Origin: Halorhabdus sp. BNX81
GTDB lineage: Archaea; Halobacteriota; Halobacteria; Halobacteriales; Haloarculaceae
Direction of reading: 5' to 3'
Length of the DNA stretch: 64,000 nucleotides
Assembly (NCBI RefSeq): GCF_029229925.1
Contig: NZ_CP107254.1
Location: 1,922,001 to 1,986,000 of the forward strand
Each line of letters starts with the position of its first letter. The stretch's first letter is position 1. This document shows positions 1 through 64,000 of the stretch, piece after piece. The notes beneath the pieces were generated by a model. The model saw only the letters and a program-made list of their open reading frames with translations. It made no database searches and was not told the DNA's origin. A program made the position numbers and the translations under genes.

Positions 1-77
1 ATCATTAGACTGATACTATGAACGCGGTACTCCGCACACTCAAAGAACAATCCTCGAAGAATCGGAACAATTGAAAA

Positions 78-431
78 GTCTCACTACGACGCGCAACTTC
101 GGAACTACTACAGAACTGGTCAGTTTTACATCAATTGTACGATAAGTACAAGGATGCAGATGCCTCCTGGCTTACTCGCCAAAGCAACCCCTACACCTTC
201 TCCTCTCTCACGCGGTTGCTTGCAAGATTTGCCGAGGTTGCTAATTTAGATACGAAGGACCGCTCGCTTACGTGGTACAGTCTTCATCACTCTGTTGTCA
301 CCGACATGGCGTGAGAGGAAAGTCAGGCTGTCGCTTAAGCCCAGTTGCGCCACTGATCTATTCGGTCCACGGTCAAGTATGACGCCGCGCCAGTAGAAGA
401 CTGGCGAGATGCTTCGGAATGGATGCGTTAA
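78..431 (+). pseudogene. Tyrosine recombinase (phage-type integrase) remnant, C-terminal catalytic part
   Basis: Translation from about 78 to 314 gives a haloarchaeal XerC/D-type integrase core, with pieces such as YDKYKDADASWLTRQSNPY and LTWYSLHHSVVTDMA, then a stop at 312-314. After a change of frame the C-terminus continues as AQLRH, a stop, then VKYDAAPVEDWRDASEWMR and a stop at 429-431. These match the order of the conserved box II (HxxR-like region, here HHSV) and the catalytic tyrosine segment (KYD) of archaeal integrases. A stop at 72-74 closes the frame upstream. With at least three disruptions it cannot make a working enzyme. It converges with the membrane protein gene that ends at 428. 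It suggests that the left end of the window is a decayed integrative element. Confidence 0.8.
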
Positions 432-928
432 AATAGCCCCAAATCTCCTCGTTTCTCTTTAGCGCTCTGTTCTACTTGTTGAGCTTTTTCTGCCGCTTTC
501 CTAACTCGATTTTTTGTTTCGTCCGGATCAATATCTTCGGTATTTACTGGTGGGCGAACCATCTTGACCTGCTGACACTCTGCGATGAGCGTTTCACACA
601 GATCTAATAGTGATTCATCAACTGCAGGGGGTGCATCGGCTAAATGCTGGGCTAACTCAGCATGGACGCCCGCACAGGTTTTTTGAGCGATTTTTGGCTT
701 TGGACCAGTCCAGTCTCCGTAATTCACCCGCTGTATTCGTTGGGCCAGCCTTTCTACTCGACTGTACCATTGTTCAACCTCTCTTTTACGCTGGTTCTGA
801 TTCTGATACCCTACGGCAATCAGTCCGATGACACCACTGACGGCCCCACCAAGGGCTGTCGGAATTGCCGTGCTCCAATCAATCATGGATGAATTTAAAA
901 AGTCTGGAAATATTAAATCTACTGTCAC
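428..928 (-). CDS. Hypothetical membrane-anchored protein
   Basis: I do not recognise a family. The 166-aa product has one clear N-terminal membrane segment (about residues 23-41, rich in Ala, Gly, Ile and Val) followed by a charged, probably helical cytoplasmic domain with Lys, Glu and Gln-rich stretches near the C-terminus. The start is a GTG at 928. An ATG at 886 (MIDWSTAIP) is an alternative that keeps the membrane segment. Its AT-rich composition matches the rest of the 1-2,300 island. Its stop overlaps the end of the integrase remnant in a convergent arrangement. Confidence 0.55.
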   Translation of the reverse strand: MTVDLIFPDFLNSSMIDWSTAIPTALGGAVSGVIGLIAVGYQNQNQRKREVEQWYSRVERLAQRIQRVNYGDWTGPKPKIAQKTCAGVHAELAQHLADAPPAVDESLLDLCETLIAECQQVKMVRPPVNTEDIDPDETKNRVRKAAEKAQQVEQSAKEKRGDLGLF

Positions 929-1019
929 TATCTGGCTGGTATTCAGTATATTTGATTCGCTTTTGTGACAATGGATCTCTGTAAGAATCTATTTGAATAG
1001 TCGGCGGCCAATTGAGTAC

Positions 1020-1460
1020 ATGGATGTTCAACAAATCAGACTGCAATTGTATCGAATCCCCGTTAGAATGACCATTGCTAGCGAATTCAGGGATTTTAAA
1101 GACTGGAATGATGAGGAAATTGAGGAAATCAAGAGCCTCATGGCAGAAAGTTTTAACGACCGTGCTGGCACCCTATTCTATCGGAACGGAGGAGTGATTT
1201 TGGTTACGTATCTTCTAATAGATAATTTTGTGAGTGACTTACCGATTGGTGTCTTAGGGATGACGTTCATTCTTTACGGTGCAACCTTGGCAGGCTACTC
1301 AATCAAGGGTCCCTATCGGATTGCAGTTGAAGGGTTGGAAAAGGAAGAACGCTATGACATCTTGAAACGAGAGATGGCCAGAGACACCATGCTGGTTACT
1401 ATGGGTGCGATATTTTTCGTTGCAGGGTTCTCCCTGCGGATTATCACATCAGCATTGTAG
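1020..1460 (+). CDS. Hypothetical integral membrane protein
   Basis: The product is 146 aa from ATG 1020; a TTG at 993 would add nine residues. A soluble N-terminal part with an acidic segment (DWNDEEIEEIKSL) precedes two adjacent hydrophobic segments (about residues 60-100) and a third near the C-terminus (MLVTMGAIFFVAGFSLRI). An AT-rich TATA-like stretch (gtatattt, about 947-954) lies upstream. I cannot assign a family. AT-richer codon use fits transfer with the neighbouring integrase remnant. Confidence 0.55.
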   Translation: MDVQQIRLQLYRIPVRMTIASEFRDFKDWNDEEIEEIKSLMAESFNDRAGTLFYRNGGVILVTYLLIDNFVSDLPIGVLGMTFILYGATLAGYSIKGPYRIAVEGLEKEERYDILKREMARDTMLVTMGAIFFVAGFSLRIITSAL

Positions 1461-1830
1461 CAGACAGTGCCTTGCAAGTTGATACGTCGGTGAGTCATCC
1501 AACCGCATGGTGGCTCATCGAATCGAAAATCTCTCTTGGGTCGTCGCGTGATCAAGCCAATCCTCATTTGCCCCGGGACTATAGCGGTGTCAGATTAGCA
1601 CCGATCAAAGAGATACTTTTGCCGGCTAACCAGCCGGACCCTGGCGGAATGAAAGGGCGAGCCAGTTTCGGGAACCCCGACGAAGTAAGCACTGCAGGGC
1701 GCGTAGCGCCCGAAGCGCGCAACAAGTCGCGGGACCGAAACTGGAGAGGGCTTTCAGAGTGGTTTCCATCTTTTCAGATCTTTATCTGAACACTATCCCT
1801 CGATAAGAATGAGATCAACTGCGCTACCGT
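1461..1830. other. Intergenic stretch holding a block of stem-loops
   Basis: These 370 bases contain no gene I trust. An open frame at 1472-1789 on the plus strand reads through the stem-loops described in the next entry and has no recognisable domain, so I treat it as fortuitous. Confidence 0.4.
1585..1744. ncRNA. Candidate structured RNA or cruciform (three stem-loops)
   Basis: Three strong hairpins occur in a row. 1585-1590 pairs with 1598-1603 (CGGTGT/GCACCG, one G-T pair). 1622-1627 pairs with 1632-1637 (CCGGCT/AGCCGG). A long element pairs 1662-1671 perfectly with 1735-1744 (CCAGTTTCGG/CCGAAACTGG). Inside the long element, CCC 1675-1677 and CGAC 1678-1681 pair with GGG 1731-1733 and GTCG 1726-1729, and the apex 1697-1702/1706-1711 is GGGCGC with a GTA loop. 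This is far more structure than surrounding DNA shows. Strand is unknown. Possibilities include a non-coding RNA, a mobile-element end or a replication/recombination site; no function is shown. Confidence 0.4.
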
Positions 1831-2106
1831 TCAGCAACTCGGCTGTTTCAGTAAGTTGTCGTCCTTGGTGTCATTCGGTTCGCTACGGACATACTTTGTT
1901 GTCCCACGTTTCACAGCATTAACATCCGTCCGTGTTCCGTTATGTTCAACTACTACGTTGTATCCCTCTTTTTCAATGAGGTCATAAACCTGCGCAGGTG
2001 TGCGGGTAGCAATTCCCCCATCTTCAGCGTCAAAGCCAATTGTTTCAATATCTCGGCAATCTCTTGGGTTGCTATCGACGTTTACGCATCGAACGGTTAA
2101 TGCCAT
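1831..2106 (-). CDS. DUF3892 domain protein
   Basis: The 91-aa product starts at ATG 2106 (MALTVRCVNVD). It matches the haloarchaeal DUF3892 pattern: an N-terminal strand (LTVRCV), a CRDIETIGFDAEDGG segment, and a C-terminal YVRSEPNDTKDDNLLKQPSC, where the family usually has Y-x-x-T/S-E-x-D-D-T-x-x-D-N-L-L-x-L-P-x-C. The function of the family is unknown. An in-frame extension upstream to 2232 looks non-coding. The gene is the last one before the attachment region, so it is probably part of the integrated element or was exposed by it. Confidence 0.75.
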   Translation of the reverse strand: MALTVRCVNVDSNPRDCRDIETIGFDAEDGGIATRTPAQVYDLIEKEGYNVVVEHNGTRTDVNAVKRGTTKYVRSEPNDTKDDNLLKQPSC

Positions 2107-2322
2107 ATAGGTATGTAACTGAGTGGACGTTTGTAAAGGCCAGCCTACCGCGGTGAAAGTGAAACAGGTGTTTCCCGCACGGGCAAAACAGGCCCAATTA
2201 GCTCCGAAGCTATCGTGCTCTGGTCTTATCACCGTTCATCAAGGTCAGTGGTTGTGAACGCCAGGGATATGGGACCCGAAACTACCCAAAATAACGGTAT
2301 TGGGCGCTATTCCTCTTGGAAC

Positions 2323-2347
2323 AAGCGGTGGGGCTGGGATTTGAACC
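2323..2347 (+). repeat. Direct repeat of the tRNA-Ser 3' end, att-like, copy 1
   Basis: Twenty-five bases are identical to 2443-2467, which includes the acceptor 3' strand and part of the T-arm of tRNA-Ser. Duplication of a tRNA 3' end is the usual footprint of integrase-mediated insertion. A partial inverted copy at 2395-2417 (ggcttcaaatcc then caccac) suggests more than one event. Confidence 0.7.
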
Positions 2348-2394
2348 GAGCCAAGACGGTCCTGCTCACTTCGTTGCGCGGGCTGCGACTTGTC

Positions 2395-2417
2395 GGCTTC
2401 AAATCCAGTTGCACCAC
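2395..2417 (+). repeat. Degenerate inverted copy of the tRNA-Ser T-arm and acceptor end
   Basis: Read on the plus strand this segment resembles the sense 3' end of the tRNA (T-loop TTCAAATCC followed by AG and CACCAC). It is therefore an imperfect inverted repeat of 2325-2347. The pairing is interrupted, so it is a remnant rather than a functional tRNA. Confidence 0.4.
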
Positions 2418-2442
2418 TCAGCGCTCACGTTCGTTCGCGCAG

Positions 2443-2467
2443 AAGCGGTGGGGCTGGGATTTGAACC
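2443..2467 (+). repeat. Direct repeat at the tRNA-Ser 3' end, att-like, copy 2
   Basis: This copy overlaps the functional tRNA-Ser gene, which reads on the minus strand and has its 3' end at 2446. The copy at 2323-2347 is identical over 25 bases, and only about 95 bases separate the two. Confidence 0.7.
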
Positions 2468-2527
2468 CAGGAGGCTTGCGCCACCGGTTTTCAAGACCGG
2501 CGCAATGGGCCGCTCTGCCACCCCACC
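2446..2527 (-). tRNA. tRNA-Ser (anticodon TGA)
   Basis: The minus strand folds as an 82-nt class II tRNA. The acceptor GGTGGGG pairs with CCCCACC and is followed by a G discriminator base, as expected for serine. The D-arm contains GGC-AGAG, the anticodon stem CCGGT/ACCGG encloses the loop with TGA (plus-strand 2491-2493), a long variable arm follows, and the T-arm is CTGGG-TTCAAAT-CCCAG. CCA is not encoded. The 3' end served as an integration site, as the repeats show. Confidence 0.93.
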
Positions 2528-2941
2528 ACGATAGCCTGAACGACCATGTCTCGGTATGGTCACACCGGCGGTCACTCAGGTGCGTTTGCCAGCACCAACA
2601 CGTGCCAAACCGGAACCGAGCGGTCGCGTGTGCGATTGGCTGCGGCATCTAAACGAATGAACACACTGAATTTCAAGCTGTCGTTCTCAGTCGTGGCCTG
2701 ACGGGTTGTCGTGACGCCCCGAACAGGACCTGACGACCACGATCAGAGGGATAGCTGTCGTACTCGTGGTCCGCTACTGCAGCGACATGGGCAACACAGC
2801 AACGAGCCAAACGCGTTTGGTGATCCAGGTCCTCCCTATGAGCATGTTTGCTGTCGAGTTTTGGGGCCACGTCGACCAATCGCGCGGCGGAACTGACCAC
2901 GTGGAAACAGGTACCGATGTCCATCCCACCAGACACTGCTG
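2528..2941. other. Intergenic, no gene seen
   Basis: These 414 bases lie between the tRNA-Ser and the ferredoxin gene. Open frames here lack domains and overlap each other on both strands. The tRNA promoter should lie just right of 2527, but no convincing TATA box stands out. Confidence 0.4.
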
Positions 2942-3316
2942 ATGAGTGACGAATCGACGGCCGAAACAGGAGAATACGACACAGTGACTGTGACTGTCTT
3001 TGACGGCGAGACTCGGACCGAGGTATCAGTCACGCGCGGCCGGACACTTCGTGACGTGCTCCTCGAACAGGGATTCTCGCCGTACACACGGCTGACAGCG
3101 TCAGCGAACTGCGGCGGCCGTGGGCTCTGTGCGACCTGTGGCGTGCGGTTGCGTGATGGGCCGCCGCCGAAGCACTGGCACGATCGGCTGGCAGCCCGGT
3201 TTGGCTATCCACGACTGTCCTGTCAGGTGACCGTCGAGGCCGATCTCACCGTCGAACTGGTCGCGGACAAACGCATCTGGGGATCTCGGAACGCCACCGA
3301 AAACGATTCCCGGTGA
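2942..3316 (+). CDS. 2Fe-2S ferredoxin
   Basis: The 124-aa electron carrier has a beta-grasp ferredoxin fold. Cluster ligands are Cys57, Cys63, Cys66 and Cys94, giving the spacing C-x5-C-x2-C-x27-C (CGGRGLCATC, then SC). The x5 spacing is that of the adrenodoxin/putidaredoxin-like group rather than the x4 of plant-type photosynthetic ferredoxins. An acidic N-terminal extension is typical of halophile proteins. No partner reductase is adjacent, so its redox role is open. Confidence 0.85.
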   Translation: MSDESTAETGEYDTVTVTVFDGETRTEVSVTRGRTLRDVLLEQGFSPYTRLTASANCGGRGLCATCGVRLRDGPPPKHWHDRLAARFGYPRLSCQVTVEADLTVELVADKRIWGSRNATENDSR

Positions 3317-3387
3317 CGGCCGGCCCACGGCTCGAAACTTCGCGCCCACAGCCCTGACCTTTTGATGGTTGAGTCCGAGTATCCCCT

Positions 3388-3588
3388 ATGGATGGTGAAC
3401 TCTCCTTGCCGGTGGCTGTGGGGATCATCCTCGCAGTTATCGCCGCAGGCACTGGTGGACTGATCGTGGCACCGATCGGGATGACGGCCGAGACGACGCT
3501 GATGATGGTACTGCCGTCGATGCTCGTCTTCGCCGTCGTCGTGTTCGTCGTCGGTGTCATGCACGGCCAGCACCGCGCGAACAGCTAA
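3388..3588 (+). CDS. Small integral membrane protein (66 aa)
   Basis: Two hydrophobic segments make up most of the protein (about residues 8-27 and 37-59), joined by a short polar turn (GMTAETT). It ends in a short basic or polar tail. Conserved small membrane proteins of this type are common in haloarchaea, but I cannot state a function. A hairpin and T-run terminator follows at 3605-3627. Confidence 0.65.
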   Translation: MDGELSLPVAVGIILAVIAAGTGGLIVAPIGMTAETTLMMVLPSMLVFAVVVFVVGVMHGQHRANS

Positions 3589-3604
3589 TCACGGTTCGGT
3601 CGCT

Positions 3605-3627
3605 GCCGGCCGACCGGCAAGTTTTTT
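3605..3627 (+). terminator. Hairpin and T-run terminator
   Basis: GCCGG (3605-3609) pairs with CCGGC (3614-3618) around the loop CCGA, and six T residues follow at 3622-3627. It lies 17 bases after the small membrane protein gene and just before purB. Confidence 0.6.
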
Positions 3628-3651
3628 CGCCGCCTCCACCCAGCCACGGAC

Positions 3652-5034
3652 ATGACTGATCGCGATCCGCTGTCGGCGGTCTCGCCGCTCGATGGCCGTT
3701 ACGCCCGCTACACCGACCCGCTGGTGCCCTACGCCAGCGAATCGGGACTGATCCGCGCCCGCGTTCGTGTGGAAGTCGAGTACCTGCTCGCGCTCGCCGA
3801 CCTCGACGCGACGCCCCTCGAAATCGACGACGACCAGCGCGCGACACTTCGGGCCGTCTACGAGGACTTCGACGACGAGGACGCCGCACTGGTCAAACAG
3901 ATCGAAACCGAAGGGACCGAGACGTACGACGCGACCAACCACGACGTCAAGGCCGTCGAGTACTTCCTCCGGGAGCGACTGCCCGCCGATCTCGACGCCG
4001 AACAGTGGCTGCACTTCGGGCTCACCAGCGAGGACGTCAACAACCTGGCCCAGCGAATCCTGGTGAAGCCTGCTGTCGAGGACGTCCTCCTGCCTGCCCT
4101 GCGGGACGTCCGGGACGCCCTGGTCGAACTTGCCCAGACCTATCGGGACACGCCGATGCTCGCCCGGACCCACGGCCAGCCGGCCACGCCGACGACCTTC
4201 GGCAAGGAGATGGCCGTCTACGCCTCGCGACTCGGCCGCGCACTCGGGCGAATCCAGTGGGCGACGGATGGGCTCTCCGGGAAACTCGCCGGCGCGTCGG
4301 GGACCTACGCCGCTCACCACGCGGCCTACCCCGACGTCGACTGGCCGGCCTTCGCGCTGGGGTTCGTCGACTCGCTCGGCCTCGACCACGAACCACTCAC
4401 GACGCAGGTCAACCCGTGCGATGATCTCGCGACGCTGTTCGGCGCACTCCAGGGCGCGAACCGGATCTTGCTTGACCTCGACCTCGACGCCTGGCTGTAC
4501 GTCTCGGATCGCTATCTCGGCCAGCGATCCGTCGACGGTGAGACCGGTTCCTCGACGATGCCACACAAGGTCAACCCGATCGACTTCGAGAACAGCGAGG
4601 GCAACCTCTCGAAGGCCAACAGCGATCTGGACTTTCTGGCGGGGTACGTCACCAACTCCCGACTCCAGCGTGACCTCTCCGACTCGACGGTCAAGCGCAA
4701 CATCGGCGGCGCGCTCGCTCACTGTCTGATCGGCTACGAAAAACTTCAGCGGGGACTCGGAAAGGTCGTCCCGAACGAGGCCGTCATGCGTGAGGATCTC
4801 GAGGCAACCCCCGCCGTCATCGGCGAGGCCGTCCAGACGATTCTCCGACGAGAGGGCTACACTGACGCCTACGAGCGCGTCAAAGAACACACGCGCGGTG
4901 AGTCGATCAAGATGGCAGACTTCGAGGCGTTGTTTGCGGATCTCGATGTCGATCCGGCTGTCAGGGACGAACTCGAAGCGTTGACGCCGGCATCGTATAC
5001 GGGTATCGCCGACGAACTGGCTGACGTTCAGTAG
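3652..5034 (+). CDS. purB: Adenylosuccinate lyase
   Basis: PurB cleaves SAICAR to AICAR and adenylosuccinate to AMP, each with release of fumarate, in purine synthesis. The 460-aa length is normal. The fumarase/aspartase superfamily signature GSSTMPHKVNP is at about residues 298-308 and holds the flexible catalytic loop. The catalytic-site segment with RTHGQPATPTTFGKE is present, as is LHFGLTSEDVNN near residue 125. The gene stands alone. purL, another purine gene, is about 18 kb away. Confidence 0.96.
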   Translation: MTDRDPLSAVSPLDGRYARYTDPLVPYASESGLIRARVRVEVEYLLALADLDATPLEIDDDQRATLRAVYEDFDDEDAALVKQIETEGTETYDATNHDVKAVEYFLRERLPADLDAEQWLHFGLTSEDVNNLAQRILVKPAVEDVLLPALRDVRDALVELAQTYRDTPMLARTHGQPATPTTFGKEMAVYASRLGRALGRIQWATDGLSGKLAGASGTYAAHHAAYPDVDWPAFALGFVDSLGLDHEPLTTQVNPCDDLATLFGALQGANRILLDLDLDAWLYVSDRYLGQRSVDGETGSSTMPHKVNPIDFENSEGNLSKANSDLDFLAGYVTNSRLQRDLSDSTVKRNIGGALAHCLIGYEKLQRGLGKVVPNEAVMREDLEATPAVIGEAVQTILRREGYTDAYERVKEHTRGESIKMADFEALFADLDVDPAVRDELEALTPASYTGIADELADVQ

Positions 5035-5136
5035 CCGGGAGCCGACGCGTTCGCCCTCCCGTTGGGACACGCCGTCTTCGACCTATCGCTCAGGCATATC
5101 GATACCCTCTTTTCCCCGCCTGTGGGATCTACCGCC

Positions 5137-6117
5137 ATGACGAAACAGATCGCCGCCATTCCGGGCGACGGCATCGGTCAGGAAGTGCTCCCTGCAGCCA
5201 TCGACGTGCTTGAGGCACTCGATCGGGACTTCGAGTTCGTCGAGGGTCGCGCGGGCAATGCCGTCTACGAGCGCGAGGGCACGCCCCTGCCCGAGGAGAC
5301 GCGGGAACTCGCCCGGGAGGCCGACGCGACGCTGTTCGGTGCCGCGGGGGAACTCGCGGCCGACATCATCCTCCCGCTCCGCCAGGACGTCGAGTCCTTC
5401 GCCAACATCCGCCCGGCTCGCGCGTACCCGGGTGTCGACGCCGTCAAGCCCGAGACCGATCTGGTTTTCGTCCGGGAAAATACCCAGGGCGTCTACGCCG
5501 GCTTCGAATCCGACCTTACCGATGACGTCGCAACGTTGACGCGACTCATCACCGAGGATGCGTCCCGGAAGATCGCCGAGTACGGCTTCGAGTACGCCGA
5601 CGAGCACGACGCCGACCGGATCACTGTCGCCCACAAGGCCAACGTGATGCGAAAGACCGACGGGCTGTTCGTCGACACCGCCGCGGAGGTTGCCGAGGAG
5701 ATGGACGTCGAGTACGACGAGGCGCTAATCGACGCGCTGGCGATGCACCTCGTTTTACACCCCGAGGATTACGACGTGATCGTAACGCCGAACCTCGCCG
5801 GCGACGTGCTCTCGGACCTCGCAGCGGGCCTCGTCGGCGGGCTCGGCATGCTGCCAAGCGCCAACGTCGGCGAGGACAACGCGCTGTTCGAACCCGTCCA
5901 TGGCTCGGCCCCCGACATCGCCGGTGAGGGCGTTGCCAACCCGTCGGCGATGATCCTCTCGGCCGCCATGATGCTCGAGTACTTCGGCTACGACGAGGAC
6001 GGCCAGCGTGTCCGCAACGCCGTCGAGACCGTGCTCGAAGACGGACCGCGGACCCCTGACCTCGGTGGGGACGCCTCCACCGAGGAGTTCACCGACGCCG
6101 TTCTCGAACAGCTTTGA
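5137..6117 (+). CDS. leuB: 3-isopropylmalate dehydrogenase
   Basis: LeuB oxidises and decarboxylates 3-isopropylmalate to 2-ketoisocaproate with NAD in leucine synthesis. From ATG 5137 the protein is 326 aa and begins with the family start ([15 protein letters not shown]). The metal and substrate site [20 protein letters not shown] and the cofactor loop [12 protein letters not shown] are present. An upstream in-frame extension to 5062 is not needed. The related homoisocitrate or isocitrate dehydrogenases are alternatives, but short length and leu genes nearby favour LeuB. It is separated from leuCD by about 6 kb and lies on the opposite strand. Confidence 0.88.
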
Positions 6118-6183
6118 ACGGCTGATAGTGCCTCCCTGGCGGCTTGCGGGCCGGCAATCGCACTCGGTACGTCGAGACCGACC

Positions 6184-6191
6184 TTCTTAAG
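6184..6191 (+). promoter_or_regulatory. TATA-like box upstream of the pfkB-type kinase
   Basis: The AT-rich ttcttaag in GC-rich surroundings lies about 70 bases before ATG 6260. A purine-rich ribosome binding site (ggagga, about 6247-6252) precedes the start codon. Confidence 0.4.
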
Positions 6192-6259
6192 GCGGAGTAG
6201 TGCAACGCTCAGAGGGAAAACGGGACTGTCGGCACGCCGACGGCCCGGAGGAGATCACC

Positions 6260-7171
6260 ATGATACTGACAGTCACACCGAATCCGGCGGTCGATCAGAC
6301 GATCGAGATGGACGAAGAGGTTCAAGCCGATACCGTCCAGCGAAGTACAGACGCACAGTTCAACTCCGGCGGGAACGGCATCAACGTATCACAGTTCGTC
6401 CGCGCTTTGGGGTCGGAAACAGTCGCAACGGGTTTCATCGGCGGCTTCACCGGCTACTTCATCGAGCAGGATCTCGTCGAGTACGACGTACCGACCGATT
6501 TCGTCGAGGTCGACGGCGAAACCCGGATCAATACGACACTGCTGACGCCCGAAAGCGAGTACCACATCAATCAGTCCGGCCCGTCGGCTGACCGAGACGC
6601 CGTCGACGAACTGATCGAAACGCTGCAGGATCACGAGCCCTCGGTGATCAACATCGGCGGCAGCCTGCCGCCGGAGATGGACGCTGCTGACGTCGATCGG
6701 ATCGCGTCGGCCGGCGACTGGGACACGGCCCTCGACGTTCACGGCGAACTGATGATCGAACTCGACGGGGAGTACGAATACTGCAAACCCAACCGCGAGG
6801 AACTGACGGCCGCGACCGGGATCGAGGTCGAGACCATCGACGACTGTGCGGAGGCGGCCCGCCAGCTTCAGGAGCGGGGCTACGAGCGCGTCATCGCGTC
6901 GATGGGCGGCGACGGGGCAGTGCTGGTCACGCCCGAGGAGACGCTGTATGCGCCGCCGCTCGACGTCGACGTTGTCGACACCATCGGTGCCGGTGACTCG
7001 ATGTTCGCCGCCGTGCTGTGGGCCTACGAGCAGGGCTGGGACGACGAACGCGCGCTCCGTGCCGGGGTCGCGACCTCGGCCCAACTCGTCAGCGTCAAGG
7101 GGCCGAGCGTCCACGAACTCGATCCCGAAGCGACGATGGACGAGGTTCGCGTCTGGTCGATGCGAGCGTGA
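6260..7171 (+). CDS. pfkB: PfkB-family 1-phosphofructokinase
   Basis: The enzyme is predicted to phosphorylate fructose 1-phosphate to fructose 1,6-bisphosphate in the fructose branch of glycolysis. The 303-aa protein begins MILTVTPNPAVDQ as in 1-phosphofructokinases, with GGNGINVSQFVRALG near residue 40. The PfkB signature DTIGAGDS is at 240-247 with the catalytic Asp at 246. Start 6260 is chosen because a good ribosome binding site precedes it. A class II aldolase gene follows after 109 bases, giving the substrate-to-product order kinase then aldolase. Haloarchaeal fructose genes are controlled by GlpR, but no regulator gene is in view. Confidence 0.85.
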   Translation: MILTVTPNPAVDQTIEMDEEVQADTVQRSTDAQFNSGGNGINVSQFVRALGSETVATGFIGGFTGYFIEQDLVEYDVPTDFVEVDGETRINTTLLTPESEYHINQSGPSADRDAVDELIETLQDHEPSVINIGGSLPPEMDAADVDRIASAGDWDTALDVHGELMIELDGEYEYCKPNREELTAATGIEVETIDDCAEAARQLQERGYERVIASMGGDGAVLVTPEETLYAPPLDVDVVDTIGAGDSMFAAVLWAYEQGWDDERALRAGVATSAQLVSVKGPSVHELDPEATMDEVRVWSMRA

Positions 7172-7280
7172 GCGTCACCGTCCGGGAGTGAGCGAGTGGG
7201 GTCGCGAGTAAAATCAGTCGGCAGGAAATTCCGCATACGTTATTACGACGGCACCGAAACGACGACTCGGTGACCTACTG

Positions 7281-8273
7281 ATGCCGTTTTACGGCGGAGA
7301 CGAACTCGGAAACGTGTACGACGAGGCTCTCGACGGAGGGTTCGGACTCGTCGCGAGTAACGTCGCGGAACCGAACACGATGATGGGGCTCATGGAGGGA
7401 GCCGACCAGGCCGATTCGGACCTGCTCATCCAGATGAGCGCCGGTGCCTGCCGCTTTGCGGGCAACGGGGACGCCGAGGCGGGCCTGCGCTCGATGGGGA
7501 CGTATATCGACACCATCGCCGAGCAGTACGACATCGGCGTCTTCCTCAACATGGACCACCAGACGGACATGGACTTCATCGACATGCAGGTCGAGACGGC
7601 CATCCCCTCCTCGATCATGATCGACGCCTCCCACGAGGACTTCGAGGAGAACGTCGCCCGCTCGAAGAAGGTCGTCGAAAAGACCGAGCAGGCCGACGAG
7701 GAGATCCTCGTCGAGGCCGAACTCGGCCAGATCAAGGGCGTCGAGGACGAGATCGTCGCCGAGGAGGCGTTCTATACGGACCCCGAGCAGGCCGTCGAGT
7801 TCGTCGATCGGACGGGCTGTGACCTGCTGGCGATCTCGGTGGGGACCCAGCACGGCGTCGCCAAAGGAAAAGACCTCGATCTCAAGCCCGACCTCGCGAC
7901 GGAGATCCGGGAGGCCCTCTCGGATCACGGCCTGGATACGCCGCTGGTCCTGCACGGCTCGTCCGGCCTGCAGCCCGATCAGCTGTCTAACTTCATGAAC
8001 CGTGGGATCTGCAAGGTCAACAAGGACACCCGGTACCAGTACGAGTACACGCGGACGCTCTATGACCTCTACCGGGAGGAACCGAACGACATCGTCCCGC
8101 CGGAGGGCGTCGAGGACCAGCGGGATTCGTTCTTCAACGACGTCGACTGGTCGCCCAACAAGGACCGCTTCGATCCCCGCGTCGGCGGTCGCGACGTCCG
8201 CGAGCGGATCGCCGAAGTCTATGCCGGCCTCGCGGACGTCTCGGGCAGCGCCGGTCGAAGCCTCTACAAGTAG
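7281..8273 (+). CDS. fba: Class II fructose-bisphosphate aldolase
   Basis: The enzyme splits fructose 1,6-bisphosphate to dihydroxyacetone phosphate and glyceraldehyde 3-phosphate. The 330-aa protein shows class II zinc-enzyme features: a metal-binding segment [11 protein letters not shown], the [12 protein letters not shown] segment, the [11 protein letters not shown] phosphate and metal region, and [14 protein letters not shown] near the C-terminus. It follows the kinase that makes its substrate. A TATA-like element lies about 40 bases upstream (cgttatta, 7238-7245), so it may also have its own promoter. Confidence 0.93.
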
Positions 8274-8405
8274 CACTCTACCGGTAGTTTCTCGACGTAA
8301 CCGTTTTACAACCGGCGTTCGGATGGAGGGCCTCCAGAACGCTTTTTGCCGATGTCGTCGTCTATCTACGTAAGCGGCGACGCTATCGTCACGAATCACG
8401 ACACC

Positions 8406-10556
8406 ATGGAAACCCTGCCACTGTCCTCAACACCGCGGTTCGAACCCCTCGTTGCACCGGCAGGTATCCAAGTCGTCGATCCGATCGACGGCGGGCAGTT
8501 TACGTTTCTGACGCCCGAGCCCGTCGAGACGGACCCCGCACCCGAGGACGCGTTACCGGTTCCGGTCGACGGCGCAGTCTCGGTCGATACCGACGTGATC
8601 CGAACCCCGTATCTCGTCGGCGTCTGGATCAGAAACGGGGAGTTCGATCTCGTCGAGCAATGTACCGGGGGCGATCAGGTGTCACTTCCCGACGGACGAT
8701 ACGTCGTCGAGTTTTCGTCCGTCCAGCTCAAACTCTATCTCGGGATCGACGGGCCTGCAACCGTCGATGCGACGGGTGATCTCGTCGAATTTTCGACGCC
8801 GGGACAGTCCGACGTGGTGATCGGGCTCCGTTCGTATCACGAACAACCCGCACGGACGATCACGACGACAGAGAGCCCACATGACGTCATGAAGGCGATT
8901 TCACAGTTCCGTGGTGCGCTGAAGACCACGTCACCGGAGCGGTCGTTTCCAACGCTTCGCGGTCATCCCCCGCTGGTGGAGTTCGGCGAGGAGTTTTCCG
9001 CACCTGGTGGTACTCGGCTGTCTCCGGCGTCGCTGTCGATCGAATTGCCACCCCGCTGGGATCGTATCTTGCCAGCCGCGCCGCTGTCGTACTATCTCGA
9101 TGCGGAACTCGTCCCCGGCGAACAGGCACAGTTGCATATCGACGGGCAGACGGTTCCGCTCGTGGGGCCGGACGGCTACGAACAGCGGCTTGCCAAGATC
9201 CTCAAGCACGTGTTCACGCTTGATTGCGTGGTCCGGACGGAAGGGCTGTACAACGTTGATCTCCACGAGCGGTCGGTGATCGAGGAACACACCGATCTGG
9301 ATCTCGACCGACTGTACGACCTGTCACTTGCGGAGCGAACGCAGGCGTACCTTGAGGTTCCTTTCGAGGCCGTCGAACCTGCCACACCGGAGTGGAAGCT
9401 GACGGCTGACGTCCAGCCGGATCCCGAGAACGTTCCCGTGTTACCGTTCCTGGCTTCGGACCTTGCCATGATTCGGGCGACGGGAGACGACGATATCGAA
9501 CCGGAAGACCTCTCTGAGGCCTCACCGGATGTCGAATCGTTCTTCCGAGACGGTCCGACGATGCCTGACCGGCCGGTATTGCTTCGCGGGGCTGCCGACG
9601 TGCGATCAAAGACCACGTCAGAGGACTCGACGGTGGCAGAACGAGTCTTCCGGCCGGATCCCACTGACAGCCTGATGCACACGTTCGTCGGTGACGGGAT
9701 CCCGCTGGGTGCCACCAAGATGACGCCCGAGATGTTCCGCCGCCGTCTGGAGTACGAACCAGTCGAGTCCGACCGGGTTCGGGTCGACGTTATCGTCAAC
9801 GAGGAAGCGATGAGCGACGAGACCGCCGTCTCGGACGTCTACGGAACGCGCGACTGGATCGACTTCGACGTCACGATCCACTCGGATCTCACGCAGGGCG
9901 AACTCGCCGATGTCTTCCAGCGCGATACTGACTTTCTCCACTATATCGGCCACGTCGACGACAACGGATTCAAGTGCAGTGACGGATATCTCGACGTCCG
10001 ATCGCTGTCGTCAGTCAATCTTAGCGGGTTCCTACTCAATGCCTGCCAGTCCTACGAACAAGGTCATGCGCTCGTCGATGCCGGTGCAGTCGGCGGGATC
10101 GTCACCCTCGCGAATATTCCGAATCCGACCGCGACACGGATCGGGAAAAACCTTGCACGTTTGCTAAATACAGGGTTTTCAATCGCCACTGCCCGATCCT
10201 TTTTGGAGAAGGATGAACAATTAGCTAAGCGGTACATGATCGTGGGGGATGGCCACGCAAATATCGTGGAGAACCAATCTGGTGCTCCGATTGTAATCAA
10301 AGATGTGAATCAAGAAGACGAACGGTATGTTGTTGATATTCAGGGATATCCAGTTGCAAAAATATCAATAGGTGGATTTCGAAGCTGGCATAACAATGGA
10401 GTCAACAATATAGGCCATAATTTAATCTCATCAAGAATACAAGATATACGCATGAGTGAGCATGAGCTGAAGTCTTTACTAGAAAATGACGATTTCCCAG
10501 TGATTTACGAAGACAACATCACTTGGAGTGCCGATCTGTCACAACGTCTGTTTTAA
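8406..10556 (+). CDS. CHAT-domain (caspase-fold) protease-like protein
   Basis: The 716-aa protein has a long N-terminal region without recognisable repeats and a C-terminal segment that looks like a CHAT peptidase: DFLHYIGHV with predicted catalytic His516, then SGFLLNACQSY with predicted catalytic Cys547, then GAVGGIVTLANI. The order and spacing fit the His-Cys dyad of the CHAT/caspase fold. No TPRs, signal peptide or membrane segments are seen. ATG 8406 is preferred because related haloarchaeal proteins start shortly before the VVDPIDG segment; ATG 8352 is possible. The last about 400 bases are strikingly AT-rich compared with the rest of the gene. The stop codon overlaps that of the micropeptide gene on the other strand. 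Confidence 0.75.
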   Translation: METLPLSSTPRFEPLVAPAGIQVVDPIDGGQFTFLTPEPVETDPAPEDALPVPVDGAVSVDTDVIRTPYLVGVWIRNGEFDLVEQCTGGDQVSLPDGRYVVEFSSVQLKLYLGIDGPATVDATGDLVEFSTPGQSDVVIGLRSYHEQPARTITTTESPHDVMKAISQFRGALKTTSPERSFPTLRGHPPLVEFGEEFSAPGGTRLSPASLSIELPPRWDRILPAAPLSYYLDAELVPGEQAQLHIDGQTVPLVGPDGYEQRLAKILKHVFTLDCVVRTEGLYNVDLHERSVIEEHTDLDLDRLYDLSLAERTQAYLEVPFEAVEPATPEWKLTADVQPDPENVPVLPFLASDLAMIRATGDDDIEPEDLSEASPDVESFFRDGPTMPDRPVLLRGAADVRSKTTSEDSTVAERVFRPDPTDSLMHTFVGDGIPLGATKMTPEMFRRRLEYEPVESDRVRVDVIVNEEAMSDETAVSDVYGTRDWIDFDVTIHSDLTQGELADVFQRDTDFLHYIGHVDDNGFKCSDGYLDVRSLSSVNLSGFLLNACQSYEQGHALVDAGAVGGIVTLANIPNPTATRIGKNLARLLNTGFSIATARSFLEKDEQLAKRYMIVGDGHANIVENQSGAPIVIKDVNQEDERYVVDIQGYPVAKISIGGFRSWHNNGVNNIGHNLISSRIQDIRMSEHELKSLLENDDFPVIYEDNITWSADLSQRLF

Positions 10557-10693
10557 GGCCCAACAGTAACACTGCTGTGGACAGCAGCAGCTGCCCCCAT
10601 CTGCGTTAGCAGAACGAGGAGCATGAACAGGACGCCGATCATTCGCGGGTGCTGTGCCAGGAAGCTCGTTTCCTCCGAGTCTGAGTGGCTCAT
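10553..10693 (-). CDS. DUF7503-like membrane micropeptide (46 aa)
   Basis: The 46-aa peptide starts MSHSDSEETSFLAQHPRM, has one hydrophobic helix (IGVLFMLLVLLTQMG), an Ala-rich turn, and ends in SSVTVGP. This plan (polar start, HPRMIGVLF, TQ, AAAA, closing GP) is that of the haloarchaeal DUF7503 micropeptides. A TATA-like box at 10719-10727 is about 30 bases before the ATG, suggesting a leaderless transcript. It converges with the CHAT gene and shares the ttaa of both stop codons. The helix could sit in the membrane or be a cleavable signal; function is unknown. Confidence 0.8.
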   Translation of the reverse strand: MSHSDSEETSFLAQHPRMIGVLFMLLVLLTQMGAAAAVHSSVTVGP

Positions 10694-10948
10694 AGCCACT
10701 TACGCATTTATTCCATTGATAAAAATATATTTCTAAAATGATCTAATACAACTATATTTAATACAAATAAGGATAATTTTAAATGTATGATAGCGGCAGT
10801 ACGATCCTTTCCACGAATGGGTGCTATCATCACCCAAGCCGCGATATCTCGGTTTCTGCCGTAACTTACTTAATTGTTAATATTGTAATCGGAACCAGGC
10901 AACACAGATGAGTCAACTGAGCATTACACACCAGGGGTGTGACTTGGC
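10694..10948. other. AT-rich intergenic region
   Basis: These 255 bases are among the most AT-rich in the window. They contain the promoter-like element of the micropeptide on the left (10719-10727) and several TATA-like tracts. No gene is seen. Confidence 0.5.
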
Positions 10949-11542
10949 GTGAGTTTTGATGTCCCTGACGCCGACGGCCCACCGCAAGAAGCAGCGAACG
11001 TCCTGTGTATCTCGCCCGAGATCAGCACGTCCAAAGAGGAGTGCTGCGAGGAATTGTTGACGCGGCGCGGCGCACCTGACCGAATCGTGGGCGTCACCGT
11101 CGCCTCGTCGCCCGGGAGTCGGATGGCGGAGTGGGGCAACGCGATCAACCCCATGACGACCGATCTGACCTTCATCGATGTCTCCCACGGCGGCCGTTCG
11201 GCCGCGATGTCCGCCGACGGGTTCGGCGGTCAAAACGGCGCACTCGTCGACATCGTCGAAGTGCAGGACGTCGACCTCCGCCAGATCGGCAAGGAACTCA
11301 CCAACCAACTCGACAGCGATAGTGACGAAACGGTCGTGGTCTGTCTCGATTCGTTGACGGACCTGTTGCAGTTCGATTCCGAAGAGACACTGACTCGGTT
11401 TCTCCACGTGCTCACCACGCGTGTGAGCGAGGCAGGAGCCTCCGCCCACTACCACATCGACGCCCACGGGCATCCTGAACGCGTCTTCGAGACGCTTTCG
11501 CCGTTGTTCGATGCGACTGTTCGGGCTGAGTCGGACCTCTAG
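10949..11542 (+). CDS. DUF7504 family (degenerate RecA/KaiC-like) protein
   Basis: The 197-aa protein starts at GTG 10949. It resembles the haloarchaeal DUF7504 group, with NVLCISPEISTSKEECCEELLT at the start, the central TVVVCLDSLTDLLQFDSEETLTRFLHVLT strand-helix and SAHYHIDAHGHPE near the end. The fold looks RecA-like but no Walker A motif is visible, so ATP use is unlikely. Such genes often sit next to HalX or bacterio-opsin-activator type regulators, as here. A signalling role is an inference from context. Confidence 0.7.
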   Translation: MSFDVPDADGPPQEAANVLCISPEISTSKEECCEELLTRRGAPDRIVGVTVASSPGSRMAEWGNAINPMTTDLTFIDVSHGGRSAAMSADGFGGQNGALVDIVEVQDVDLRQIGKELTNQLDSDSDETVVVCLDSLTDLLQFDSEETLTRFLHVLTTRVSEAGASAHYHIDAHGHPERVFETLSPLFDATVRAESDL

Positions 11543-11590
11543 CGCGTCACAAGATTGAGTCCCCGGGGCCCTGCGAACGGAAGCCGTTCA

Positions 11591-11598
11591 TTTTTATT
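11591..11598 (+). promoter_or_regulatory. TATA box of the HalX gene
   Basis: The element tttttatt lies about 29 bases upstream of ATG 11624, the distance expected for a leaderless archaeal transcript. Confidence 0.5.
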
Positions 11599-11623
11599 CG
11601 TCCCGTCGAAATTCGTCGATACG

Positions 11624-12139
11624 ATGGCCCCGACCCAGGCCGTGTTGGTCAGTGCCCCAGACGAAGCAGTGTCGTCGTTGATCGCTCCGCTCCGGGATCG
11701 ATGGTCGACACGGACTGCAACGACGCCGGCTGAAACCAAGACGAGCCTCGACGAACGAGTCGCCGTCGTTATCATTGATCCGGCAGTTGAGTCGCTATCA
11801 ATCGACGATCTCGCGACCATGATCAACGATCGGGTCCCGGACGCTCAAATTCTCCAGTTCGGCCAGAGCAACGATCCGAGTGCGGGGACCGCTGACGCGG
11901 TTCTCACTCGCGGTGCCGACGAAGAAACGCTTTGTTCGACTGTCGATCGTCTCCAGCGTAGAGCCCGATACAAGAGATTGCTCTCGCGGTTTTATGCGAA
12001 ATCCCGATCCCGGGGCGAACAGCCCCCAGAAGAGCAAACTGACGAAGGTGCCCTGAAAATCGCCGATCTCAAGTCCGAACTCGACGAAGTTGCGGCTGAG
12101 TTGGACGATGAAGATCTCTTCGATGCTGCCTTGGAATGA
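11624..12139 (+). CDS. HalX-domain response-regulator-like protein
   Basis: The 171-aa protein has an N-terminal receiver-like half (VLVSAPDEA, VAVVIIDPAVESL, ILQFGQSND) and a C-terminal HalX helix pair with RARYKRLLSRFYAKSRSRGEQ. The receiver half is divergent; the residue in the place of the phosphorylated Asp is in IIDPA, and the acidic pocket is not clear. No histidine kinase is adjacent. ATG 11624 follows a TATA box at leaderless spacing, so the longer frame from 11555 is not used. It probably acts with the DUF7504 protein upstream. Confidence 0.7.
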   Translation: MAPTQAVLVSAPDEAVSSLIAPLRDRWSTRTATTPAETKTSLDERVAVVIIDPAVESLSIDDLATMINDRVPDAQILQFGQSNDPSAGTADAVLTRGADEETLCSTVDRLQRRARYKRLLSRFYAKSRSRGEQPPEEQTDEGALKIADLKSELDEVAAELDDEDLFDAALE

Positions 12140-12167
12140 CAACGAAGTGGTTCGGTAACTCCGGGTT

Positions 12168-12779
12168 CTAGACGTACGGCAGCGACTGTGCGGTCCGGTC
12201 GATCTCGTTTTCGTTAGCGCTCATTAGTGCCGTCGTGTCCCAGATCCCTTCGACCAAGGCCTGACGCTGTGCGTCGTCGACTGTGACCTCGACGGTCCGG
12301 TCGCCGTAGGTAATCGTCTCACTCTCGACGTCGATGTCGATCTCGGCGTCGGGATTGTTCTCGATCCAGTCCTGGAGGTCGGCGATCGTCTCGTGATCGG
12401 CCGTTACGGTCGGCATCCCGAGTGCGAGGCAGTTGCCCGCGAAAATTTCGGCGAAGGACTCGCCGATGAACGCGTCGATCCCCCAGCGCATCAGCGCCTG
12501 GGGGGCGTGTTCCCGCGAGGAGCCACACCCGAAGTTGTCGTTGACGACCATGACTGAGGCATCGCGGAACCGATCCTCGTTCATCGGATGGTCCTTCTGG
12601 TTGTCCTCGTCATCGTAGCGGACGTCGAAAAAGGCAAACTGCCCCAGGCCGTCGAAGGTGACGACCTTCATGAAGCGCGCGGGGATGATCTGGTCAGTGT
12701 CGATGTCGTTGCCCCGGATGGGCACGCCCGTCCCGGTCACTTCGCGCACTTCGGGGATGTCGGCGTCGAAGTCGCTCAT
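12168..12779 (-). CDS. leuD: 3-isopropylmalate dehydratase small subunit
   Basis: LeuD forms the swivel domain of isopropylmalate isomerase, which converts 2- to 3-isopropylmalate. The 203-aa product has the family segments [16 protein letters not shown] near residue 22, [15 protein letters not shown] near residue 88 and [15 protein letters not shown]. Its start overlaps the leuC stop by four bases, so the two are translationally coupled in one transcript. Confidence 0.95.
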
Positions 12780-14197
12780 GCGGGGGTCACCTCCGGCAGT
12801 TCGCGCACGTCAGTCACTTCGCCCGTCACGGCCGCGGCGGCGACCATCTGGGGGTTCATCAGGACCGTCCGGCCGTCCTTGCTGCCCTGGCGGCCGACGA
12901 AGTTCCGGTTTGACGACGACGCGGAGGCCTCGTCGCCCTCCAACTGGTCCTCGTTCATGCCCAGACACATCGAACAGCCGGCGTTGCGCCACTCGAAGCC
13001 GGCCTCGCGGAAAATATCCGCCAGGCCTTCCTCCTCGGCAGCCTGCTGGACGCGCTGGCTGCCGGGGACGACCATCGCCCGGACGCTGTCGTCGACTTCC
13101 CGGCCCTCGACGATGTCGGCTGCTCGCCGCAGGTCGGGCAGGCGGGCGTTCGTACACGAGCCCAGGAAGACCACGTCGATGTCGTAGCCCGCCATCGTCT
13201 CGCCGGGCTCGACGCGCATGTGCTCCTGGGCGCGACGCGCGGTGTCCTGCTTGTCCGCAGGCAGGTCCTCGGGGTGGGGGATCGGCTCGGTGATGCCGAT
13301 GCCCTGGCCCGGCGTCGTGCCCCACGTGACGACCGGCTCCAGTTCGCTCGCGTCGATGTGGACGACATCGTCGTACTCGGCGTCCGCGTCGCTCCGGATC
13401 GACTCCCAGTACGGCTTCAGCTCGTCGAAGGCCTCGGGGTTCTCCTGGAAGTAGTCCGTCTCTTGCATCCATTCGTAGGTGGTCTCGTCAGGGTTGACGT
13501 AGCCCGCGCGAGCGCCCCCCTCGATGGACATGTTGCAGATGCTCATCCGGCCTTCCATGTCGAGGTTCTCGATGGCCTCGCCGGCGTACTCGTAGACGTA
13601 GCCGACGCCGCCATCAGTTCCGAGGCGACGGATGATCTCCAGGATGATGTCCTTGGCCTCGACGCCCGGCCCCAGTTCGCCGTCGACCTGGATCTTCCGG
13701 ACCTTCTGTTTTTCCATGGCGATGCACTGGGTGGCCAGGACGTCCCGGATCTGGGAGGTCCCGATGCCGAAGGCCAGCGCGCCGAAGGCACCGTGGGTGG
13801 AGGTGTGGCTGTCGCCACAGACGATGGTCTTGCCGGGCTGGGTGATGCCCTGCTCCGGGCCGATGACGTGGACGATGCCCTGATCGCCCGTCGTCGGATC
13901 GGAAAACTCGATGCCCGCGTCGCGGACGTTTTCCTCGAGTTCGGACATCATCTCCTCGGCCGCGTCATCGCTGTAGGGCCGGGACTGATCGCTCGTCGGG
14001 ACGATGTGATCGACCGTCGCGTGGGTCAGATCCGGCCGGGCGACCTCGATATCTCGCTCCCGGAGCATCCCGAAGGCCTGCGGGCTCGTGACCTCGTGGA
14101 TGAGGTGCAGCCCGACGAACAGTTGATCCTGTCCGTTGGGGAGTTGCGTTACCTTGTGCTCGTCCCATACCTTGTCGTACAGCGTTCCCTGACTCAT
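12776..14197 (-). CDS. leuC: 3-isopropylmalate dehydratase large subunit
   Basis: LeuC is the Fe-S catalytic subunit of isopropylmalate isomerase. The 473-aa length is normal. Aconitase-family features are [21 protein letters not shown] and the cluster cysteines in [14 protein letters not shown] and [11 protein letters not shown]. It begins [16 protein letters not shown] as in other archaeal LeuC proteins. It lies between ilvC (57-base gap) and leuD (4-base overlap). Confidence 0.96.
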
Positions 14198-14253
14198 ACT
14201 CGTCCTCTGTCTGTCGTGTGCGTTCGATAACGTGATTGCATTGTCTCAGTCGC

Positions 14254-15264
<1,011 letters not shown>

Positions 15265-15336
15265 CGGTAGTGTGTCGTCTTCGTTTCCGGATGGGTCAGT
15301 GTTCAATCTATCGTGTCGGCGTGCTCGGTCGTCGAA

Positions 15337-15954
15337 CTACTCCTCGCTCATGTGCCCGTTGGCGTCCATCGTCTCCGCGCCGCGTTCCAGCGCCGCCGCG
15401 CCGGTGCGGACGACCTCCTCGACCTCGAACTGCTCGAAGGCCTCGACCGCGGCGTCGATCTTCTGCTTGCTGCCCGTAATCTCGACCGTCACGGCGTTCG
15501 TCGAGGCGTCGACGGCCTGGCCGCCGTACATCTCCGCGACCGACTGGATGTCGTCGGGCTTCTCGCCGCGAACCTTCACGAGGGCGAGTTCCCGCCGCAT
15601 CGCCTCGGGCTTCAATTCCTCGACGGCGATCGTGGGGACGAGCTTCTCGAGTTGCTTCTTGGCCTGCTCGATGCCCGGCTCGGCCTCCTCGATGACGATC
15701 GTCATCCGGGCGATGTCGTCGTCGGTCGTCGGCCCGACGGTGAGGCTCTCGATGTTGAACTGCCGGCGACTGAACAGCCCCGACACTTCGGCGAGGACGC
15801 CGGGCTCGTGTTCGACCAGCGCCGATAGCACGGCCATCCGGGGCTGGTGGGTCGCCTCCGCTTCCGGATCGATACGAATACCTTGCTCGTTGCGCCGCCC
15901 CTCGGGTCGCATCCGCTCCTCGGGGGCCGGCCCTGGGAGTTCGCCACTGCTCAT
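15337..15954 (-). CDS. ilvN: Acetolactate synthase small (regulatory) subunit
   Basis: The 205-aa protein contains an ACT domain (AVLSALVEHEPGVLAEVSGLFSRRQFNIESLTVG, in two parts) that binds the feedback inhibitor valine and activates the large subunit. An unusually long charged N-terminal stretch of about 39 residues precedes the ACT domain; an internal Met just before AVLSALV could be the true start. The gene follows ilvB with no gap. Confidence 0.92.
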   Translation of the reverse strand: MSSGELPGPAPEERMRPEGRRNEQGIRIDPEAEATHQPRMAVLSALVEHEPGVLAEVSGLFSRRQFNIESLTVGPTTDDDIARMTIVIEEAEPGIEQAKKQLEKLVPTIAVEELKPEAMRRELALVKVRGEKPDDIQSVAEMYGGQAVDASTNAVTVEITGSKQKIDAAVEAFEQFEVEEVVRTGAAALERGAETMDANGHMSEE

Positions 15955-17736
15955 TTACAGTCCCTCCAGTTGTTTCTCCGAGAGTGCAAACAGTCCGTTG
16001 TCGCCGCCGCTCGGGACCATGGGATAGACGTTCTCGCCGGGATCGATGATCGCGTCGATCACCGCCGGGCCATCGTACTCGCGTGCTTCCTTGATGACTT
16101 CCTCAACCTCGTCGTGATCCTCCAGGCGGAACCCGCGTGCGCCGAAGGACTCCGCCAAGAGGTCGAACTCGGGCACCCACTGGTACTCACTGGCCATCCG
16201 CCGGCCCTCGTAGAAGCCGTCCTGCCACTGGCGGACCATCCCGATGGCCTCGTTGTTGAGGATGACGTACGTGATGTCCAGGTCCTCGCGGACTGCCACG
16301 GACAACTCCTGCATCGTCATCAGGAACGAGCCGTCGCCGTCGAAGGCGACGACCTCCCGGTCGGGGGCGGCCAGCTTCGCGCCGATGGCCGAGGGGACAC
16401 CGTAGCCCATCGTCCCCAGGCCATTCGAGGAAACCCAGGTCCGGGGTTCGGTGTAGGTCCAGAACTGGCAGGCCCACATCTGGTGTTGGCCGACGCCCGT
16501 GGTGACGATCGCGTCGTCGTCGGCCATCTCGGCGAAGCGCTCGACGACGTGCTGGGGTTTGATCGGCTCGTCCTCGGGTGCTTCGTAGTCCAGCGGGTAT
16601 TCGTCCTTCCAGGTCTGGCACTGCTCGCGCCACTCGTCGGCGTCTGGCGCGTCCGTTAGTTCGTCCTCGAGCTGTTCGAGGACGCGCTCGGCGTCGCCCA
16701 AAAGCGGGTAGTCGGCGTAGATGTTCTTGTTGATCTCGGCGGCATCGATCTCGACGTGGATGACCTCGGCGTCGGGCGCGAAACTGTCGACACCACCAGT
16801 CAGCCGATCGTCAAAGCGCGTGCCGACGCCGATCAACAGGTCCGTGTTCGTGATCGCCAGGTTGGCCGCGCCGGTGCCGTGCATCCCCGCCATCCCCAGC
16901 GATAGCTCGTCGGTCTCGGGGAAGCTTCCCAGCCCCGGCATGGTCGTGATCACCGGGATGTCGTACTTGCGGGCGAACGCGCGCAACTCGTCGCTGGCTT
17001 CGCCCTTGATGACGCCGCCGCCCGAGAGGATGACCGGCCGATCGGCGTCCTCGATCGTTTCGGCCGCGGCCTCGATGACAGCCTCGTCGGCAGTCTCCGG
17101 CGGGTGATAGGTATCGGGCGTCTCCGGGGAGACCGGCTGGACGTCGGTCTCGGCCTTGCTTGCGTCCTTCGGGAGATCGACCAGCGTCGGCCCCTGGCGA
17201 CCGGACTCGGCCAGGGCGAACGCCTCGCTGACGTCAGCACCCAGCGTGTCCGGGTCGCCGGCGAAGTAGTTGTTCTTGGTGATGGGCTGGGTGATCCCCA
17301 CCGTATCGACTTCCTGGAAGGCGTCGTTGCCGACGAAGTCAGTCGCGACCTGGCCGGTCAGCGCGATCATCGGATCGGAGTCCATCGACGCGTCGGCGAT
17401 GCCCGTCACGAGATTCGTCGCGCCCGGGCCGGAGGTCGCCATCGCGACGCCCGGTTCGCCCGAGACGATGCCGTAGGCGTCGGCGGCGTGGGCCGCACCC
17501 TGCTCGTGGGCCATCGTGATGTGCTCGATGTCCGAGTCGTACAGGGCGTCGTAGACGGGCATGATCGCGCCGCCCTGGACGCCGAAGGCCATGTCGACGC
17601 CGGCCTCTTCGAGGGCGATGATCGCCGCTTCCGCGCCCGTCGTTACCTCGCGCGCGTCGTCAGCTTCGTCCTCCTCATCGGCAGCATCTGTCGATGGATC
17701 CGGCTCGCGGTCCTGGTGGAACGCGCGTTCGCTCAT
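15955..17736 (-). CDS. ilvB: Acetolactate synthase large subunit
   Basis: IlvB condenses pyruvate with pyruvate or 2-oxobutyrate, using thiamine diphosphate and FAD. The 593-aa protein shows the N-terminal ThDP activation Glu region (HITMAHEQGAAHAADAYG), the FAD domain and the C-terminal ThDP motif GDGSFLMTMQELS followed by NNEAIGM. The first about 30 residues are a charged linker. The long leader upstream contains a short overlapping reading frame (17733-17831). Confidence 0.95.
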   Translation of the reverse strand: MSERAFHQDREPDPSTDAADEEDEADDAREVTTGAEAAIIALEEAGVDMAFGVQGGAIMPVYDALYDSDIEHITMAHEQGAAHAADAYGIVSGEPGVAMATSGPGATNLVTGIADASMDSDPMIALTGQVATDFVGNDAFQEVDTVGITQPITKNNYFAGDPDTLGADVSEAFALAESGRQGPTLVDLPKDASKAETDVQPVSPETPDTYHPPETADEAVIEAAAETIEDADRPVILSGGGVIKGEASDELRAFARKYDIPVITTMPGLGSFPETDELSLGMAGMHGTGAANLAITNTDLLIGVGTRFDDRLTGGVDSFAPDAEVIHVEIDAAEINKNIYADYPLLGDAERVLEQLEDELTDAPDADEWREQCQTWKDEYPLDYEAPEDEPIKPQHVVERFAEMADDDAIVTTGVGQHQMWACQFWTYTEPRTWVSSNGLGTMGYGVPSAIGAKLAAPDREVVAFDGDGSFLMTMQELSVAVREDLDITYVILNNEAIGMVRQWQDGFYEGRRMASEYQWVPEFDLLAESFGARGFRLEDHDEVEEVIKEAREYDGPAVIDAIIDPGENVYPMVPSGGDNGLFALSEKQLEGL

Positions 17737-17831
17737 GGTCGATACCTCCGTGTCGTGGCCGGTCGTGAGCGCGTGGCTCGCGGACGCGGCGTCGGTGAAT
17801 CCTGGGATGTCATGGTTCGCTTGTGTGTCAT
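17733..17831 (-). other. Candidate upstream reading frame in the ilvB leader
   Basis: An ATG at 17831 opens a 32-codon frame, MTHKRTMTSQDSPTPRPR and onward, rich in Arg, Thr and Pro. Its TGA stop overlaps the ilvB start as ATGA. It could couple translation into ilvB, but it is not rich in Leu, Ile or Val, so a classical attenuator peptide is not supported. Coincidence cannot be excluded. Confidence 0.3.
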
Positions 17832-18105
17832 GGCTGGCGTCGAGTCGCTGGTAGCTGCAGCGCCGTCCGATCGTCGTGGAAATGGGGTACTGTCGGGGCT
17901 ATGCCGCCCCTACAATACCGACAAGAAGCAGGTCGGCCGCGTCGCTGTCGCCGGATCGAACGCCGGATGTGGACAGCGGACGCATCAGTATCGGAACATC
18001 GCCGTCGTTCATTATAAACGTTCCGTGAGACGATTTCCCGAACGCCCGAGCGACCGCCGTACAGCGGCCGCTGATCGATCCGGGCGAGCGACGTGGACGA
18101 CATGG
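17737..18105. other. leuA-ilvB intergenic and ilvB leader
   Basis: This 369-base stretch separates leuA from ilvB on the minus strand. It holds the TATA-like box at 18011-18018 and a transcribed leader of about 250 nt if that box is used. The leader contains the 32-codon frame above. Around 17893-17925 there are inverted short repeats (gtcggggctatgccgcccc, aataccgac) that could fold, but no clear terminator was found. Confidence 0.4.
18011..18018 (-). promoter_or_regulatory. TATA-like box for the ilvBNC-leuCD transcript
   Basis: The minus strand reads tttataat in otherwise GC-rich DNA. Transcription would start near 17988, leaving a leader of about 250 nt before the ilvB ATG at 17736. Confidence 0.45.
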
Positions 18106-19296
18106 TCAGGCGCGGACCTCCTCGCGCGCCCGGTCGACGTCCACGTCGCGGGCGAACCGTTCGAGGACGTCCATCGTGATCCGGTTTTGCTCCGCGCCGT
18201 ACTCCTTGACGCGGCGGGTCACCGTCCGGACCTCTTGCTCGGTCGGCTCGAAGCCGGCCTCGACGAGGCGCTCCCGGACCGAGTGTTGGCCGGTGTGTTT
18301 CCCGAGGACGAGTTCGCGCTCGGCACCGACCATCTCGGGAGTCATCACGCCGGGCTCGAACGTATCGCTGTTTTCGATGACGCCCGCGGCGTGGATGCCC
18401 GACTCGTGCGAGAAGGCGTTGTCGCCAACGACGGGCTTGTTGCCCGGCGTGTCGACGCCGCTTTTCTCCTCGATCAGCCGGGAGAGCTCCGTGATCCGGG
18501 TCGTGTCGATGCCCGTATCCACGTCATACAAGCTCTCTAACGCCATGACGACTTCTTCGTAGGCGGCGTTGCCGGCCCGCTCGCCGATGCCGTTGACGCT
18601 GACCTGGGCCTGTGCGCCGCCGGCCTCGAAGCCCGAGAGGGCGTTGGCCGTCGCCAGCCCGAAGTCGTCGTGTGTGTGCACGTCGACGCGTGCGTCCGTG
18701 TGGGCGACGACTGTGCCAACCATCTCCTGGAATCGACCGGGCGTCGCGACCCCGGTCGTGTCGGGGATGTTGATCCAGTCGGTGCCCGCCTCGGTGACGG
18801 CCTCGACGACGTCGATCAGGAAGTCCTCGTCGGTGCGAGTGGCGTCCATCGGCGAGAACATACACTCGACGCCGGCGTCTTTGACGCGCTCGACGGACTC
18901 GACGGCCCGTTCGACGGCGTCCTCGCGGGTCGCATGCATCGAATCCTGGAGCTGGATGTCGCTTGTCGAGACGAACACGTGGATCAACTCGACGCCCGAG
19001 TCGATGGCCGCCTCGACGTCCTTCTCGACGACGCGGGCGAGCCCGCAGGTGGTCGTCGTGGTACTTTCGGCGATATCGCGTACCGCCTCGAACTCCGCGT
19101 CGGAGTTGACGGGAAACCCCGCTTCGATGACGTGGGTGCCCATCTCGTCGAGCACCGCCGCTATCTCTCGTTTGTCTTCGTAGGAAAACGAGGTTCGCGG
19201 CGTCTGTTCCCCGTCGCGAAGCGTGGTGTCGAAAATTCGTGCGTCCGTGATTTCGGACGTACTATCGAGTGTGCCCTGGAAGAACTCGATCCGCCG
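18106..19296 (-). CDS. leuA: 2-isopropylmalate synthase, 5' end out of frame
   Basis: LeuA condenses acetyl-CoA with 2-oxoisovalerate, the first step of leucine synthesis. The coding frame clearly runs from RRIEFFQGTLDSTSE at about 19296 through the essential metal-binding motif FDTTLRDGEQ to the C-terminus (about 397 aa). Yet the first ATG/GTG/TTG in this frame is GTG 19155, which would remove that motif. An ATG at 19330, placed about 30 bases after a TATA box, is in the frame one base off and runs into a stop at 19262. Either a one-base indel lies between 19330 and 19296 (for example in the four-C run at 19296-19299) or initiation is unusual. The HxH metal site (DVHTHDDFGLA) is intact. No C-terminal LeuA allosteric domain is visible in this length, so homocitrate or citramalate synthase is a weaker alternative. 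Confidence 0.85.
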   Translation of the reverse strand, partial: RRIEFFQGTLDSTSEITDARIFDTTLRDGEQTPRTSFSYEDKREIAAVLDEMGTHVIEAGFPVNSDAEFEAVRDIAESTTTTTCGLARVVEKDVEAAIDSGVELIHVFVSTSDIQLQDSMHATREDAVERAVESVERVKDAGVECMFSPMDATRTDEDFLIDVVEAVTEAGTDWINIPDTTGVATPGRFQEMVGTVVAHTDARVDVHTHDDFGLATANALSGFEAGGAQAQVSVNGIGERAGNAAYEEVVMALESLYDVDTGIDTTRITELSRLIEEKSGVDTPGNKPVVGDNAFSHESGIHAAGVIENSDTFEPGVMTPEMVGAERELVLGKHTGQHSVRERLVEAGFEPTEQEVRTVTRRVKEYGAEQNRITMDVLERFARDVDVDRAREEVRA

Positions 19297-19356
19297 GGGA
19301 TCCCGACGTAACCTCGTGCGTATTGGACATTTGCAACCGAATTGACGGCGTGGTCG

Positions 19357-19365
19357 TATTTAAAT
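19357..19365 (-). promoter_or_regulatory. TATA box of leuA
   Basis: The minus strand reads atttaaata. Its distance to the ATG at 19330 fits a leaderless or nearly leaderless archaeal start, supporting that ATG as the intended leuA start. Confidence 0.55.
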
Positions 19366-19478
19366 CTTCTCGATGCGAACGGGAGAATCCCACACACGGG
19401 AAGTTGCCGCCCGTTCTCCGACGTGAGATCGAACGCGTGTCCGCCAGGAGCAGCCACACACGATCTTTGGCCCTCGAC

Positions 19479-20885
19479 CTACTCGTCAGGAGATGTCGAC
19501 GCTGCCCTTGTGTCATCGGCGACCACGCGATCCGGGATTGTCGGGTCAGGCACACGACCGACCGTCAGCAGTCGCTCGGTGAACGTCAGGTCGGTCTTGG
19601 CCGGGTCCGGTTTGTCCATCGTCTCGTACTCGACGGCCACGCCCTCGTCTTCGGCGGCGATCCGGACAATATTCAGCCGGAAGGTCGGGTGGAACACCGG
19701 CGGGAGGATCCCGGCGATGACCTGCCGTCGGTGAAACCGCTTGAGCCACGTCCCTGTGTTGACGATCAACCGCCCGTCGTGTTCGTCGACTGCCGGCCGG
19801 TGGGTGTGCCCGTAGCAGAAGACGGCCGTCTCGGGGTGTTCCTCGAAGAGATCCTGTGCCGCCGCTCGGTATGGTTTGCTCGGATCGACGGTGAACTCCG
19901 TCTCGACGAGGCCGAAGCGATCGATCGTCCGCTTGAAATCCTGGAGGATGAACCGAATCGGAATCCAGACCAGCACGAGGATGCCGACGATCGCCACGTT
20001 GATCGCGAGCAGCGAGAACGCGAGCGCCCCGGCGGACCCGAACCGGCCAAAGGCCCCCTCGACAGTCTCGGTCGGCATCGACCAGACGCCAACCAGGTCG
20101 AGACCGACGGCGATCGCAGCGATCGCACTCAGGTTGAACACTAACAGAAAGGGGACGATCGCGTACCGCAACAGCGGGTGCATCTCGTTGTAGAAGTACT
20201 TCGAGAGGAACCACACCGGGACCCGCTCGGTCGGCGTGACTGCCTGGATGTCCTTCAGCCAGTTGCGCCGGCCGCGAGCCGACACCTGGCCCGCACGACT
20301 GGTCACGAGCGTGTTGTAATAGTAGCCAAGCGGCTTCTCGTGGGGATTGCCGAAATCTTCGAAGCGGTTGTTCGGGTCGCGCTGGTTGCCGTGCTCGAAG
20401 TGGATCGTCCGGTCGCCGACGGGACGGGTGATCGACTGCTCCTGGACGAGATCCACGTTGTACGCGGCGAAGCGCTCGACGTACGCGTCGTAGGCGGCGA
20501 GTTCGTGGTCGTGATTGCCGGGTAGCAGCGTTATCTGAACGTTCTCCCCGGTCGCCCGGAGTTGCTCGAAGAGGGCCGGGTATCGCTCGACCAGCGCGTC
20601 GAACTTTTCGATCCCCTCCAGGGTGGTGAACTCCCAGAGGCCGAACGCGTCACCGTTGATGACGAGTTCGGCGTCCTCGTCTAACTGTTCGAGCCGCTTG
20701 AGGAACGAAAGCAGCTCATCGAGGAACTCGACGTGTTCGAGTTGCTCGTCGCCGCCGATGTGGAGGTCGCTGATGACATAGTAGACTGGTTCGTCCTCGT
20801 CGGCATGGTTCTCGACGTGGGCCTCACCCATCGTCTCTTCGTGCTCGCGCTGGGGCATAATGTCTTCGCCCGCGGTATCGGTCAC
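19479..20885 (-). CDS. Membrane-associated metallophosphoesterase
   Basis: The 468-aa protein is a calcineurin-like phosphoesterase with two membrane segments in its middle. Metal-site motifs are present in order: DLHIGGD near residue 40, NGDAFG, LPGNHDHE, EHGNQRD and the late CYGHTHRP. The hydrophobic insert (YAIVPFLLVFNLSAIAAIAV and a second GALAFSLLAINVAIVGILVL) lies between the fourth and fifth motifs, with the C-terminal motif returning to the cytoplasm. It resembles UDP-diacylglucosamine hydrolase-like enzymes, but haloarchaea lack lipid A, so the substrate is unknown. It lies just downstream of the DASS transporter gene with a 6-base gap. Confidence 0.8.
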   Translation of the reverse strand: MTDTAGEDIMPQREHEETMGEAHVENHADEDEPVYYVISDLHIGGDEQLEHVEFLDELLSFLKRLEQLDEDAELVINGDAFGLWEFTTLEGIEKFDALVERYPALFEQLRATGENVQITLLPGNHDHELAAYDAYVERFAAYNVDLVQEQSITRPVGDRTIHFEHGNQRDPNNRFEDFGNPHEKPLGYYYNTLVTSRAGQVSARGRRNWLKDIQAVTPTERVPVWFLSKYFYNEMHPLLRYAIVPFLLVFNLSAIAAIAVGLDLVGVWSMPTETVEGAFGRFGSAGALAFSLLAINVAIVGILVLVWIPIRFILQDFKRTIDRFGLVETEFTVDPSKPYRAAAQDLFEEHPETAVFCYGHTHRPAVDEHDGRLIVNTGTWLKRFHRRQVIAGILPPVFHPTFRLNIVRIAAEDEGVAVEYETMDKPDPAKTDLTFTERLLTVGRVPDPTIPDRVVADDTRAASTSPDE

Positions 20886-20891
20886 GACCGA

Positions 20892-22742
20892 TCAGGTAAG
20901 CCCCCACATCGCGGCGATGCCGACCGTCGTCACGACCGCGAGCAGCAACTGCAGCGGGCCACCGACCTTCAGGAAGTCCGAGAACCGGTAGCCGCCAGGA
21001 CCATAGACCATCAGGTTGGTCTGGTAGCCGACCGGCGTCATGAACGACGTCGCCGACGCGAACATCACTGCCAGCAGGAACGCGAAGGGGTCGGCCCCCA
21101 TCTGGCCCGCCGCGTTGACGGCCACTGGAATCATCAACACGATGGTCGCAACGGGCGTGATGACGTTCGCCAGCAGGCCAGTGAAGACGTAAAACAGTAG
21201 CATCACCAGGATCAGCGGCAGGAACGCCTCAGTGGCGACCAGTGCGTCCGCCAGCACCTCCGCGCCACCGGTCTCGCCCATCGCGGACCCGAGTGGAATC
21301 ACGCCCGCGAGCAGGAAGACGATGTTCCAGGAGACGGCGTCGTAGGCATCGGATGGCGACAGACAGCCGGTGACGATCATCACGAAGACGCCCCCGAGCG
21401 CGGCGATCACGATCGGCAGGAGATTCAGCGCCGCCGCGCCGATCACGCCGGCCATGATCGCGACCGCGAGTGGCGTCTTCGCGGAAAGCGGTGCGGCTGT
21501 CTCCGGCTCCACCGCGTCGATCCGTTCGGAAGCGCTCTCCTCGGTGACGATCAGGTCCCCAGACTCCCCGAAGTACTCGATCGCCGTCGGCGATAGCCGA
21601 ACCAGCAGGAGGTCTCCCGGCTCGACAGTCACGTCGTCGAGGTCCTGGCGGATGAGATTCCCACCCCGTCGGACTGCAAGAACCGTCGTCCGGTGAAACT
21701 CCTCTAAGCGTGCCTCCGCGAGCGTCTCCCCGACGTACGCCGAGTCCTCTGGCACGACTGCGGAGGCAAGCGTGTTCTCGGTCGGGCTCTCGTCGAAGGT
21801 CCCGTCGGTAACGTCCTCCCGGACGAGTCGACGCAGGTCGAAGGCGTCACGGAAGCGGGTCGTCGCCTGGCTGGGACCGTTGACCACCAGTATGTCGCCG
21901 GCAGCGAGTCGCTGGTCGGTGTCTGGGACGGCGTAGGCCTCGCCGTTTCGTCGCACCTGGAGTACATCGACCGGGACATCCTCGCGCGCATCCACGTCGG
22001 CGGCGCGCTCGCCGACGAGCGACGAGCCCTCGGGGACACGCAACTGCGCGAGGTGATCTTCGAGGTCGAACGCCGAGACCAGATCGGCGTCGACCGGGAT
22101 CCGGGCCGGGGTGAGTCGACGGCCGACCGTCAGCAAGTACACCAGCCCGACCACGAGGATGACGACGCCAAGCGGCGTGAACTCGAACATCCCGATGCCG
22201 CTTCGGCCATCGATGAGTTCCCGGGCGAAGTCGCTGGCGAGGATGTTCGTCGAGGTGCCGACGAGCGTCAGCGTCCCGCCGAGGATCGCGGCGTAGGACA
22301 GTGGCAACAGCAGCTTCGACGGCGAGACGTCGCTCCCCTCGGCGAGATCGGTGATCATCGGGATGAACACGGCGACGACCGGCGTGTTGTTGACGAACCC
22401 CGCGATCGGGCCGGTCGTGCCGACGGTCGCCAGCAACGCCCGTCCCTCGTCGCCGCGGACGAACCCGGCCAGTGAGACGCCGAGGCGCTGGACGAGTCCC
22501 GTATTCTGGATCCCGGCACTCAGCATGTACATCGCGACGATGGTGATCGTCGCCGGGTTGGCGAAGCCGGCGATCGCGTCTCTCGGCGTGACGCCGATGG
22601 TCGGACCCAGTACAGCCAGTGCGACGATGACACCGATCGCCGTCACGTCGTTCGGGATCACTTCCGAGACGAACAGAACCAGTGCAATGCCGATCAGCCC
22701 GAAGACGAGCGCCGCCTCGAAGGGGATCCCTGCGACAGCCAT
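20892..22742 (-). CDS. DASS/SLC13 family transporter with two TrkA-C domains
   Basis: The 616-aa protein begins [18 protein letters not shown] at ATG 22742. Two halves of a divalent anion:Na symporter-like membrane domain, with the helical hairpin repeats [15 protein letters not shown] and [14 protein letters not shown], flank two soluble TrkA-C (RCK-C) domains (about residues 210-360; [15 protein letters not shown] and [19 protein letters not shown]). This layout suits sulfate- or phosphate-type anion transport with regulatory ligand binding, but the substrate is not determined. The reading frame continues upstream to 24821 only because it runs antisense to purL. Confidence 0.85.
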
Positions 22743-22871
22743 GGCAAGATCGACTCGGTCCGGACGCTTAAACGCTCGTGGCAAGCGTGGCCCTGCACCC
22801 GGAGGCGGTTCGTCGAGCAGTTCGCGCCCGCATGGAAAGCGATAAACGCTACCGGTGGCGAGAGGCCGGTA

Positions 22872-25022
22872 ATGGCCCTTTCGACCTCGGACCGGGCGGT
22901 CGTCGTCGAGAAGATCGACCGCGACCCCACGACGGCGGAGGCGGCGCTGTTCGAGAACCTCTGGAGCGAGCACTGCTCGTATCGCTCCTCGCGTCCACTC
23001 CTGGGGCGCTTCGAAAGTGACGGCGAGCACGTCGTCGTCCCGCCGGGTGACGACGCCGGCGTCGTGGCGCTGCCCGAAGACGAGAACACCTACCTCGCGA
23101 TGGGGATCGAGAGCCACAATCACCCCTCCTACGTCGATCCCTACGACGGCGCGGCCACCGGCGTCGGCGGCATCGTCCGTGACATCCTCTCGATGGGCGG
23201 GTTCCCGATCGCGCTGACCGACAGCCTCTACTTCGGCGACTTCGATCGCGAACACTCCCGCTATCTGCTGGAGGGTGTCGTCGAAGGGATCTCCGACTAC
23301 GGCAACTCGATCGGCGTGCCGACCGTCGCCGGGAGCGTCGCGTTCCACGAGGACTACGAGGAGAACCCGCTGGTCAACGTGGCCTGCGTGGGAATGCTCT
23401 CGGCCGACCGCCTGATCACCGCCGAGGCCCAAGAGGCGGGCAACAACCTCGTCCTCGTCGGGGCCTCGACCGGCCGGGACGGCCTGGGTGGGGCCTCCTT
23501 CGCCAGCGAGGACATCGCCGAGGACGCCGAGACCGAGGATCGCAGCGCGGTCCAGGTCGGCAATCCCTATCGGGAGAAGCTCCTCATCGAGACCAACGAG
23601 GCGCTTATCGAGGAAGACCTGGTCGAGTCGGCCCGCGACCTCGGCGCGGCCGGCCTCGGCGGCGCGTCGAGCGAACTCGTCGCCAAGGGTGGGTTCGGCG
23701 CGGCAATCAACCTCGACGACGTCCCGCAGCGCGAGCCCAACATGAACGCCACCGAGATCCTGCTCTCGGAGTCCCAGGAGCGGATCGTCTACGAGGTCAC
23801 GGACGAAAACGTCGAACGCGTTCAGGAACTCGCCGCGCGCTACGATCTGGAAGCGGCGGTCATCGGCGAGGTGACCGAGGACCCGAACTACACCTGTACG
23901 CTCGACGGCGAGGTCGCGGTCGACGTGCCCGCCGAGTTCGTCGGCGAGGGCGCGCCGCTGGCAGATCTGGACACTGTCGAGCCCGAACAGCCCGACGAGG
24001 ATCGACCCGACGTCGATCTCGAAGACGCGGTCGAGACCGTCCTGGCCAGTCCGAACACCGCGAGCAAGCGCTGGGTCTACCGTCAGTACGACCACGAGGT
24101 CCAGGTCCGCACGGCGATGCGGCCGGGCGACGATGCCGCGCTGCTCGCGATCCGCGAGGCCGAGACCGACACGGGCCTCGCGATCTCGGCGGGCGCGGAC
24201 CCCAACTGGACGGATACCGCGCCGTATGAGGGCGCATTTGCGGCCGGCCTGGAGAACGCGACCAACATCGCCGCCAAGGGCGCGACCCCCCTGGCGGCCG
24301 TCGACTGTCTCAACGCCGGCAACCCGGAGAAGCCCGAGGTCTACGGCGAGTTCTCGGGCATCGTCGACGGGTTGGCCGACGCCTGTAAAGACCTCTCGGT
24401 CCCGGTCGTCGGCGGGAACGTCTCGCTGTACAACGACTCCTCGACGGGGCCGATTCCGCCGACGCCGACGCTGACGATGGTCGGTACCAAGCCCGGATTT
24501 TCCGCCCCGTCGATGTCGCTCTCCGGCGACGGGACGCTCGTGCTCGTCGGCGATCTGGCGATCGGTGACGACGCCGAGCCCCGCCTCGGTGGCTCGGAGC
24601 TGCTTGTCGAGACGGGCGGCAGCGACCGATTCCCGGAGCTGCCCGACGATCCGTCCGGGTTCATCGACACACTCGCGGACGTGGCCGATCACGAGGACAC
24701 CCTTGCCGTCCACGACGCCAGCCACGGTGGCCTCGCGGTCACGCTCGCGGAGATGGTCCACGACGACGCTGGCGCGGACGTGACGGTCGACGCCGCCGAC
24801 CCGGTCGGTGCGCTCTGTCACGAACAGCCGGGCCGGGCGGTCATCGAGACGACCGACCCCGCGGCGATTGCGGACGCCTTCGACGGCGTCGCGCCGGTCG
24901 TCGAGATCGGTGCAGCCGACGACTCGGGGACGCTAGATCTCACCGTCGGTGAACAGTCACTCAGCTTCGACGCAGAAGCGATCGCCGACCTGCGGTCAGT
25001 TCTCGAAGACGAACTCGACTGA
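22872..25022 (+). CDS. purL: Phosphoribosylformylglycinamidine synthase subunit PurL
   Basis: PurL makes FGAM from FGAR, ATP and glutamine-derived ammonia, with PurQ and PurS in a complex; those genes are not in this window. The 716-aa length matches the small archaeal PurL. Signature segments are [14 protein letters not shown] near residue 29, [23 protein letters not shown] and [14 protein letters not shown], with the second ATP-like half starting around residue 370. A TATA-like cgataaac lies about 30 bases upstream. Confidence 0.96.
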
Positions 25023-25034
25023 CGGCGCGGCCGA

Positions 25035-25223
25035 TCAGGCCAGAAGGAGCGCGAGGCCGAACGTCGCCAGCAGGCCGACGGCGGCGATGGCGATGCCGGT
25101 GCCGACCTGTTCGATCGTGTACTCGCCCTGGGGAGCCGTGCTTCGCAGCGGTGGCTCCCTGGACGGCGGCGCGGGATCGGTCGGATCGTATTCGGGGCGC
25201 TCGGTTTCGTGATCGTCGCTCAT
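25035..25223 (-). CDS. DUF7550-like small membrane protein
   Basis: From ATG 25223 the product is 62 aa: a Pro- and acidic-residue-rich N-terminus, then one membrane helix (TGIAIAAVGLLATFGLALLLA) preceded by YTIEQVG. The YxIxQVGxG-helix-F-G-L plan fits the haloarchaeal DUF7550 family. The start at 25289 would add an unlikely extension. It converges with purL. Confidence 0.7.
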   Translation of the reverse strand: MSDDHETERPEYDPTDPAPPSREPPLRSTAPQGEYTIEQVGTGIAIAAVGLLATFGLALLLA

Positions 25224-25380
25224 ACGAGCGTCTTTCGGCGGGTCGCACTTCGAGTTGTCGGTGCCAGCAGGACACGAATACCGCGTCACAGAAGCGTCGG
25301 AAACGCCCTTGGATCATCGATGGACGGTCAATACAGTCCATCAACCGAACACTTATCTCTTCGGTCCATCTACACAACGT

Positions 25381-25641
25381 ATGGCGAGTGCAACACGAGA
25401 CAAGTCTCCTGAAGAAGGCGTGGAGTTCATCCACGAGGATGATGGGCGGATTACCGCTCGTGATCTGGAAAGTGGTGTTGCCTCCTTCGGCGAGACGAAA
25501 GCAGAAGCACTCCAGATGCTTGCCGAGGCGCTTGCGTGCCATGAGGGTGCCGGAAAGCCAGTCACCGACGAAGACCTCGAAGAGTGGGGACTTGACGACG
25601 TTGAGTCTGGCGATACGGAACTTCCCGAGTTCATGCAGTAG
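25381..25641 (+). CDS. hicB: HicB-type antitoxin
   Basis: The 86-aa protein has a partial RNase H-like fold: the strand EFIHEDDGRITARDLESGVASFGETKAEALQMLAEAL is the HicB consensus core, followed by a C-terminal tail that would contact the partner. The gene directly precedes hicA with no spacing (tag then ATG), which means coupled translation. Haloarchaeal HicB of this length lacks a separate DNA-binding domain. Confidence 0.8.
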   Translation: MASATRDKSPEEGVEFIHEDDGRITARDLESGVASFGETKAEALQMLAEALACHEGAGKPVTDEDLEEWGLDDVESGDTELPEFMQ

Positions 25642-25893
25642 ATGGTGCGGACACAGTTTTCCGGGCGTGAAATCGCTTCTGTGCTGATTGACCACGGATT
25701 CGTCCGGACAGGTCGAGTTGGCAGTCACTTGAAGCTCCGCTACGAGTCGCCCGACACCGACGAAGTCCGTATTGTCACCGTCCCAATGAAGTCAGCGGAT
25801 GCTATCCCAACGGGGACGCTCCAGTCGATCGCCGAGCAGTCTGGGGCAAACGATTTCTATGCATGGTGTCAGTGGATCAGTGAAAACCTGTAG
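25642..25893 (+). CDS. hicA: HicA-type mRNA interferase toxin
   Basis: The 83-aa protein has a double-stranded-RNA-binding-like fold with the hallmark GxHxxL segment (GRVGSHLKLRYESP) carrying the catalytic His. It would cleave mRNA when unrestrained. Here the antitoxin gene is first, the reverse of many bacterial hicAB pairs but common in archaea. The pair lies in AT-richer DNA between two housekeeping genes. Confidence 0.82.
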   Translation: MVRTQFSGREIASVLIDHGFVRTGRVGSHLKLRYESPDTDEVRIVTVPMKSADAIPTGTLQSIAEQSGANDFYAWCQWISENL

Positions 25894-26072
25894 CGCTTGG
25901 TTCGCATATGTAGCGACTGGCTGTTTCATTTTGTTTTCTGATGGAAGGAACTCTTTATTTGCGTTTATTGATGGCTCCACGAATCCAGTCACCGTCGCGT
26001 GGACGGCCAGGGCGACCGCTAGAGCTTCCGGGTCGCTTTTGACGGGCGGCCTCCGAGTGACGCATAGAACCG

Positions 26073-26888
26073 ATGACGCTCACCAAACGGATCATCCCTT
26101 GCATCGACGTGGATCTCGACGAGGACGGTAACGCCGCCGTCTACACGGGCGTGAACTTCGAGGATCTCCAGTACACGGGCGACCCCGTCGAGATGGCCAA
26201 GGAGTACAACGAGGCCGGCGCGGACGAGTTCGTCTTTCTCGATATCACCGCGAGCGCCGACGGCCGGGAGACGATGCTCGACACCGTCGAGCGCGTCGCC
26301 GACGAGGTGTTCATCCCCCTCACCGTCGGCGGCGGGATCCGCACCAAAGCGGACATCAAGGAGACGCTGCGGGCCGGCGCGGACAAGGTGTCGATCAACA
26401 CCGGCGCGATCGAGAACCCCGACCTCATCGAGGCGGGCGCGACCGCCTTCGGCAACCAGTGTATCGTCATCTCCGTCGACGCCCGGCGGCGCTACGACGA
26501 GGCCGGCGAGTACTACGAGCAGATCGACGGCGAGTCGGTCTGGTTCGAGGCGACCGTCAAGGGCGGCCGCGAGGGGACCGGGATGGACGTCGTCGAGTGG
26601 GTCCGCGAGGCCGAGGATCGGGGCGCGGGCGAGCTGTTCGTCAACTCCATCGACGCCGATGGCACCAAGGACGGCTACGACATCCCTTTGACACGGGCCG
26701 TGACCGAGAACGTCGACACGCCCGTCATCGCCTCCTCTGGCTGTGGCGGTCCTGAGGACATGTACGAGGTGTTCACCGAAGCTGGAGCCGACGCCGGACT
26801 CGCAGCGTCGATTTTTCACTTCGGCGAGTACTCGATCGCCGAGACGAAGGAGTACCTCGACGAACGTGGCGTTCCCGTCCGGCTGTAA
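26073..26888 (+). CDS. hisF: Imidazole glycerol phosphate synthase subunit HisF
   Basis: HisF is the cyclase half of the enzyme that makes imidazole glycerol phosphate and AICAR in histidine synthesis, with HisH supplying ammonia. The 271-aa TIM barrel begins [15 protein letters not shown] with catalytic Asp12, and the second catalytic Asp lies in VISVDARRR near residue 130. The phosphate sites VGGGIRTK and SGCGGPED are present. No other his genes are adjacent. Confidence 0.96.
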
Positions 26889-26894
26889 TCGACG

Positions 26895-27071
26895 CTAGTC
26901 ACGTCGCCGATTCTCGGATGTATCCCGTCGCGCGACGCGTTCGGCCTCGTCACGACTCATTTCCTGCCGGCTGTCGTGCTCGGATCGGACGAGCGCATAC
27001 AGGCCCACGGTGAAGGCGAGGCCGATGAACACGACGATGAGGAGTGCCCCGCCGGCCCCGCCGGCCGTCAT
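26895..27071 (-). CDS. Small membrane protein (58 aa)
   Basis: The peptide is MTAGGAGGALLIVVFIGLAFT at its start: one membrane helix at the N-terminus, then a cytoplasmic tail rich in Arg and Glu (SRDEAERVARRDTSENRRRD). ATG 27071 overlaps the stop of the zinc-ribbon gene as ATGA, so the two form an operon. It is convergent with hisF. No family can be named. Confidence 0.6.
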   Translation of the reverse strand: MTAGGAGGALLIVVFIGLAFTVGLYALVRSEHDSRQEMSRDEAERVARRDTSENRRRD

Positions 27072-27286
27072 CCGAGGAAGACGTCGACGAAGTCGCTGGC
27101 ACCGCTGGTCGTATCGCGGTACAACTCGGAGTACCCGCAGTTGGTGCAGGACACCACGGTGAAGCTATTCGTCTGGATGTCGAACATCTTGCTCAGACCG
27201 CCGCCGGTCGTGGAAATCTCACCGACGTCGGTTTCTTCGTGTCCACACTTCGGGCAGCCGCGGTCGGAATGGCTATCGGGGACCAT
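27068..27286 (-). CDS. DUF2082-like zinc-ribbon protein
   Basis: The 72-aa protein has two CxxC knuckles, CPKC near residue 11 and CTNC near residue 48, joined by GEISTTGGGLSKMFDIQTNSF, which matches the DUF2082 (nucleic-acid-binding Zn-ribbon) pattern. The family is small and poorly characterised. It shares a 4-base overlap with the next gene. Confidence 0.8.
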   Translation of the reverse strand: MVPDSHSDRGCPKCGHEETDVGEISTTGGGLSKMFDIQTNSFTVVSCTNCGYSELYRDTTSGASDFVDVFLG

Positions 27287-27385
27287 ATGCTGCGCTCGAA
27301 CCTGCCAATCCGTAGGTCTTTTGTTCCCGTTCCGCTCGACCGGAACCTGGACCGGCCGTCACGAGTCTCCAGAAACAGCGAGTAT

Positions 27386-27673
27386 TCAGGCGGCTGCGTC
27401 GTCGTAGGCAGCCTCGAACGAATCGGCCTTTTCGATGACGTGTTGTGCCCCGGCTTCGAGGGCGTCGAGCGCGTCGGTCCCGCTCTCCGTTTTGATCGTG
27501 AGAATGGGATCGGTCTGGCCGCCCGACTGCTCGGGGTTCATGTCGTAGGTCGCGGCGTCGACGCCGTCGGTCTCCAAGAGTGCGCCCTTGAGGACGTTCA
27601 TGAACGTGTGATCCTCGCCGGAGATCTCGATAGACAGCGACGTCTCGTCCTTTTCGATGACCTGTAGTTCCAT
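27386..27673 (-). CDS. rpoL: DNA-directed RNA polymerase subunit L
   Basis: Rpo11 pairs with Rpo3 (subunit D) in the alpha-like assembly platform of archaeal RNA polymerase. The 95-aa protein ([20 protein letters not shown]) has the subunit L core [15 protein letters not shown]. Start ATG 27673 is chosen from that homology; the long upstream extension is non-coding. It is divergent from the zinc-finger gene at 27815. Confidence 0.93.
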
Positions 27674-27814
27674 GGTGAATTGTTCGGCTTCGGGCGCATG
27701 AACGTTACGTTCCGAGCGGCGAGTTGCCGCGCCAGCACGTCGGACTCGGGATGTGTCGAGTGCCGACAGCTGAGAGTAATAAGGGTTAAACGTCCCGGTC
27801 GGGAACCAGACGGT

Positions 27815-27994
27815 ATGAGCGAGAGTCAACAAAAACGGACGCAGAAGTGTATCTCCTGCGGTGTCAACATCACCGGCACGAACGCCGCAGCCTTCAAATG
27901 CCCCGACTGTGGCCACCAGATCTACCGGTGTCCGACCTGCCGCAAGCAGAGCAACCTCTATGAGTGTCCCGACTGTGGCTTTACGGGACCCTGA
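27815..27994 (+). CDS. HVO_2753-like CPxCG zinc-finger microprotein
   Basis: The 59-aa protein carries four CPxCG-like knuckles: CISCG, CPDCG, CPTCR and CPDCG. The spacing and length match the Haloferax microprotein HVO_2753, which binds zinc through these motifs and affects swarming and biofilm formation. It lies just upstream of ef1B, as expected. ATG 27815 is clear. Confidence 0.9.
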
Positions 27995-28052
27995 GTACTG
28001 GAGCCTCGGATCGTAACGACAAGCACATAATCCACTATCGTCATCCACACAC

Positions 28053-28319
28053 ATGGGAAAAGTAGCAGCCAACATCAAGGTCATGCCGGAGAGTCCTGAG
28101 GTCGATCTCGACGATCTCCAGGACCGACTCGAACAGTCCCTCCCCGAGGGCGCAAAGATCAACAGTGTCGAACGCGACGACGTGGCCTTTGGCCTGGTCG
28201 CACTCCTGCCGACGGTGATCGTCCCCGACGACGCGGGCGGGACCGAGGCCGTCGAGGACGCGTTCACGGATGTCCAAGACGTCGAGAGCGTCTCCGTCGA
28301 AGAAGTCGGCCGTCTGTGA
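28053..28319 (+). CDS. ef1B: Elongation factor 1-beta
   Basis: aEF1B is the nucleotide exchange factor of elongation factor 1-alpha. The 88-aa ferredoxin-like fold starts [19 protein letters not shown] and includes the [13 protein letters not shown] segment typical of the family. It follows the zinc-finger microprotein by 58 bases and probably shares its transcript. Confidence 0.95.
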
Positions 28320-28418
28320 TCGTCGCGCCGTTGGGCTGATTTTCCGCAAGTCAGGTACGACCCTGGCAAGCGCGGAACGCACGTTTTATATGGCCCACCG
28401 GATTAGCGCACACCAAGA

Positions 28419-28715
28419 ATGCCTAGTTCCAACGGCCCCCTCGAAGGCACGCGTAACAAGCTCAAAAACGACCCGCGCGACCGTGGCACCTCCCCGCCCC
28501 AGCGCGCGATTCAGGAGTTCGACATCGGGACGACAGTCCATCTCGACATCGACCCCAGCGTTGCCGACGGCCGATTCCACCCCCGATTCTCCGGTCACAC
28601 CGGCGAAGTGATCGGGGAACAGGGGTCGGCCTACAAGGTCCAGATCAACGACGGCGGCAAGGACAAGACGATCATCGTCAAGGCGGCCCACCTGCGCGAA
28701 CAGACCGGGGAGTAG
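28419..28715 (+). CDS. rpl21e: 50S ribosomal protein L21e
   Basis: The 98-aa protein starts [23 protein letters not shown] and contains the L21e core [16 protein letters not shown]. It begins the operon rpl21e-rpoF-DUF655-ksgA-hemK. The TATA-like tttatat lies just upstream (about 28384-28390). Confidence 0.97.
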
Positions 28716-28720
28716 CGGCT

Positions 28721-29077
28721 ATGACCATCTTCAAGGAAAAACTCGAAGAGGAGTACCTCACCTTCGCGGAAGCGAAGGGGCTGCTCGCCGACATCGAGCG
28801 CGAGCGGGCCGCCGACGAGGACCGGGAGATGCCCTACGAACTCACCCGGGCCATCGAACACGCCAACCGCTTTGCCACTCTCGATATCGAGGAGTCGGCG
28901 GAGTTCGTCGAGGAACTCCTCGAACTCGAGAAGGTCGACGAGCCGACTGCGTACAAGATCGCCAATCTGGCCCCGGAAGATCGGGACGAACTCCGTTCGA
29001 TCTACGCCCAGGAACGCTACACGCTATCGGGCGATGAACTCGACGACATTCTCGATGTCGTCGCGAAGTACGTCTGA
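28721..29077 (+). CDS. rpoF: RNA polymerase subunit F (Rpb4 family)
   Basis: Rpo4 forms the stalk of RNA polymerase with Rpo7. The 118-aa protein has the Rpb4 helical pattern with YLTFAEAKGLLADIERERA at the start and the HRDC-like C-terminal LAPEDRDELRSIYAQERY. It is 5 bases after rpl21e. Confidence 0.93.
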   Translation: MTIFKEKLEEEYLTFAEAKGLLADIERERAADEDREMPYELTRAIEHANRFATLDIEESAEFVEELLELEKVDEPTAYKIANLAPEDRDELRSIYAQERYTLSGDELDDILDVVAKYV

Positions 29078-29138
29078 CCCTTGCGACCCGTCGCCGCCCC
29101 GCGTGATTTTAAGTAGCCGGTTACCGTACCCGAATGAC

Positions 29139-29705
29139 ATGAGCAGTGATGAGTCCCATTCAGACGTGGCGACAGCTGTCGTTCTCGATCATCTCCCCCG
29201 TGGCCGGTCGGACGACGATCGCCCACAGTACGAGAAAGAGCCGTTGGCCTACGCCGTGACGACTGCGGACTTTCAGCTCCTCGAGATGACGCTGTCGGAC
29301 GAGGCCGACATCTCCTTTGGCGACCTGATCGATCTCGACGGCGAGGTGATCGAGACGACGCGCACCGTCGAGTATGGCGATCTCTCGAGCGGTGCGCAGT
29401 CCGAACTCGACTACGCGATCGAGGACATCGTCGAGGACAACGAACGGCGCTTCGTGGATTTCTTCAACGACGCCCAGCCGATCACGACCCGACTACACTC
29501 TCTCAATCTCCTGCCAGGGATCGGAAAGAAACTCCGCAACGGGATTCTCGACGAGCGAAAGCGCAAGCCCTTCGAGAGCTTCGAGGAACTCACCGAACGG
29601 GTCGACGGGCTTCACAATCCGAAGGAAGTCCTCGTCGATCGAATCCTCGAAGAGATCCGCGAGGAGGATCTCAAATACCGGACGTTCGCCCGTAATGACG
29701 ACTGA
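29139..29705 (+). CDS. DUF655 family protein
   Basis: The 188-aa protein has an N-terminal beta-rich region and a C-terminal helix-hairpin-helix (LNLLPGIGKKLRNGILDERK) typical of nucleic-acid binding. DUF655 is conserved in archaea and is nearly always next to L21e, rpoF and ksgA, which suggests a role in ribosome or RNA metabolism; the activity is not known. ATG 29139 is chosen. The TGATG overlap with ksgA implies coupling. Confidence 0.88.
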   Translation: MSSDESHSDVATAVVLDHLPRGRSDDDRPQYEKEPLAYAVTTADFQLLEMTLSDEADISFGDLIDLDGEVIETTRTVEYGDLSSGAQSELDYAIEDIVEDNERRFVDFFNDAQPITTRLHSLNLLPGIGKKLRNGILDERKRKPFESFEELTERVDGLHNPKEVLVDRILEEIREEDLKYRTFARNDD

Positions 29706-30583
29706 TGGCCGGAGAAGACAGTGCGAACGGTTCAAACGCGGGGAGTCGTGATCCGGATGCCCTCCTGGCCCGCGCTGACGCGAGAGGCGATCCCGACCAG
29801 GATCAGCATTTCCTCGTCGACGACCGCGTCCTCGATCGGATCCCGACGTATGCGACCGAGGCAGGGATCGATCTCGGTCACGTTCTGGAGATCGGGGCGG
29901 GCAACGGCGCGCTCACCGATCGGCTGCTCGCGGTCGCCGACCGGGTGACTGCTGTCGAGCGTGATCCCGACCTGGCCGCGTTTCTCCGAACAGAGTTCGC
30001 GGATGCGATCGAGGCGGGACGACTCACGGTGATCGAAGGCGACGCCCTCGAGGTGGATCTGCCTGACTACACCGCTTCGATCTCGAACCTGCCGTATGGC
30101 GCATCGAGCGAGATCCTCTTCCGGTTGCTCCCCGCGGGGAAGCCATTGATCGCGATGGTCCAGCGGGAGTTCGCCGACCGGATGGCCGCCGATCCGGGGA
30201 GCGACGAGTACGGCCGACTATCGGTGACGGCAGGCCACTACGCCGACGTCGAGGTCGTCGAACCCGTCCCGCCCGAAGCCTTCTCGCCGCCGCCGGCCGT
30301 CGAGAGTGCCCTGGTCCGGGGGCTGCCCCGGGAACCCGACTACACTGTGCCCGAGGACGACTTCTTCCTGGGATTCGTCAAAGCGGTGTTCACCCAGCGA
30401 CGAAAAACCGTCCGGAACGGGATCAGGAACACCGCTCACATCTCGGGACTCGACGATCCGGACGCCGTCGTCGATGCGGCCGACGAGGAACTGCTTCGCA
30501 AGCGCGCAGGCGATCTCTCGCGCGCCGACTTCGCCGAACTGGCGAGCCTGGCTCACGATATCGGCCTCGATAGCGATGACTGA
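29705..30583 (+). CDS. ksgA: 16S rRNA dimethyladenosine transferase
   Basis: RsmA/KsgA dimethylates two adjacent adenines in helix 45 of 16S rRNA. The 292-aa protein has DQHFLVDDRVLDRI, the SAM site VLEIGAGNGALT near residue 62, and the catalytic ISNLPYGAS (NLPY). It overlaps the upstream DUF655 gene by one base and the downstream methyltransferase by eight. Confidence 0.96.
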   Translation: MAGEDSANGSNAGSRDPDALLARADARGDPDQDQHFLVDDRVLDRIPTYATEAGIDLGHVLEIGAGNGALTDRLLAVADRVTAVERDPDLAAFLRTEFADAIEAGRLTVIEGDALEVDLPDYTASISNLPYGASSEILFRLLPAGKPLIAMVQREFADRMAADPGSDEYGRLSVTAGHYADVEVVEPVPPEAFSPPPAVESALVRGLPREPDYTVPEDDFFLGFVKAVFTQRRKTVRNGIRNTAHISGLDDPDAVVDAADEELLRKRAGDLSRADFAELASLAHDIGLDSDD

Positions 30584-31190
30584 CGACGAGGAGTCGGTTG
30601 ACGCCGGGGAAACTGATCGGCCGCCTCTGGCCGACCAGCGTGGTGTCGACACCGTCTACGGGGCGAGCGAGGACTCCCATCTGCTGGCGGAGGCTGCCGT
30701 CGAGGGGGTCACCGAAGGTGAGCGAGCGATCGACGTCGGAACTGGCTCGGGATACGTCGCGAGCGCGCTCGCCGAGGCAGGGGCCGACGTGCTCGGGACG
30801 GACCTGAATCCGGCGGCCTGTCGGCAGGCCCGCGAGGCCGGGATTCCGGTCGTTCGTGCTGACTTGCTCGATCCGATCAGCGCCGACGCGGTTGATGTGG
30901 TGACGTTCAACCCGCCGTATCTCCCGGCCGATCCGGACACGGAGTGGGGTGACTGGATGCAGGCGGCCCTCTCCGGGGGCGAGGACGGCCGGGCCGTGGT
31001 CGATCCGTTCCTCGAAGACGCGGGTCGGGTGCTCCGGGACGGTGGACGGGCGTTCCTGCTGGTCAGCAGTCTGACCGGGATCGACGAGGTGCGTGACTTC
31101 GCCGCCGAACGGGGCCTCGAATCGTCGATCGTCGCCGAGGAATCGTTCCCCTTCGAGCGACTAGTCGTTTTGCGGTTGGTACCGTCGTAG
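30576..31190 (+). CDS. HemK2/Mtq2-like class I methyltransferase
   Basis: The 204-aa SAM methyltransferase starts at ATG 30576, eight bases before the ksgA stop. The SAM loop AIDVGTGSGYVASALA and the glutamine-methylation motif NPPYLP are present. The short form without N-terminal helical bundle is that of the archaeal and eukaryotic Mtq2 enzymes that methylate the GGQ of release factor aRF1. I infer that target from the family and from the translation gene context. Confidence 0.85.
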   Translation: MTDDEESVDAGETDRPPLADQRGVDTVYGASEDSHLLAEAAVEGVTEGERAIDVGTGSGYVASALAEAGADVLGTDLNPAACRQAREAGIPVVRADLLDPISADAVDVVTFNPPYLPADPDTEWGDWMQAALSGGEDGRAVVDPFLEDAGRVLRDGGRAFLLVSSLTGIDEVRDFAAERGLESSIVAEESFPFERLVVLRLVPS

Positions 31191-31399
31191 CTCCGGGTGG
31201 TTCGGTCGGTTTTCGACACCCAGAGGGCCTTCGCGTGAGACACAGATTCGCAAGATGGAGCCAGTAAATCACTCCGGTGACTGATTGTACGGTATCGTGG
31301 GGACGCTTTATGTCTGAATGACTTGTTCCGCTTATGGGAAATACGAATCGTCGATGCCGTCCGGAACAGCGGGACAATTCGGCACGGAGAACAGTCGAC

Positions 31400-31615
31400 C
31401 TATATATCGAATAGGATGAGAACGCCGAAGAGCGAGACGGCTATTCCGGAAATCCGGAGGAGGGATACTTTCCAGTCAGCAGGTTCAATGTCGGACCACG
31501 AGCGCTTACTTCCGATCGCATCGATCTGTTCTTCGAACCGTGCGACTTCGTATGGCCAAACAGCACTGACGAGGCCGATCGTAATCACGACGGTGCCCAA
31601 TACGGGATTGCTCAT
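31400..31615 (-). CDS. DUF6199-like small membrane protein
   Basis: The 71-aa protein has two membrane helices (GTVVITIGLVSAVWPYEVA and ISGIAVSLFGVLILFDI) joined by a polar loop with WSDIEPADWK. The pattern of two helices with a WPYxxARFEEQ segment is common in halophile DUF6199-type proteins. ATG 31615 is preceded by an AT-rich TATA-like tract (tatatat, 31637-31645). Function is unknown. Confidence 0.65.
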   Translation of the reverse strand: MSNPVLGTVVITIGLVSAVWPYEVARFEEQIDAIGSKRSWSDIEPADWKVSLLRISGIAVSLFGVLILFDI

Positions 31616-31730
31616 ACCCTGATTTTCAACCGGTCTGATATATATGTTGTGCTGATGTATGCATCCCGTACTGGGACGGGACGACAGAATAACGGCTGAA
31701 CGTATGGCGAGGTGTGGAGTCCAGACACCC

Positions 31731-32456
31731 TCAGCCATCCTGCAACTCGAACTCGATCCGCTCGACCTCAGCCCCTTTCGAGAGTCGATTCGTGATCTCG
31801 ATCGGTCCGATCTCGCCCGTCCGGTCGACGTGGGTTCCGCCGCAAGGGCACATATCGAAGTCATCGATCTCGACGACCCGCAATTCCTCGACGTGATCTG
31901 GAAGGAGTGAAAGGTTCGACCGTCCCTCGGCGACGGTCTCCTCGACGGTCTCCCGTGGTCGCTCGTCCTTCGTGACCGGCAGATCGCGCTCGATCACCTC
32001 GTTGGTTCGCTCTTCGATCAGTTCGAGGTCCGCGTCGTCGAAGTCGGCAGGCTCGAAGTCGATCCGGGAGGAGTCAGCGTGGATCTGGTTGCCCGCCGTG
32101 GTGGCGTCGTATTCCTCCAAGACGACTCGCGAGAGAATGTGCTGGGCGGTGTGCATTCGGCGGTGGGCCTCGCGGCGGTTCTCGTCGACTTGTCCGGTGG
32201 CGATTTCGCCTTCCGCCGGCAACTCGCCCTCTATGTCGTCGATCTCGTGGTGAACCTCGCCGTGGTCCTTTCGGACGTCGACGACCGCCGCAGCGCCCCC
32301 GTCCCACTCGATCGTCCCACGATCGGCCGGCTGACCCCCACCCTCCGGGTAGAAGTAGGTTCCATCGAGAACGATCGACTCCTCGGTCGCTTCGACGACC
32401 GTCGCCTCGAAGTCGGTCACGTCGTCGGCGTCCGGCAGGTACAGCAGTTCGGTCAT
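31731..32456 (-). CDS. alaX: Alanyl-tRNA editing protein AlaX
   Basis: AlaX hydrolyses mischarged Ser- or Gly-tRNA(Ala) in trans. The 241-aa protein contains the GTYFYPEGGGQPADRG segment, the zinc-site MHTAQHILS, and the second zinc pair CPCGGTHV. Length suits the medium AlaX-M form. ATG 32456 is taken; an upstream Met at 32511 would add 18 residues. Confidence 0.9.
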   Translation of the reverse strand: MTELLYLPDADDVTDFEATVVEATEESIVLDGTYFYPEGGGQPADRGTIEWDGGAAAVVDVRKDHGEVHHEIDDIEGELPAEGEIATGQVDENRREAHRRMHTAQHILSRVVLEEYDATTAGNQIHADSSRIDFEPADFDDADLELIEERTNEVIERDLPVTKDERPRETVEETVAEGRSNLSLLPDHVEELRVVEIDDFDMCPCGGTHVDRTGEIGPIEITNRLSKGAEVERIEFELQDG

Positions 32457-32589
32457 ATGGGCTGGTTCACGATCCAGCCCCACAAATGTTCCCGAAATTT
32501 CGACGGCCATCTGCCTGACGAGACGCATTCTCACGTTCCGGGAGTGCGCCATGGGACATGAATAGGATGGCGTGCAATCACCGCCAACG

Positions 32590-33891
32590 ATGGGCTTGCG
32601 AGACTTTCTGCGGGAGGAAGCACAGACGACACTCACCGATCCAGTCGATCCCCGATTCGAGCTCCCGGCACTGGCCGTCCAGGACGAATCCCAACCGACC
32701 GTCTTCGAGGATGTCGAGGGGCATCCTGACGTTCGCGCGGTGGCCAACACGCTCGGCTCGCGGGAGATGATCGGGCGGGCGCTCGGCGTCGAGGCCGCCT
32801 CGATCGTCGATGCGATGGAGTCGGCGATGAACGAGCCGCTGCCCGTCGAAGAGACGGCTGACCCGTCCTTCGAGCACGTCGCGAGCGAGCCGACCATCGA
32901 CGAGCACGTCCCGATCCCGATCTTCTATGACGAGCACGAACGCCAGTACTTCGCGTCCTCGGTCGTGATCGCCGAGGATCCAGAAACTGGCGTCACCAAC
33001 TGCTCGTTCCACCGGATGATGTTCGACGAGGGCAATCGACTCGTGATGCGGCTGGTCGAACGCCACCTCCACGATATGTATTCCCGGACGGAAGGTGGGC
33101 TGGACGTGGCGATCGTGATGGGCGTCCATCCGGCAGTCGAGTTGGCGGCTGCCACGTCGTTTGCGCCGGAGAAGAGCGAACTCGCGCTGGCGAATCGCTT
33201 GCTCGATGGCGAGCTTGCGACCGCCGATGCCGACGGAATCCAGGTTCCGGCCGACGCCGAGATCGTCTTGCGGGCGACCATCACCGACGAGCGGAGCGAG
33301 GAGGGCCCGTTCGTCGATCTCTCGCGGACGTGGGATCGGACGCGCCAGCAACCCGTCGTCGAGGTCGATGACCTCTACATGCGACCCGATCCCTACGCGC
33401 GGATCATCGTCCCCGGTCGCACCGAACACGCCCACCTGATGGGCATCCCCCAGGAGCCCCGGATCTACCGGATCGTCGAGAACACCGTCCCGACGGTCGA
33501 AAACGTCGTGTTGACGCCGGGCGGGTGCTCGTGGCTCCACGGCGTCGTCCAGCTCGAGAAGCGCTCGGAAGGCGATCCGAAGAACGCCGGGATGGCCGCG
33601 CTGGCGGGCCACCCTTCGATGAAGAAGGTCACCGTCGTCGACAGCGACATCGACCCCGCCGATCCCACCGCGGTCGAGTGGGCCACCGCCACGCGGATGC
33701 AACCCGACGAGGACATCACCGTCATCGAGAACGCCAAGGGCTCGTCGCTGGACCCCTCCCAGGACTACGGCCGCGGGACGCTCGCGAAGTGGATCGTCGA
33801 CGCGACCGTGCCGGGCGACCGGGACTGGGCCGACTTCGCGGAAGTGACCGTTCCCGGTGCCGACGAGATCGATCTCGCGGACTATCAGTGA
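32590..33891 (+). CDS. UbiD-family decarboxylase (candidate anhydromevalonate phosphate decarboxylase)
   Basis: The 433-aa protein is a prenylated-FMN dependent decarboxylase. It starts MGLRDFLREEA and carries EEGPF at 237-241, the family catalytic acid region, plus GGCSWLHGVVQLEKR and SLDPSQDYG near the end. It heads the run UbiD, aconitase X large, aconitase X small, UbiX. In the archaeal mevalonate pathway this UbiD converts trans-anhydromevalonate 5-phosphate to isopentenyl phosphate. The operon context is the main reason for the specific assignment. Confidence 0.82.
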   Translation: MGLRDFLREEAQTTLTDPVDPRFELPALAVQDESQPTVFEDVEGHPDVRAVANTLGSREMIGRALGVEAASIVDAMESAMNEPLPVEETADPSFEHVASEPTIDEHVPIPIFYDEHERQYFASSVVIAEDPETGVTNCSFHRMMFDEGNRLVMRLVERHLHDMYSRTEGGLDVAIVMGVHPAVELAAATSFAPEKSELALANRLLDGELATADADGIQVPADAEIVLRATITDERSEEGPFVDLSRTWDRTRQQPVVEVDDLYMRPDPYARIIVPGRTEHAHLMGIPQEPRIYRIVENTVPTVENVVLTPGGCSWLHGVVQLEKRSEGDPKNAGMAALAGHPSMKKVTVVDSDIDPADPTAVEWATATRMQPDEDITVIENAKGSSLDPSQDYGRGTLAKWIVDATVPGDRDWADFAEVTVPGADEIDLADYQ

Positions 33892-33907
33892 CCCAACGGA
33901 GAGACAC

Positions 33908-35086
33908 ATGCACCTGACACAACACGAGGAAGACTTGCTCGAATCGGACAACGACGCCGTCCGGAAGGCGATGGAACTGCTCGTGAAGCTCGGCGATATC
34001 TACGGGGCCGAGGAGATGATCGAGATCGAATCGGCCCAGGCGTCGGGCATCTCGTATAAGTCGATCGGCGATCCCGGCGTCGAGTTCCTGGAGGGATTTG
34101 CGGAGGAAGGCGCGGAAGCGTCGGTTCCCACCTTCGCCAACCCGGCCGGGATGGACTTCGAGCGCTGGGAGGAACTCGGCATCGACGAGGCGTTCGCCGA
34201 GAAACAGAAACGCATCCGGGATGCACTCAAGGAGATGGGGATCGTCCTTTCCTTTACCTGTACGCCGTATCTCGCGGGGAACCTCCCGCGGCGTGGCCAG
34301 CACGTCGCCTGGGCCGAATCCTCGGCCGTCTCGTTCGTCAACAGCGTCGTCGGCGCGAAGACCAATCGGGAGGGCGGCCCCTCCGCGCTGGCGGCGGCGA
34401 TCACGGGTCGGACGCCGAAATACGGCCTCCACCTGGAAGAAAATCGCCAGCCCACGTTCCGGATCGACGTCGAGGCCGACATCGAGAGCCAGGCCGACTT
34501 CGCCGCGCTGGGTTCCTGGACGGGTCGCCTCGTCGAGGACGGCAAGCCCTACTTCACTGGAATCGATACGGGCGGGACGGACGACCTGAAAGCCCTCGGC
34601 GCGGCGATGGCCGCCACGGGCGCGGTCGCGCTCCACTTCGTCGAGGGTGTCACGACCGAGATGGAGCCGCCCGAGAACGTCGAGACGGCGACCTTCGGCG
34701 AGGGCGAGCTCGAAGCGGAGTACGACGAACTCACGACCGCCGACGATCCCGAACTCGTGGTCATCGGCTGTCCCCACTGCTCGCCAGAGGAGATCCAGGA
34801 CGTGGCCGCGACCGTCGAGGGCAAGACGCTCTCCAGCGATCTGTGGGTCTGTACGAGCGCGTCGGTCAAGACCTGGGCCGACCGGAACGGGCTGACTGAA
34901 ACGATCGAGGCAGCCGGCGGGAAAGTCCTCGCGGACACCTGCAACGTCGTCTCGCCGATCGAGGAGTTGGGATACGAGTCCAGCGCGACCGACTCGGCGA
35001 AGGCCGCGACGTATCTCCCCGGCTTTTGCAACCAGGACGTGGCGTTCAACGACAAGGAGACGCTCCTTGCGGAGGTGACCGAGTAA
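33908..35086 (+). CDS. Aconitase X catalytic (large) subunit, candidate phosphomevalonate dehydratase
   Basis: The 392-aa protein belongs to the AcnX (DUF521) group. It starts MHLTQHEEDLLESD; Fe-S candidate cysteines lie in FTCTPYLAG, GCPHCSPEE and LADTCNVVSP. The stop overlaps the small subunit start (TAATG). In archaea this pair dehydrates mevalonate 5-phosphate to trans-anhydromevalonate 5-phosphate. The related hydroxyproline dehydratases are less likely with UbiD and UbiX adjacent. Confidence 0.88.
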   Translation: MHLTQHEEDLLESDNDAVRKAMELLVKLGDIYGAEEMIEIESAQASGISYKSIGDPGVEFLEGFAEEGAEASVPTFANPAGMDFERWEELGIDEAFAEKQKRIRDALKEMGIVLSFTCTPYLAGNLPRRGQHVAWAESSAVSFVNSVVGAKTNREGGPSALAAAITGRTPKYGLHLEENRQPTFRIDVEADIESQADFAALGSWTGRLVEDGKPYFTGIDTGGTDDLKALGAAMAATGAVALHFVEGVTTEMEPPENVETATFGEGELEAEYDELTTADDPELVVIGCPHCSPEEIQDVAATVEGKTLSSDLWVCTSASVKTWADRNGLTETIEAAGGKVLADTCNVVSPIEELGYESSATDSAKAATYLPGFCNQDVAFNDKETLLAEVTE

Positions 35087-35514
35087 TGACGGCGGAGTCG
35101 AGTGACTCGGCGGCCGAAGGAGCGATCAACGCCGAGCCGATCACCGAGGGGCAGGGCCGCGGCGAAGTCCTCCGTTCCGACGTGCCGATCAGCTTCTACG
35201 GCGCAGTCGAGCCCGAAACGGGGGCGTTCATCGAGGACGGCCATCCCCTGGAGGGCGAGAACATCGCGGGAAAGGTGCTGGTTTTCCCACGAGGGAAAGG
35301 GTCGACGGTGGGCTCGTATGTCCTCTACGGGTTGGCGAACAACGGGTGTGCGCCGGCGGCGATCGTCAACGAGGAGACCGAGACCATCGTGGCCACGGGG
35401 GCGATCCTCGGGGAGATCCCCTGCCTGGACTCGCCCGACGCGCCCCTGGAAACGCTCGAAGACGGGGAACGCGTCGCGGTCGACGCCGACGCGGGCACGA
35501 TCAGGCGGGTGTGA
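35086..35514 (+). CDS. Aconitase X swivel (small) subunit, DUF126
   Basis: The 142-aa protein forms the swivel domain of the split AcnX enzyme. It has the DUF126 core with GKVLVFPRGKGSTVGSYVLY near residue 68, and the usual C-terminal ILGEIPCLD segment. ATG 35086 shares one base with the stop of the large subunit, so both should be made in equal amounts. Confidence 0.88.
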   Translation: MTAESSDSAAEGAINAEPITEGQGRGEVLRSDVPISFYGAVEPETGAFIEDGHPLEGENIAGKVLVFPRGKGSTVGSYVLYGLANNGCAPAAIVNEETETIVATGAILGEIPCLDSPDAPLETLEDGERVAVDADAGTIRRV

Positions 35515-35516
35515 GC

Positions 35517-36083
35517 ATGGAGCGAGTCATCGTCGGGATCACGGGCGCGTCGGGCATCCCGATCGCCGTTCGAACGGTCGAGGCGCTCGCCGAACACGCC
35601 GAGGTGGTCACGGTCGTCACCGACGCTGCTGAATCGGTGATGACCCACGAATCCGGCTCCCGCGAGGAGACGATGGATCGGCTTCGGGACGCATCAGCGG
35701 CGATGTACGGCGAGAGCGACATCCATGCGCCGATCGCTTCGGGGTCGGTCGCCGCCGACGGCATGGTGATCGTCCCGGCGTCGATGGCGACCGTCTCCGA
35801 CGTAGCGACCGGCCGATCGGACGATCTGGTCGCCCGGGCGGCCGATGTCTGTCTCAAGGAACGCCGCCGGCTGGTGGTCGTTCCCCGGGAAACGCCGTTG
35901 AGTCAACTACATCTGGAGAACCTGACCAAACTCGCCGAACTTGGCGTCGACGTTGTGCCGCCGATGCTCGGCTTCTACTTCGATCCCGAGGAGCCCGGGG
36001 ACTTCGTCGATCACGTCGTCGGGAAGATCCTCGAACGCTTCGACCTCGATCACGACCGCTACGACGCGTGGGATCCGTCGTGA
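35517..36083 (+). CDS. ubiX: UbiX-family flavin prenyltransferase
   Basis: UbiX prenylates FMN to make the cofactor of UbiD enzymes. The 188-aa protein starts MERVIVGITGASGIPIAVRT and shows the flavin-binding VPASMATVSDVATG and VVVPRETPLSQLHLEN. It begins two bases after the small AcnX subunit stop. Its position in the same run supports supply of the cofactor to the UbiD at 32590. Confidence 0.95.
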   Translation: MERVIVGITGASGIPIAVRTVEALAEHAEVVTVVTDAAESVMTHESGSREETMDRLRDASAAMYGESDIHAPIASGSVAADGMVIVPASMATVSDVATGRSDDLVARAADVCLKERRRLVVVPRETPLSQLHLENLTKLAELGVDVVPPMLGFYFDPEEPGDFVDHVVGKILERFDLDHDRYDAWDPS

Positions 36084-36186
36084 GTTAATCGATCCCGAAG
36101 ACGTGCTGCCGTCTTTCGGTGTGATCTCATCCCAAACCAGTACCGACAGGAAAGACACAAGCGCGCTGACGGATGAGTGAGTGCCG

Positions 36187-37095
36187 ATGGACGTGTTGAC
36201 GCGGCTGGCCGTGATGATCGGTTTGCTCACCGTGGGGGTTGGGCTCCGGCGGGTCGGCGTCCTCGACGCGACGCGGGTCGAGTGGCTCAACAGCGTCGCC
36301 TTCTACGTGGTGTTGCCGGCGCTCGTGTTCAACTCGACGTACGACAAGCCGCTGGCGGAGATCGTCACGCCGACGCTGCTGGTTGGGCTGGTCGGCGTCC
36401 TGGGAATAACCGCCGGCGTCGGCTGGCTCGTCCACCGCCGGATCACCGACGACGGGGCGCGGGCCGCGGCGACGGTTCAGTCCTATCACACGAACCTGGG
36501 CTATATCGGCCTCCCGGTGGTCGCGAGTGCGCTCGGTGAACGCGCGGCCGGGATCGGCAGCGTCATCCTCGGGATGGGCGCGCTCATCCAGATCCCGCTG
36601 ACCGTCTCGATCCTGGTCGCGGTGACTGGCAACAGCCGGAATTTCCGTAGCGAAGTCCGGAGACTGGCCACCAACCCCGTCCTCGTCGCGCTCGTCATCG
36701 GGCTTGCGGTCTCGCGCTCGCCGGCGACGGTGACCGGCATCCCGGCCGACGTGATCGCGCTGGTCGCCGAGGCGGCGCTGCCGGTCGCGCTGCTGTGTGT
36801 CGGGGGCTCCATCCAGCTCCAGTCCATGGAAGCCGATCGCTCGATCGTTGGGTCAGTACTCGTGATGAAACTCCTCGTGATGCCGGTGGTCGCCTGGGTG
36901 GTCTACGCCGCCCTGGGTGCCGACCTCTGGACGCTCCGGACCGCTGTCGTGATGTTCGGCGCTCCCGCGGCCGTCTCGACGTTCGTCTACGTCACCGAGA
37001 TGGGTGGCGACCGTCGGCTGGCGTCGATCCTCGTCTTTCTCTCGACTGTCGCCTCGGCGTTTACACTGTCGGCCTGGATCGCCATCGTGCCGTGA
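36187..37095 (+). CDS. AEC family transporter
   Basis: The 302-aa membrane protein has about ten helices in two inverted halves, with VVLPALVFNSTYDKP in the first helix pair and the conserved NLGYIGLPV and MFGAPAAVSTFVY in later ones. AEC proteins export auxin-like or malate-type anions; the substrate here is unknown. A GTG at 36181 is a possible earlier start. Confidence 0.82.
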   Translation: MDVLTRLAVMIGLLTVGVGLRRVGVLDATRVEWLNSVAFYVVLPALVFNSTYDKPLAEIVTPTLLVGLVGVLGITAGVGWLVHRRITDDGARAAATVQSYHTNLGYIGLPVVASALGERAAGIGSVILGMGALIQIPLTVSILVAVTGNSRNFRSEVRRLATNPVLVALVIGLAVSRSPATVTGIPADVIALVAEAALPVALLCVGGSIQLQSMEADRSIVGSVLVMKLLVMPVVAWVVYAALGADLWTLRTAVVMFGAPAAVSTFVYVTEMGGDRRLASILVFLSTVASAFTLSAWIAIVP

Positions 37096-37377
37096 GCCGT
37101 TTCGGGTTGCTGGTGCTACCTGGTTGAGGACTCACGGTGTGCGCTCCGCGACGAAAGTGGGGAGGGAGCGTGTGACATTTCGCGTGCCCCCGTTCGATTC
37201 TGGCCCTTGAATACATATAAATGGGCGTCAGACTTGGGTCGGACGATCGGCAGACGGCGGCATATCCTTGGCTATTTACCATCGTAGATTCGCCCGAAGT
37301 CGGACTCGCCGAGCCGCCGCTATCGGCCGGCGTGGCGGCGATGACATAAATGGGTCGAGCGCGTTACGGTATCCAAC
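37096..37377. other. Intergenic, no gene seen
   Basis: The region holds a TATA-like acatataaat tract (37213-37222) that could serve a short transcript. I saw no open frame with support. Confidence 0.35.
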
Positions 37378-37833
37378 ATGCCCATCACGATACGCGAGGC
37401 AGCCAGCGAGGACGTCCCCAGTCTGGAGATACTCCGTCGGCAGGCGATCGAGGCGGCGTGCAGCGATGTCTACGACCGGGAGCGCTTTGCTGACCTGGTC
37501 GCGACACCTGACGATCGGCTGCCGATGTGGGTCGAGGGCTCGGGGACGGTGCTGGTGGCGGAGACGTCGATCACGTCTGTCGGCTACGTGGTCGTCGAGG
37601 ACGGGAACGTTCACGGCATATACACCAGTCCGGACTACCGGCGCGAGGGGTTCGCGAGGTCGCTGCTCGAAGCGGCCCAGCGCCATGCTGGTGACCACAA
37701 CTGGTCGCACCTCCGAGCCGTCGCGCCCGAGGTATCAGCCGGGTTCTTCGAGGCCTGTGGATTCACCGCTGTCGGTACCGACGACTGGCACGGCCTTCCG
37801 GGAACAGTCTTTGAGAAACAGATCGAACCGTAA
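37378..37833 (+). CDS. GNAT family N-acetyltransferase
   Basis: The 151-aa protein has the GNAT plan: ITIREAASEDVPSLEILRRQAI at the N-terminus, the central strands ending in VHGIYTSPDYRREGFARSLLEAAQ (acetyl-CoA binding R-x-x-G-x-A pattern), and a C-terminal FFEACGFTAVGTDDW. The substrate cannot be read from the sequence. Confidence 0.85.
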   Translation: MPITIREAASEDVPSLEILRRQAIEAACSDVYDRERFADLVATPDDRLPMWVEGSGTVLVAETSITSVGYVVVEDGNVHGIYTSPDYRREGFARSLLEAAQRHAGDHNWSHLRAVAPEVSAGFFEACGFTAVGTDDWHGLPGTVFEKQIEP

Positions 37834-38056
37834 CTGGAAAGTCGAATCCGGACCGCGGCCGAGGGACAGGGACGATCATTATGTATTCAAATCCGACGCG
37901 AAAGGAATGGACGATCACGTCGCTTTCCCCTGGGAAGCGTGACGAATACCCACTTCCACAGCGGGAGGGACTCCACACGTCCGGGTGGCAGCGAGGGGTG
38001 TGCAATTCCTGCGCGCAACCCCCTGCTTATGCGTGTCCCTGCGAATAGTTCACACG
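37834..38056. other. Intergenic, gltB promoter region
   Basis: The tract contains a TATA-like tgcttatgcg (38028-38037) about 25 bases before gltB ATG 38057. No other feature is seen. Confidence 0.35.
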
Positions 38057-41000
38057 ATGACTGAGACATTCGTGAGCGACCGGGAACGGGGTCTCCATGA
38101 CCGGTCGAGACAGAAGGCAAACTGTGGTGTCGGCGTCCTCGTCGATCTTGACGGCGACGGCGGACACGAACTCGTCGAGGACGGACTCTCGCTGCTCGAG
38201 AACTTAGACCATCGAGGGGCGCGCGGTGCCGAAGAGAACACCGGCGACGGCGCGGGCATTCTCATCCAGAAGCCACACGACTTTTTCGTCGACGAAGTCG
38301 ACGGACTGGGCGGGTTCGATGAATACGGTGTCGGGCAGGTCTTCCTGCCGCGGGATCAGCCGGCCGGCGAACTCCGGGAACTTGTCGAGACTGCCGCAGC
38401 CGACGAGGGCTTCGATGTCGTCGCCTGGCGGGATGTTCCGACGAACAACGACGGGCTAGGGGAGACAGCACTGGCGACGGAACCCGACGTCGCCCAGTTC
38501 TTCGTCAAACCGCAAGCCGACGTCAGTCCCGAGGAACTCGACACGGGGCTGTACGTCCTCCGGAACGTCATCGAGAGCCGTGTCGAAGCCCAGGAACCGA
38601 TGGGTAGCGAGCGGTTCTACATCTGCTCGCTCGACCGCCGGAAAGTCGTCTACAAGGGGCTTCTGACAAACGGCCAGGTCCGAACCTATTACGAGGACCT
38701 CGGCGACGACCGCGTCGAGACGAGTCTGGTGTTCGTCCACTCGCGATTCTCGACGAACACCCTTGGCGCGTGGGAACTCGCTCACCCCTACCGGAACATG
38801 ATCCACAACGGCGAGATCAACACCCTCCGGGGCAACCTCAACTGGATGCACGCCCGGGAAGCAGACCTCCAGAGCGATATTTTCGGCAGCGATCTGGAGA
38901 AACTCAAGCCGATCACCGAAGAGGGCCAAAGCGACACAGCCGTTGTCGACAACGTCCTCGAACTGCTCGTCGAGGGCGGGCGATCGCTGCCCCACGCGTT
39001 GCGGATGCTCGTCCCCGAGGCCTGGGAGGGCAACGACCGACTCGAAGATGCCCGCCGGGAGTTTTACCAATACCACTCGACGATCAACGAACCCTGGGAC
39101 GGCCCCGCACTCATCGCCTACACCGATGGCTACGACGTCGGTGCGATCCTCGACCGCAATGGGCTACGCCCGGCCCGGTATCTCGTCACCGAGGACGACC
39201 GGCTTATCATGGCCAGCGAGACCGGCGCGCTCGAAGTCGACGCCGCGAACGTCAAACGAACCGACCGTCTGGAACCGGGCCAGATGTTCTACGTCGACGG
39301 TGACGCCGGCCGGATCGTTCCCGACGACGAGATCTTCGACCGTCTCACCGACGAGAAGTACGGCGAGTGGCTCGACGAGAACCGGGTGACGCTTGAGGCC
39401 GTCGAGGAGGCCGTCGCCGAGACGCCGACCTACGTCGAGCAGGATATTTCGAAATACCAGCGGGCGTTCGGGTACACCCTCGATCACGTCGAGCGCCTCA
39501 TCGAACCGATGGCCGACGAGGGGAAAGACCCCATCGGCGCGATGGGCAACGACACGCCGCTGTCGGTCCTGTCGAGCCGGAACAAGACGCTGTTTACCTA
39601 CTTCAAGCAGCTGTTCGCCCAGGTGTCGAACCCGCCGATCGACTACATTCGCGAGGAGACAGTGACCTCCCTGGAGCAACACCTCGGCCGCCAGAACAAC
39701 CTCCTCGGGGAGACAGCCGAACACTGCCGACAGCTCGGGTTGGATTCGCCGATCCTCACGCGCGCCCAGCAAGCCAAGATCAGCGCGATCGAGACAAACG
39801 GCATCCGCTCGGCGACTGTCGACATCACGTACGATCCCGAAACCACGTCGCTTGCGGCCGCGGTCGAGCGCGTCCGTCGGGAAGCCGTCGACGCTATCGA
39901 AGACGGCGCGGAGATCGTGGTGCTCTCTGACACGGCAACGGGCCCCGACAGGGTACCGATCCCGAGCCTGCTCGCGGTCGGCGGCGTCCACCATCACCTC
40001 GTCCGTGAGGGGCTGCGGACCCACGCCGGGATCGTCGTCGAGAGCGGCCAGCCAAACGCCGTCCATCACTTCGCGACACTCGTCGGGTACGGTGCGGACG
40101 CGATCACCCCGTATCTCGCCTACGAAACCATCGAAGAGCAGGTCTACGAGGGCGTCATCGACGTCGACCGGGAGGCGGCACTCGCCCAGTACCGCCACGC
40201 CGTCGAGGACGGCCTCCAGAAGGTGATGGCCAAGATGGGCATCTCGACCTTAGAGAGTTACAAGGGCGCACAGATCTTCGAGGCTGTCGGCCTCGCCTCG
40301 GACTTCGTCGAAGAGTATTTCGAAGGCACGGAAAACCGGACCGAGGGGATCGGCGTCGAACAACTCGAGGCCGACGTCCTCGACCGTCACGAGAACGGCT
40401 TCGAGGAGTCGGTCGCGGGCAACCTCGATCTCGATCAGGGTGGGGAGTTCTACTGGCGACGTGACGGCGAGTTCCACCAGTGGAACCCGAGCACCATCGG
40501 CAAGCTCCAGCACGCCACCAATCACGGCGATTACGAGGCCTACGAGGAGTTCGCCGAGATGATCAACGATCAGACCGAGCGCCTCCAGACTCTCCGGGGA
40601 CTCCTGGAGTTCGACACCGAGGATCGGGAGTCGATCCCGCTCGAAGACGTCCAGCCCGTCGAGGAGATCACCCAGCGGTTTTTCAGCTCCTCGATGTCGT
40701 TCGGGTCGATATCACCAGAAGCCCACGAGACCCTCGCCGAGGGGATGAACCGCGTCGGTGGGTTCGCATCGACGGGCGAGGGCGGCGAACCGACCGAGCG
40801 CTTCGGCACCGTCCGGGAATGTGCCGACAAGCAGGTCGCCTCCGCCCGCTTCGGCGTCACGTCGAACTACCTCGCCAACGCCGACCATCTGGAGATCAAG
40901 ATGGCACAGGGCTCAAAGCCCGGCGAGGGCGGGCACCTGCCCGGCGAGAAGGTCAACGAGTTGATCGCCGAGACGCGCTCGACGACCCCCGGTGTCCCCC

Positions 41001-42589
41001 TGATCAGCCCGCCGCCCCACCACGACATCTACTCGATCGAGGACCTCGCCCAGCTCATCCACGACCTCAAGTGCTCGAACACGGACGCCGACGTCCACGT
41101 CAAGCTTGTCAGCGAGGCCGGGGTCGGCGTCATCGCCGCCGGCGTCTCGAAGGCCAAGGCCGACGCCGTCCTCATCTCGGGCCACGACGGCGGGACCGGC
41201 GCGTCGCCGAAGACGTCGATCAAACACGCCGGTCTCCCGTGGGAACTCGGGATCTCGGAAGCCAACCAGGTCCTGCTCGAAAACGACCTCCGATCGCGGA
41301 TCCGGGTCCGCGTCGACGGCGGGCTCAAGACCGGTCGTGACGTCGCGATGGCCGCGCTGCTTGGCGCAGAGGAGTACGGCTTCGGGACCGCGCCGCTGAT
41401 CACCTGTGGCTGTATCATGCTGCGGAAATGCCACTGCAACACCTGTTCGGTCGGCGTCGCGACCCAGGACGAGGAGCTCCGCGAGAAGTTCCCCGGCGAC
41501 CCCGAATTTGTCGCCAACTACATGCGCTTTATCGCCCGGGAAGTCCGGGAGATCATGGCGGAACTGGGCGTCGAGCGGATGGACGAACTGATCGGCCGGA
41601 CGGACTTGCTTGCCCAGAAGGACGTCGACCATCCGCGTGCGGAACACATGGATCTCTCGGAACTCCTCTGGCGGCCGGACACCGACGAAGACCCGGTCAA
41701 GACCCGCGAGCAGAACCACAAACTCGACGAAAAGGTCGACTACGAGTTCATCGAGGCGGCCGAGCCAGCCATCGAGCGCGGCGAGGACGTCGAGATCGAA
41801 GCCCGGGTCGGTAACGAAGCCCGGACCGTCGGGACGATCCTGAGTTCCGATATCTCGAAGGCCCACGGCGAGGACGGACTCGACGACGACACGATCACGC
41901 TGGATCTGGAGGGGACGGGCGGCCAGAGTCTCGGTGCCTTCCTCGCCAGCGGCGTGACTCTCACGTTGACCGGCGACACCAACGACTACGCCGGCAAGGG
42001 GCTCTCGGGCGGGAAGTTGATCGTCGAGACGCCCGCCGAAGCCGGCTACGAGGCGAGCGAGAACGTCGTCACCGGCAACGTCGCCCTCTATGGCGCGACC
42101 GACGGCGAGGCCTATTTCAACGGCCGAGCCGGCGAACGCTTTGCCGTCCGCAACTCCGGCGTCAAGACCGTCGTCGAGGGTGTCGGCGACCACGGGTGTG
42201 AGTACATGACCGGCGGCATCGCCGTCATCCTCGGCGAGACGGGCAAGAACTTCGGGGCCGGCATGTCCGGCGGCGAGGCGTACGTCCTCGACGAGGCCGG
42301 CGACTTCGAGGAGCGAGTCAACACGGAGATGGTCCACCTCGAAACGCTGGAGGAGCGCGACCGACGGATGATCCGTCGGCTGGTCGAGAACCACGCCCGC
42401 TATACCGACAGCGATCGAGCCGACGAGATCCTCGAGAACTGGGACACCTACGTCGAGCAGTTCGTGAAAGTGATGCCCGACGCCTACGCCGCGGTCGTCG
42501 AGCAGCGCCTGGCCGAGGGCGAGGACATCCGCGCGTCGCCCCCGCCAAAGCCGACCACGACGACGTTTCCAACGGAGGGTGACGACTGA
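38057..42589 (+). CDS. gltB: Glutamate synthase large subunit
   Basis: GltB transfers the glutamine amide to 2-oxoglutarate. The 1510-aa protein starts at ATG 38057. The class II amidotransferase nucleophile is Cys23 in KANCGVGV, so a 22-residue propeptide should be removed. Next come the FMN barrel with the 3Fe-4S cluster cysteines in CGCIMLRKCHCNTCSVG and the C-terminal beta-helix (GGKLIVETPAEAGYEASENVVTGN region). gltD follows with a one-base overlap. Confidence 0.96.
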   Translation: MTETFVSDRERGLHDRSRQKANCGVGVLVDLDGDGGHELVEDGLSLLENLDHRGARGAEENTGDGAGILIQKPHDFFVDEVDGLGGFDEYGVGQVFLPRDQPAGELRELVETAAADEGFDVVAWRDVPTNNDGLGETALATEPDVAQFFVKPQADVSPEELDTGLYVLRNVIESRVEAQEPMGSERFYICSLDRRKVVYKGLLTNGQVRTYYEDLGDDRVETSLVFVHSRFSTNTLGAWELAHPYRNMIHNGEINTLRGNLNWMHAREADLQSDIFGSDLEKLKPITEEGQSDTAVVDNVLELLVEGGRSLPHALRMLVPEAWEGNDRLEDARREFYQYHSTINEPWDGPALIAYTDGYDVGAILDRNGLRPARYLVTEDDRLIMASETGALEVDAANVKRTDRLEPGQMFYVDGDAGRIVPDDEIFDRLTDEKYGEWLDENRVTLEAVEEAVAETPTYVEQDISKYQRAFGYTLDHVERLIEPMADEGKDPIGAMGNDTPLSVLSSRNKTLFTYFKQLFAQVSNPPIDYIREETVTSLEQHLGRQNNLLGETAEHCRQLGLDSPILTRAQQAKISAIETNGIRSATVDITYDPETTSLAAAVERVRREAVDAIEDGAEIVVLSDTATGPDRVPIPSLLAVGGVHHHLVREGLRTHAGIVVESGQPNAVHHFATLVGYGADAITPYLAYETIEEQVYEGVIDVDREAALAQYRHAVEDGLQKVMAKMGISTLESYKGAQIFEAVGLASDFVEEYFEGTENRTEGIGVEQLEADVLDRHENGFEESVAGNLDLDQGGEFYWRRDGEFHQWNPSTIGKLQHATNHGDYEAYEEFAEMINDQTERLQTLRGLLEFDTEDRESIPLEDVQPVEEITQRFFSSSMSFGSISPEAHETLAEGMNRVGGFASTGEGGEPTERFGTVRECADKQVASARFGVTSNYLANADHLEIKMAQGSKPGEGGHLPGEKVNELIAETRSTTPGVPLISPPPHHDIYSIEDLAQLIHDLKCSNTDADVHVKLVSEAGVGVIAAGVSKAKADAVLISGHDGGTGASPKTSIKHAGLPWELGISEANQVLLENDLRSRIRVRVDGGLKTGRDVAMAALLGAEEYGFGTAPLITCGCIMLRKCHCNTCSVGVATQDEELREKFPGDPEFVANYMRFIAREVREIMAELGVERMDELIGRTDLLAQKDVDHPRAEHMDLSELLWRPDTDEDPVKTREQNHKLDEKVDYEFIEAAEPAIERGEDVEIEARVGNEARTVGTILSSDISKAHGEDGLDDDTITLDLEGTGGQSLGAFLASGVTLTLTGDTNDYAGKGLSGGKLIVETPAEAGYEASENVVTGNVALYGATDGEAYFNGRAGERFAVRNSGVKTVVEGVGDHGCEYMTGGIAVILGETGKNFGAGMSGGEAYVLDEAGDFEERVNTEMVHLETLEERDRRMIRRLVENHARYTDSDRADEILENWDTYVEQFVKVMPDAYAAVVEQRLAEGEDIRASPPPKPTTTTFPTEGDD

Positions 42590-44067
42590 TGACCGAACGC
42601 CACCCCGGCGGCTACCGACAGCACCGTCGTCGCCCGATCGGCAAGCGCGATCCCGACGAGCGGAAAGACGATTACGACGAAGTCTGGGCCGAGAAGTGGG
42701 ACGACGAGCACCTCGCTGAACAGGGCGAGCGCTGCATGGATTGTGGGACGCCGACCTGCATGGGTGGGTGTCCGATCGGCAACATCATCCCCGACTGGAA
42801 CGACCTGGTCCACCGTGACGACTGGAAACGCGCCCTCGAACGTCTCCACGCGACCAACAACTTCCCGGAGTTTACGGGCTACAACTGCCCCGCACCGTGT
42901 GAGAACTCCTGCGTGCTCGCGTACAACGACGACCCGGTGACGATCAAGTCGATCGAGCGAGCGATCGCCGACCGCGGCTGGGAGGAGGGCTGGATCCAGC
43001 CCGAACCGCCCGAACAGCGCACCGACTACGAGGTCGCGATCGTCGGGTCGGGGCCGGCGGGACTGTCCGCGGCCCAGCAGCTGAATCGGGCCGGCCACCA
43101 CGTGACCGTCTTCGAACGGGCCGACGAGATCGGCGGGCTGATGCGCTATGGCATCCCCGACCAGAAGTTCGCCAAGGATCGCGTCGAGCGGCGGGTCGAC
43201 CAGCTCCGCGAGGAAGGCATTACCTTCGAGACGAACGCCGAAATCGGCGGGAACGTTCCCGTCGAGCGGATCGAAGACGGATTCGACGCTTCTGTCATCG
43301 CCGTCGGGGCACAGAAGCCCATCGACCTCGATCTGCCGGGTCGTGAGCTCGACGGTATCCACTTCGCGATGGACTATCTGACCCAGCAAAACCGTCGCAA
43401 CGCCCGCAAGGACGTCCCCGGCCCCGACATCGATGCCGAAGGGAAAAACGTGGTCGTGCTGGGCGGCGGCGACACCGGCGCGGACTGCGTGGCAACGGCC
43501 CACCGGCAAGGGGCCGAGCAGGTCGTCCAGATCGAACTCCTGCCCAAGCCCCCGGTCGAGCGCCCGCCGGGCAACCCCTGGCCCGACCAGCCCCAAACAT
43601 ACAAAAAGACCTACGCTCAGGAGGAAGGAGCGATCGAGGAGTACAACGTCGACACCAACGCCTTCGTCGACACCGACGGCGACGGCGTCGTCGACACCCT
43701 GGAAGCGGACCGGGTCATCTGGGAGGAGGGCGGCGAGGGCCCGCCCGAGAAGAAAGTCAGCGAGTCGAACCTGGAGATCCCGGCGGATCTCGTCATCCTC
43801 GCGATCGGCTTCGAAGCGCCCGAGTCGAGTCCCTTCGAGCCCCTCGGCGTCGAAGTCGAGGAAGACGGCACGCTTGCGACTGATGAGGACATGATGACGA
43901 CCGCCGACGGCGTCTTTGCTGCCGGCGACGCCGAACGTGGCCCGTCGCTGATCGTCTGGGCCATCGGCAGCGGTCGCGACGTTGCACGCCACGTCGACCT
44001 GCATCTCACCGGCGAGACCGATCTCCCGCCAAGCCTGGAGACGCCCAACGAGCCGCTGGTGCAGTAG
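42589..44067 (+). CDS. gltD: Glutamate synthase small subunit
   Basis: GltD passes electrons from NADPH through FAD and two 4Fe-4S clusters to GltB. The 492-aa protein has the N-terminal ferredoxin-like cysteines in CMDCGTPTCMGGCPIGN and CPAPCENSC, an FAD motif VGSGPAGLSAAQQLNRAG near residue 150, and a second nucleotide motif VVVLGGGDTGADCV. It is co-transcribed with gltB. Confidence 0.96.
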   Translation: MTERHPGGYRQHRRRPIGKRDPDERKDDYDEVWAEKWDDEHLAEQGERCMDCGTPTCMGGCPIGNIIPDWNDLVHRDDWKRALERLHATNNFPEFTGYNCPAPCENSCVLAYNDDPVTIKSIERAIADRGWEEGWIQPEPPEQRTDYEVAIVGSGPAGLSAAQQLNRAGHHVTVFERADEIGGLMRYGIPDQKFAKDRVERRVDQLREEGITFETNAEIGGNVPVERIEDGFDASVIAVGAQKPIDLDLPGRELDGIHFAMDYLTQQNRRNARKDVPGPDIDAEGKNVVVLGGGDTGADCVATAHRQGAEQVVQIELLPKPPVERPPGNPWPDQPQTYKKTYAQEEGAIEEYNVDTNAFVDTDGDGVVDTLEADRVIWEEGGEGPPEKKVSESNLEIPADLVILAIGFEAPESSPFEPLGVEVEEDGTLATDEDMMTTADGVFAAGDAERGPSLIVWAIGSGRDVARHVDLHLTGETDLPPSLETPNEPLVQ

Positions 44068-44175
44068 GTGACGGCGATCTGACCAAGGCGACGGATTCCA
44101 CAGGGAGGTCGTCTCGATCTCGAGTCCCACCATCCAGAGCAACATTTAACTCCCGTCTGGTGGTCATGGAGTGCC

Positions 44176-44931
44176 ATGGGAGACGACAACCCCCAGCAGG
44201 CGATGACCGACGCCGAGCGCGAGGAGATCCTCGAACTGTACGACGGGCTTCGCGTCGCTGACGTCACCGACGGCCTGGACTATCACGGCTTTCACAATCA
44301 GAACCGCGTCTCGAACGACATCGGGCCGCTGTATCGCGACGTCGAGGACTTTTCCCACCAGATCACCGGGTTCGCGTACACGGCCCGGTATCTCCCGACC
44401 AACGAGCGCCGCGACCTGCCCCACTACGAGGAACTCGACTTCCAGACCTCTCATCACGAATGGGCTGGCGAGTGGTGGACCGACAAGTCCCCCGACCCCG
44501 ACACCGACGCGATGCGCGAGGGCGATATCCTCGTCGCGGAGGCTCACGACATGGAAGTCGGCATCTTCGGGTCGTTCAACCTGTTGACGTTCCTCAACGA
44601 GGGCGTCCGTGGGCTGGTGACCGACGGCGGCCCCCGGGATACTGACGAGGTCATCAAGGAGGGTATCCCCGTCTACAGCAAGGAAGTCAACAAGACGATC
44701 CCGCCCGGGCGGGCCGAACTCGCCGAGGAAGGCGTCCCGGTCAACATCAGCGGGTGCCAGATCCGGCCCGGCGACGTCGTGGTCGCCGACGGCGACGGCG
44801 TCGTTACGGTGCCGATCGAACACGCCCGCACGGTCGCCGAGACCGCTCACGAGGTCCTCGAAAACGACCAGGACAACCGCCGGGAGTACTACGATAAGGT
44901 CGGCCTCGAACACGACTTCACGCTTGAGTGA
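44176..44931 (+). CDS. RraA-family protein
   Basis: The 251-aa protein carries the RraA/HMG-aldolase pattern: RVADVTDGLDYHG near residue 25, GLVTDGGPRDTDEVIKEGIPVYSK with the conserved G-x-x-D/R catalytic region, and ISGCQIRPGDVVVADGDGVVTVP. RraA members include 4-hydroxy-4-methyl-2-oxoglutarate aldolases and RNase E regulators; the latter target is absent in archaea. The exact reaction is not known. Confidence 0.85.
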   Translation: MGDDNPQQAMTDAEREEILELYDGLRVADVTDGLDYHGFHNQNRVSNDIGPLYRDVEDFSHQITGFAYTARYLPTNERRDLPHYEELDFQTSHHEWAGEWWTDKSPDPDTDAMREGDILVAEAHDMEVGIFGSFNLLTFLNEGVRGLVTDGGPRDTDEVIKEGIPVYSKEVNKTIPPGRAELAEEGVPVNISGCQIRPGDVVVADGDGVVTVPIEHARTVAETAHEVLENDQDNRREYYDKVGLEHDFTLE

Positions 44932-45023
44932 CGCCTCTCTGCCCGGCTAAAGAGACCTAATTGCATCGCTGACCCGGTCGCAATCGGAATACAACGCAGC
45001 GATCGAATGCCTCGGCCTCCCGG

Positions 45024-45449
45024 TCACTTCGGCCACTCCCCCCGTGGACTATCGGCCACAGACGGATCCTCGTCTTGGTGTATACCTACATTTGTGAGAT
45101 ACGTTATAAATGTCCAGATCAAATAGGCGATCATCGTAAGCTGGGCCACGATAGCGACATCGATTATCGTGACCGCTCCGATCGTGATCGCACCCAGGGC
45201 GGCCCCGAGGGCTATCGCGACCATCGGGCGGAGGTACTGACCACTGGCTACCCCCATGCCCGCGACGACAGCGAGCGCCAGTGCAAACGCGCCAGTCCCG
45301 AGACGACCGGTTTGAATCCCGCTGACACTGGACACTGGAACGATAGTAAGAACGCCGAGGCTACACCCAGTGAGAAAGAGGATGCGGGGGGCAATCCGGA
45401 GGGCAGCGGCAAGCGGTTGATCGGAGGGCAGGTATTGGTTGTTATTCAT
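45024..45449 (-). CDS. Hypothetical integral membrane protein
   Basis: The 141-aa protein has four hydrophobic segments (for example IAPRILFLTGCSLGVLTIV and PMVAIALGAALGAITIGAV) and a polar C-terminal tail of about 20 residues. I do not recognise a family. Codon use is less GC-rich than in neighbours. Confidence 0.6.
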   Translation of the reverse strand: MNNNQYLPSDQPLAAALRIAPRILFLTGCSLGVLTIVPVSSVSGIQTGRLGTGAFALALAVVAGMGVASGQYLRPMVAIALGAALGAITIGAVTIIDVAIVAQLTMIAYLIWTFITYLTNVGIHQDEDPSVADSPRGEWPK

Positions 45450-45574
45450 ACAGTTCCGGCGATGGATCCCTCACCATTTAGTAGTTGTTCATCTGCCAAG
45501 AACGGGGTGTGGATGGGACCGTCGCTGTGGGACGATATCGTCAGTCGTTCCCAATTCCAGGTCGATCGCGTCTC

Positions 45575-46027
45575 TTATTGTTGCTGCAACATCGGGATGT
45601 CCATCTGTTCCGGCCGGCGAGTCAGCTCGAGCCCTTCGATCGGCTGGATGACGATCTCCATCAGCGCGTGGACGATTGAGTCGGGTTCGAGGTGGCCCGC
45701 CAGCATTTTGTCGCGCTCGGCGTCGAACGCTGTGATGTGGAGATGTGGTTCGCCGTCGGCGATCGCCCCCTGGAGCGAGCCGACTTCCCAGGCCGCCTCT
45801 TCTTTGATGTACTCGTCTATTTCCTCGTCCTCGTCGGGGAAGTCCGGGAACGAATCGTACCCCGAGACGTAGTGGATGTGCAACTGCGTCAGCGACCCGA
45901 TCCCGGAGGCGACGTAGCCGGTGTCGATGTCGTGTTCGTCGATGGCCGTCTCGATCGACTCCAGGGCCTTATCGCCCGGTTCGAGCTGTACGACCACTTC
46001 GCCATTGTCGCCTTCGAAGGTGCGCAT
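45575..46027 (-). CDS. PPC/DUF296 domain protein
   Basis: The 150-aa protein starts MRTFEGDNGEVVVQLEPGD and has the PPC core with IGSLTQLHIHYVSG and the conserved HLHITAFDAERDKMLAGHL. The fold forms trimers; plant AHL homologues bind DNA, while archaeal and bacterial members are of unknown role. ATG 46027 is supported by homology; the longer frame from 46216 is not. Confidence 0.85.
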   Translation of the reverse strand: MRTFEGDNGEVVVQLEPGDKALESIETAIDEHDIDTGYVASGIGSLTQLHIHYVSGYDSFPDFPDEDEEIDEYIKEEAAWEVGSLQGAIADGEPHLHITAFDAERDKMLAGHLEPDSIVHALMEIVIQPIEGLELTRRPEQMDIPMLQQQ

Positions 46028-46203
46028 CAGCCGGCCGTTCGCCGCCACAGATAAAAAGCGATGTGGTGGCTCGTAACGAGGCACACTCGCCGGACGGCAG
46101 TGCCTACCCGGTCGCGCCCACGAAACGGGACGCCGCCGACTCGCGTTCCCAAGCCGACGGTCGCCAGCGACACGCGTTTGTCCACGCCGCCCCAGACGAC
46201 GCC

Positions 46204-47181
46204 ATGGATCAAGCACTCGTCATCGGCGGGACACGCTTCATCGGCCGACACACCGTCGAGGAATTCCTCGAACACGAGTATGACATCGCGATATTCAATC
46301 GGGGGAATCACGACAACCCCTTCGACGCAAACGACCGCGTCGAACACGTCCAGGGCGACCGGACGGACGATGCGGCGCTCGAAGCGGCACGCGAAGCGGT
46401 CGACCCAGACATCGTGATCGACTGCGTGGCGTATCACCCGCGGGACGTCCGGATTGCGACCGACGTGTTCGCCGACGTCAAAGCGTACGTCTCCGTCTCC
46501 AGCGGCGCGTCCTACGGTAACGAGGAGGTTCCCAAGCGAGAGGACGAGACGCTCTTAGAGCCCTGGCCGGGGGCGGACAGCGACGAGTCCGCCCAGACCT
46601 ATGGCAAACGCAAAGCCGAGGGCGACAGGGCGGTCTTCGCCGCTGCTGAGGACGGTGTCAACGCAATGGCCGTCCGGCCGACGGTCGTCTACGGGCCACA
46701 CGACTACACCGAGCGCTTCGATTACTGGCTCCACCGGATCGACACGTACGACCGGGTCGTCGTGCCGGGCGACGGCCTCAGCCTCTGGCAACTCGCCTAC
46801 GTCGAGGATGTCGCGAGTGCGCTACGGATCGTCGCCGAGCGTGGCGAGGCCGGGGAGGCGTACAACGTTGGGGATCGGGACGCGCCCACGTTGGGCGAGT
46901 GGGTCGAACTGATCGCCGATGCGATGGATCGGCCAGTCCATGCGGTCGGGGCGAGCGCGAACGAACTCGCCGCGGCTGTCCTCGCGCCCGAGGACTTCCC
47001 ACTGTATCGCGACCAGCCGCATCTCCTCTCGACAGCGAAACTCCACGATCTCGGGTGGGAGTCGACGCCACACGAGGAGGCCCTGGGAGCTACCGTCGAG
47101 GAACACCGCACGAGCGACCGCACTGGCACCGACGAGGGACCGGATCGCGAGCGTACGGAAGTTCTCCTCGATCGGATGTGA
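46204..47181 (+). CDS. NAD-dependent epimerase/dehydratase family protein
   Basis: The 325-aa extended short-chain dehydrogenase has LVIGGTRFIGRHTV at the N-terminus (NAD site), the SSGASYG strand and the catalytic YGKRK (Y-x-x-x-K). The C-terminal substrate domain contains RPTVVYGPHDYTERF. The set GGTRFIG plus PHDYTERF is that of the nucleoside-diphosphate-sugar epimerase branch related to chloroplast RNA-binding proteins; no specific sugar is implied. Confidence 0.86.
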   Translation: MDQALVIGGTRFIGRHTVEEFLEHEYDIAIFNRGNHDNPFDANDRVEHVQGDRTDDAALEAAREAVDPDIVIDCVAYHPRDVRIATDVFADVKAYVSVSSGASYGNEEVPKREDETLLEPWPGADSDESAQTYGKRKAEGDRAVFAAAEDGVNAMAVRPTVVYGPHDYTERFDYWLHRIDTYDRVVVPGDGLSLWQLAYVEDVASALRIVAERGEAGEAYNVGDRDAPTLGEWVELIADAMDRPVHAVGASANELAAAVLAPEDFPLYRDQPHLLSTAKLHDLGWESTPHEEALGATVEEHRTSDRTGTDEGPDRERTEVLLDRM

Positions 47182-47250
47182 CACGGTCGAAGGCGCCACT
47201 GAGATCATCGAACCGATATCGTCTTTCCGCAGTGCCCCTGAGTAGGCCTG

Positions 47251-48621
47251 ATGGTCGACCGCGACCGGTTGTTCGAACTCTGGGGCCGGGCCGCATCGCT
47301 GTCCTGGCCTGTTTCCGTCCAGCACGCCTTCACAACGCTGATGCGGACGGTCGACATCGTGGTCGCCGGGCTCTTTGCACCCGCCTACGTCACCGCTATT
47401 GGACTGGCCGACCTCTACGGTCAGATCCCACTGCGAGTCGGCCTTAGCCTGGGCACAGGCGCGATCGCCATGTCGAGCCAGGACACTGGCCGTGGGGCGA
47501 AGCTGACTCGTAACCGGGGGATCACCCAGGCTGTGCTCATCGGCTTCCTGATCGGACTCCCGATGGTCGCGGCCGGGTTCCTGTTGTCGGACGCCGCGAT
47601 CGCGATTCTCGGTGCGGAACGCGAGGTCGTCCGGCTCGGCAGCACCTACCTCGCGTTGATCTTCGCCGCCGCACCGATGCGGATCGTCGGTCTCGTGGGC
47701 TCGCGGTCGTTGCAGGGGACGGGCGACACCGTGACGCCGATGATCGTCAACGGCGGCGCGAGTGTGTTAAACGCCCTTGGGACAGTCGTGCTCGCGCTCG
47801 GCGTCGGTCCGGCACCCAGACTCGGCATCGTCGGCATCGGCCTCGCAACGCTGCTCGCCCGGATCGCCGAAGCGGGAACCGTCACCGCAATGATCGCGAG
47901 TCGGTGGACCGATCTCGCGTTTGCCCGCCCGCGGTCGCTGACGATCACCGGCCAGTTATTACGGATCAGCGCGCCCAACTTCGCTGAGGGGATGAGCACG
48001 TCGCTGGCGAACTTCCCGTTCAACTCGCTGTTGCTGGTCTTCGGGACGGAGGTCAACGCCGCGTTCCACATCGGCCGGCGGATCTATCAGCAGGTCGCCG
48101 GGCCCGTCTATCGCGCGATCAATACCGTCACCAGTATCCTGGTCGGCCAGGCGCTGGGTGAGGGTGACGCTGCCGACGCGCGATACACCGGCTTTGCGAT
48201 GGGGGCGCTCAGCGTCGTTACGATGGGGGTGATGGGCGCGGGACTCGTACTCGGGGCTGGACCGATTGCGGGGGTGTTCACGGACGACGCCCCAACCCTT
48301 GGCTACGCGATCGAATTTACCCGGGTGTTCGGCATTTCGATGGTATTCTTCGGGATCTTCTTCCCGTTTGCCGGCGGCCTCCGCGGGGCAGGCGAGACAC
48401 GAATCCCGTTCTATGCGCGGGCGATCGGCTCGATCGTCTTCATGCTCGGCCTCTCGACGTTGCTGTCGATCGGTCTCGGCTGGGGTGTGACAGGAATCTA
48501 CGTCGGGCTCGTCGCGAACTACGCCTGCTGGGCGGTCGTCGCCGTTGCCGGCTTTGTCTGGAGTGATTGGGCACAGAAAGCGTCCGGACTGATGGCAGAA
48601 CGGGCCGGCGTGGCGGAGTGA
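47251..48621 (+). CDS. MATE family efflux transporter
   Basis: The 456-aa protein has twelve predicted helices in two halves (LFELWGRAASLSWPVSVQHA, then after about residue 230 ISAPNFAEGMSTSLANFPF). It is typical of Na or H driven multidrug/toxin exporters. Substrate is unknown. The start is the ATG following a weak TATA. Confidence 0.88.
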   Translation: MVDRDRLFELWGRAASLSWPVSVQHAFTTLMRTVDIVVAGLFAPAYVTAIGLADLYGQIPLRVGLSLGTGAIAMSSQDTGRGAKLTRNRGITQAVLIGFLIGLPMVAAGFLLSDAAIAILGAEREVVRLGSTYLALIFAAAPMRIVGLVGSRSLQGTGDTVTPMIVNGGASVLNALGTVVLALGVGPAPRLGIVGIGLATLLARIAEAGTVTAMIASRWTDLAFARPRSLTITGQLLRISAPNFAEGMSTSLANFPFNSLLLVFGTEVNAAFHIGRRIYQQVAGPVYRAINTVTSILVGQALGEGDAADARYTGFAMGALSVVTMGVMGAGLVLGAGPIAGVFTDDAPTLGYAIEFTRVFGISMVFFGIFFPFAGGLRGAGETRIPFYARAIGSIVFMLGLSTLLSIGLGWGVTGIYVGLVANYACWAVVAVAGFVWSDWAQKASGLMAERAGVAE

Positions 48622-48693
48622 TCTCTCCACGTGGGAGCGGTTCCCACACGGAACGCCCGGAATTTATGCCGATCCCGGCCACAATTCTAGGGG

Positions 48694-49707
48694 ATGTACT
48701 ATCGACGACTCGGCAAGACAGGACTGGAGGTGTCGCCGATCGCGCTCGGAACCTGGCGCTTCGGGATGGAACACGAGGAGACTGGTGTGGTCGAAACAGA
48801 TCGGCAAGCAGCCCACGAGCTCTTAGACGCCTACGCCGAAGCTGGTGGCAACTTCATCGATACCGCCAACGGCTACGGCGGCGGTGACAGCGAGCGCTGG
48901 ATCGGCGAGTGGCTCGCCGAACGGGACCGCGAGGACTACGTCGTCGCCTCGAAGTGTTTCTGGTCGAAGGAATCCCGGTTTCAGGAGAACCTTTCACGGA
49001 AGAACGTCCGCGCGGAAGTCGAAGGATCGCTCGACAGACTCGACACTGACTATCTCGATATTCTGTATCTCCACCGCTTCGACGACGAGACGCCGATTGA
49101 GAAAACCCTGCGGACAGTCGACGACCTCCTCAGCGAGGGGAAAGTCCACCACGTCGGCCTCTCGACGGCCGACGCCTGGAAACTCACCAAGGGGCTCTGG
49201 AAGGCCGACGTCAACAACTACGAGGCCTTCACCGTCACGCAACCGCTCTTTCACGCCGCCTACTACGAGGACGTCGCCGAATATCTCGATGTCTGTGCAG
49301 ATCAGGACCTTGCGGTCGTCCCGTACTCGCCGCTGGCTGGCGGGTTCCTGACGGGGAAGTACGAGCGCGTCGGCGACGGCACCTACGAACTTGATGCCCC
49401 CGAGGACACCCGCGCGCAACTCGACGAAATGTTTGAGGACTGGTACGTTTCCGAGCGTGGCTGGCACGTCCTCGATGCGGTCCGAGCGGTCGCCGACGAG
49501 GTCGGTGCCACACCCGCGCAGGTCGCCCTGCGGTGGCTGATCGACCAGCCGGACTTCACGTGCGTCCCGATCGTCGGCGCGCGGACAGTCGAGCAGCTTG
49601 AGGAGAATCTCGGCGCGCTCGATGTGACAATCTCGAACGAACAGTTCCAGCGCATCTTCGCGGCCCGGTACGACGAGGACGGCAACCTCTATAAGACGAA
49701 CGCGTGA
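48694..49707 (+). CDS. Aldo/keto reductase
   Basis: The 337-aa TIM-barrel oxidoreductase has the catalytic tetrad positions in NFIDTANGYGGGDSE (Asp, Tyr), VVASKCFW (Lys) and LYLHRFDDE (His). C-terminal NADPH-binding residues lie in CVPIVGARTVEQLEENLGAL. It most likely reduces aldehydes or ketones; the substrate is unknown. Confidence 0.9.
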   Translation: MYYRRLGKTGLEVSPIALGTWRFGMEHEETGVVETDRQAAHELLDAYAEAGGNFIDTANGYGGGDSERWIGEWLAERDREDYVVASKCFWSKESRFQENLSRKNVRAEVEGSLDRLDTDYLDILYLHRFDDETPIEKTLRTVDDLLSEGKVHHVGLSTADAWKLTKGLWKADVNNYEAFTVTQPLFHAAYYEDVAEYLDVCADQDLAVVPYSPLAGGFLTGKYERVGDGTYELDAPEDTRAQLDEMFEDWYVSERGWHVLDAVRAVADEVGATPAQVALRWLIDQPDFTCVPIVGARTVEQLEENLGALDVTISNEQFQRIFAARYDEDGNLYKTNA

Positions 49708-49748
49708 TCGGGACGGGGCGAAACGACGCCTGGTCCCGTTACAGGGGT

Positions 49749-50768
49749 CTAGGGTTCGCCGAGAAGGACCGTCCCGTCGTCGGTCCGTCCGATCCGGACA
49801 TCGAAGCCGAACGCATCGAAGAGATCGACGTGGGTCTCGACGTGGTCCGTGACCCGGGGGATCCGCACCTCGCCGCCGACGGTGGCCAGCCAGGGGATCA
49901 GCTGGTCGGCCAGGTGCCCGTCGACCGCCGCGCCGGTCTCGTGAGCGGTGAGCGCCGCGTCGACAGCGTCGTCGGCGACGTCCTCGGCCGGTTTTCCAGG
50001 CTCACCCAGTGCGTCAGCACCGATCACGCCGTTCTCGTATGCCAGGACGACGAGAGCGACTGTCCCCGTCGAGTCAGCGGAAACGTAGCGCGTGGCCCGT
50101 TCGGTCACCTCGATGTCGACGTCGGACGCTGCCAATCGTTGGCATGCCTGTTTCGCCTGGCGTTCGGCGACGTCGCTATCTGCGAGATCCGTCGTTGCGG
50201 TCGAGTGGATGCGAGCGCGCTCGGGCTGGCCACGGTCGCGAAGGTGGAGGGCTGACGGCGTCGACGGAGCCAGCGACAGCGTCGCCTGGCCGCCACCCGC
50301 CGGATAGAGCCCCGTTCGTTCGACGTCGACCGCGGCCTGGAGGGCGCTCCGGCGGAGCAAAGGGAGTTTGACCCGGCGATACCAGGGCATCGACGGCGAC
50401 CACGCGACGCTGGTGCCGCCGGTTGCTGTGAGGGAAAGCGGTCGATCCAGCGCACTCGCGATCGGAAGCACGGCATCGAAAAGCAATGTCACGCTGCCCG
50501 CCGTTCCGATGGCCGCCTCGTAGTGGCCACCCGTCGGCTCCGCCGGCTCGAAGGTGATAGTCGACTCGCCCACTTCGGCCCCTTCGACGCTCGCGTTAGT
50601 GATGTCGGCGACGGTCTGGAGGGCGGTCAGGTGTTGTGGTTTGAGCCCGGGTTCCGGTCGGGAACCACGAATGTTCTCCATCTCGAAATCCGTGGTCGTC
50701 AGTGCCGACAGCGTGAGCGCCGACCGGAAGAGTTGCCCCCCACCGTCGCCCCCGTCGAGTTCGAGCAT
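49749..50768 (-). CDS. rtcA: RNA 3'-terminal phosphate cyclase
   Basis: RtcA converts RNA 3'-phosphate ends to 2',3'-cyclic phosphates with ATP. The 339-aa protein starts MLELDGGDGGGQLFRSALTLSALT and has RGSRPEPGLKPQHLTALQ. Near the C-terminus is AAVDGHLADQLIPWL, where the family has the adenylylated catalytic His. RtcB is not nearby. Confidence 0.94.
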   Translation of the reverse strand: MLELDGGDGGGQLFRSALTLSALTTTDFEMENIRGSRPEPGLKPQHLTALQTVADITNASVEGAEVGESTITFEPAEPTGGHYEAAIGTAGSVTLLFDAVLPIASALDRPLSLTATGGTSVAWSPSMPWYRRVKLPLLRRSALQAAVDVERTGLYPAGGGQATLSLAPSTPSALHLRDRGQPERARIHSTATTDLADSDVAERQAKQACQRLAASDVDIEVTERATRYVSADSTGTVALVVLAYENGVIGADALGEPGKPAEDVADDAVDAALTAHETGAAVDGHLADQLIPWLATVGGEVRIPRVTDHVETHVDLFDAFGFDVRIGRTDDGTVLLGEP

Positions 50769-51028
50769 GCCGACTCTTCGGCCGGTCGGGTCCTGAATGT
50801 ATTGTCGCTGTTGCGGTGAGCAACGGTTTTGCCGACCCCGGACGTAACATCGACCGGCCGATGACGAGCGACTGGGCCGAGCCGGGGTGACTCCCCGGTG
50901 ATGACGAACCCTATGAGTGCCGAGGCCAGCGTTCTATATCGGGGAGACAACACCGTCTTCGATGCAGAATCACCGCGAGGACGAAGTCCGTCCGAAGGAC
51001 TATCCGAGCGTCGACCGAATCACCGCCA
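50769..51028. other. Intergenic between two divergent genes
   Basis: A TATA-like ttctatat lies at 50930-50937 toward the plus-strand oxidoreductase. No other feature is seen. Confidence 0.35.
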
Positions 51029-52060
51029 GTGACACGGATCGGCATCATCGGCGCTGGTGCGGCTGCGGCCGCGGCGGCCTGGGCCATCGATACCCATAGC
51101 GATGCGACGATCACCGTCGTCGAGAAGTCGGGCGGGCTCTGTGGGCGTGCGGCGACGCGCCGCCGCGGCGCGGTGACCTACGACTACGGCGCGAACTACC
51201 TCACGGCGGCGGATGATCGCGTCGTCGATCTCATGACCGAGACCCTCGACACCGAGGGACTGGTCGATATCGACCAGCCAGTGTACACCTTCGACAGCGC
51301 AAGCCACGTCACGGAGGGCCGAGACACCGACGAGCACAAGTGGAGCTACGAGCAGGGGTTGACACAGATCGCCAAGCGACTGTTCGGGCGGACCGCAGCG
51401 ACCGTCCACCGCAACACCAAAGCGACAGCCATCCATCGCAGGGGCGACCGCTGGGAAATCGTCGCTGGCGCGGAGCGGTTCGGCCCCTTCGACAGCCTGC
51501 TGGTCAATCCGCCAGCGCCCCAGACCGCCGCGCTGCTCGCCGACAGCACCTGGGACGATCCGCTCCGGGCGGAGTTGACCACCGCGTTGGAGACCGTGGA
51601 CTTTCGGACAGTCTGGACGGCGATCGTGGGGTATCCGTTCGAGATCGAGCGGCCCTACTACGCGCTGGTGAACACCGACAAATCCCACGCCATCGGCTGG
51701 ATCGCGCGCGAAGAGTGCAAGCCAGGTCACGTCCCCGCTGGCGAGTCGGTGCTGCTCATCCAGGCCAGCCACGACTGGTCGGTCACACACTACGACGACC
51801 CGCCGGCCGAGAACGTCACTCGCCTCGCAGAGATGGCCAGCACGATCCTCGATGACGAGCGACTGGCGACGCCGGCGTGGTCGGACTGGCAGGGCTGGCG
51901 GTACGCGCAGCCGGAGACTGACGCGCCGACGGCTCTGCTCCGGGCCGCCGAGGGGCACGATCTGTACTGTCTGGGTGACTGGACGGTCGGGACGCCACGG
52001 CTCCACGGGGCGCTTCGGAGTGGGCTCGAGATCGCCGATCGCGTTCGACAGTCGCGCTGA
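51029..52060 (+). CDS. FAD-dependent oxidoreductase (renalase-like)
   Basis: The 343-aa protein begins with the Rossmann FAD motif GIIGAGAAAAAAAWAI and the VVEKSGGLCGRAATRR segment of amine-oxidase-like flavoproteins. Near the C-terminus is YCLGDWTVGTPRLHGALRSGLEIA, the usual FAD-contacting end. The start is GTG 51029. It resembles renalase/protoporphyrinogen-oxidase-like proteins, but the reaction is not fixed. Confidence 0.82.
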   Translation: MTRIGIIGAGAAAAAAAWAIDTHSDATITVVEKSGGLCGRAATRRRGAVTYDYGANYLTAADDRVVDLMTETLDTEGLVDIDQPVYTFDSASHVTEGRDTDEHKWSYEQGLTQIAKRLFGRTAATVHRNTKATAIHRRGDRWEIVAGAERFGPFDSLLVNPPAPQTAALLADSTWDDPLRAELTTALETVDFRTVWTAIVGYPFEIERPYYALVNTDKSHAIGWIAREECKPGHVPAGESVLLIQASHDWSVTHYDDPPAENVTRLAEMASTILDDERLATPAWSDWQGWRYAQPETDAPTALLRAAEGHDLYCLGDWTVGTPRLHGALRSGLEIADRVRQSR

Positions 52061-52084
52061 GGGGGCGAGCAGTCGACCGGGAGG

Positions 52085-52375
52085 TCAGTCCGTCAGCGCG
52101 GCGAGATGCTCGCGCGCTTCCGTACGGGTCATGCCCCGGACGCCGCAGGCACACGAAAACAGTTCCGGCTCCTGTGGGTCATCGACCTGCGTGCGATCGA
52201 CGCGCCTGAGACAGTCATCGTCGGCATCGTACGCGAAGGAATACCGATAGCTCACCTGCGTGATCCCCTCGATCCGGTGGGTTTCGTCGGGGTCGGGATT
52301 CGCGATAGCGGCGGCGTGTTCGGCCTGCATCGAGTCTTGCCACGCTTCGAGCGTCCGCTCGGGGTCGTCGGGCAT
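52085..52375 (-). CDS. Hypothetical haloarchaeal protein (96 aa)
   Basis: The product starts MPDDPERTLEAWQDSMQAEH and includes GITQVSYRYSFAYDADDDCLRRVDR, then a Cys pair in FSCACGVRGMTRTEAREH that might bind metal. I do not recognise a named family. It converges with the oxidoreductase gene. Confidence 0.6.
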   Translation of the reverse strand: MPDDPERTLEAWQDSMQAEHAAAIANPDPDETHRIEGITQVSYRYSFAYDADDDCLRRVDRTQVDDPQEPELFSCACGVRGMTRTEAREHLAALTD

Positions 52376-52484
52376 ACCTGCGGTTTGGTGGCCACTGCCA
52401 ACAGGGTGTCGGCGTGAAAAGGAGTTGTGGCCGGCCACGGAACAGGTGGCTGGTGATCGTCCGATCAACGGCCGACGAGCCCGG

Positions 52485-52659
52485 CTACAGGACGAGCGTG
52501 ATGATCGCCAGGACGACGAAGATGATGACCAGCCACTTGGCGATGTCCATGCTGACTCCGGCGACCCCCCTGGCGCCGACGGCTGCCGCGACGACGGCGA
52601 TGAGCAGAAACAGGATCGCCCACCGAACTCGGTCTTGTTCCCATCAAGATCGACGACAT
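52485..52659 (-). pseudogene. DUF1328 family membrane protein, frameshifted
   Basis: From about 52625 the minus strand reads [20 protein letters not shown], then [24 protein letters not shown] and a stop at 52485-52487, matching DUF1328 (about 55-60 aa, two helices). No start codon occurs in that frame, because a TGA lies about ten codons upstream of the Arg-Trp. The ATG at 52659 is in the frame one base off. A single-base change near the 5' end, real or an assembly error, would explain this. Confidence 0.65.
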
Positions 52660-52689
52660 GCGAGCGAGGATGGCCGACGAAGAGACAAG

Positions 52690-52794
52690 TTGATTCCTGA
52701 AACGGTCCCTGAATCGGCTGCAAACTACACCCTCGGGTTCGCAATCGGAAACGAGACGTTCGTCACCTGGCCAGTCGAGACGAGTAGCGACTGA
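52690..52794 (+). other. Possible gene fragment, 34 codons
   Basis: A TTG-started frame reads MIPETVPESAANYTLGFAIG, then NETFVTWPVETSSD and a stop. It looks like the natural end of a secreted or membrane protein rather than random sequence, but nothing upstream continues it. It may be a remnant beside the broken DUF1328 gene. Confidence 0.25.
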
Positions 52795-52961
52795 AACCGG
52801 CGGTCTTGCTGCCATCATCGACCCTCAACCCACGAAAGACACCGACGATGGTGTCCTGAGCAAGTCGTTCACCCGCCCCGATCTAAGATGATGGTGAGTG
52901 ACAACCGGAGTCGGTCGTCCCCCGCAGGGTTGAAACCGCCCGCACCCGATAGTAGCGGCGG

Positions 52962-54059
52962 ATGACGTGGACGCGTCGAACGCTGCTAGCGGGGCTTGCG
53001 GGCCTATCGGGGTGTCTCGGTGCGCCGCGCCGCCGAGGGCGGGACCGTCTCGACGCGGGGTCAGCGGACGCCCGAATCGGCTTCGTCGGCGACGTAATGT
53101 TCGGGCGAGGCGTGAACGACCAATGGACTGACGGCGATCCCGCGGCCGTCTGGGGAACCACACTCGAACGGCTCCGGACGCTCGACGGCCTCGTCGTGAA
53201 CCTGGAAAGCTGTATCGCCAGCGCCGAGGAGGGCGAGCGATGGCCGGGCAAGACCTACTACTTCCGGGCCGATCCCGAATTCGCGGTGCCGGCACTCGAA
53301 ACAGCGGACGTCTCGGTCGCCGCACTCGCCAACAATCACGTGCTGGATTTCGGCGAACCGGGGCTTCAGGAGACGCTCGCCAACCTCGATAATGCGGGCA
53401 TCGCCCACGCTGGGGCAGGGCCGGACCGAAATGCGGCCCTCGAACCTGCTATCACGGAAGCAGGTGGCATCACTGTAGCGACGATTTCGCTCACCGACCG
53501 ATGGCCCGCCTACGCCGCGGGGGAGCACAGCCCTGGCACGGCCTACACACCACTGGATCGGTCCGCGGGTGGGACGCGTGCGCTCGTCCGGGATACCCTC
53601 GCCCGCGCCGAAGCGGCCGATCCGGACCTCGTCGTCGCCTCGCTCCACTGGGGGCCGAACTGGGAGACGTCCCCGAGTCCCACCCAGCAGGGGTTCGCCC
53701 GCTGGCTCGTCGACCGCGGCGTAGACGTGGTGCACGGCCACAGCGCCCACGTCCTCCAGGGCGTCGAAGTGTACCAGGGCCGGCCAATTATCTACGACGC
53801 TGGCGACTTCGTCGACGACTACATTCACAAAGAAAAGGTGCACAACAAGCGCAGCGCACTGTTCGAGTTGGTCGTGACCGACGGTCGCCTCGACGAGCTC
53901 CGGCTCGTCCCGGTCGAGATCGAGAACCGAGCCGTCTCTCTGGCTGATGCCGACATTTCCCGGTGGCTACACGAAACGATGGTCGACCGGTCGGAGCCGT
54001 TCGGTACCGCGGTCGAACGGGCCGACGACGGCGCGGTCGTTCCACTGGGATCGTGCTGA
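52962..54059 (+). CDS. CapA-family lipoprotein (metallophosphoesterase-like)
   Basis: The 365-aa protein starts with a Tat signal and lipobox (TRRTLLAGLAGLSGC, acyl Cys at residue 18), so it should be exported folded and lipid-anchored. The CapA/PGA-synthesis metallophosphatase pattern follows: GFVGDVMFGRG, VNLESCI, ALANNHVLDFG, and the late HGHSAHVLQGVE. Haloarchaea make poly-gamma-glutamate in some lineages; the substrate here is inferred only from family. Confidence 0.9.
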   Translation: MTWTRRTLLAGLAGLSGCLGAPRRRGRDRLDAGSADARIGFVGDVMFGRGVNDQWTDGDPAAVWGTTLERLRTLDGLVVNLESCIASAEEGERWPGKTYYFRADPEFAVPALETADVSVAALANNHVLDFGEPGLQETLANLDNAGIAHAGAGPDRNAALEPAITEAGGITVATISLTDRWPAYAAGEHSPGTAYTPLDRSAGGTRALVRDTLARAEAADPDLVVASLHWGPNWETSPSPTQQGFARWLVDRGVDVVHGHSAHVLQGVEVYQGRPIIYDAGDFVDDYIHKEKVHNKRSALFELVVTDGRLDELRLVPVEIENRAVSLADADISRWLHETMVDRSEPFGTAVERADDGAVVPLGSC

Positions 54060-54170
54060 CGGAGATGGGTGGGAAAGTAAGTTGATCGCTGTCGAACAGT
54101 GGACGTTTGAGAGAACGAAATACATAGATACAAGCATACATTTTTATCTCTTGCCGCCGATTCGTCTAGT

Positions 54171-54521
54171 ATGCCCATCAGTATCGACAAATTCGAATCG
54201 CACGAGCCCGAAAGCGAGGCGACGAACGCCGAACGGGTAGTGCGCTTTCTGGCCCGGAACCACGAGACGGCCTACCGAGCCGTCGAGATCGCGGAGGCAA
54301 CGGACATCAACGAAAACTCGATTCACCCGGTATTGAACCGGCTCGAAGAGCGCGGAATCGTCCGGCACAAGGAACCGTATTGGGCGATCGGTGATCTCGA
54401 AACCGTCCGCGAGACGATGGTCTTCAGTTCGACAGCGGCGTTTCTCGACGACGAACTCGGAACGGAGAGCCGTGAAGAGTGGTTGGCTGCCGCCCACGAG
54501 GGCGCGGAGCGCGACGAGTGA
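54171..54521 (+). CDS. Winged-helix DNA-binding protein, likely antitoxin
   Basis: The 116-aa protein contains a winged helix (VVRFLARNHETAYRAVEIAE, then SIHPVLNRLEERGIVRHKEPYWAIG) and a C-terminal helical tail. It overlaps the MazF-like gene as GTGA, so it probably controls and neutralises it. An AT-rich promoter region precedes it (about 54119-54151). Confidence 0.75.
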   Translation: MPISIDKFESHEPESEATNAERVVRFLARNHETAYRAVEIAEATDINENSIHPVLNRLEERGIVRHKEPYWAIGDLETVRETMVFSSTAAFLDDELGTESREEWLAAAHEGAERDE

Positions 54522-54871
54522 CTCGAACCGGCCCGTCCTTTGATTCACTCAAACGAGGACACGCTGTTTTGGCCCCAGACCCGTTCAAGGCGGATGAGGA
54601 CGCGACACGACCATGGGTCGTCGTGAATAACAGATCCCATCCGTTCGACAAGGAACAATACATCGTGATGGGTTTGACCACGCAGTCGTGGTACGACGAA
54701 CGGATCCCACTTGAGGAGAGTGACTTTCGTCATCGCAAAGCTCCCCGGGAGAGTTCTCTCGTTCCCCACGCTGTCGCATCACTCAAGCCGGAACTGATGA
54801 CTGACTATGTCTGCCGCATTTGCGACGAACCACTCGATCGAGCAGTCGAGACTCTCACAGGATATCTCTGA
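54518..54871 (+). CDS. PemK/MazF-like toxin
   Basis: From GTG 54518 the product is 117 aa. It has the MazF-type barrel pattern: RGHAVLAPDPFK near the start, RPWVVVNNRSHPF, and YIVMGLTTQSW. Such proteins are mRNA interferases. Coupling to a winged-helix gene gives a haloarchaeal toxin-antitoxin pair. Confidence 0.72.
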   Translation: MTRTGPSFDSLKRGHAVLAPDPFKADEDATRPWVVVNNRSHPFDKEQYIVMGLTTQSWYDERIPLEESDFRHRKAPRESSLVPHAVASLKPELMTDYVCRICDEPLDRAVETLTGYL

Positions 54872-54929
54872 GGGCTGCAACGGAACGGTGTCGATCACAA
54901 ACCGGTACGAGGACGACGGTCCGGCCGGG

Positions 54930-55301
54930 TCAGGCCTGCACCTCGATCTCCTTCCCGCGGGTGGTCGCACCCGCCATCACCGGCAGCCGGACTTCGAGGA
55001 TGCCGTTGTCGTAGTCGGCCGCGATCGCCTCGTCGTCGATGGTCTTCGGGAAGCGGAACCGACGGTGATAGGTCCGACGCTGGTTGCGGCTCTCGTCCTC
55101 CTGTTCGGCGGCGATGTTGAGGACGCCGTCGTCCCAGGTGACCGTGATCTCCTCGGGATCGAAGCCCGGCAACTCGACGCTGAGGACGAACTCGTCGTCC
55201 TCCTCGTACAGTTCGTAGTCGCTGCTACCGGTTTCGAACAGTCGACTCGGGAAGTCCATGCCCTGCATCCATGAGCTTGCTGGGCTCGTGGGCAGTGCCA
55301 T
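54930..55301 (-). CDS. Hsp20/alpha-crystallin small heat shock protein
   Basis: The 123-aa protein has the alpha-crystallin core: DEFVLSVELPGFDPEEITVTWDDGVLNIAAE and RFRFPKTIDDEAI, ending with DNGILEVRLP, the family's G-x-L region. A TATA-like tttattat (about 55341-55350, minus) lies upstream and a ggtgatc ribosome site precedes ATG 55301. It acts as an ATP-independent holdase in stress. Confidence 0.92.
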   Translation of the reverse strand: MALPTSPASSWMQGMDFPSRLFETGSSDYELYEEDDEFVLSVELPGFDPEEITVTWDDGVLNIAAEQEDESRNQRRTYHRRFRFPKTIDDEAIAADYDNGILEVRLPVMAGATTRGKEIEVQA

Positions 55302-55426
55302 GGCTGATCACCTCGAATGCAGTTGATGATTGTCCGCGATTCATAATAAATTTTGCGTGGATTGTGTATTCATGCCATAGCACCCGAACACCACCAGACA
55401 ACAGCGCACTGAACCGACGGGAGTGT

Positions 55427-55777
55427 TCATCCCAGGACGATACCGACCAGCAGCGATCCCAAGCCGACGGCGACCATTGCGGCGACGAGGTGGACTGACG
55501 CGTTGGCGAGGGCGCGACGCTGTTTCCCGGTCTCGTAGAGCCGAACGGTCTCGAACGCGAACGTCGAGAAGGTCGTGAACGCGCCACAGAAGCCGGTCCC
55601 GAACGCCAGCGCGATCGGATCGCCGAGCGGTGCGGCCACGATCGTCCCCAACAGGAAGCTTCCGATGACGTTGACAGCGAGCGTGTCGGCGTAGTCAGTT
55701 TCGACGCGCTGGCCGACCAGATGACGCGCGAGTGCGCCCAGTGTCCCACCGACCCCGACAAGCACAGCCGAATTCAT
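55427..55777 (-). CDS. crcB: CrcB/FluC fluoride exporter, subunit 1
   Basis: The 116-aa four-helix protein carries the FluC pattern GGTLGALARHLV, AVNVIGSFLLGTI (conserved Asn) and TGFCGAFTTFSTFAFET. It overlaps the other crcB by four bases. Two different FluC proteins usually assemble as a heterodimer. Confidence 0.94.
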   Translation of the reverse strand: MNSAVLVGVGGTLGALARHLVGQRVETDYADTLAVNVIGSFLLGTIVAAPLGDPIALAFGTGFCGAFTTFSTFAFETVRLYETGKQRRALANASVHLVAAMVAVGLGSLLVGIVLG

Positions 55778-56154
55778 ACGAGCCCCCGGGCGACCGCGCG
55801 GCCGGCGAGGACACCCGCGATACCCAGCCCGTAGTTCGCCAGAACGTTCCCGGCGGCGAGTGTCGGCGAGAGTGCAGCCGTCTCGACCGCGAAGGTGCTG
55901 TAGGTGGTAAACGACGACAGAAAGCCGGTCCCGGCGAGCAGGCGGGTCTCGGGTGCGATCGCGTTCGCCAGGTGACGCTCGTACAGCAGGACACCAAGTC
56001 CGAAACTCCCCAGTGCGTTGGCAGCGAGCGTGCCGTAGATCGACGTTGGCATCCCCGTCGCGAAGGCGTATCGAAGGATCGCACCGGCGAACCCGCCGAC
56101 GGCGATCAACACCAGCGGTTCGACGCGCGCGAGCGAGTGACTCTCGCCTGCCAT
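55774..56154 (-). CDS. crcB: CrcB/FluC fluoride exporter, subunit 2
   Basis: The 126-aa paralogue starts at ATG 56154 (MAGESHSLARVEPLVLIAVGG). FluC motifs are GGFAGAILRYA, AANALGSFGLGVL and TGFLSSFTTYSTFAVET. It precedes the first crcB in the operon. No fluoride riboswitch fold was recognised in the short upstream region. Confidence 0.93.
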   Translation of the reverse strand: MAGESHSLARVEPLVLIAVGGFAGAILRYAFATGMPTSIYGTLAANALGSFGLGVLLYERHLANAIAPETRLLAGTGFLSSFTTYSTFAVETAALSPTLAAGNVLANYGLGIAGVLAGRAVARGLV

Positions 56155-56226
56155 TGACAGCCGTTCGCCGAGGGGATACACCTGCGTTACGATACGTGTA
56201 CGGTCGATCGCTGGGTACCAGCAGGG

Positions 56227-56964
56227 TCAGTAGCCGTCCCAGTCGATCCAGTCCTGTTCCCAGCCGGTCCTCGATTGGGCGGCCTGCTGGGCGCGCTCGC
56301 GGTCCTCGCGGTGGGTCCGGTTGCGTTCGACGGCTCCGCTTTGCTCGCCCTCGACGAGCAACGGGGCGAAGGCGACGCCGCCGTGACGCTCGGTGACGTC
56401 GCCGTCCTCGACGGTCACGAGCGTCTGGTCGCCTGTGCCGAGGGGCATGACGAGTCGGCCGTCAGGGGCGAGCTGGTCGAGCAGCGCACGCGGGGGGTTC
56501 ACCGCCGCGGCTTCGAGCAGAATCCGATCGTACGGCGCGTATTCCGGGAGGCCCTCGCTGCCGTCCCGGCAGTCGACGAGCACGGCATCGTAGCCGGCGC
56601 TGGCGAGATTCTCGCGAGCCTCGTACACCACCCGGCGGGTGATGTCGACGGCGTGGACGCGCTCGGGGCCGACGATCTCCGCCGCGAGGGCGGCCGTGTA
56701 TCCAATGCCTACGCCGACGATCAGGACCGAATCGTCGGGCTCGGGCGCGAGCGCGTCAAACAGTCGGGCGACGGTACTCGGTGCGAGAACCCGCGTTCCG
56801 AGTCGCTCGGTCTCGCGATCGGCATACGCCGTGCGGTCGTCATCGAAGAAGTCGTGGCGCGGGACGGATCCCATCGCACTTGCCACGGCTGCCTCGCTGA
56901 GGAGGCTCGCACGCCGGTGGCGGAGCCCGTCGACCATGTCCTCGCGCAACACCGCATGGTCCAT
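56227..56964 (-). CDS. PIMT-like methyltransferase, divergent paralogue
   Basis: The 245-aa protein follows the protein-L-isoaspartate methyltransferase plan: PRHDFFDDDRTAYADRETE, LGTRVLAPSTVARLFDALAP and SAM loop LIVGVGIGYTAALAAEIVG. The canonical GTGSGY and the active-site loop are altered (VGVGIGY, and VDITRRVVYE instead of VEx(x)xxLxE), and a C-terminal extension of about 40 residues is added. It lies next to a more canonical copy. Its own activity may differ. Confidence 0.82.
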   Translation of the reverse strand: MDHAVLREDMVDGLRHRRASLLSEAAVASAMGSVPRHDFFDDDRTAYADRETERLGTRVLAPSTVARLFDALAPEPDDSVLIVGVGIGYTAALAAEIVGPERVHAVDITRRVVYEARENLASAGYDAVLVDCRDGSEGLPEYAPYDRILLEAAAVNPPRALLDQLAPDGRLVMPLGTGDQTLVTVEDGDVTERHGGVAFAPLLVEGEQSGAVERNRTHREDRERAQQAAQSRTGWEQDWIDWDGY

Positions 56965-57043
56965 ACGCGAGATTGCGACCGCACCCTAATGAACGTCGCG
57001 CTCGCCGGCGGTTCGAGACGGCAATCCCGCTCCGACGACCCGG

Positions 57044-57721
57044 CTACGTCCCGCCCTGCATCTGGACGAACCGCACACCGCCGAAGGTCTCGCGTTCGGT
57101 CGAGCCATCCGGACGTTTCTGAACCCGCACGAGCGTCTGTCGACGGTCACCGATCGGCCCGAGGAAGATTCCGCCCGGTCGAAGCTGATCGAGAAGCGCG
57201 TCCGGCACTGCACTGGCCGCCGCAGTCAGGTAACTCCGGTCGTAGGGCGCGTGTTCCGGCCAGCCGTCGTGGCCGTCGCCGACAGTGATCGAGATGTCCC
57301 CATAGCCGAGTTCGGCGAGTCGATCACGCGCGCGCTCGGCCAGTGAGGAATGGTACTCGACGCTGTAGACGTTCTCCCCGCCCACGACCTCGGCGGTGAC
57401 GGCCGCGTGATACCCACAGCCGGTGCCGACCTCCAGCACTTCATGGCCGGGTTCGAGTTCGAGACGGTCGACCATGATGGCCACCATGTGCGGCGCACTG
57501 ATGGTCTGGCCCTCGCCGATCGGCAGCGGCCGGTCGGCGTAGGCGTGTCGGCGCTTCCTTTCGGGGACGAACTCGTGGCGAGGGACTGCTTCCAGGGCAT
57601 CGAGCGCACGCTCGCTGACGCGCTCGCGCTCCCGGAGTTGCTCGATCAACTCGTCGCGCTGGCGCTCGAAACCGCTCTCGCCATCACCGGACCCCTCACC
57701 GCCGGAGTCCCGCCAGCCCAT
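57044..57721 (-). CDS. pcm: Protein-L-isoaspartate O-methyltransferase
   Basis: Pcm repairs isoaspartyl residues in aged proteins using SAM. The 225-aa protein starts at ATG 57721 and has PRHEFVPERKRRHAYADRPLP, QTISAPHMVAIM, EVLEVGTGCGYHAAVTAEVVG and VEYHSSLAE. These are the standard PIMT motifs in order. It lies between the zinc-finger gene (4-base gap) and the divergent paralogue. Confidence 0.93.
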   Translation of the reverse strand: MGWRDSGGEGSGDGESGFERQRDELIEQLRERERVSERALDALEAVPRHEFVPERKRRHAYADRPLPIGEGQTISAPHMVAIMVDRLELEPGHEVLEVGTGCGYHAAVTAEVVGGENVYSVEYHSSLAERARDRLAELGYGDISITVGDGHDGWPEHAPYDRSYLTAAASAVPDALLDQLRPGGIFLGPIGDRRQTLVRVQKRPDGSTERETFGGVRFVQMQGGT

Positions 57722-57725
57722 GCTC

Positions 57726-58373
57726 TCACCACGCCGACCATGCGTCGCTGGTCTCGTCGCGGAGATACAGCCGGTTGATGTCCTTTGCGAAGGCCTTGTC
57801 GTTGTCGTGATCGAGTTTCTCGTGTTGGTACCCGACAGCGTCGTCCCGGAGGTGGATGCCTTCGACGGTAAAGGAGAAGTCACCGAGGTCGTCGGTCGCG
57901 CCGACGACGAACTCGTAGTCGCCGGGGACGTGCAACTGCTCGCTACGGGTCTCGTCGCGGGCCCCCGACTTGGGATGGACGGTCGCGTTGACGGCGACGT
58001 TGCCCACCGCACGCGTCCAGATCGTCTCGACGTCTTCGGTCTGAGCCTCCTCGACGCGACCCTCGTCGAGTTCGAGACTCGTGATCCGGACGGTCATGAT
58101 CGCTTCATCGGTCTCTAAGAGGAACTCCTCGCCGACGGCCAGCGTCTCCTCGGCCGGCGGCTCGGTCGTCGCCTTGAAGGACTCGCCGTCCTGGGAGACG
58201 ACAACGTCGCGCTGGACCGTCTGCTCCTCGGGGAGGGACGTCTTGTGGACGTGATCGCACTCCGTACATCGGACCGTTGCCTGCCCGCCAGTCGAAAGCA
58301 CCTCGTGGACCGTCTCCAGATCCGGCGAGCACGCCGGACAGGGGAGCCCCACTCGCTGTGAAGATTCGCTCAT
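57726..58373 (-). CDS. HVO_0476-family zinc-finger protein
   Basis: The 215-aa protein has an N-terminal zinc ribbon with CPACS near residue 12 and CTECDH near residue 36, followed by a beta-rich domain (DDLGDFSFTVEGIHLRDDAVGYQHEKLDHD). This matches the HVO_0476 family, whose role is unknown. ATG 58373 is taken; the longer frame from 58454 is not needed. It probably shares a transcript with pcm. Confidence 0.82.
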   Translation of the reverse strand: MSESSQRVGLPCPACSPDLETVHEVLSTGGQATVRCTECDHVHKTSLPEEQTVQRDVVVSQDGESFKATTEPPAEETLAVGEEFLLETDEAIMTVRITSLELDEGRVEEAQTEDVETIWTRAVGNVAVNATVHPKSGARDETRSEQLHVPGDYEFVVGATDDLGDFSFTVEGIHLRDDAVGYQHEKLDHDNDKAFAKDINRLYLRDETSDAWSAW

Positions 58374-58453
58374 GGTCGTTGGTACTCGGTGGGAACGTAA
58401 AAGGTCGCCGTCGCCGCGCTGTGAGAGACGGCTGTCTGGACCGGCACCCGACA

Positions 58454-59407
58454 CTACGGCGTCGGCAAGTCGATCTCCTCGCCGTCGGCGTAGACCGTCG
58501 GGTTCCGGAGAATCCCGTCGAGGTGGATCGGCGCGTCGGTGTCCCCGCCGATGCCGGCGTCGTCACCGACCGCGAAGTGGACAGTGCCGCCAGCTTTCTC
58601 GTCTAAGAGGACCGAGCCCACGAGCTGAGAGACCCCCACGTTCGTGCCGATGCCGAGTTCCGCGAGATTGTAGGCGTCTTCGCCGACCTCCTCGGCGGCG
58701 GTTTCGACTTGCTCGCGGATCGTGTCGTCGTCGATATCCGTGACGTAGCCGTCCTCGACTTCGAGACGGATCGAGTGACCCTCCTCAAGCAAGCCGTGGG
58801 GAGCCATCGTGCCCGTAACGACGATCGTTCCGTCGGCGGTCTCCGGACTCAGGAAGATCTCGCCGGCCGGCAGGTTCGACATCGCACCTGGGTCGTGGAC
58901 GATCCCGGTGTCGAGTTGCCACTCTCTGTCGCCCGGCTGGAGCGTGATGTCGGTTCCCTCTGGCGAGGTGACCCGAAGTTCCGTGGCGTGCTCGACGGCT
59001 TCGAGCAGACGCTCGCTCGCCGCGCGGATCTCCTCGTAATCGACGGCCAATCCTGTTTTGAAGACCTCCTCGGTGATCCCCGGCAGCGTCGCCACGCGAC
59101 CGCCGGCGTCGGTCGTGTCAGTCCGCGCCCGGGTGTGGGTCAGGCTCTTGGTCGTCGGCGCGAGGACGACGTCGGCACTCGCCATCGCCGTCGCCACCGG
59201 TTCCGGCGGTTCCTCGCCGTGCTGATCGCCCGGCGGGTACTGGATGATCATCGCCTCGTCGGTCGTCTCACTCGCGACCGCATAGAGCGCCTCGCCGATC
59301 GGCCGGCGCTCGTCGTCGGTCACGATCAGACACGACTCCTCGCTGTCGAGGGCCAGACACTGTCCCACTGCGGTCTCGGCCGGGCCCCGTAGCTCTGAGT
59401 CACTCAT
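58454..59407 (-). CDS. AmpS/M29-type aminopeptidase
   Basis: The 317-aa protein begins MSDSELRGPAETAVGQCL and shows the AmpS metallopeptidase segments: ATELRVTSPEGTDITLQPGD, ELGIGTNVGVSQLVGSVLLDEK, then HFAVGDD and GDTDAPIHLDGIL. The Glu, His and Asp metal positions of the family appear in the last two. Size is shorter than many M29 members (about 400 aa), as is usual in haloarchaeal versions. Confidence 0.82.
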   Translation of the reverse strand: MSDSELRGPAETAVGQCLALDSEESCLIVTDDERRPIGEALYAVASETTDEAMIIQYPPGDQHGEEPPEPVATAMASADVVLAPTTKSLTHTRARTDTTDAGGRVATLPGITEEVFKTGLAVDYEEIRAASERLLEAVEHATELRVTSPEGTDITLQPGDREWQLDTGIVHDPGAMSNLPAGEIFLSPETADGTIVVTGTMAPHGLLEEGHSIRLEVEDGYVTDIDDDTIREQVETAAEEVGEDAYNLAELGIGTNVGVSQLVGSVLLDEKAGGTVHFAVGDDAGIGGDTDAPIHLDGILRNPTVYADGEEIDLPTP

Positions 59408-59468
59408 GGACGCCGGTATGGTGTGGGGAGAATAGTGTGTTTCGTCCGCGGGTCGACCTGACCCCGAT

Positions 59469-59960
59469 TCAGTCGAGTTCGAACGCCTCGATCTCGCCCG
59501 TCTCGGTGTCGATGACGACGGCCGCCTGGGGGGCCGGCGCTTCCGGAATCGGAACCCCGCCGGGATTGAGCCGGACCGTCCCGTCGCGTTCCTCGCTGAC
59601 TCGTTCGTGGGTGTGGCCGTGGAGGACGTAGTCGTAGCTCCCTGACTCGACCAGCGCGTCGACGATGGCGTCGCTGGTCCCATGATAGACCGCAAAATCA
59701 ACCCCGTCAAACGTCAACTCGCCCATCTCACCGAGATACGTGCCGAACTCCGCGACGGTGTCGGCGAGCGCCCACTCGCCGTCGTTGTTGCCGCGGACGG
59801 CATAGAAGTCGAAGTCCGCGTCGAAGGGCGTCGCCGAAAACGGCGCGACGATGTCGCCGCAGTGGATCACGGCTTCGACATCCTCGACGATGAACCGCTC
59901 GACTGCTCGCTCGATCACGTCGCTTGCGTCGTGAGTGTCCGCGATGACGCCGATTTTCAT
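59469..59960 (-). CDS. YfcE-type metallophosphodiesterase
   Basis: The 163-aa protein has the calcineurin-like metal motifs MKIGVIADTHD, VIHCGDIV, VRGNNDGE and YVLHGHTHE. YfcE and MJ0936 proteins hydrolyse phosphodiesters in vitro; the physiological substrate is unknown. Start ATG 59960. Confidence 0.93.
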   Translation of the reverse strand: MKIGVIADTHDASDVIERAVERFIVEDVEAVIHCGDIVAPFSATPFDADFDFYAVRGNNDGEWALADTVAEFGTYLGEMGELTFDGVDFAVYHGTSDAIVDALVESGSYDYVLHGHTHERVSEERDGTVRLNPGGVPIPEAPAPQAAVVIDTETGEIEAFELD

Positions 59961-60033
59961 GGTAGATGGCGGTACGGATGGGGTAGTGAAAACGGTTGGC
60001 GACCATGATCTCACTGTCGACGCCGGACCGGGC

Positions 60034-60543
60034 TCAGGCGAGATCCTCGATGCGGCGAAGGAGTTTCGCATATAAGTCCGGCGCGCCGTACCAGCCGGCA
60101 TCGACCATCGCGTCGATGGTCTCGCGTGCCTCCTCGGCAGTGATCGCGTCTCGCTTGAGTGATCGAAGCACGAGGTATGCCGTCCCGCGCGTCTCGATCC
60201 CCTCGGCGGCGGCCACGTCGCGACCGTACTGTCCGTCCATGACGCCGGTCCCATCCCGGGCTGCTGCCAGCGCGAGGACTGCGGCGTCCGCCTCGCTGAG
60301 ACTGTCGTTCGCTGCCAGGCGTTCGAAGGAGTCCGTTCGTTCCACCGTTGCGACAGTCAGTACGTCGTCCTCGACGGCGCGCTCGACGCGCCTGGCGTCA
60401 GCGTGCCCGGCTTCGAGGCCGACCGTGACGACCTCGTCGTAGACGCGTTCTGGAACCAATCGATCGTCTTCGAACGCGGTGAGCATCCCGAGTCGATCGA
60501 CAGTCGCGAGATAGATCAACGGCGTCGCATCGAAGACGTGCAT
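60034..60543 (-). CDS. PIN-domain toxin (DUF3368-like)
   Basis: The 169-aa protein has a PIN nuclease plan: MHVFDATPLIYLATVDR (first Asp), the LSEADAAVLALAAA segment (Glu, Asp) and a third acidic patch VMDGQYGRDVAAAEG. It follows the UPF0175 gene with one base between. Together they form a VapBC-like toxin-antitoxin pair. Confidence 0.82.
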   Translation of the reverse strand: MHVFDATPLIYLATVDRLGMLTAFEDDRLVPERVYDEVVTVGLEAGHADARRVERAVEDDVLTVATVERTDSFERLAANDSLSEADAAVLALAAARDGTGVMDGQYGRDVAAAEGIETRGTAYLVLRSLKRDAITAEEARETIDAMVDAGWYGAPDLYAKLLRRIEDLA

Positions 60544-60544
60544 C

Positions 60545-60835
60545 TCACAGAGAGTCGATATCGTCCACGAGGTGATCGTCGCCGACCCAGGTCACGTCCC
60601 GTTCCTCGAGCAGACGGGTGAAATCCCACACCGACATGTCCGCGAGTTGGGCCGCCCGCGAGAAGGAGATCTCACCGGCCTCGAATCGTTCGATCGCCCG
60701 ATCGCGTCGCCAGTCTTCGAGCCCCTCCGCAAGCAGTTTCCGAACGGCCGTACTCCGGTCGAGGCGTTCCTCATGGAGGTACGTCTCCAGTTCGTCCTCA
60801 AGGTCGTCGGGGACGCGCGCCGAAATCGTTCCCAT
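60545..60835 (-). CDS. UPF0175 family antitoxin
   Basis: The 96-aa protein from ATG 60835 has a ribbon-helix-helix N-terminus (GTISARVPDDLEDELETYLHEE, then STAVRKLLAEGLEDW) and the UPF0175 core EISFSRAAQLADMSVWDFTRLLEER. This family pairs with DUF3368 PIN nucleases. The stretch upstream (to 60904) is not part of the gene. Confidence 0.84.
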   Translation of the reverse strand: MGTISARVPDDLEDELETYLHEERLDRSTAVRKLLAEGLEDWRRDRAIERFEAGEISFSRAAQLADMSVWDFTRLLEERDVTWVGDDHLVDDIDSL

Positions 60836-60913
60836 GTCGTTTACTTTGCACACGATGTATACGAATCTTTCGACTAGTTGGTTCGAAGGGAGCGACGAAA
60901 CCAACTGACGAAC

Positions 60914-63502
60914 TCAGTCCGAACGCAGCCCGTCGGCAACCACTCGTTCCCGGAGGACGAGCAGGCCGGGCAACATCGTGACGACGGCGACGAACGCGAA
61001 GATGATCGCCAGTCCGGTCACGATGCCGAAGCGCCGGAGGGGTGGCGACAGCGCAACGGCCAGAACGCCGAAGGCGGCGGCCGTCGTCGCCGCGCTGGCG
61101 AGCAAGGTCCCGCCGGTTCCGGTGATCGTCCGCACGAGTGCGTCCGCGACGGTGTCGCGTTCCTCACGCTCGGCCATGAAGCGCTCGCCAGCGTGGATAG
61201 AGTAGTCCACGCCAAGCCCGATCGCGAGGCTCGTGATGACGGCCGTCTCGCTGTTGAAGGAGATATCCAGGGCCGCCATCGCGCCGAGCAGCCACGCCAG
61301 CGAGACCACGACGGGCGCGAGCACGAGCGCGCCGAGCGACCACGAACCATAGCGCAGGCCGAACAGTCCAGTCGCGAACACCAGAATGACCACCAGCGTC
61401 ACCGCGAAAGCTTCGACCAGGGTCTCCAGCAGTGCGTCCTGAATCACGGCAGTCGAGACCGGCGCGCCCGTCGCGACGGCGGTGATCCCGGTCGCCTCGG
61501 CTTCGATCCCCTCGGCGAACGTCCGCGTGTCGTCGGCGATGGTCTGGGCCGATTCGCTGGAGCGGACCGAGAGCACGAGTCGCGCCGACGTGATCTTGCC
61601 GTCTGCCGACCGACTCAGGACCTGCGAGGCGGCCGCCTCGTCGGCCTCGAACAGCGCGGCGTAGACCGTCTCGACGTTCTCGTCGGGCAGGCCGTCGTCG
61701 TTCGCGTCGTTGCGCTCGACAAGCGACGCGAACGATTCGTTGTCGCTTGCGACTGCACGGATCGCGGTGTGGGGACCGTCGAGTGCCGCCCGGCCGTCCG
61801 GTCGAAGCTGGATCGAGCTGCCGTCGGAGACGGCCCCTGTGGCATTGTCGAGGGCTGACAGGATCGACCCACTGGCCAGCCCGTCCCCGCGTATCAGCAC
61901 CTGTGACTGGCCGCCCTCCCCGCGAAGCTGGAAGTTGTCGCTGAGGTACGCGAAGTCATCGGCGATGGTGTAGGTGTCTGGAGCGAGTGGCCCAGGAAGT
62001 GACTTGGCCCAGTCCGGTGCGTCGGTCGGCAGGAAGTCGGCCTCGTTGAACTCCGTGTCGATGGTCGTCGCGCCGTAGGCCCCCGCAGTGCCGAGCAGGA
62101 GCGCCACGACGACGATCACCACCGGCGCGCGCATGGTGACCGAGCCGAGTTTCTCGAGGACTGCGTTCGCACTCCCGCCCCCGACGCCGAAGGCTGGTTT
62201 GGCCCGGCTCCAGCCGAGCCGATGCTCGACGAAGCCGTCGACTTCGATCTTGAGCGCCGGGAGAAAGATACCGAAGGCGACGAACGTCGCGAAGATCCCG
62301 CCGGCGCTGAGCACTGCGAAGTCTCGTATCGCCGGCAGTGGACTGACGACGTTCGAAAGGAAGCCGACACCGGTCGAGACAGTCGCCGCCGCGAGCGCCA
62401 GGACGACGCTGCCGAGACCGACCGCCATCGCGGTCCGGATGGATCGGTTCCCGGCGTCAGCAGTCTCACTCGACGAACCGCCCTCAAGCGTCCCCGCGCG
62501 GGCCTCCCGGTAGCGCATCACGACGTGCAGCGCGTAGTCGATGCTCAACCCGATCAACAGGAAGGGAACGGCGATCAGGATGACGTTCATCGGGATGGCG
62601 AGCCAGCCCATCAGCCCCGCCAGCCACGCCATCACGACGCCGATCCCGACGAACGCAAGCAGGATGTCGAGGACATCGCGGTAGGTGATCCCCAGCACCA
62701 GCACGATCAGCGCGAGCGCGAAGGGCGTGATGATGGTGAAGCTGTCCCCCGTCGCCCGCGTGGAGGCGTCGTCCTGGATGCCCTGGCCGAAGACGAACGC
62801 GTCGGCGAATCGCTCTTCGACCAATCCGTCGATCGCCACCTGGGCGTCGTAGGCAGCCTGCGGATCGCTGTTCTCGCCACTCGCGTCGACCTGGCTGATC
62901 AGCGTCAGCCGCGCCTCGGCGCGCGTCTCACCCGGCTCGTACTCACGGGGCAGGAACGCGTAGGGATCGCGCTCGGTCAGCGACGACCCGTCGGGGTCGA
63001 GGACGCGTGCGAGCAACCCCTCGACTTCCGCGTCGCTTTGCTCCTCGAGGGCCGCGATCTGGGCGGACAGCGACGGGGGTTCGGCCGGCGGCGGCCCCCC
63101 CTCGGCGGTGGCGTCGGCGTAGACGGCGGCCGTCCCGACGAGGTTCTCGATGCCGATCAGCCCCGGTTCGGCGAGCGTTCCGCTGATCGAGTCGTCGGTC
63201 CTGACGGTCTGCTGCAATCGAAGTCCCTCGAGCAACGAGTCTCTCGTGAGAACGTCCCCGCCCTCGTCGCGGACGACGAGCTGTGCAGCGATCCCCTCGC
63301 TACCCCCGTAGTTCTCCCGGACGAACTCGGCGGCGTCGGTCTCCGCGGTGTCGACCTGGAACTGGCCGACGCCGGCACTCCCCGTTTCGCCGACCGTCGC
63401 CCCGGCCGCGACGAGGATCGTCAGCGCCAGGACGGCGAGGACGACGAATTTGCTGTGGGTGGCGATCCAGTCCGCGTATCGGCGAGATATCGTTTCTGAC
63501 AT
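60914..63502 (-). CDS. MMPL/RND family exporter
   Basis: The 862-aa protein from ATG 63502 has two homologous halves, each with one helix, a large extracellular domain and five clustered helices. The conserved GLSIDYALHVVMRYRE and GLGVDYSIHAGERFMAERE mark the two transmembrane cores and carry the acid residues of RND proton relays. Substrate is unknown; archaeal MMPL proteins may move lipids or hydrophobic compounds. A palindromic operator-like sequence lies upstream at 63638. Confidence 0.86.
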   Translation of the reverse strand: MSETISRRYADWIATHSKFVVLAVLALTILVAAGATVGETGSAGVGQFQVDTAETDAAEFVRENYGGSEGIAAQLVVRDEGGDVLTRDSLLEGLRLQQTVRTDDSISGTLAEPGLIGIENLVGTAAVYADATAEGGPPPAEPPSLSAQIAALEEQSDAEVEGLLARVLDPDGSSLTERDPYAFLPREYEPGETRAEARLTLISQVDASGENSDPQAAYDAQVAIDGLVEERFADAFVFGQGIQDDASTRATGDSFTIITPFALALIVLVLGITYRDVLDILLAFVGIGVVMAWLAGLMGWLAIPMNVILIAVPFLLIGLSIDYALHVVMRYREARAGTLEGGSSSETADAGNRSIRTAMAVGLGSVVLALAAATVSTGVGFLSNVVSPLPAIRDFAVLSAGGIFATFVAFGIFLPALKIEVDGFVEHRLGWSRAKPAFGVGGGSANAVLEKLGSVTMRAPVVIVVVALLLGTAGAYGATTIDTEFNEADFLPTDAPDWAKSLPGPLAPDTYTIADDFAYLSDNFQLRGEGGQSQVLIRGDGLASGSILSALDNATGAVSDGSSIQLRPDGRAALDGPHTAIRAVASDNESFASLVERNDANDDGLPDENVETVYAALFEADEAAASQVLSRSADGKITSARLVLSVRSSESAQTIADDTRTFAEGIEAEATGITAVATGAPVSTAVIQDALLETLVEAFAVTLVVILVFATGLFGLRYGSWSLGALVLAPVVVSLAWLLGAMAALDISFNSETAVITSLAIGLGVDYSIHAGERFMAEREERDTVADALVRTITGTGGTLLASAATTAAAFGVLAVALSPPLRRFGIVTGLAIIFAFVAVVTMLPGLLVLRERVVADGLRSD

Positions 63503-63637
63503 AGGTTCGTCCGTAATTCGTCGATCCGAGTGGCCGGCGGAGACGGCGATCCCGGAGAGCGGGAACTGACCTGGCCGGACCGCCACGCCACGTTCTCGGG
63601 TCGTTAGACGACGTTCGCGCCGCCCTCTTAAGTGTTT

Positions 63638-63649
63638 GTAGAATCCTAC
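63638..63649. promoter_or_regulatory. Palindrome-like operator candidate
   Basis: GTAGAATCCTAC is an imperfect palindrome (reverse complement GTAGGATTCTAC) directly beside the AT-rich tract ctatatttt (63649-63657), about 140 bases upstream of the RND gene start. It could bind a repressor of the exporter, but this is a single site and chance is possible. Confidence 0.3.
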
Positions 63650-63737
63650 TATATTTTCTTCAAGGACGGCTGGCGATCCCCCCGCAAAGACGGATTCCGG
63701 AACGGACGGCGGCCGCTACCGGTCCGTGAGACAGGGC

Positions 63738-63744
63738 AAAAAAA
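63738..63744 (-). terminator. Poly-T terminator of pgk
   Basis: On the minus strand a GC-rich tract (gcgcgagcgg) is followed by seven T residues, 38 bases after the pgk stop. Archaeal terminators are often simple T-runs like this. Confidence 0.5.
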
Positions 63745-63781
63745 CCGCTCGCGCCGACGGAAACGACGTCGAGACGTTCGA

Positions 63782-64000
63782 TCAGTCTGCCTGCTCGATC
63801 AGCACTTCGGCGGCCTCGAGTTCCTGGCCGGTCAGGGCGTTGAGGTACGCGCCGCCGGCGATCGAGATGTGATCGTAGTCGTCCTCACTCAGTCCGTACA
63901 TCGAGAGCGTCCGGGCGGTGTCGCCGCCGCCGACCACCGAGAAGCAGTCGGTGCGACCGATGGCCTCGATGAGTTCGACCGTGCCGTCGGCGAAGCGCTC
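63782..64000 (-). CDS. pgk: Phosphoglycerate kinase, C-terminal part (cut by window end)
   Basis: The last 72 codons include VVGGGDTARTLSMYGLSEDD and HISIAGGAYLNALTGQELEA, the nucleotide-site Gly-rich segment and helix of Pgk. The stop is at 63782-63784. Pgk makes ATP and 3-phosphoglycerate from 1,3-bisphosphoglycerate. The 5' part lies outside the window. Confidence 0.92.
   Translation of the reverse strand, partial: ERFADGTVELIEAIGRTDCFSVVGGGDTARTLSMYGLSEDDYDHISIAGGAYLNALTGQELEAAEVLIEQAD

Follow-up and report, generated by a model that had tools for sequence, protein, structure and literature searches.

A protease of predicted CHAT fold and a DUF7503 micropeptide with hypervariable ends: a candidate self-specific recognition pair of Halobacteria

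Introduction

RRNPP systems of Firmicutes (PMC10075063) are matched pairs of adjacent genes, one for a short propeptide whose mature, C-terminal part varies and one for a large partner protein in the cytosol. The receptors are TPR proteins, often with an HTH domain. In agr-type systems, a hypervariable, linked specificity region covers the end of the protease gene and the peptide and is swapped as a unit. AgrB is an integral-membrane peptidase; AgrC is a sensor kinase. CHAT-fold proteases are represented by Craspase (Csx29/Csx30) and SAVED-CHAT. Csx29 has a cognate small-protein substrate encoded nearby. Proteases also take part in some fungal allorecognition pairs (PMC12881547, PMC11138114). 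Haloarchaeal cells fuse, more readily within species (PMC5496957). The function of HalX, an output domain of haloarchaea, is undocumented (PMC5847659). The Pfam entries for DUF7503 (PF24335) and DUF7504 (PF24336) give no function, and nothing on either family or on a haloarchaeal CHAT protein was found in the literature searched (preprints and most subscription journals excluded).

The locus described here, from a 64-kb stretch of haloarchaeal DNA (the window), resembles RRNPP systems in the adjacency of its short peptide to a large, predicted cytosolic partner, agr-type systems in its linked specificity region, and Craspase and SAVED-CHAT in its protease fold. The pair is near-universal in Halobacteria and shows evolutionary signs of a recognition system, with conserved bodies, matched ends that are hypervariable, and apparent replacement as a cassette.

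Results

Features of the locus

The genes of the window locus are listed in Table 1. A preliminary description had reported a convergent pair with both stop codons in one TTAA, and the ORF coordinates confirm it. The further statement that this overlap locks the two genes together goes too far: many CHAT/DUF7503 pairs have the overlap but others do without it, and stop-to-stop distances range from −19 to +183 nt.

Table 1. Positions of the features of the locus, numbered within the 64-kb window
Feature	Position	Strand	Remarks
CHAT/caspase-fold protease gene (predicted)	8406–10556	+	ATG start, 716 aa, stop 10554–10556
His516, predicted catalytic, HYIGH motif	9951–9953	+	Same residue in 52/52 relatives; also in second subfamily
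Cys547, predicted catalytic, LNACxS motif	10044–10046	+	Same residue in 52/52 relatives
Hypervariable C-terminal domain, residues ~620–716	10263–10553	+	Identity falls from 0.89 to ~0.5 at residue 621; silent-site identity 0.42 against 0.70; AT-rich
TTAA common to both stop codons	10553–10556		From ORF coordinates; same overlap in 49/142 pairs
DUF7503 micropeptide gene, 46 aa	10553–10693	−	ATG start, stop 10553–10555; Pfam PF24335
Peptide tail VHSSVTVGP	10556–10582	−	Hypervariable residues, then invariant Gly-Pro C-terminus
Conserved peptide leader	10583–10693	−	Hydrophobic segment and A-x-A (signal-peptidase-like) end
DUF7504 gene, recurrent neighbour	10949–11542	+	Pfam PF24336, E 4e-34; here downstream of CHAT
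Gene related to receiver-HalX-type proteins	11624–12139	+	Iterated profile search; divergent here

Protease and micropeptide

The 716-aa protein is a predicted protease of CHAT fold, of the clan CD caspase-like type, as judged from its structural model. It has no match in Pfam, NCBIfam, PADLOC or PDB sequences, so its assignment to CHAT rests on fold and motif. The Pfam CHAT profile gives weak matches in 9 of 52 relatives (best E 4e-5) and none in the window protein. The AlphaFold model has a mean pLDDT of 86.3. In this model, a caspase/gingipain/separase/CHAT fold spans residues ~328–623 (VIA-align against known structures), with matches to gingipain RgpB (Z 18.4–18.9; 247 residues at 3.2 Å in the Z 18.4 alignment), SAVED-CHAT (Z 15.8; 167 residues, 2.8 Å), separase (Z 15.7) and Craspase TPR-CHAT (Z 14.8). 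H512, H516, C524 and C547 are invariant in the 52 relatives. The features of clan CD caspase-like peptidases, a predicted caspase-hemoglobinase fold and a conserved His (GH motif)/Cys dyad, are thus present, and the catalytic pair His516/Cys547 proposed earlier is right by motif. The earlier view of a CHAT-like protein without TPRs also agrees with the predicted structure: the N-terminal 150 residues are modelled as beta strands, and Pfam TPR matches are absent. The variable C-terminal domain alone is modelled with a pLDDT of 76 and does not convincingly resemble any PDB structure (best Z 4.5). An export signal is not visible in the protein, which is predicted to be cytosolic.

The micropeptide is a member of DUF7503 (E 3e-20; 72 bits against a cut-off of 27); a PADLOC scan of it gave only a weak, chance-level match. 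Its Kyte-Doolittle maximum is 2.15 over 19 residues. The name membrane micropeptide, given earlier, needs a qualification, because this hydrophobic segment may serve as a signal peptide and not as a lasting anchor in the membrane. The leader has Ala or Gly at position −10 and Ala, Val, Thr, Ser or Gly at position −12, each in 133/138 peptides. Gly-Pro is the C-terminus of 165 of the 170 peptides examined. Ile-Asp stands in its place in four DUF7503 peptides (L125, L159 and two others). The terminal dipeptide is encoded with all four Gly and all four Pro codons and followed by any of the three stops; since all synonymous codons are used, it is conserved at the protein level. A DNA-level cause of the ending was considered and rejected, codon and stop usage being unrestricted and gene spacing variable.

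Distribution and pairing

Of 391 Halobacteria genomes, 365 have relatives of the protease and 335 have DUF7503, Haloferax volcanii being one of the latter; each is usually present in one copy. Loci were collected by an alignment-based scan of genome contigs, a single-sequence query having matched nothing. DUF7503 lies within 300 nt of 142 of 159 CHAT ORFs (151 loci), far beyond chance, and the orientation is convergent in 142/142 pairs. Most pairs outside those with the 4-nt TTAA overlap (49 of 142) are 1–7 nt apart. Genomes with two CHAT genes often have two peptides, each beside its own protease. The micropeptide had been suggested as a substrate, sensor or immunity partner of the protease; the conserved pairing strongly supports partnership, whatever the role. 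The earlier proposal was to fall if the two families did not co-occur in other genomes, and the counts come out strongly in its favour.

Outside Halobacteria, only four protease matches were obtained in the phylum sample; three retain the GH and Cys positions, and no convergent GP peptide is convincing in any of the four. At L067:5137-7214 an apparent frameshift (assembly error or real decay) divides the DUF7503-facing CHAT gene into two ORFs, and a second, intact CHAT gene lies behind it. Haladaptatus (L114, L126) has tandem CHAT copies, 51–55% identical in the N-terminal part and 34–37% in the C-terminal domain; no GP peptide was detected in the first 700 nt downstream of these.

DUF7504 is present in 64/106 loci and in most of these lies immediately upstream of CHAT. 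Receiver-HalX response regulators or their relatives are present in 30/106 loci, mostly just upstream of DUF7503 and on its strand. The corresponding gene of the window has no Pfam match and resembles a receiver that has diverged or degenerated. Neighbours of these two kinds suggest a signalling locus and not a defence island. Among the recurrent neighbours, no cas gene stood out.

Hypervariable ends

Among 115 pairs from related species, protease identity is ~0.84–0.95 up to residue ~620 (measured over residues 421–620) and ~0.5 from residue 621 on, that is, over the last ~95 residues. The peptide shows the same division. Its leader is mostly 90–100% identical between related species, the six residues before GP (positions −8 to −3) have identities of 0.35–0.78, and GP itself is identical in all 115 close pairs (1.00). 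Loci L017 and L018 are 98% identical in the N-terminal part, 100% in CHAT, 40% in the C-terminal domain, 100% in the leader and 57% in the tail; for the window and L002 the values are 91, 92, 37, 100 and 43%.

Silent sites follow the same pattern. Identity at fourfold-degenerate sites is 0.71 (N-terminal part), 0.69 (CHAT), 0.42 (C-terminal domain), 0.77 (leader) and 0.47 (tail). Because silent sites have diverged alongside the protein, replacement of the DNA is indicated, selection on amino acids being insufficient by itself. GC content is lower in the C-terminal domain than in the N-terminal part in 135/135 cases (in the window gene 39% against 60% elsewhere in the gene). Similarity in the domain is uncorrelated with similarity in the N-terminal part (r = 0.06 in 19 Haloarcula, 0.05 in 21 Halorubrum), whereas the two conserved parts of the protease correlate with each other (r = 0.97 and 0.85, respectively). 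The loci of the 12 Haloferax are more closely related, and there the domain does correlate with the N-terminal part (0.76). Data for the C-terminal domain reject the rest-of-gene trees both in Haloarcula (AU p = 0, lnL losses 386–397) and in Halorubrum (AU p = 0, lnL losses 263–275). The conserved protease parts show a mild tree conflict between themselves, so some ordinary recombination is also present. With silent sites diverged and trees rejected, the tail and the C-terminal domain look like a back-to-back cassette of ~320 nt that is replaced as one piece. No orphan C-terminal cassette was found adjoining the locus. Linked hypervariable partner genes with trees in conflict with those of the flanks, the pattern of allorecognition-type loci, are found here.

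Tail and domain similarity are correlated beyond the rest of the protease. Partial Mantel values, given the rest of the protease, are 0.528, 0.167, 0.289 and 0.305 in four groups (p = 0.0005, 0.0185, 0.021 and 0.0005); the weak value, 0.167, is that of Halorubrum. The leader, used as a control, gives a null result in three of the four groups and a positive value in Haloarcula (0.372), possibly from a 1-aa indel. Pooled permutation within clusters reached the observed association of tail and domain in 0/2000 cases. Only tens of bases separate the tail from the domain, and some of the correlation could come from linkage alone. Residue-level covariation does not single out the domain, which holds 6 of the top 100 couplings against 16 expected. 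Two controls lack the variability: in close pairs of a second CHAT subfamily, conservation of the domain is about that of the rest of the protein, and the GP tails, where present, are conserved; in Haloplanus the tail and the domain (67–87%) are both conserved. A real, specific interaction of tail and domain is probable.

Variant peptides

Six Haloplanus-like genomes (one genus) lack DUF7503 and carry, in the same convergent position, a hydrophilic peptide made of tail repeats. The unit, for example ADGNGGGISGP, is repeated 4 to 13 times (twice in a Haloplanus MAG), and GP stands at the stop codon in every case. The repeat peptides (L045, L050, L131, L151–L154; e.g. TADGNSGGISGPY) consist of near-identical copies homogenised within each gene. 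Two Haloplanus-like members keep an ordinary DUF7503, one with a tail nearly the same as the repeats (GNSGAISGP). Peptides of Halomarina are divergent and end in AGNPGP or AANNGP. Haloplanus and Halomarina were considered as peptide-free exceptions and rejected as such, repeat or divergent GP-ending peptides being found at the same place.

Genome G123 (L173, L186, L227–L230) has 13 matches to distant CHAT paralogues. Convergent, long-tailed peptides ending in GP face four of the six copies checked, their longer tails following the same AAA end. This CHAT expansion is worth a separate study. The second CHAT subfamily (L231–L246; motifs HYIGHC and LNACGS) is an extra copy in many Halobacteria genomes, and its C-terminal domain is not hypervariable. 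A convergent GP-ending ORF, in some cases without a hydrophobic leader, faces 7 of 16 copies (background rate of GP endings 1.2%); none was detected for the other 9. In four genomes of family f3, the second-subfamily CHAT faces a soluble peptide ending in STYGGP or SSYGGP. Since repeat, soluble and long-tailed versions all end in GP, the constant element is the free C-terminal GP tail and not the hydrophobic leader.

Discussion

The preferred reading is a self-specific recognition pair of peptide and protease, controlled through the variable ends (probability roughly 55%). The CHAT protease, predicted to be cytosolic, would use its variable C-terminal domain to recognise the free tail of the micropeptide, formed by the variable residues and Gly-Pro. 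Binding of the cognate tail would act on the protease as a switch or a guide, through activation, inhibition or cleavage, and its output would feed the DUF7504 and receiver-HalX signalling genes that often adjoin. With the specificity ends back to back, both would be exchangeable together as one ~320-nt cassette, and selection would maintain many matched tail/domain versions in circulation. Such binding and its effect on protease activity may be used in self or kin recognition. Points against this reading are the negative residue-level covariation, the share that linkage may have in the correlation, the positive leader control of Haloarcula, the CHAT copies for which a GP peptide was not detected (tandem duplicates and 9 of 16 in the second subfamily), and topology: a leader resembling a signal peptide would place the tail outside the cell, while CHAT shows no export signal. 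A class-wide archaeal system of self-recognition or pheromone type, with matched, swapped alleles on a caspase-fold protease that tell kin from non-kin, perhaps when cells fuse or signal to one another, is a more tentative proposal, at less than even odds.

A secreted signal is rather unlikely. A Sec leader cut after A-x-A would free a 9-residue Gly-Pro peptide as a density or species signal, with CHAT as its maturation protease or intracellular receptor. The A-x-A end of the leader and the nearly fixed length of the tail suggest secretion as far as sequence can tell; the motif stands at a fixed place between a conserved leader and a variable tail. The longer tails that distant paralogues carry behind the same AAA end, the multi-copy tail precursors of Haloplanus and the receiver-HalX and DUF7504 neighbours are consistent with a signal, and a propeptide adjacent to a cytosolic receptor is the RRNPP layout (PMC10075063). 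Of the RRNPP propeptide features, adjacency and an A-x-A motif are present, yet leaderless versions exist. An export leader is missing from the repeat peptides of Haloplanus and from the soluble second-subfamily peptides, no export signal is visible in CHAT, and no recurrent importer gene is found among the neighbours of the locus. Leaderless peptides, together with a CHAT protein of this kind, suggest recognition inside the cell. It may be speculated that a setting of cell fusion might reconcile a secretion-like leader with intracellular recognition.

A guard in defence or cell death is unlikely. CHAT would be an abortive-infection protease, the micropeptide its inhibitor, trigger or membrane effector, and the variable ends the outcome of an arms race with viruses. 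CRISPR-linked CHAT effectors are known, Craspase and SAVED-CHAT are structural relatives, and a hypervariable AT-rich cassette fits an arms race. Defence genes are patchy, however, whereas this pair is near-universal and mostly occurs as a single paired copy in a genome, which fits an ordinary accessory of defence or cell death less well. PADLOC is unmatched by CHAT, and the recurrent neighbours are signalling genes. CHAT and peptide profiles gave no confirmed homologue among viral contigs in two IMG/VR scans of limited sensitivity.

That tail and domain are not matched at all, the ends being weakly constrained or co-replaced through adjacency without interaction, is still less likely. The tight linkage of tail and domain, the negative residue-level covariation and the weak Halorubrum correlation (0.167) speak for it. 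Weak constraint would not give an invariant GP, a well-predicted fold and silent-site divergence with sharp edges, and the second subfamily and Haloplanus conserve both parts together. A membrane tether, in which the tail of a single-pass DUF7503 docks CHAT at the membrane and specificity prevents mixing of paralogues, agrees with the hydrophobic segment of DUF7503 and the separately paired peptides of multi-CHAT genomes but is very doubtful, since Haloplanus and f3-family second-subfamily peptides lack that segment and single-copy genomes are equally hypervariable.

The locus differs from each of the systems that it resembles. RRNPP receptors are TPR proteins; the present locus, in an archaeal host, instead sets a peptide with an invariant Gly-Pro end in convergent orientation to a predicted CHAT-fold protease whose N-terminal region is rich in beta strands. 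The agr systems have co-directional genes, and their proteins are an integral-membrane peptidase (AgrB) and a sensor kinase (AgrC). Craspase and SAVED-CHAT differ in that the haloarchaeal protein has neither TPR nor SAVED architecture, its partner is of 46 aa and the pair is near-universal in an archaeal class. Fungal allorecognition pairs such as the protease/gasdermin het loci share linked, highly polymorphic partners and a narrow footprint of diversity (PMC12881547, PMC11138114). Those pairs are eukaryotic, and the likeness of the haloarchaeal locus to them is one of sequence pattern.

CHAT proteases, RRNPP-type peptide-receptor pairs and polymorphic allorecognition pairs are known kinds, and the locus itself is undescribed in the literature searched. 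If true, the proposal would give a genetic handle on haloarchaeal communication and on the preference for the own species in cell fusion. If the pairing is functional, the locus would be, to our knowledge, the first class-wide archaeal system of peptide-specific recognition built on a caspase-fold protease.
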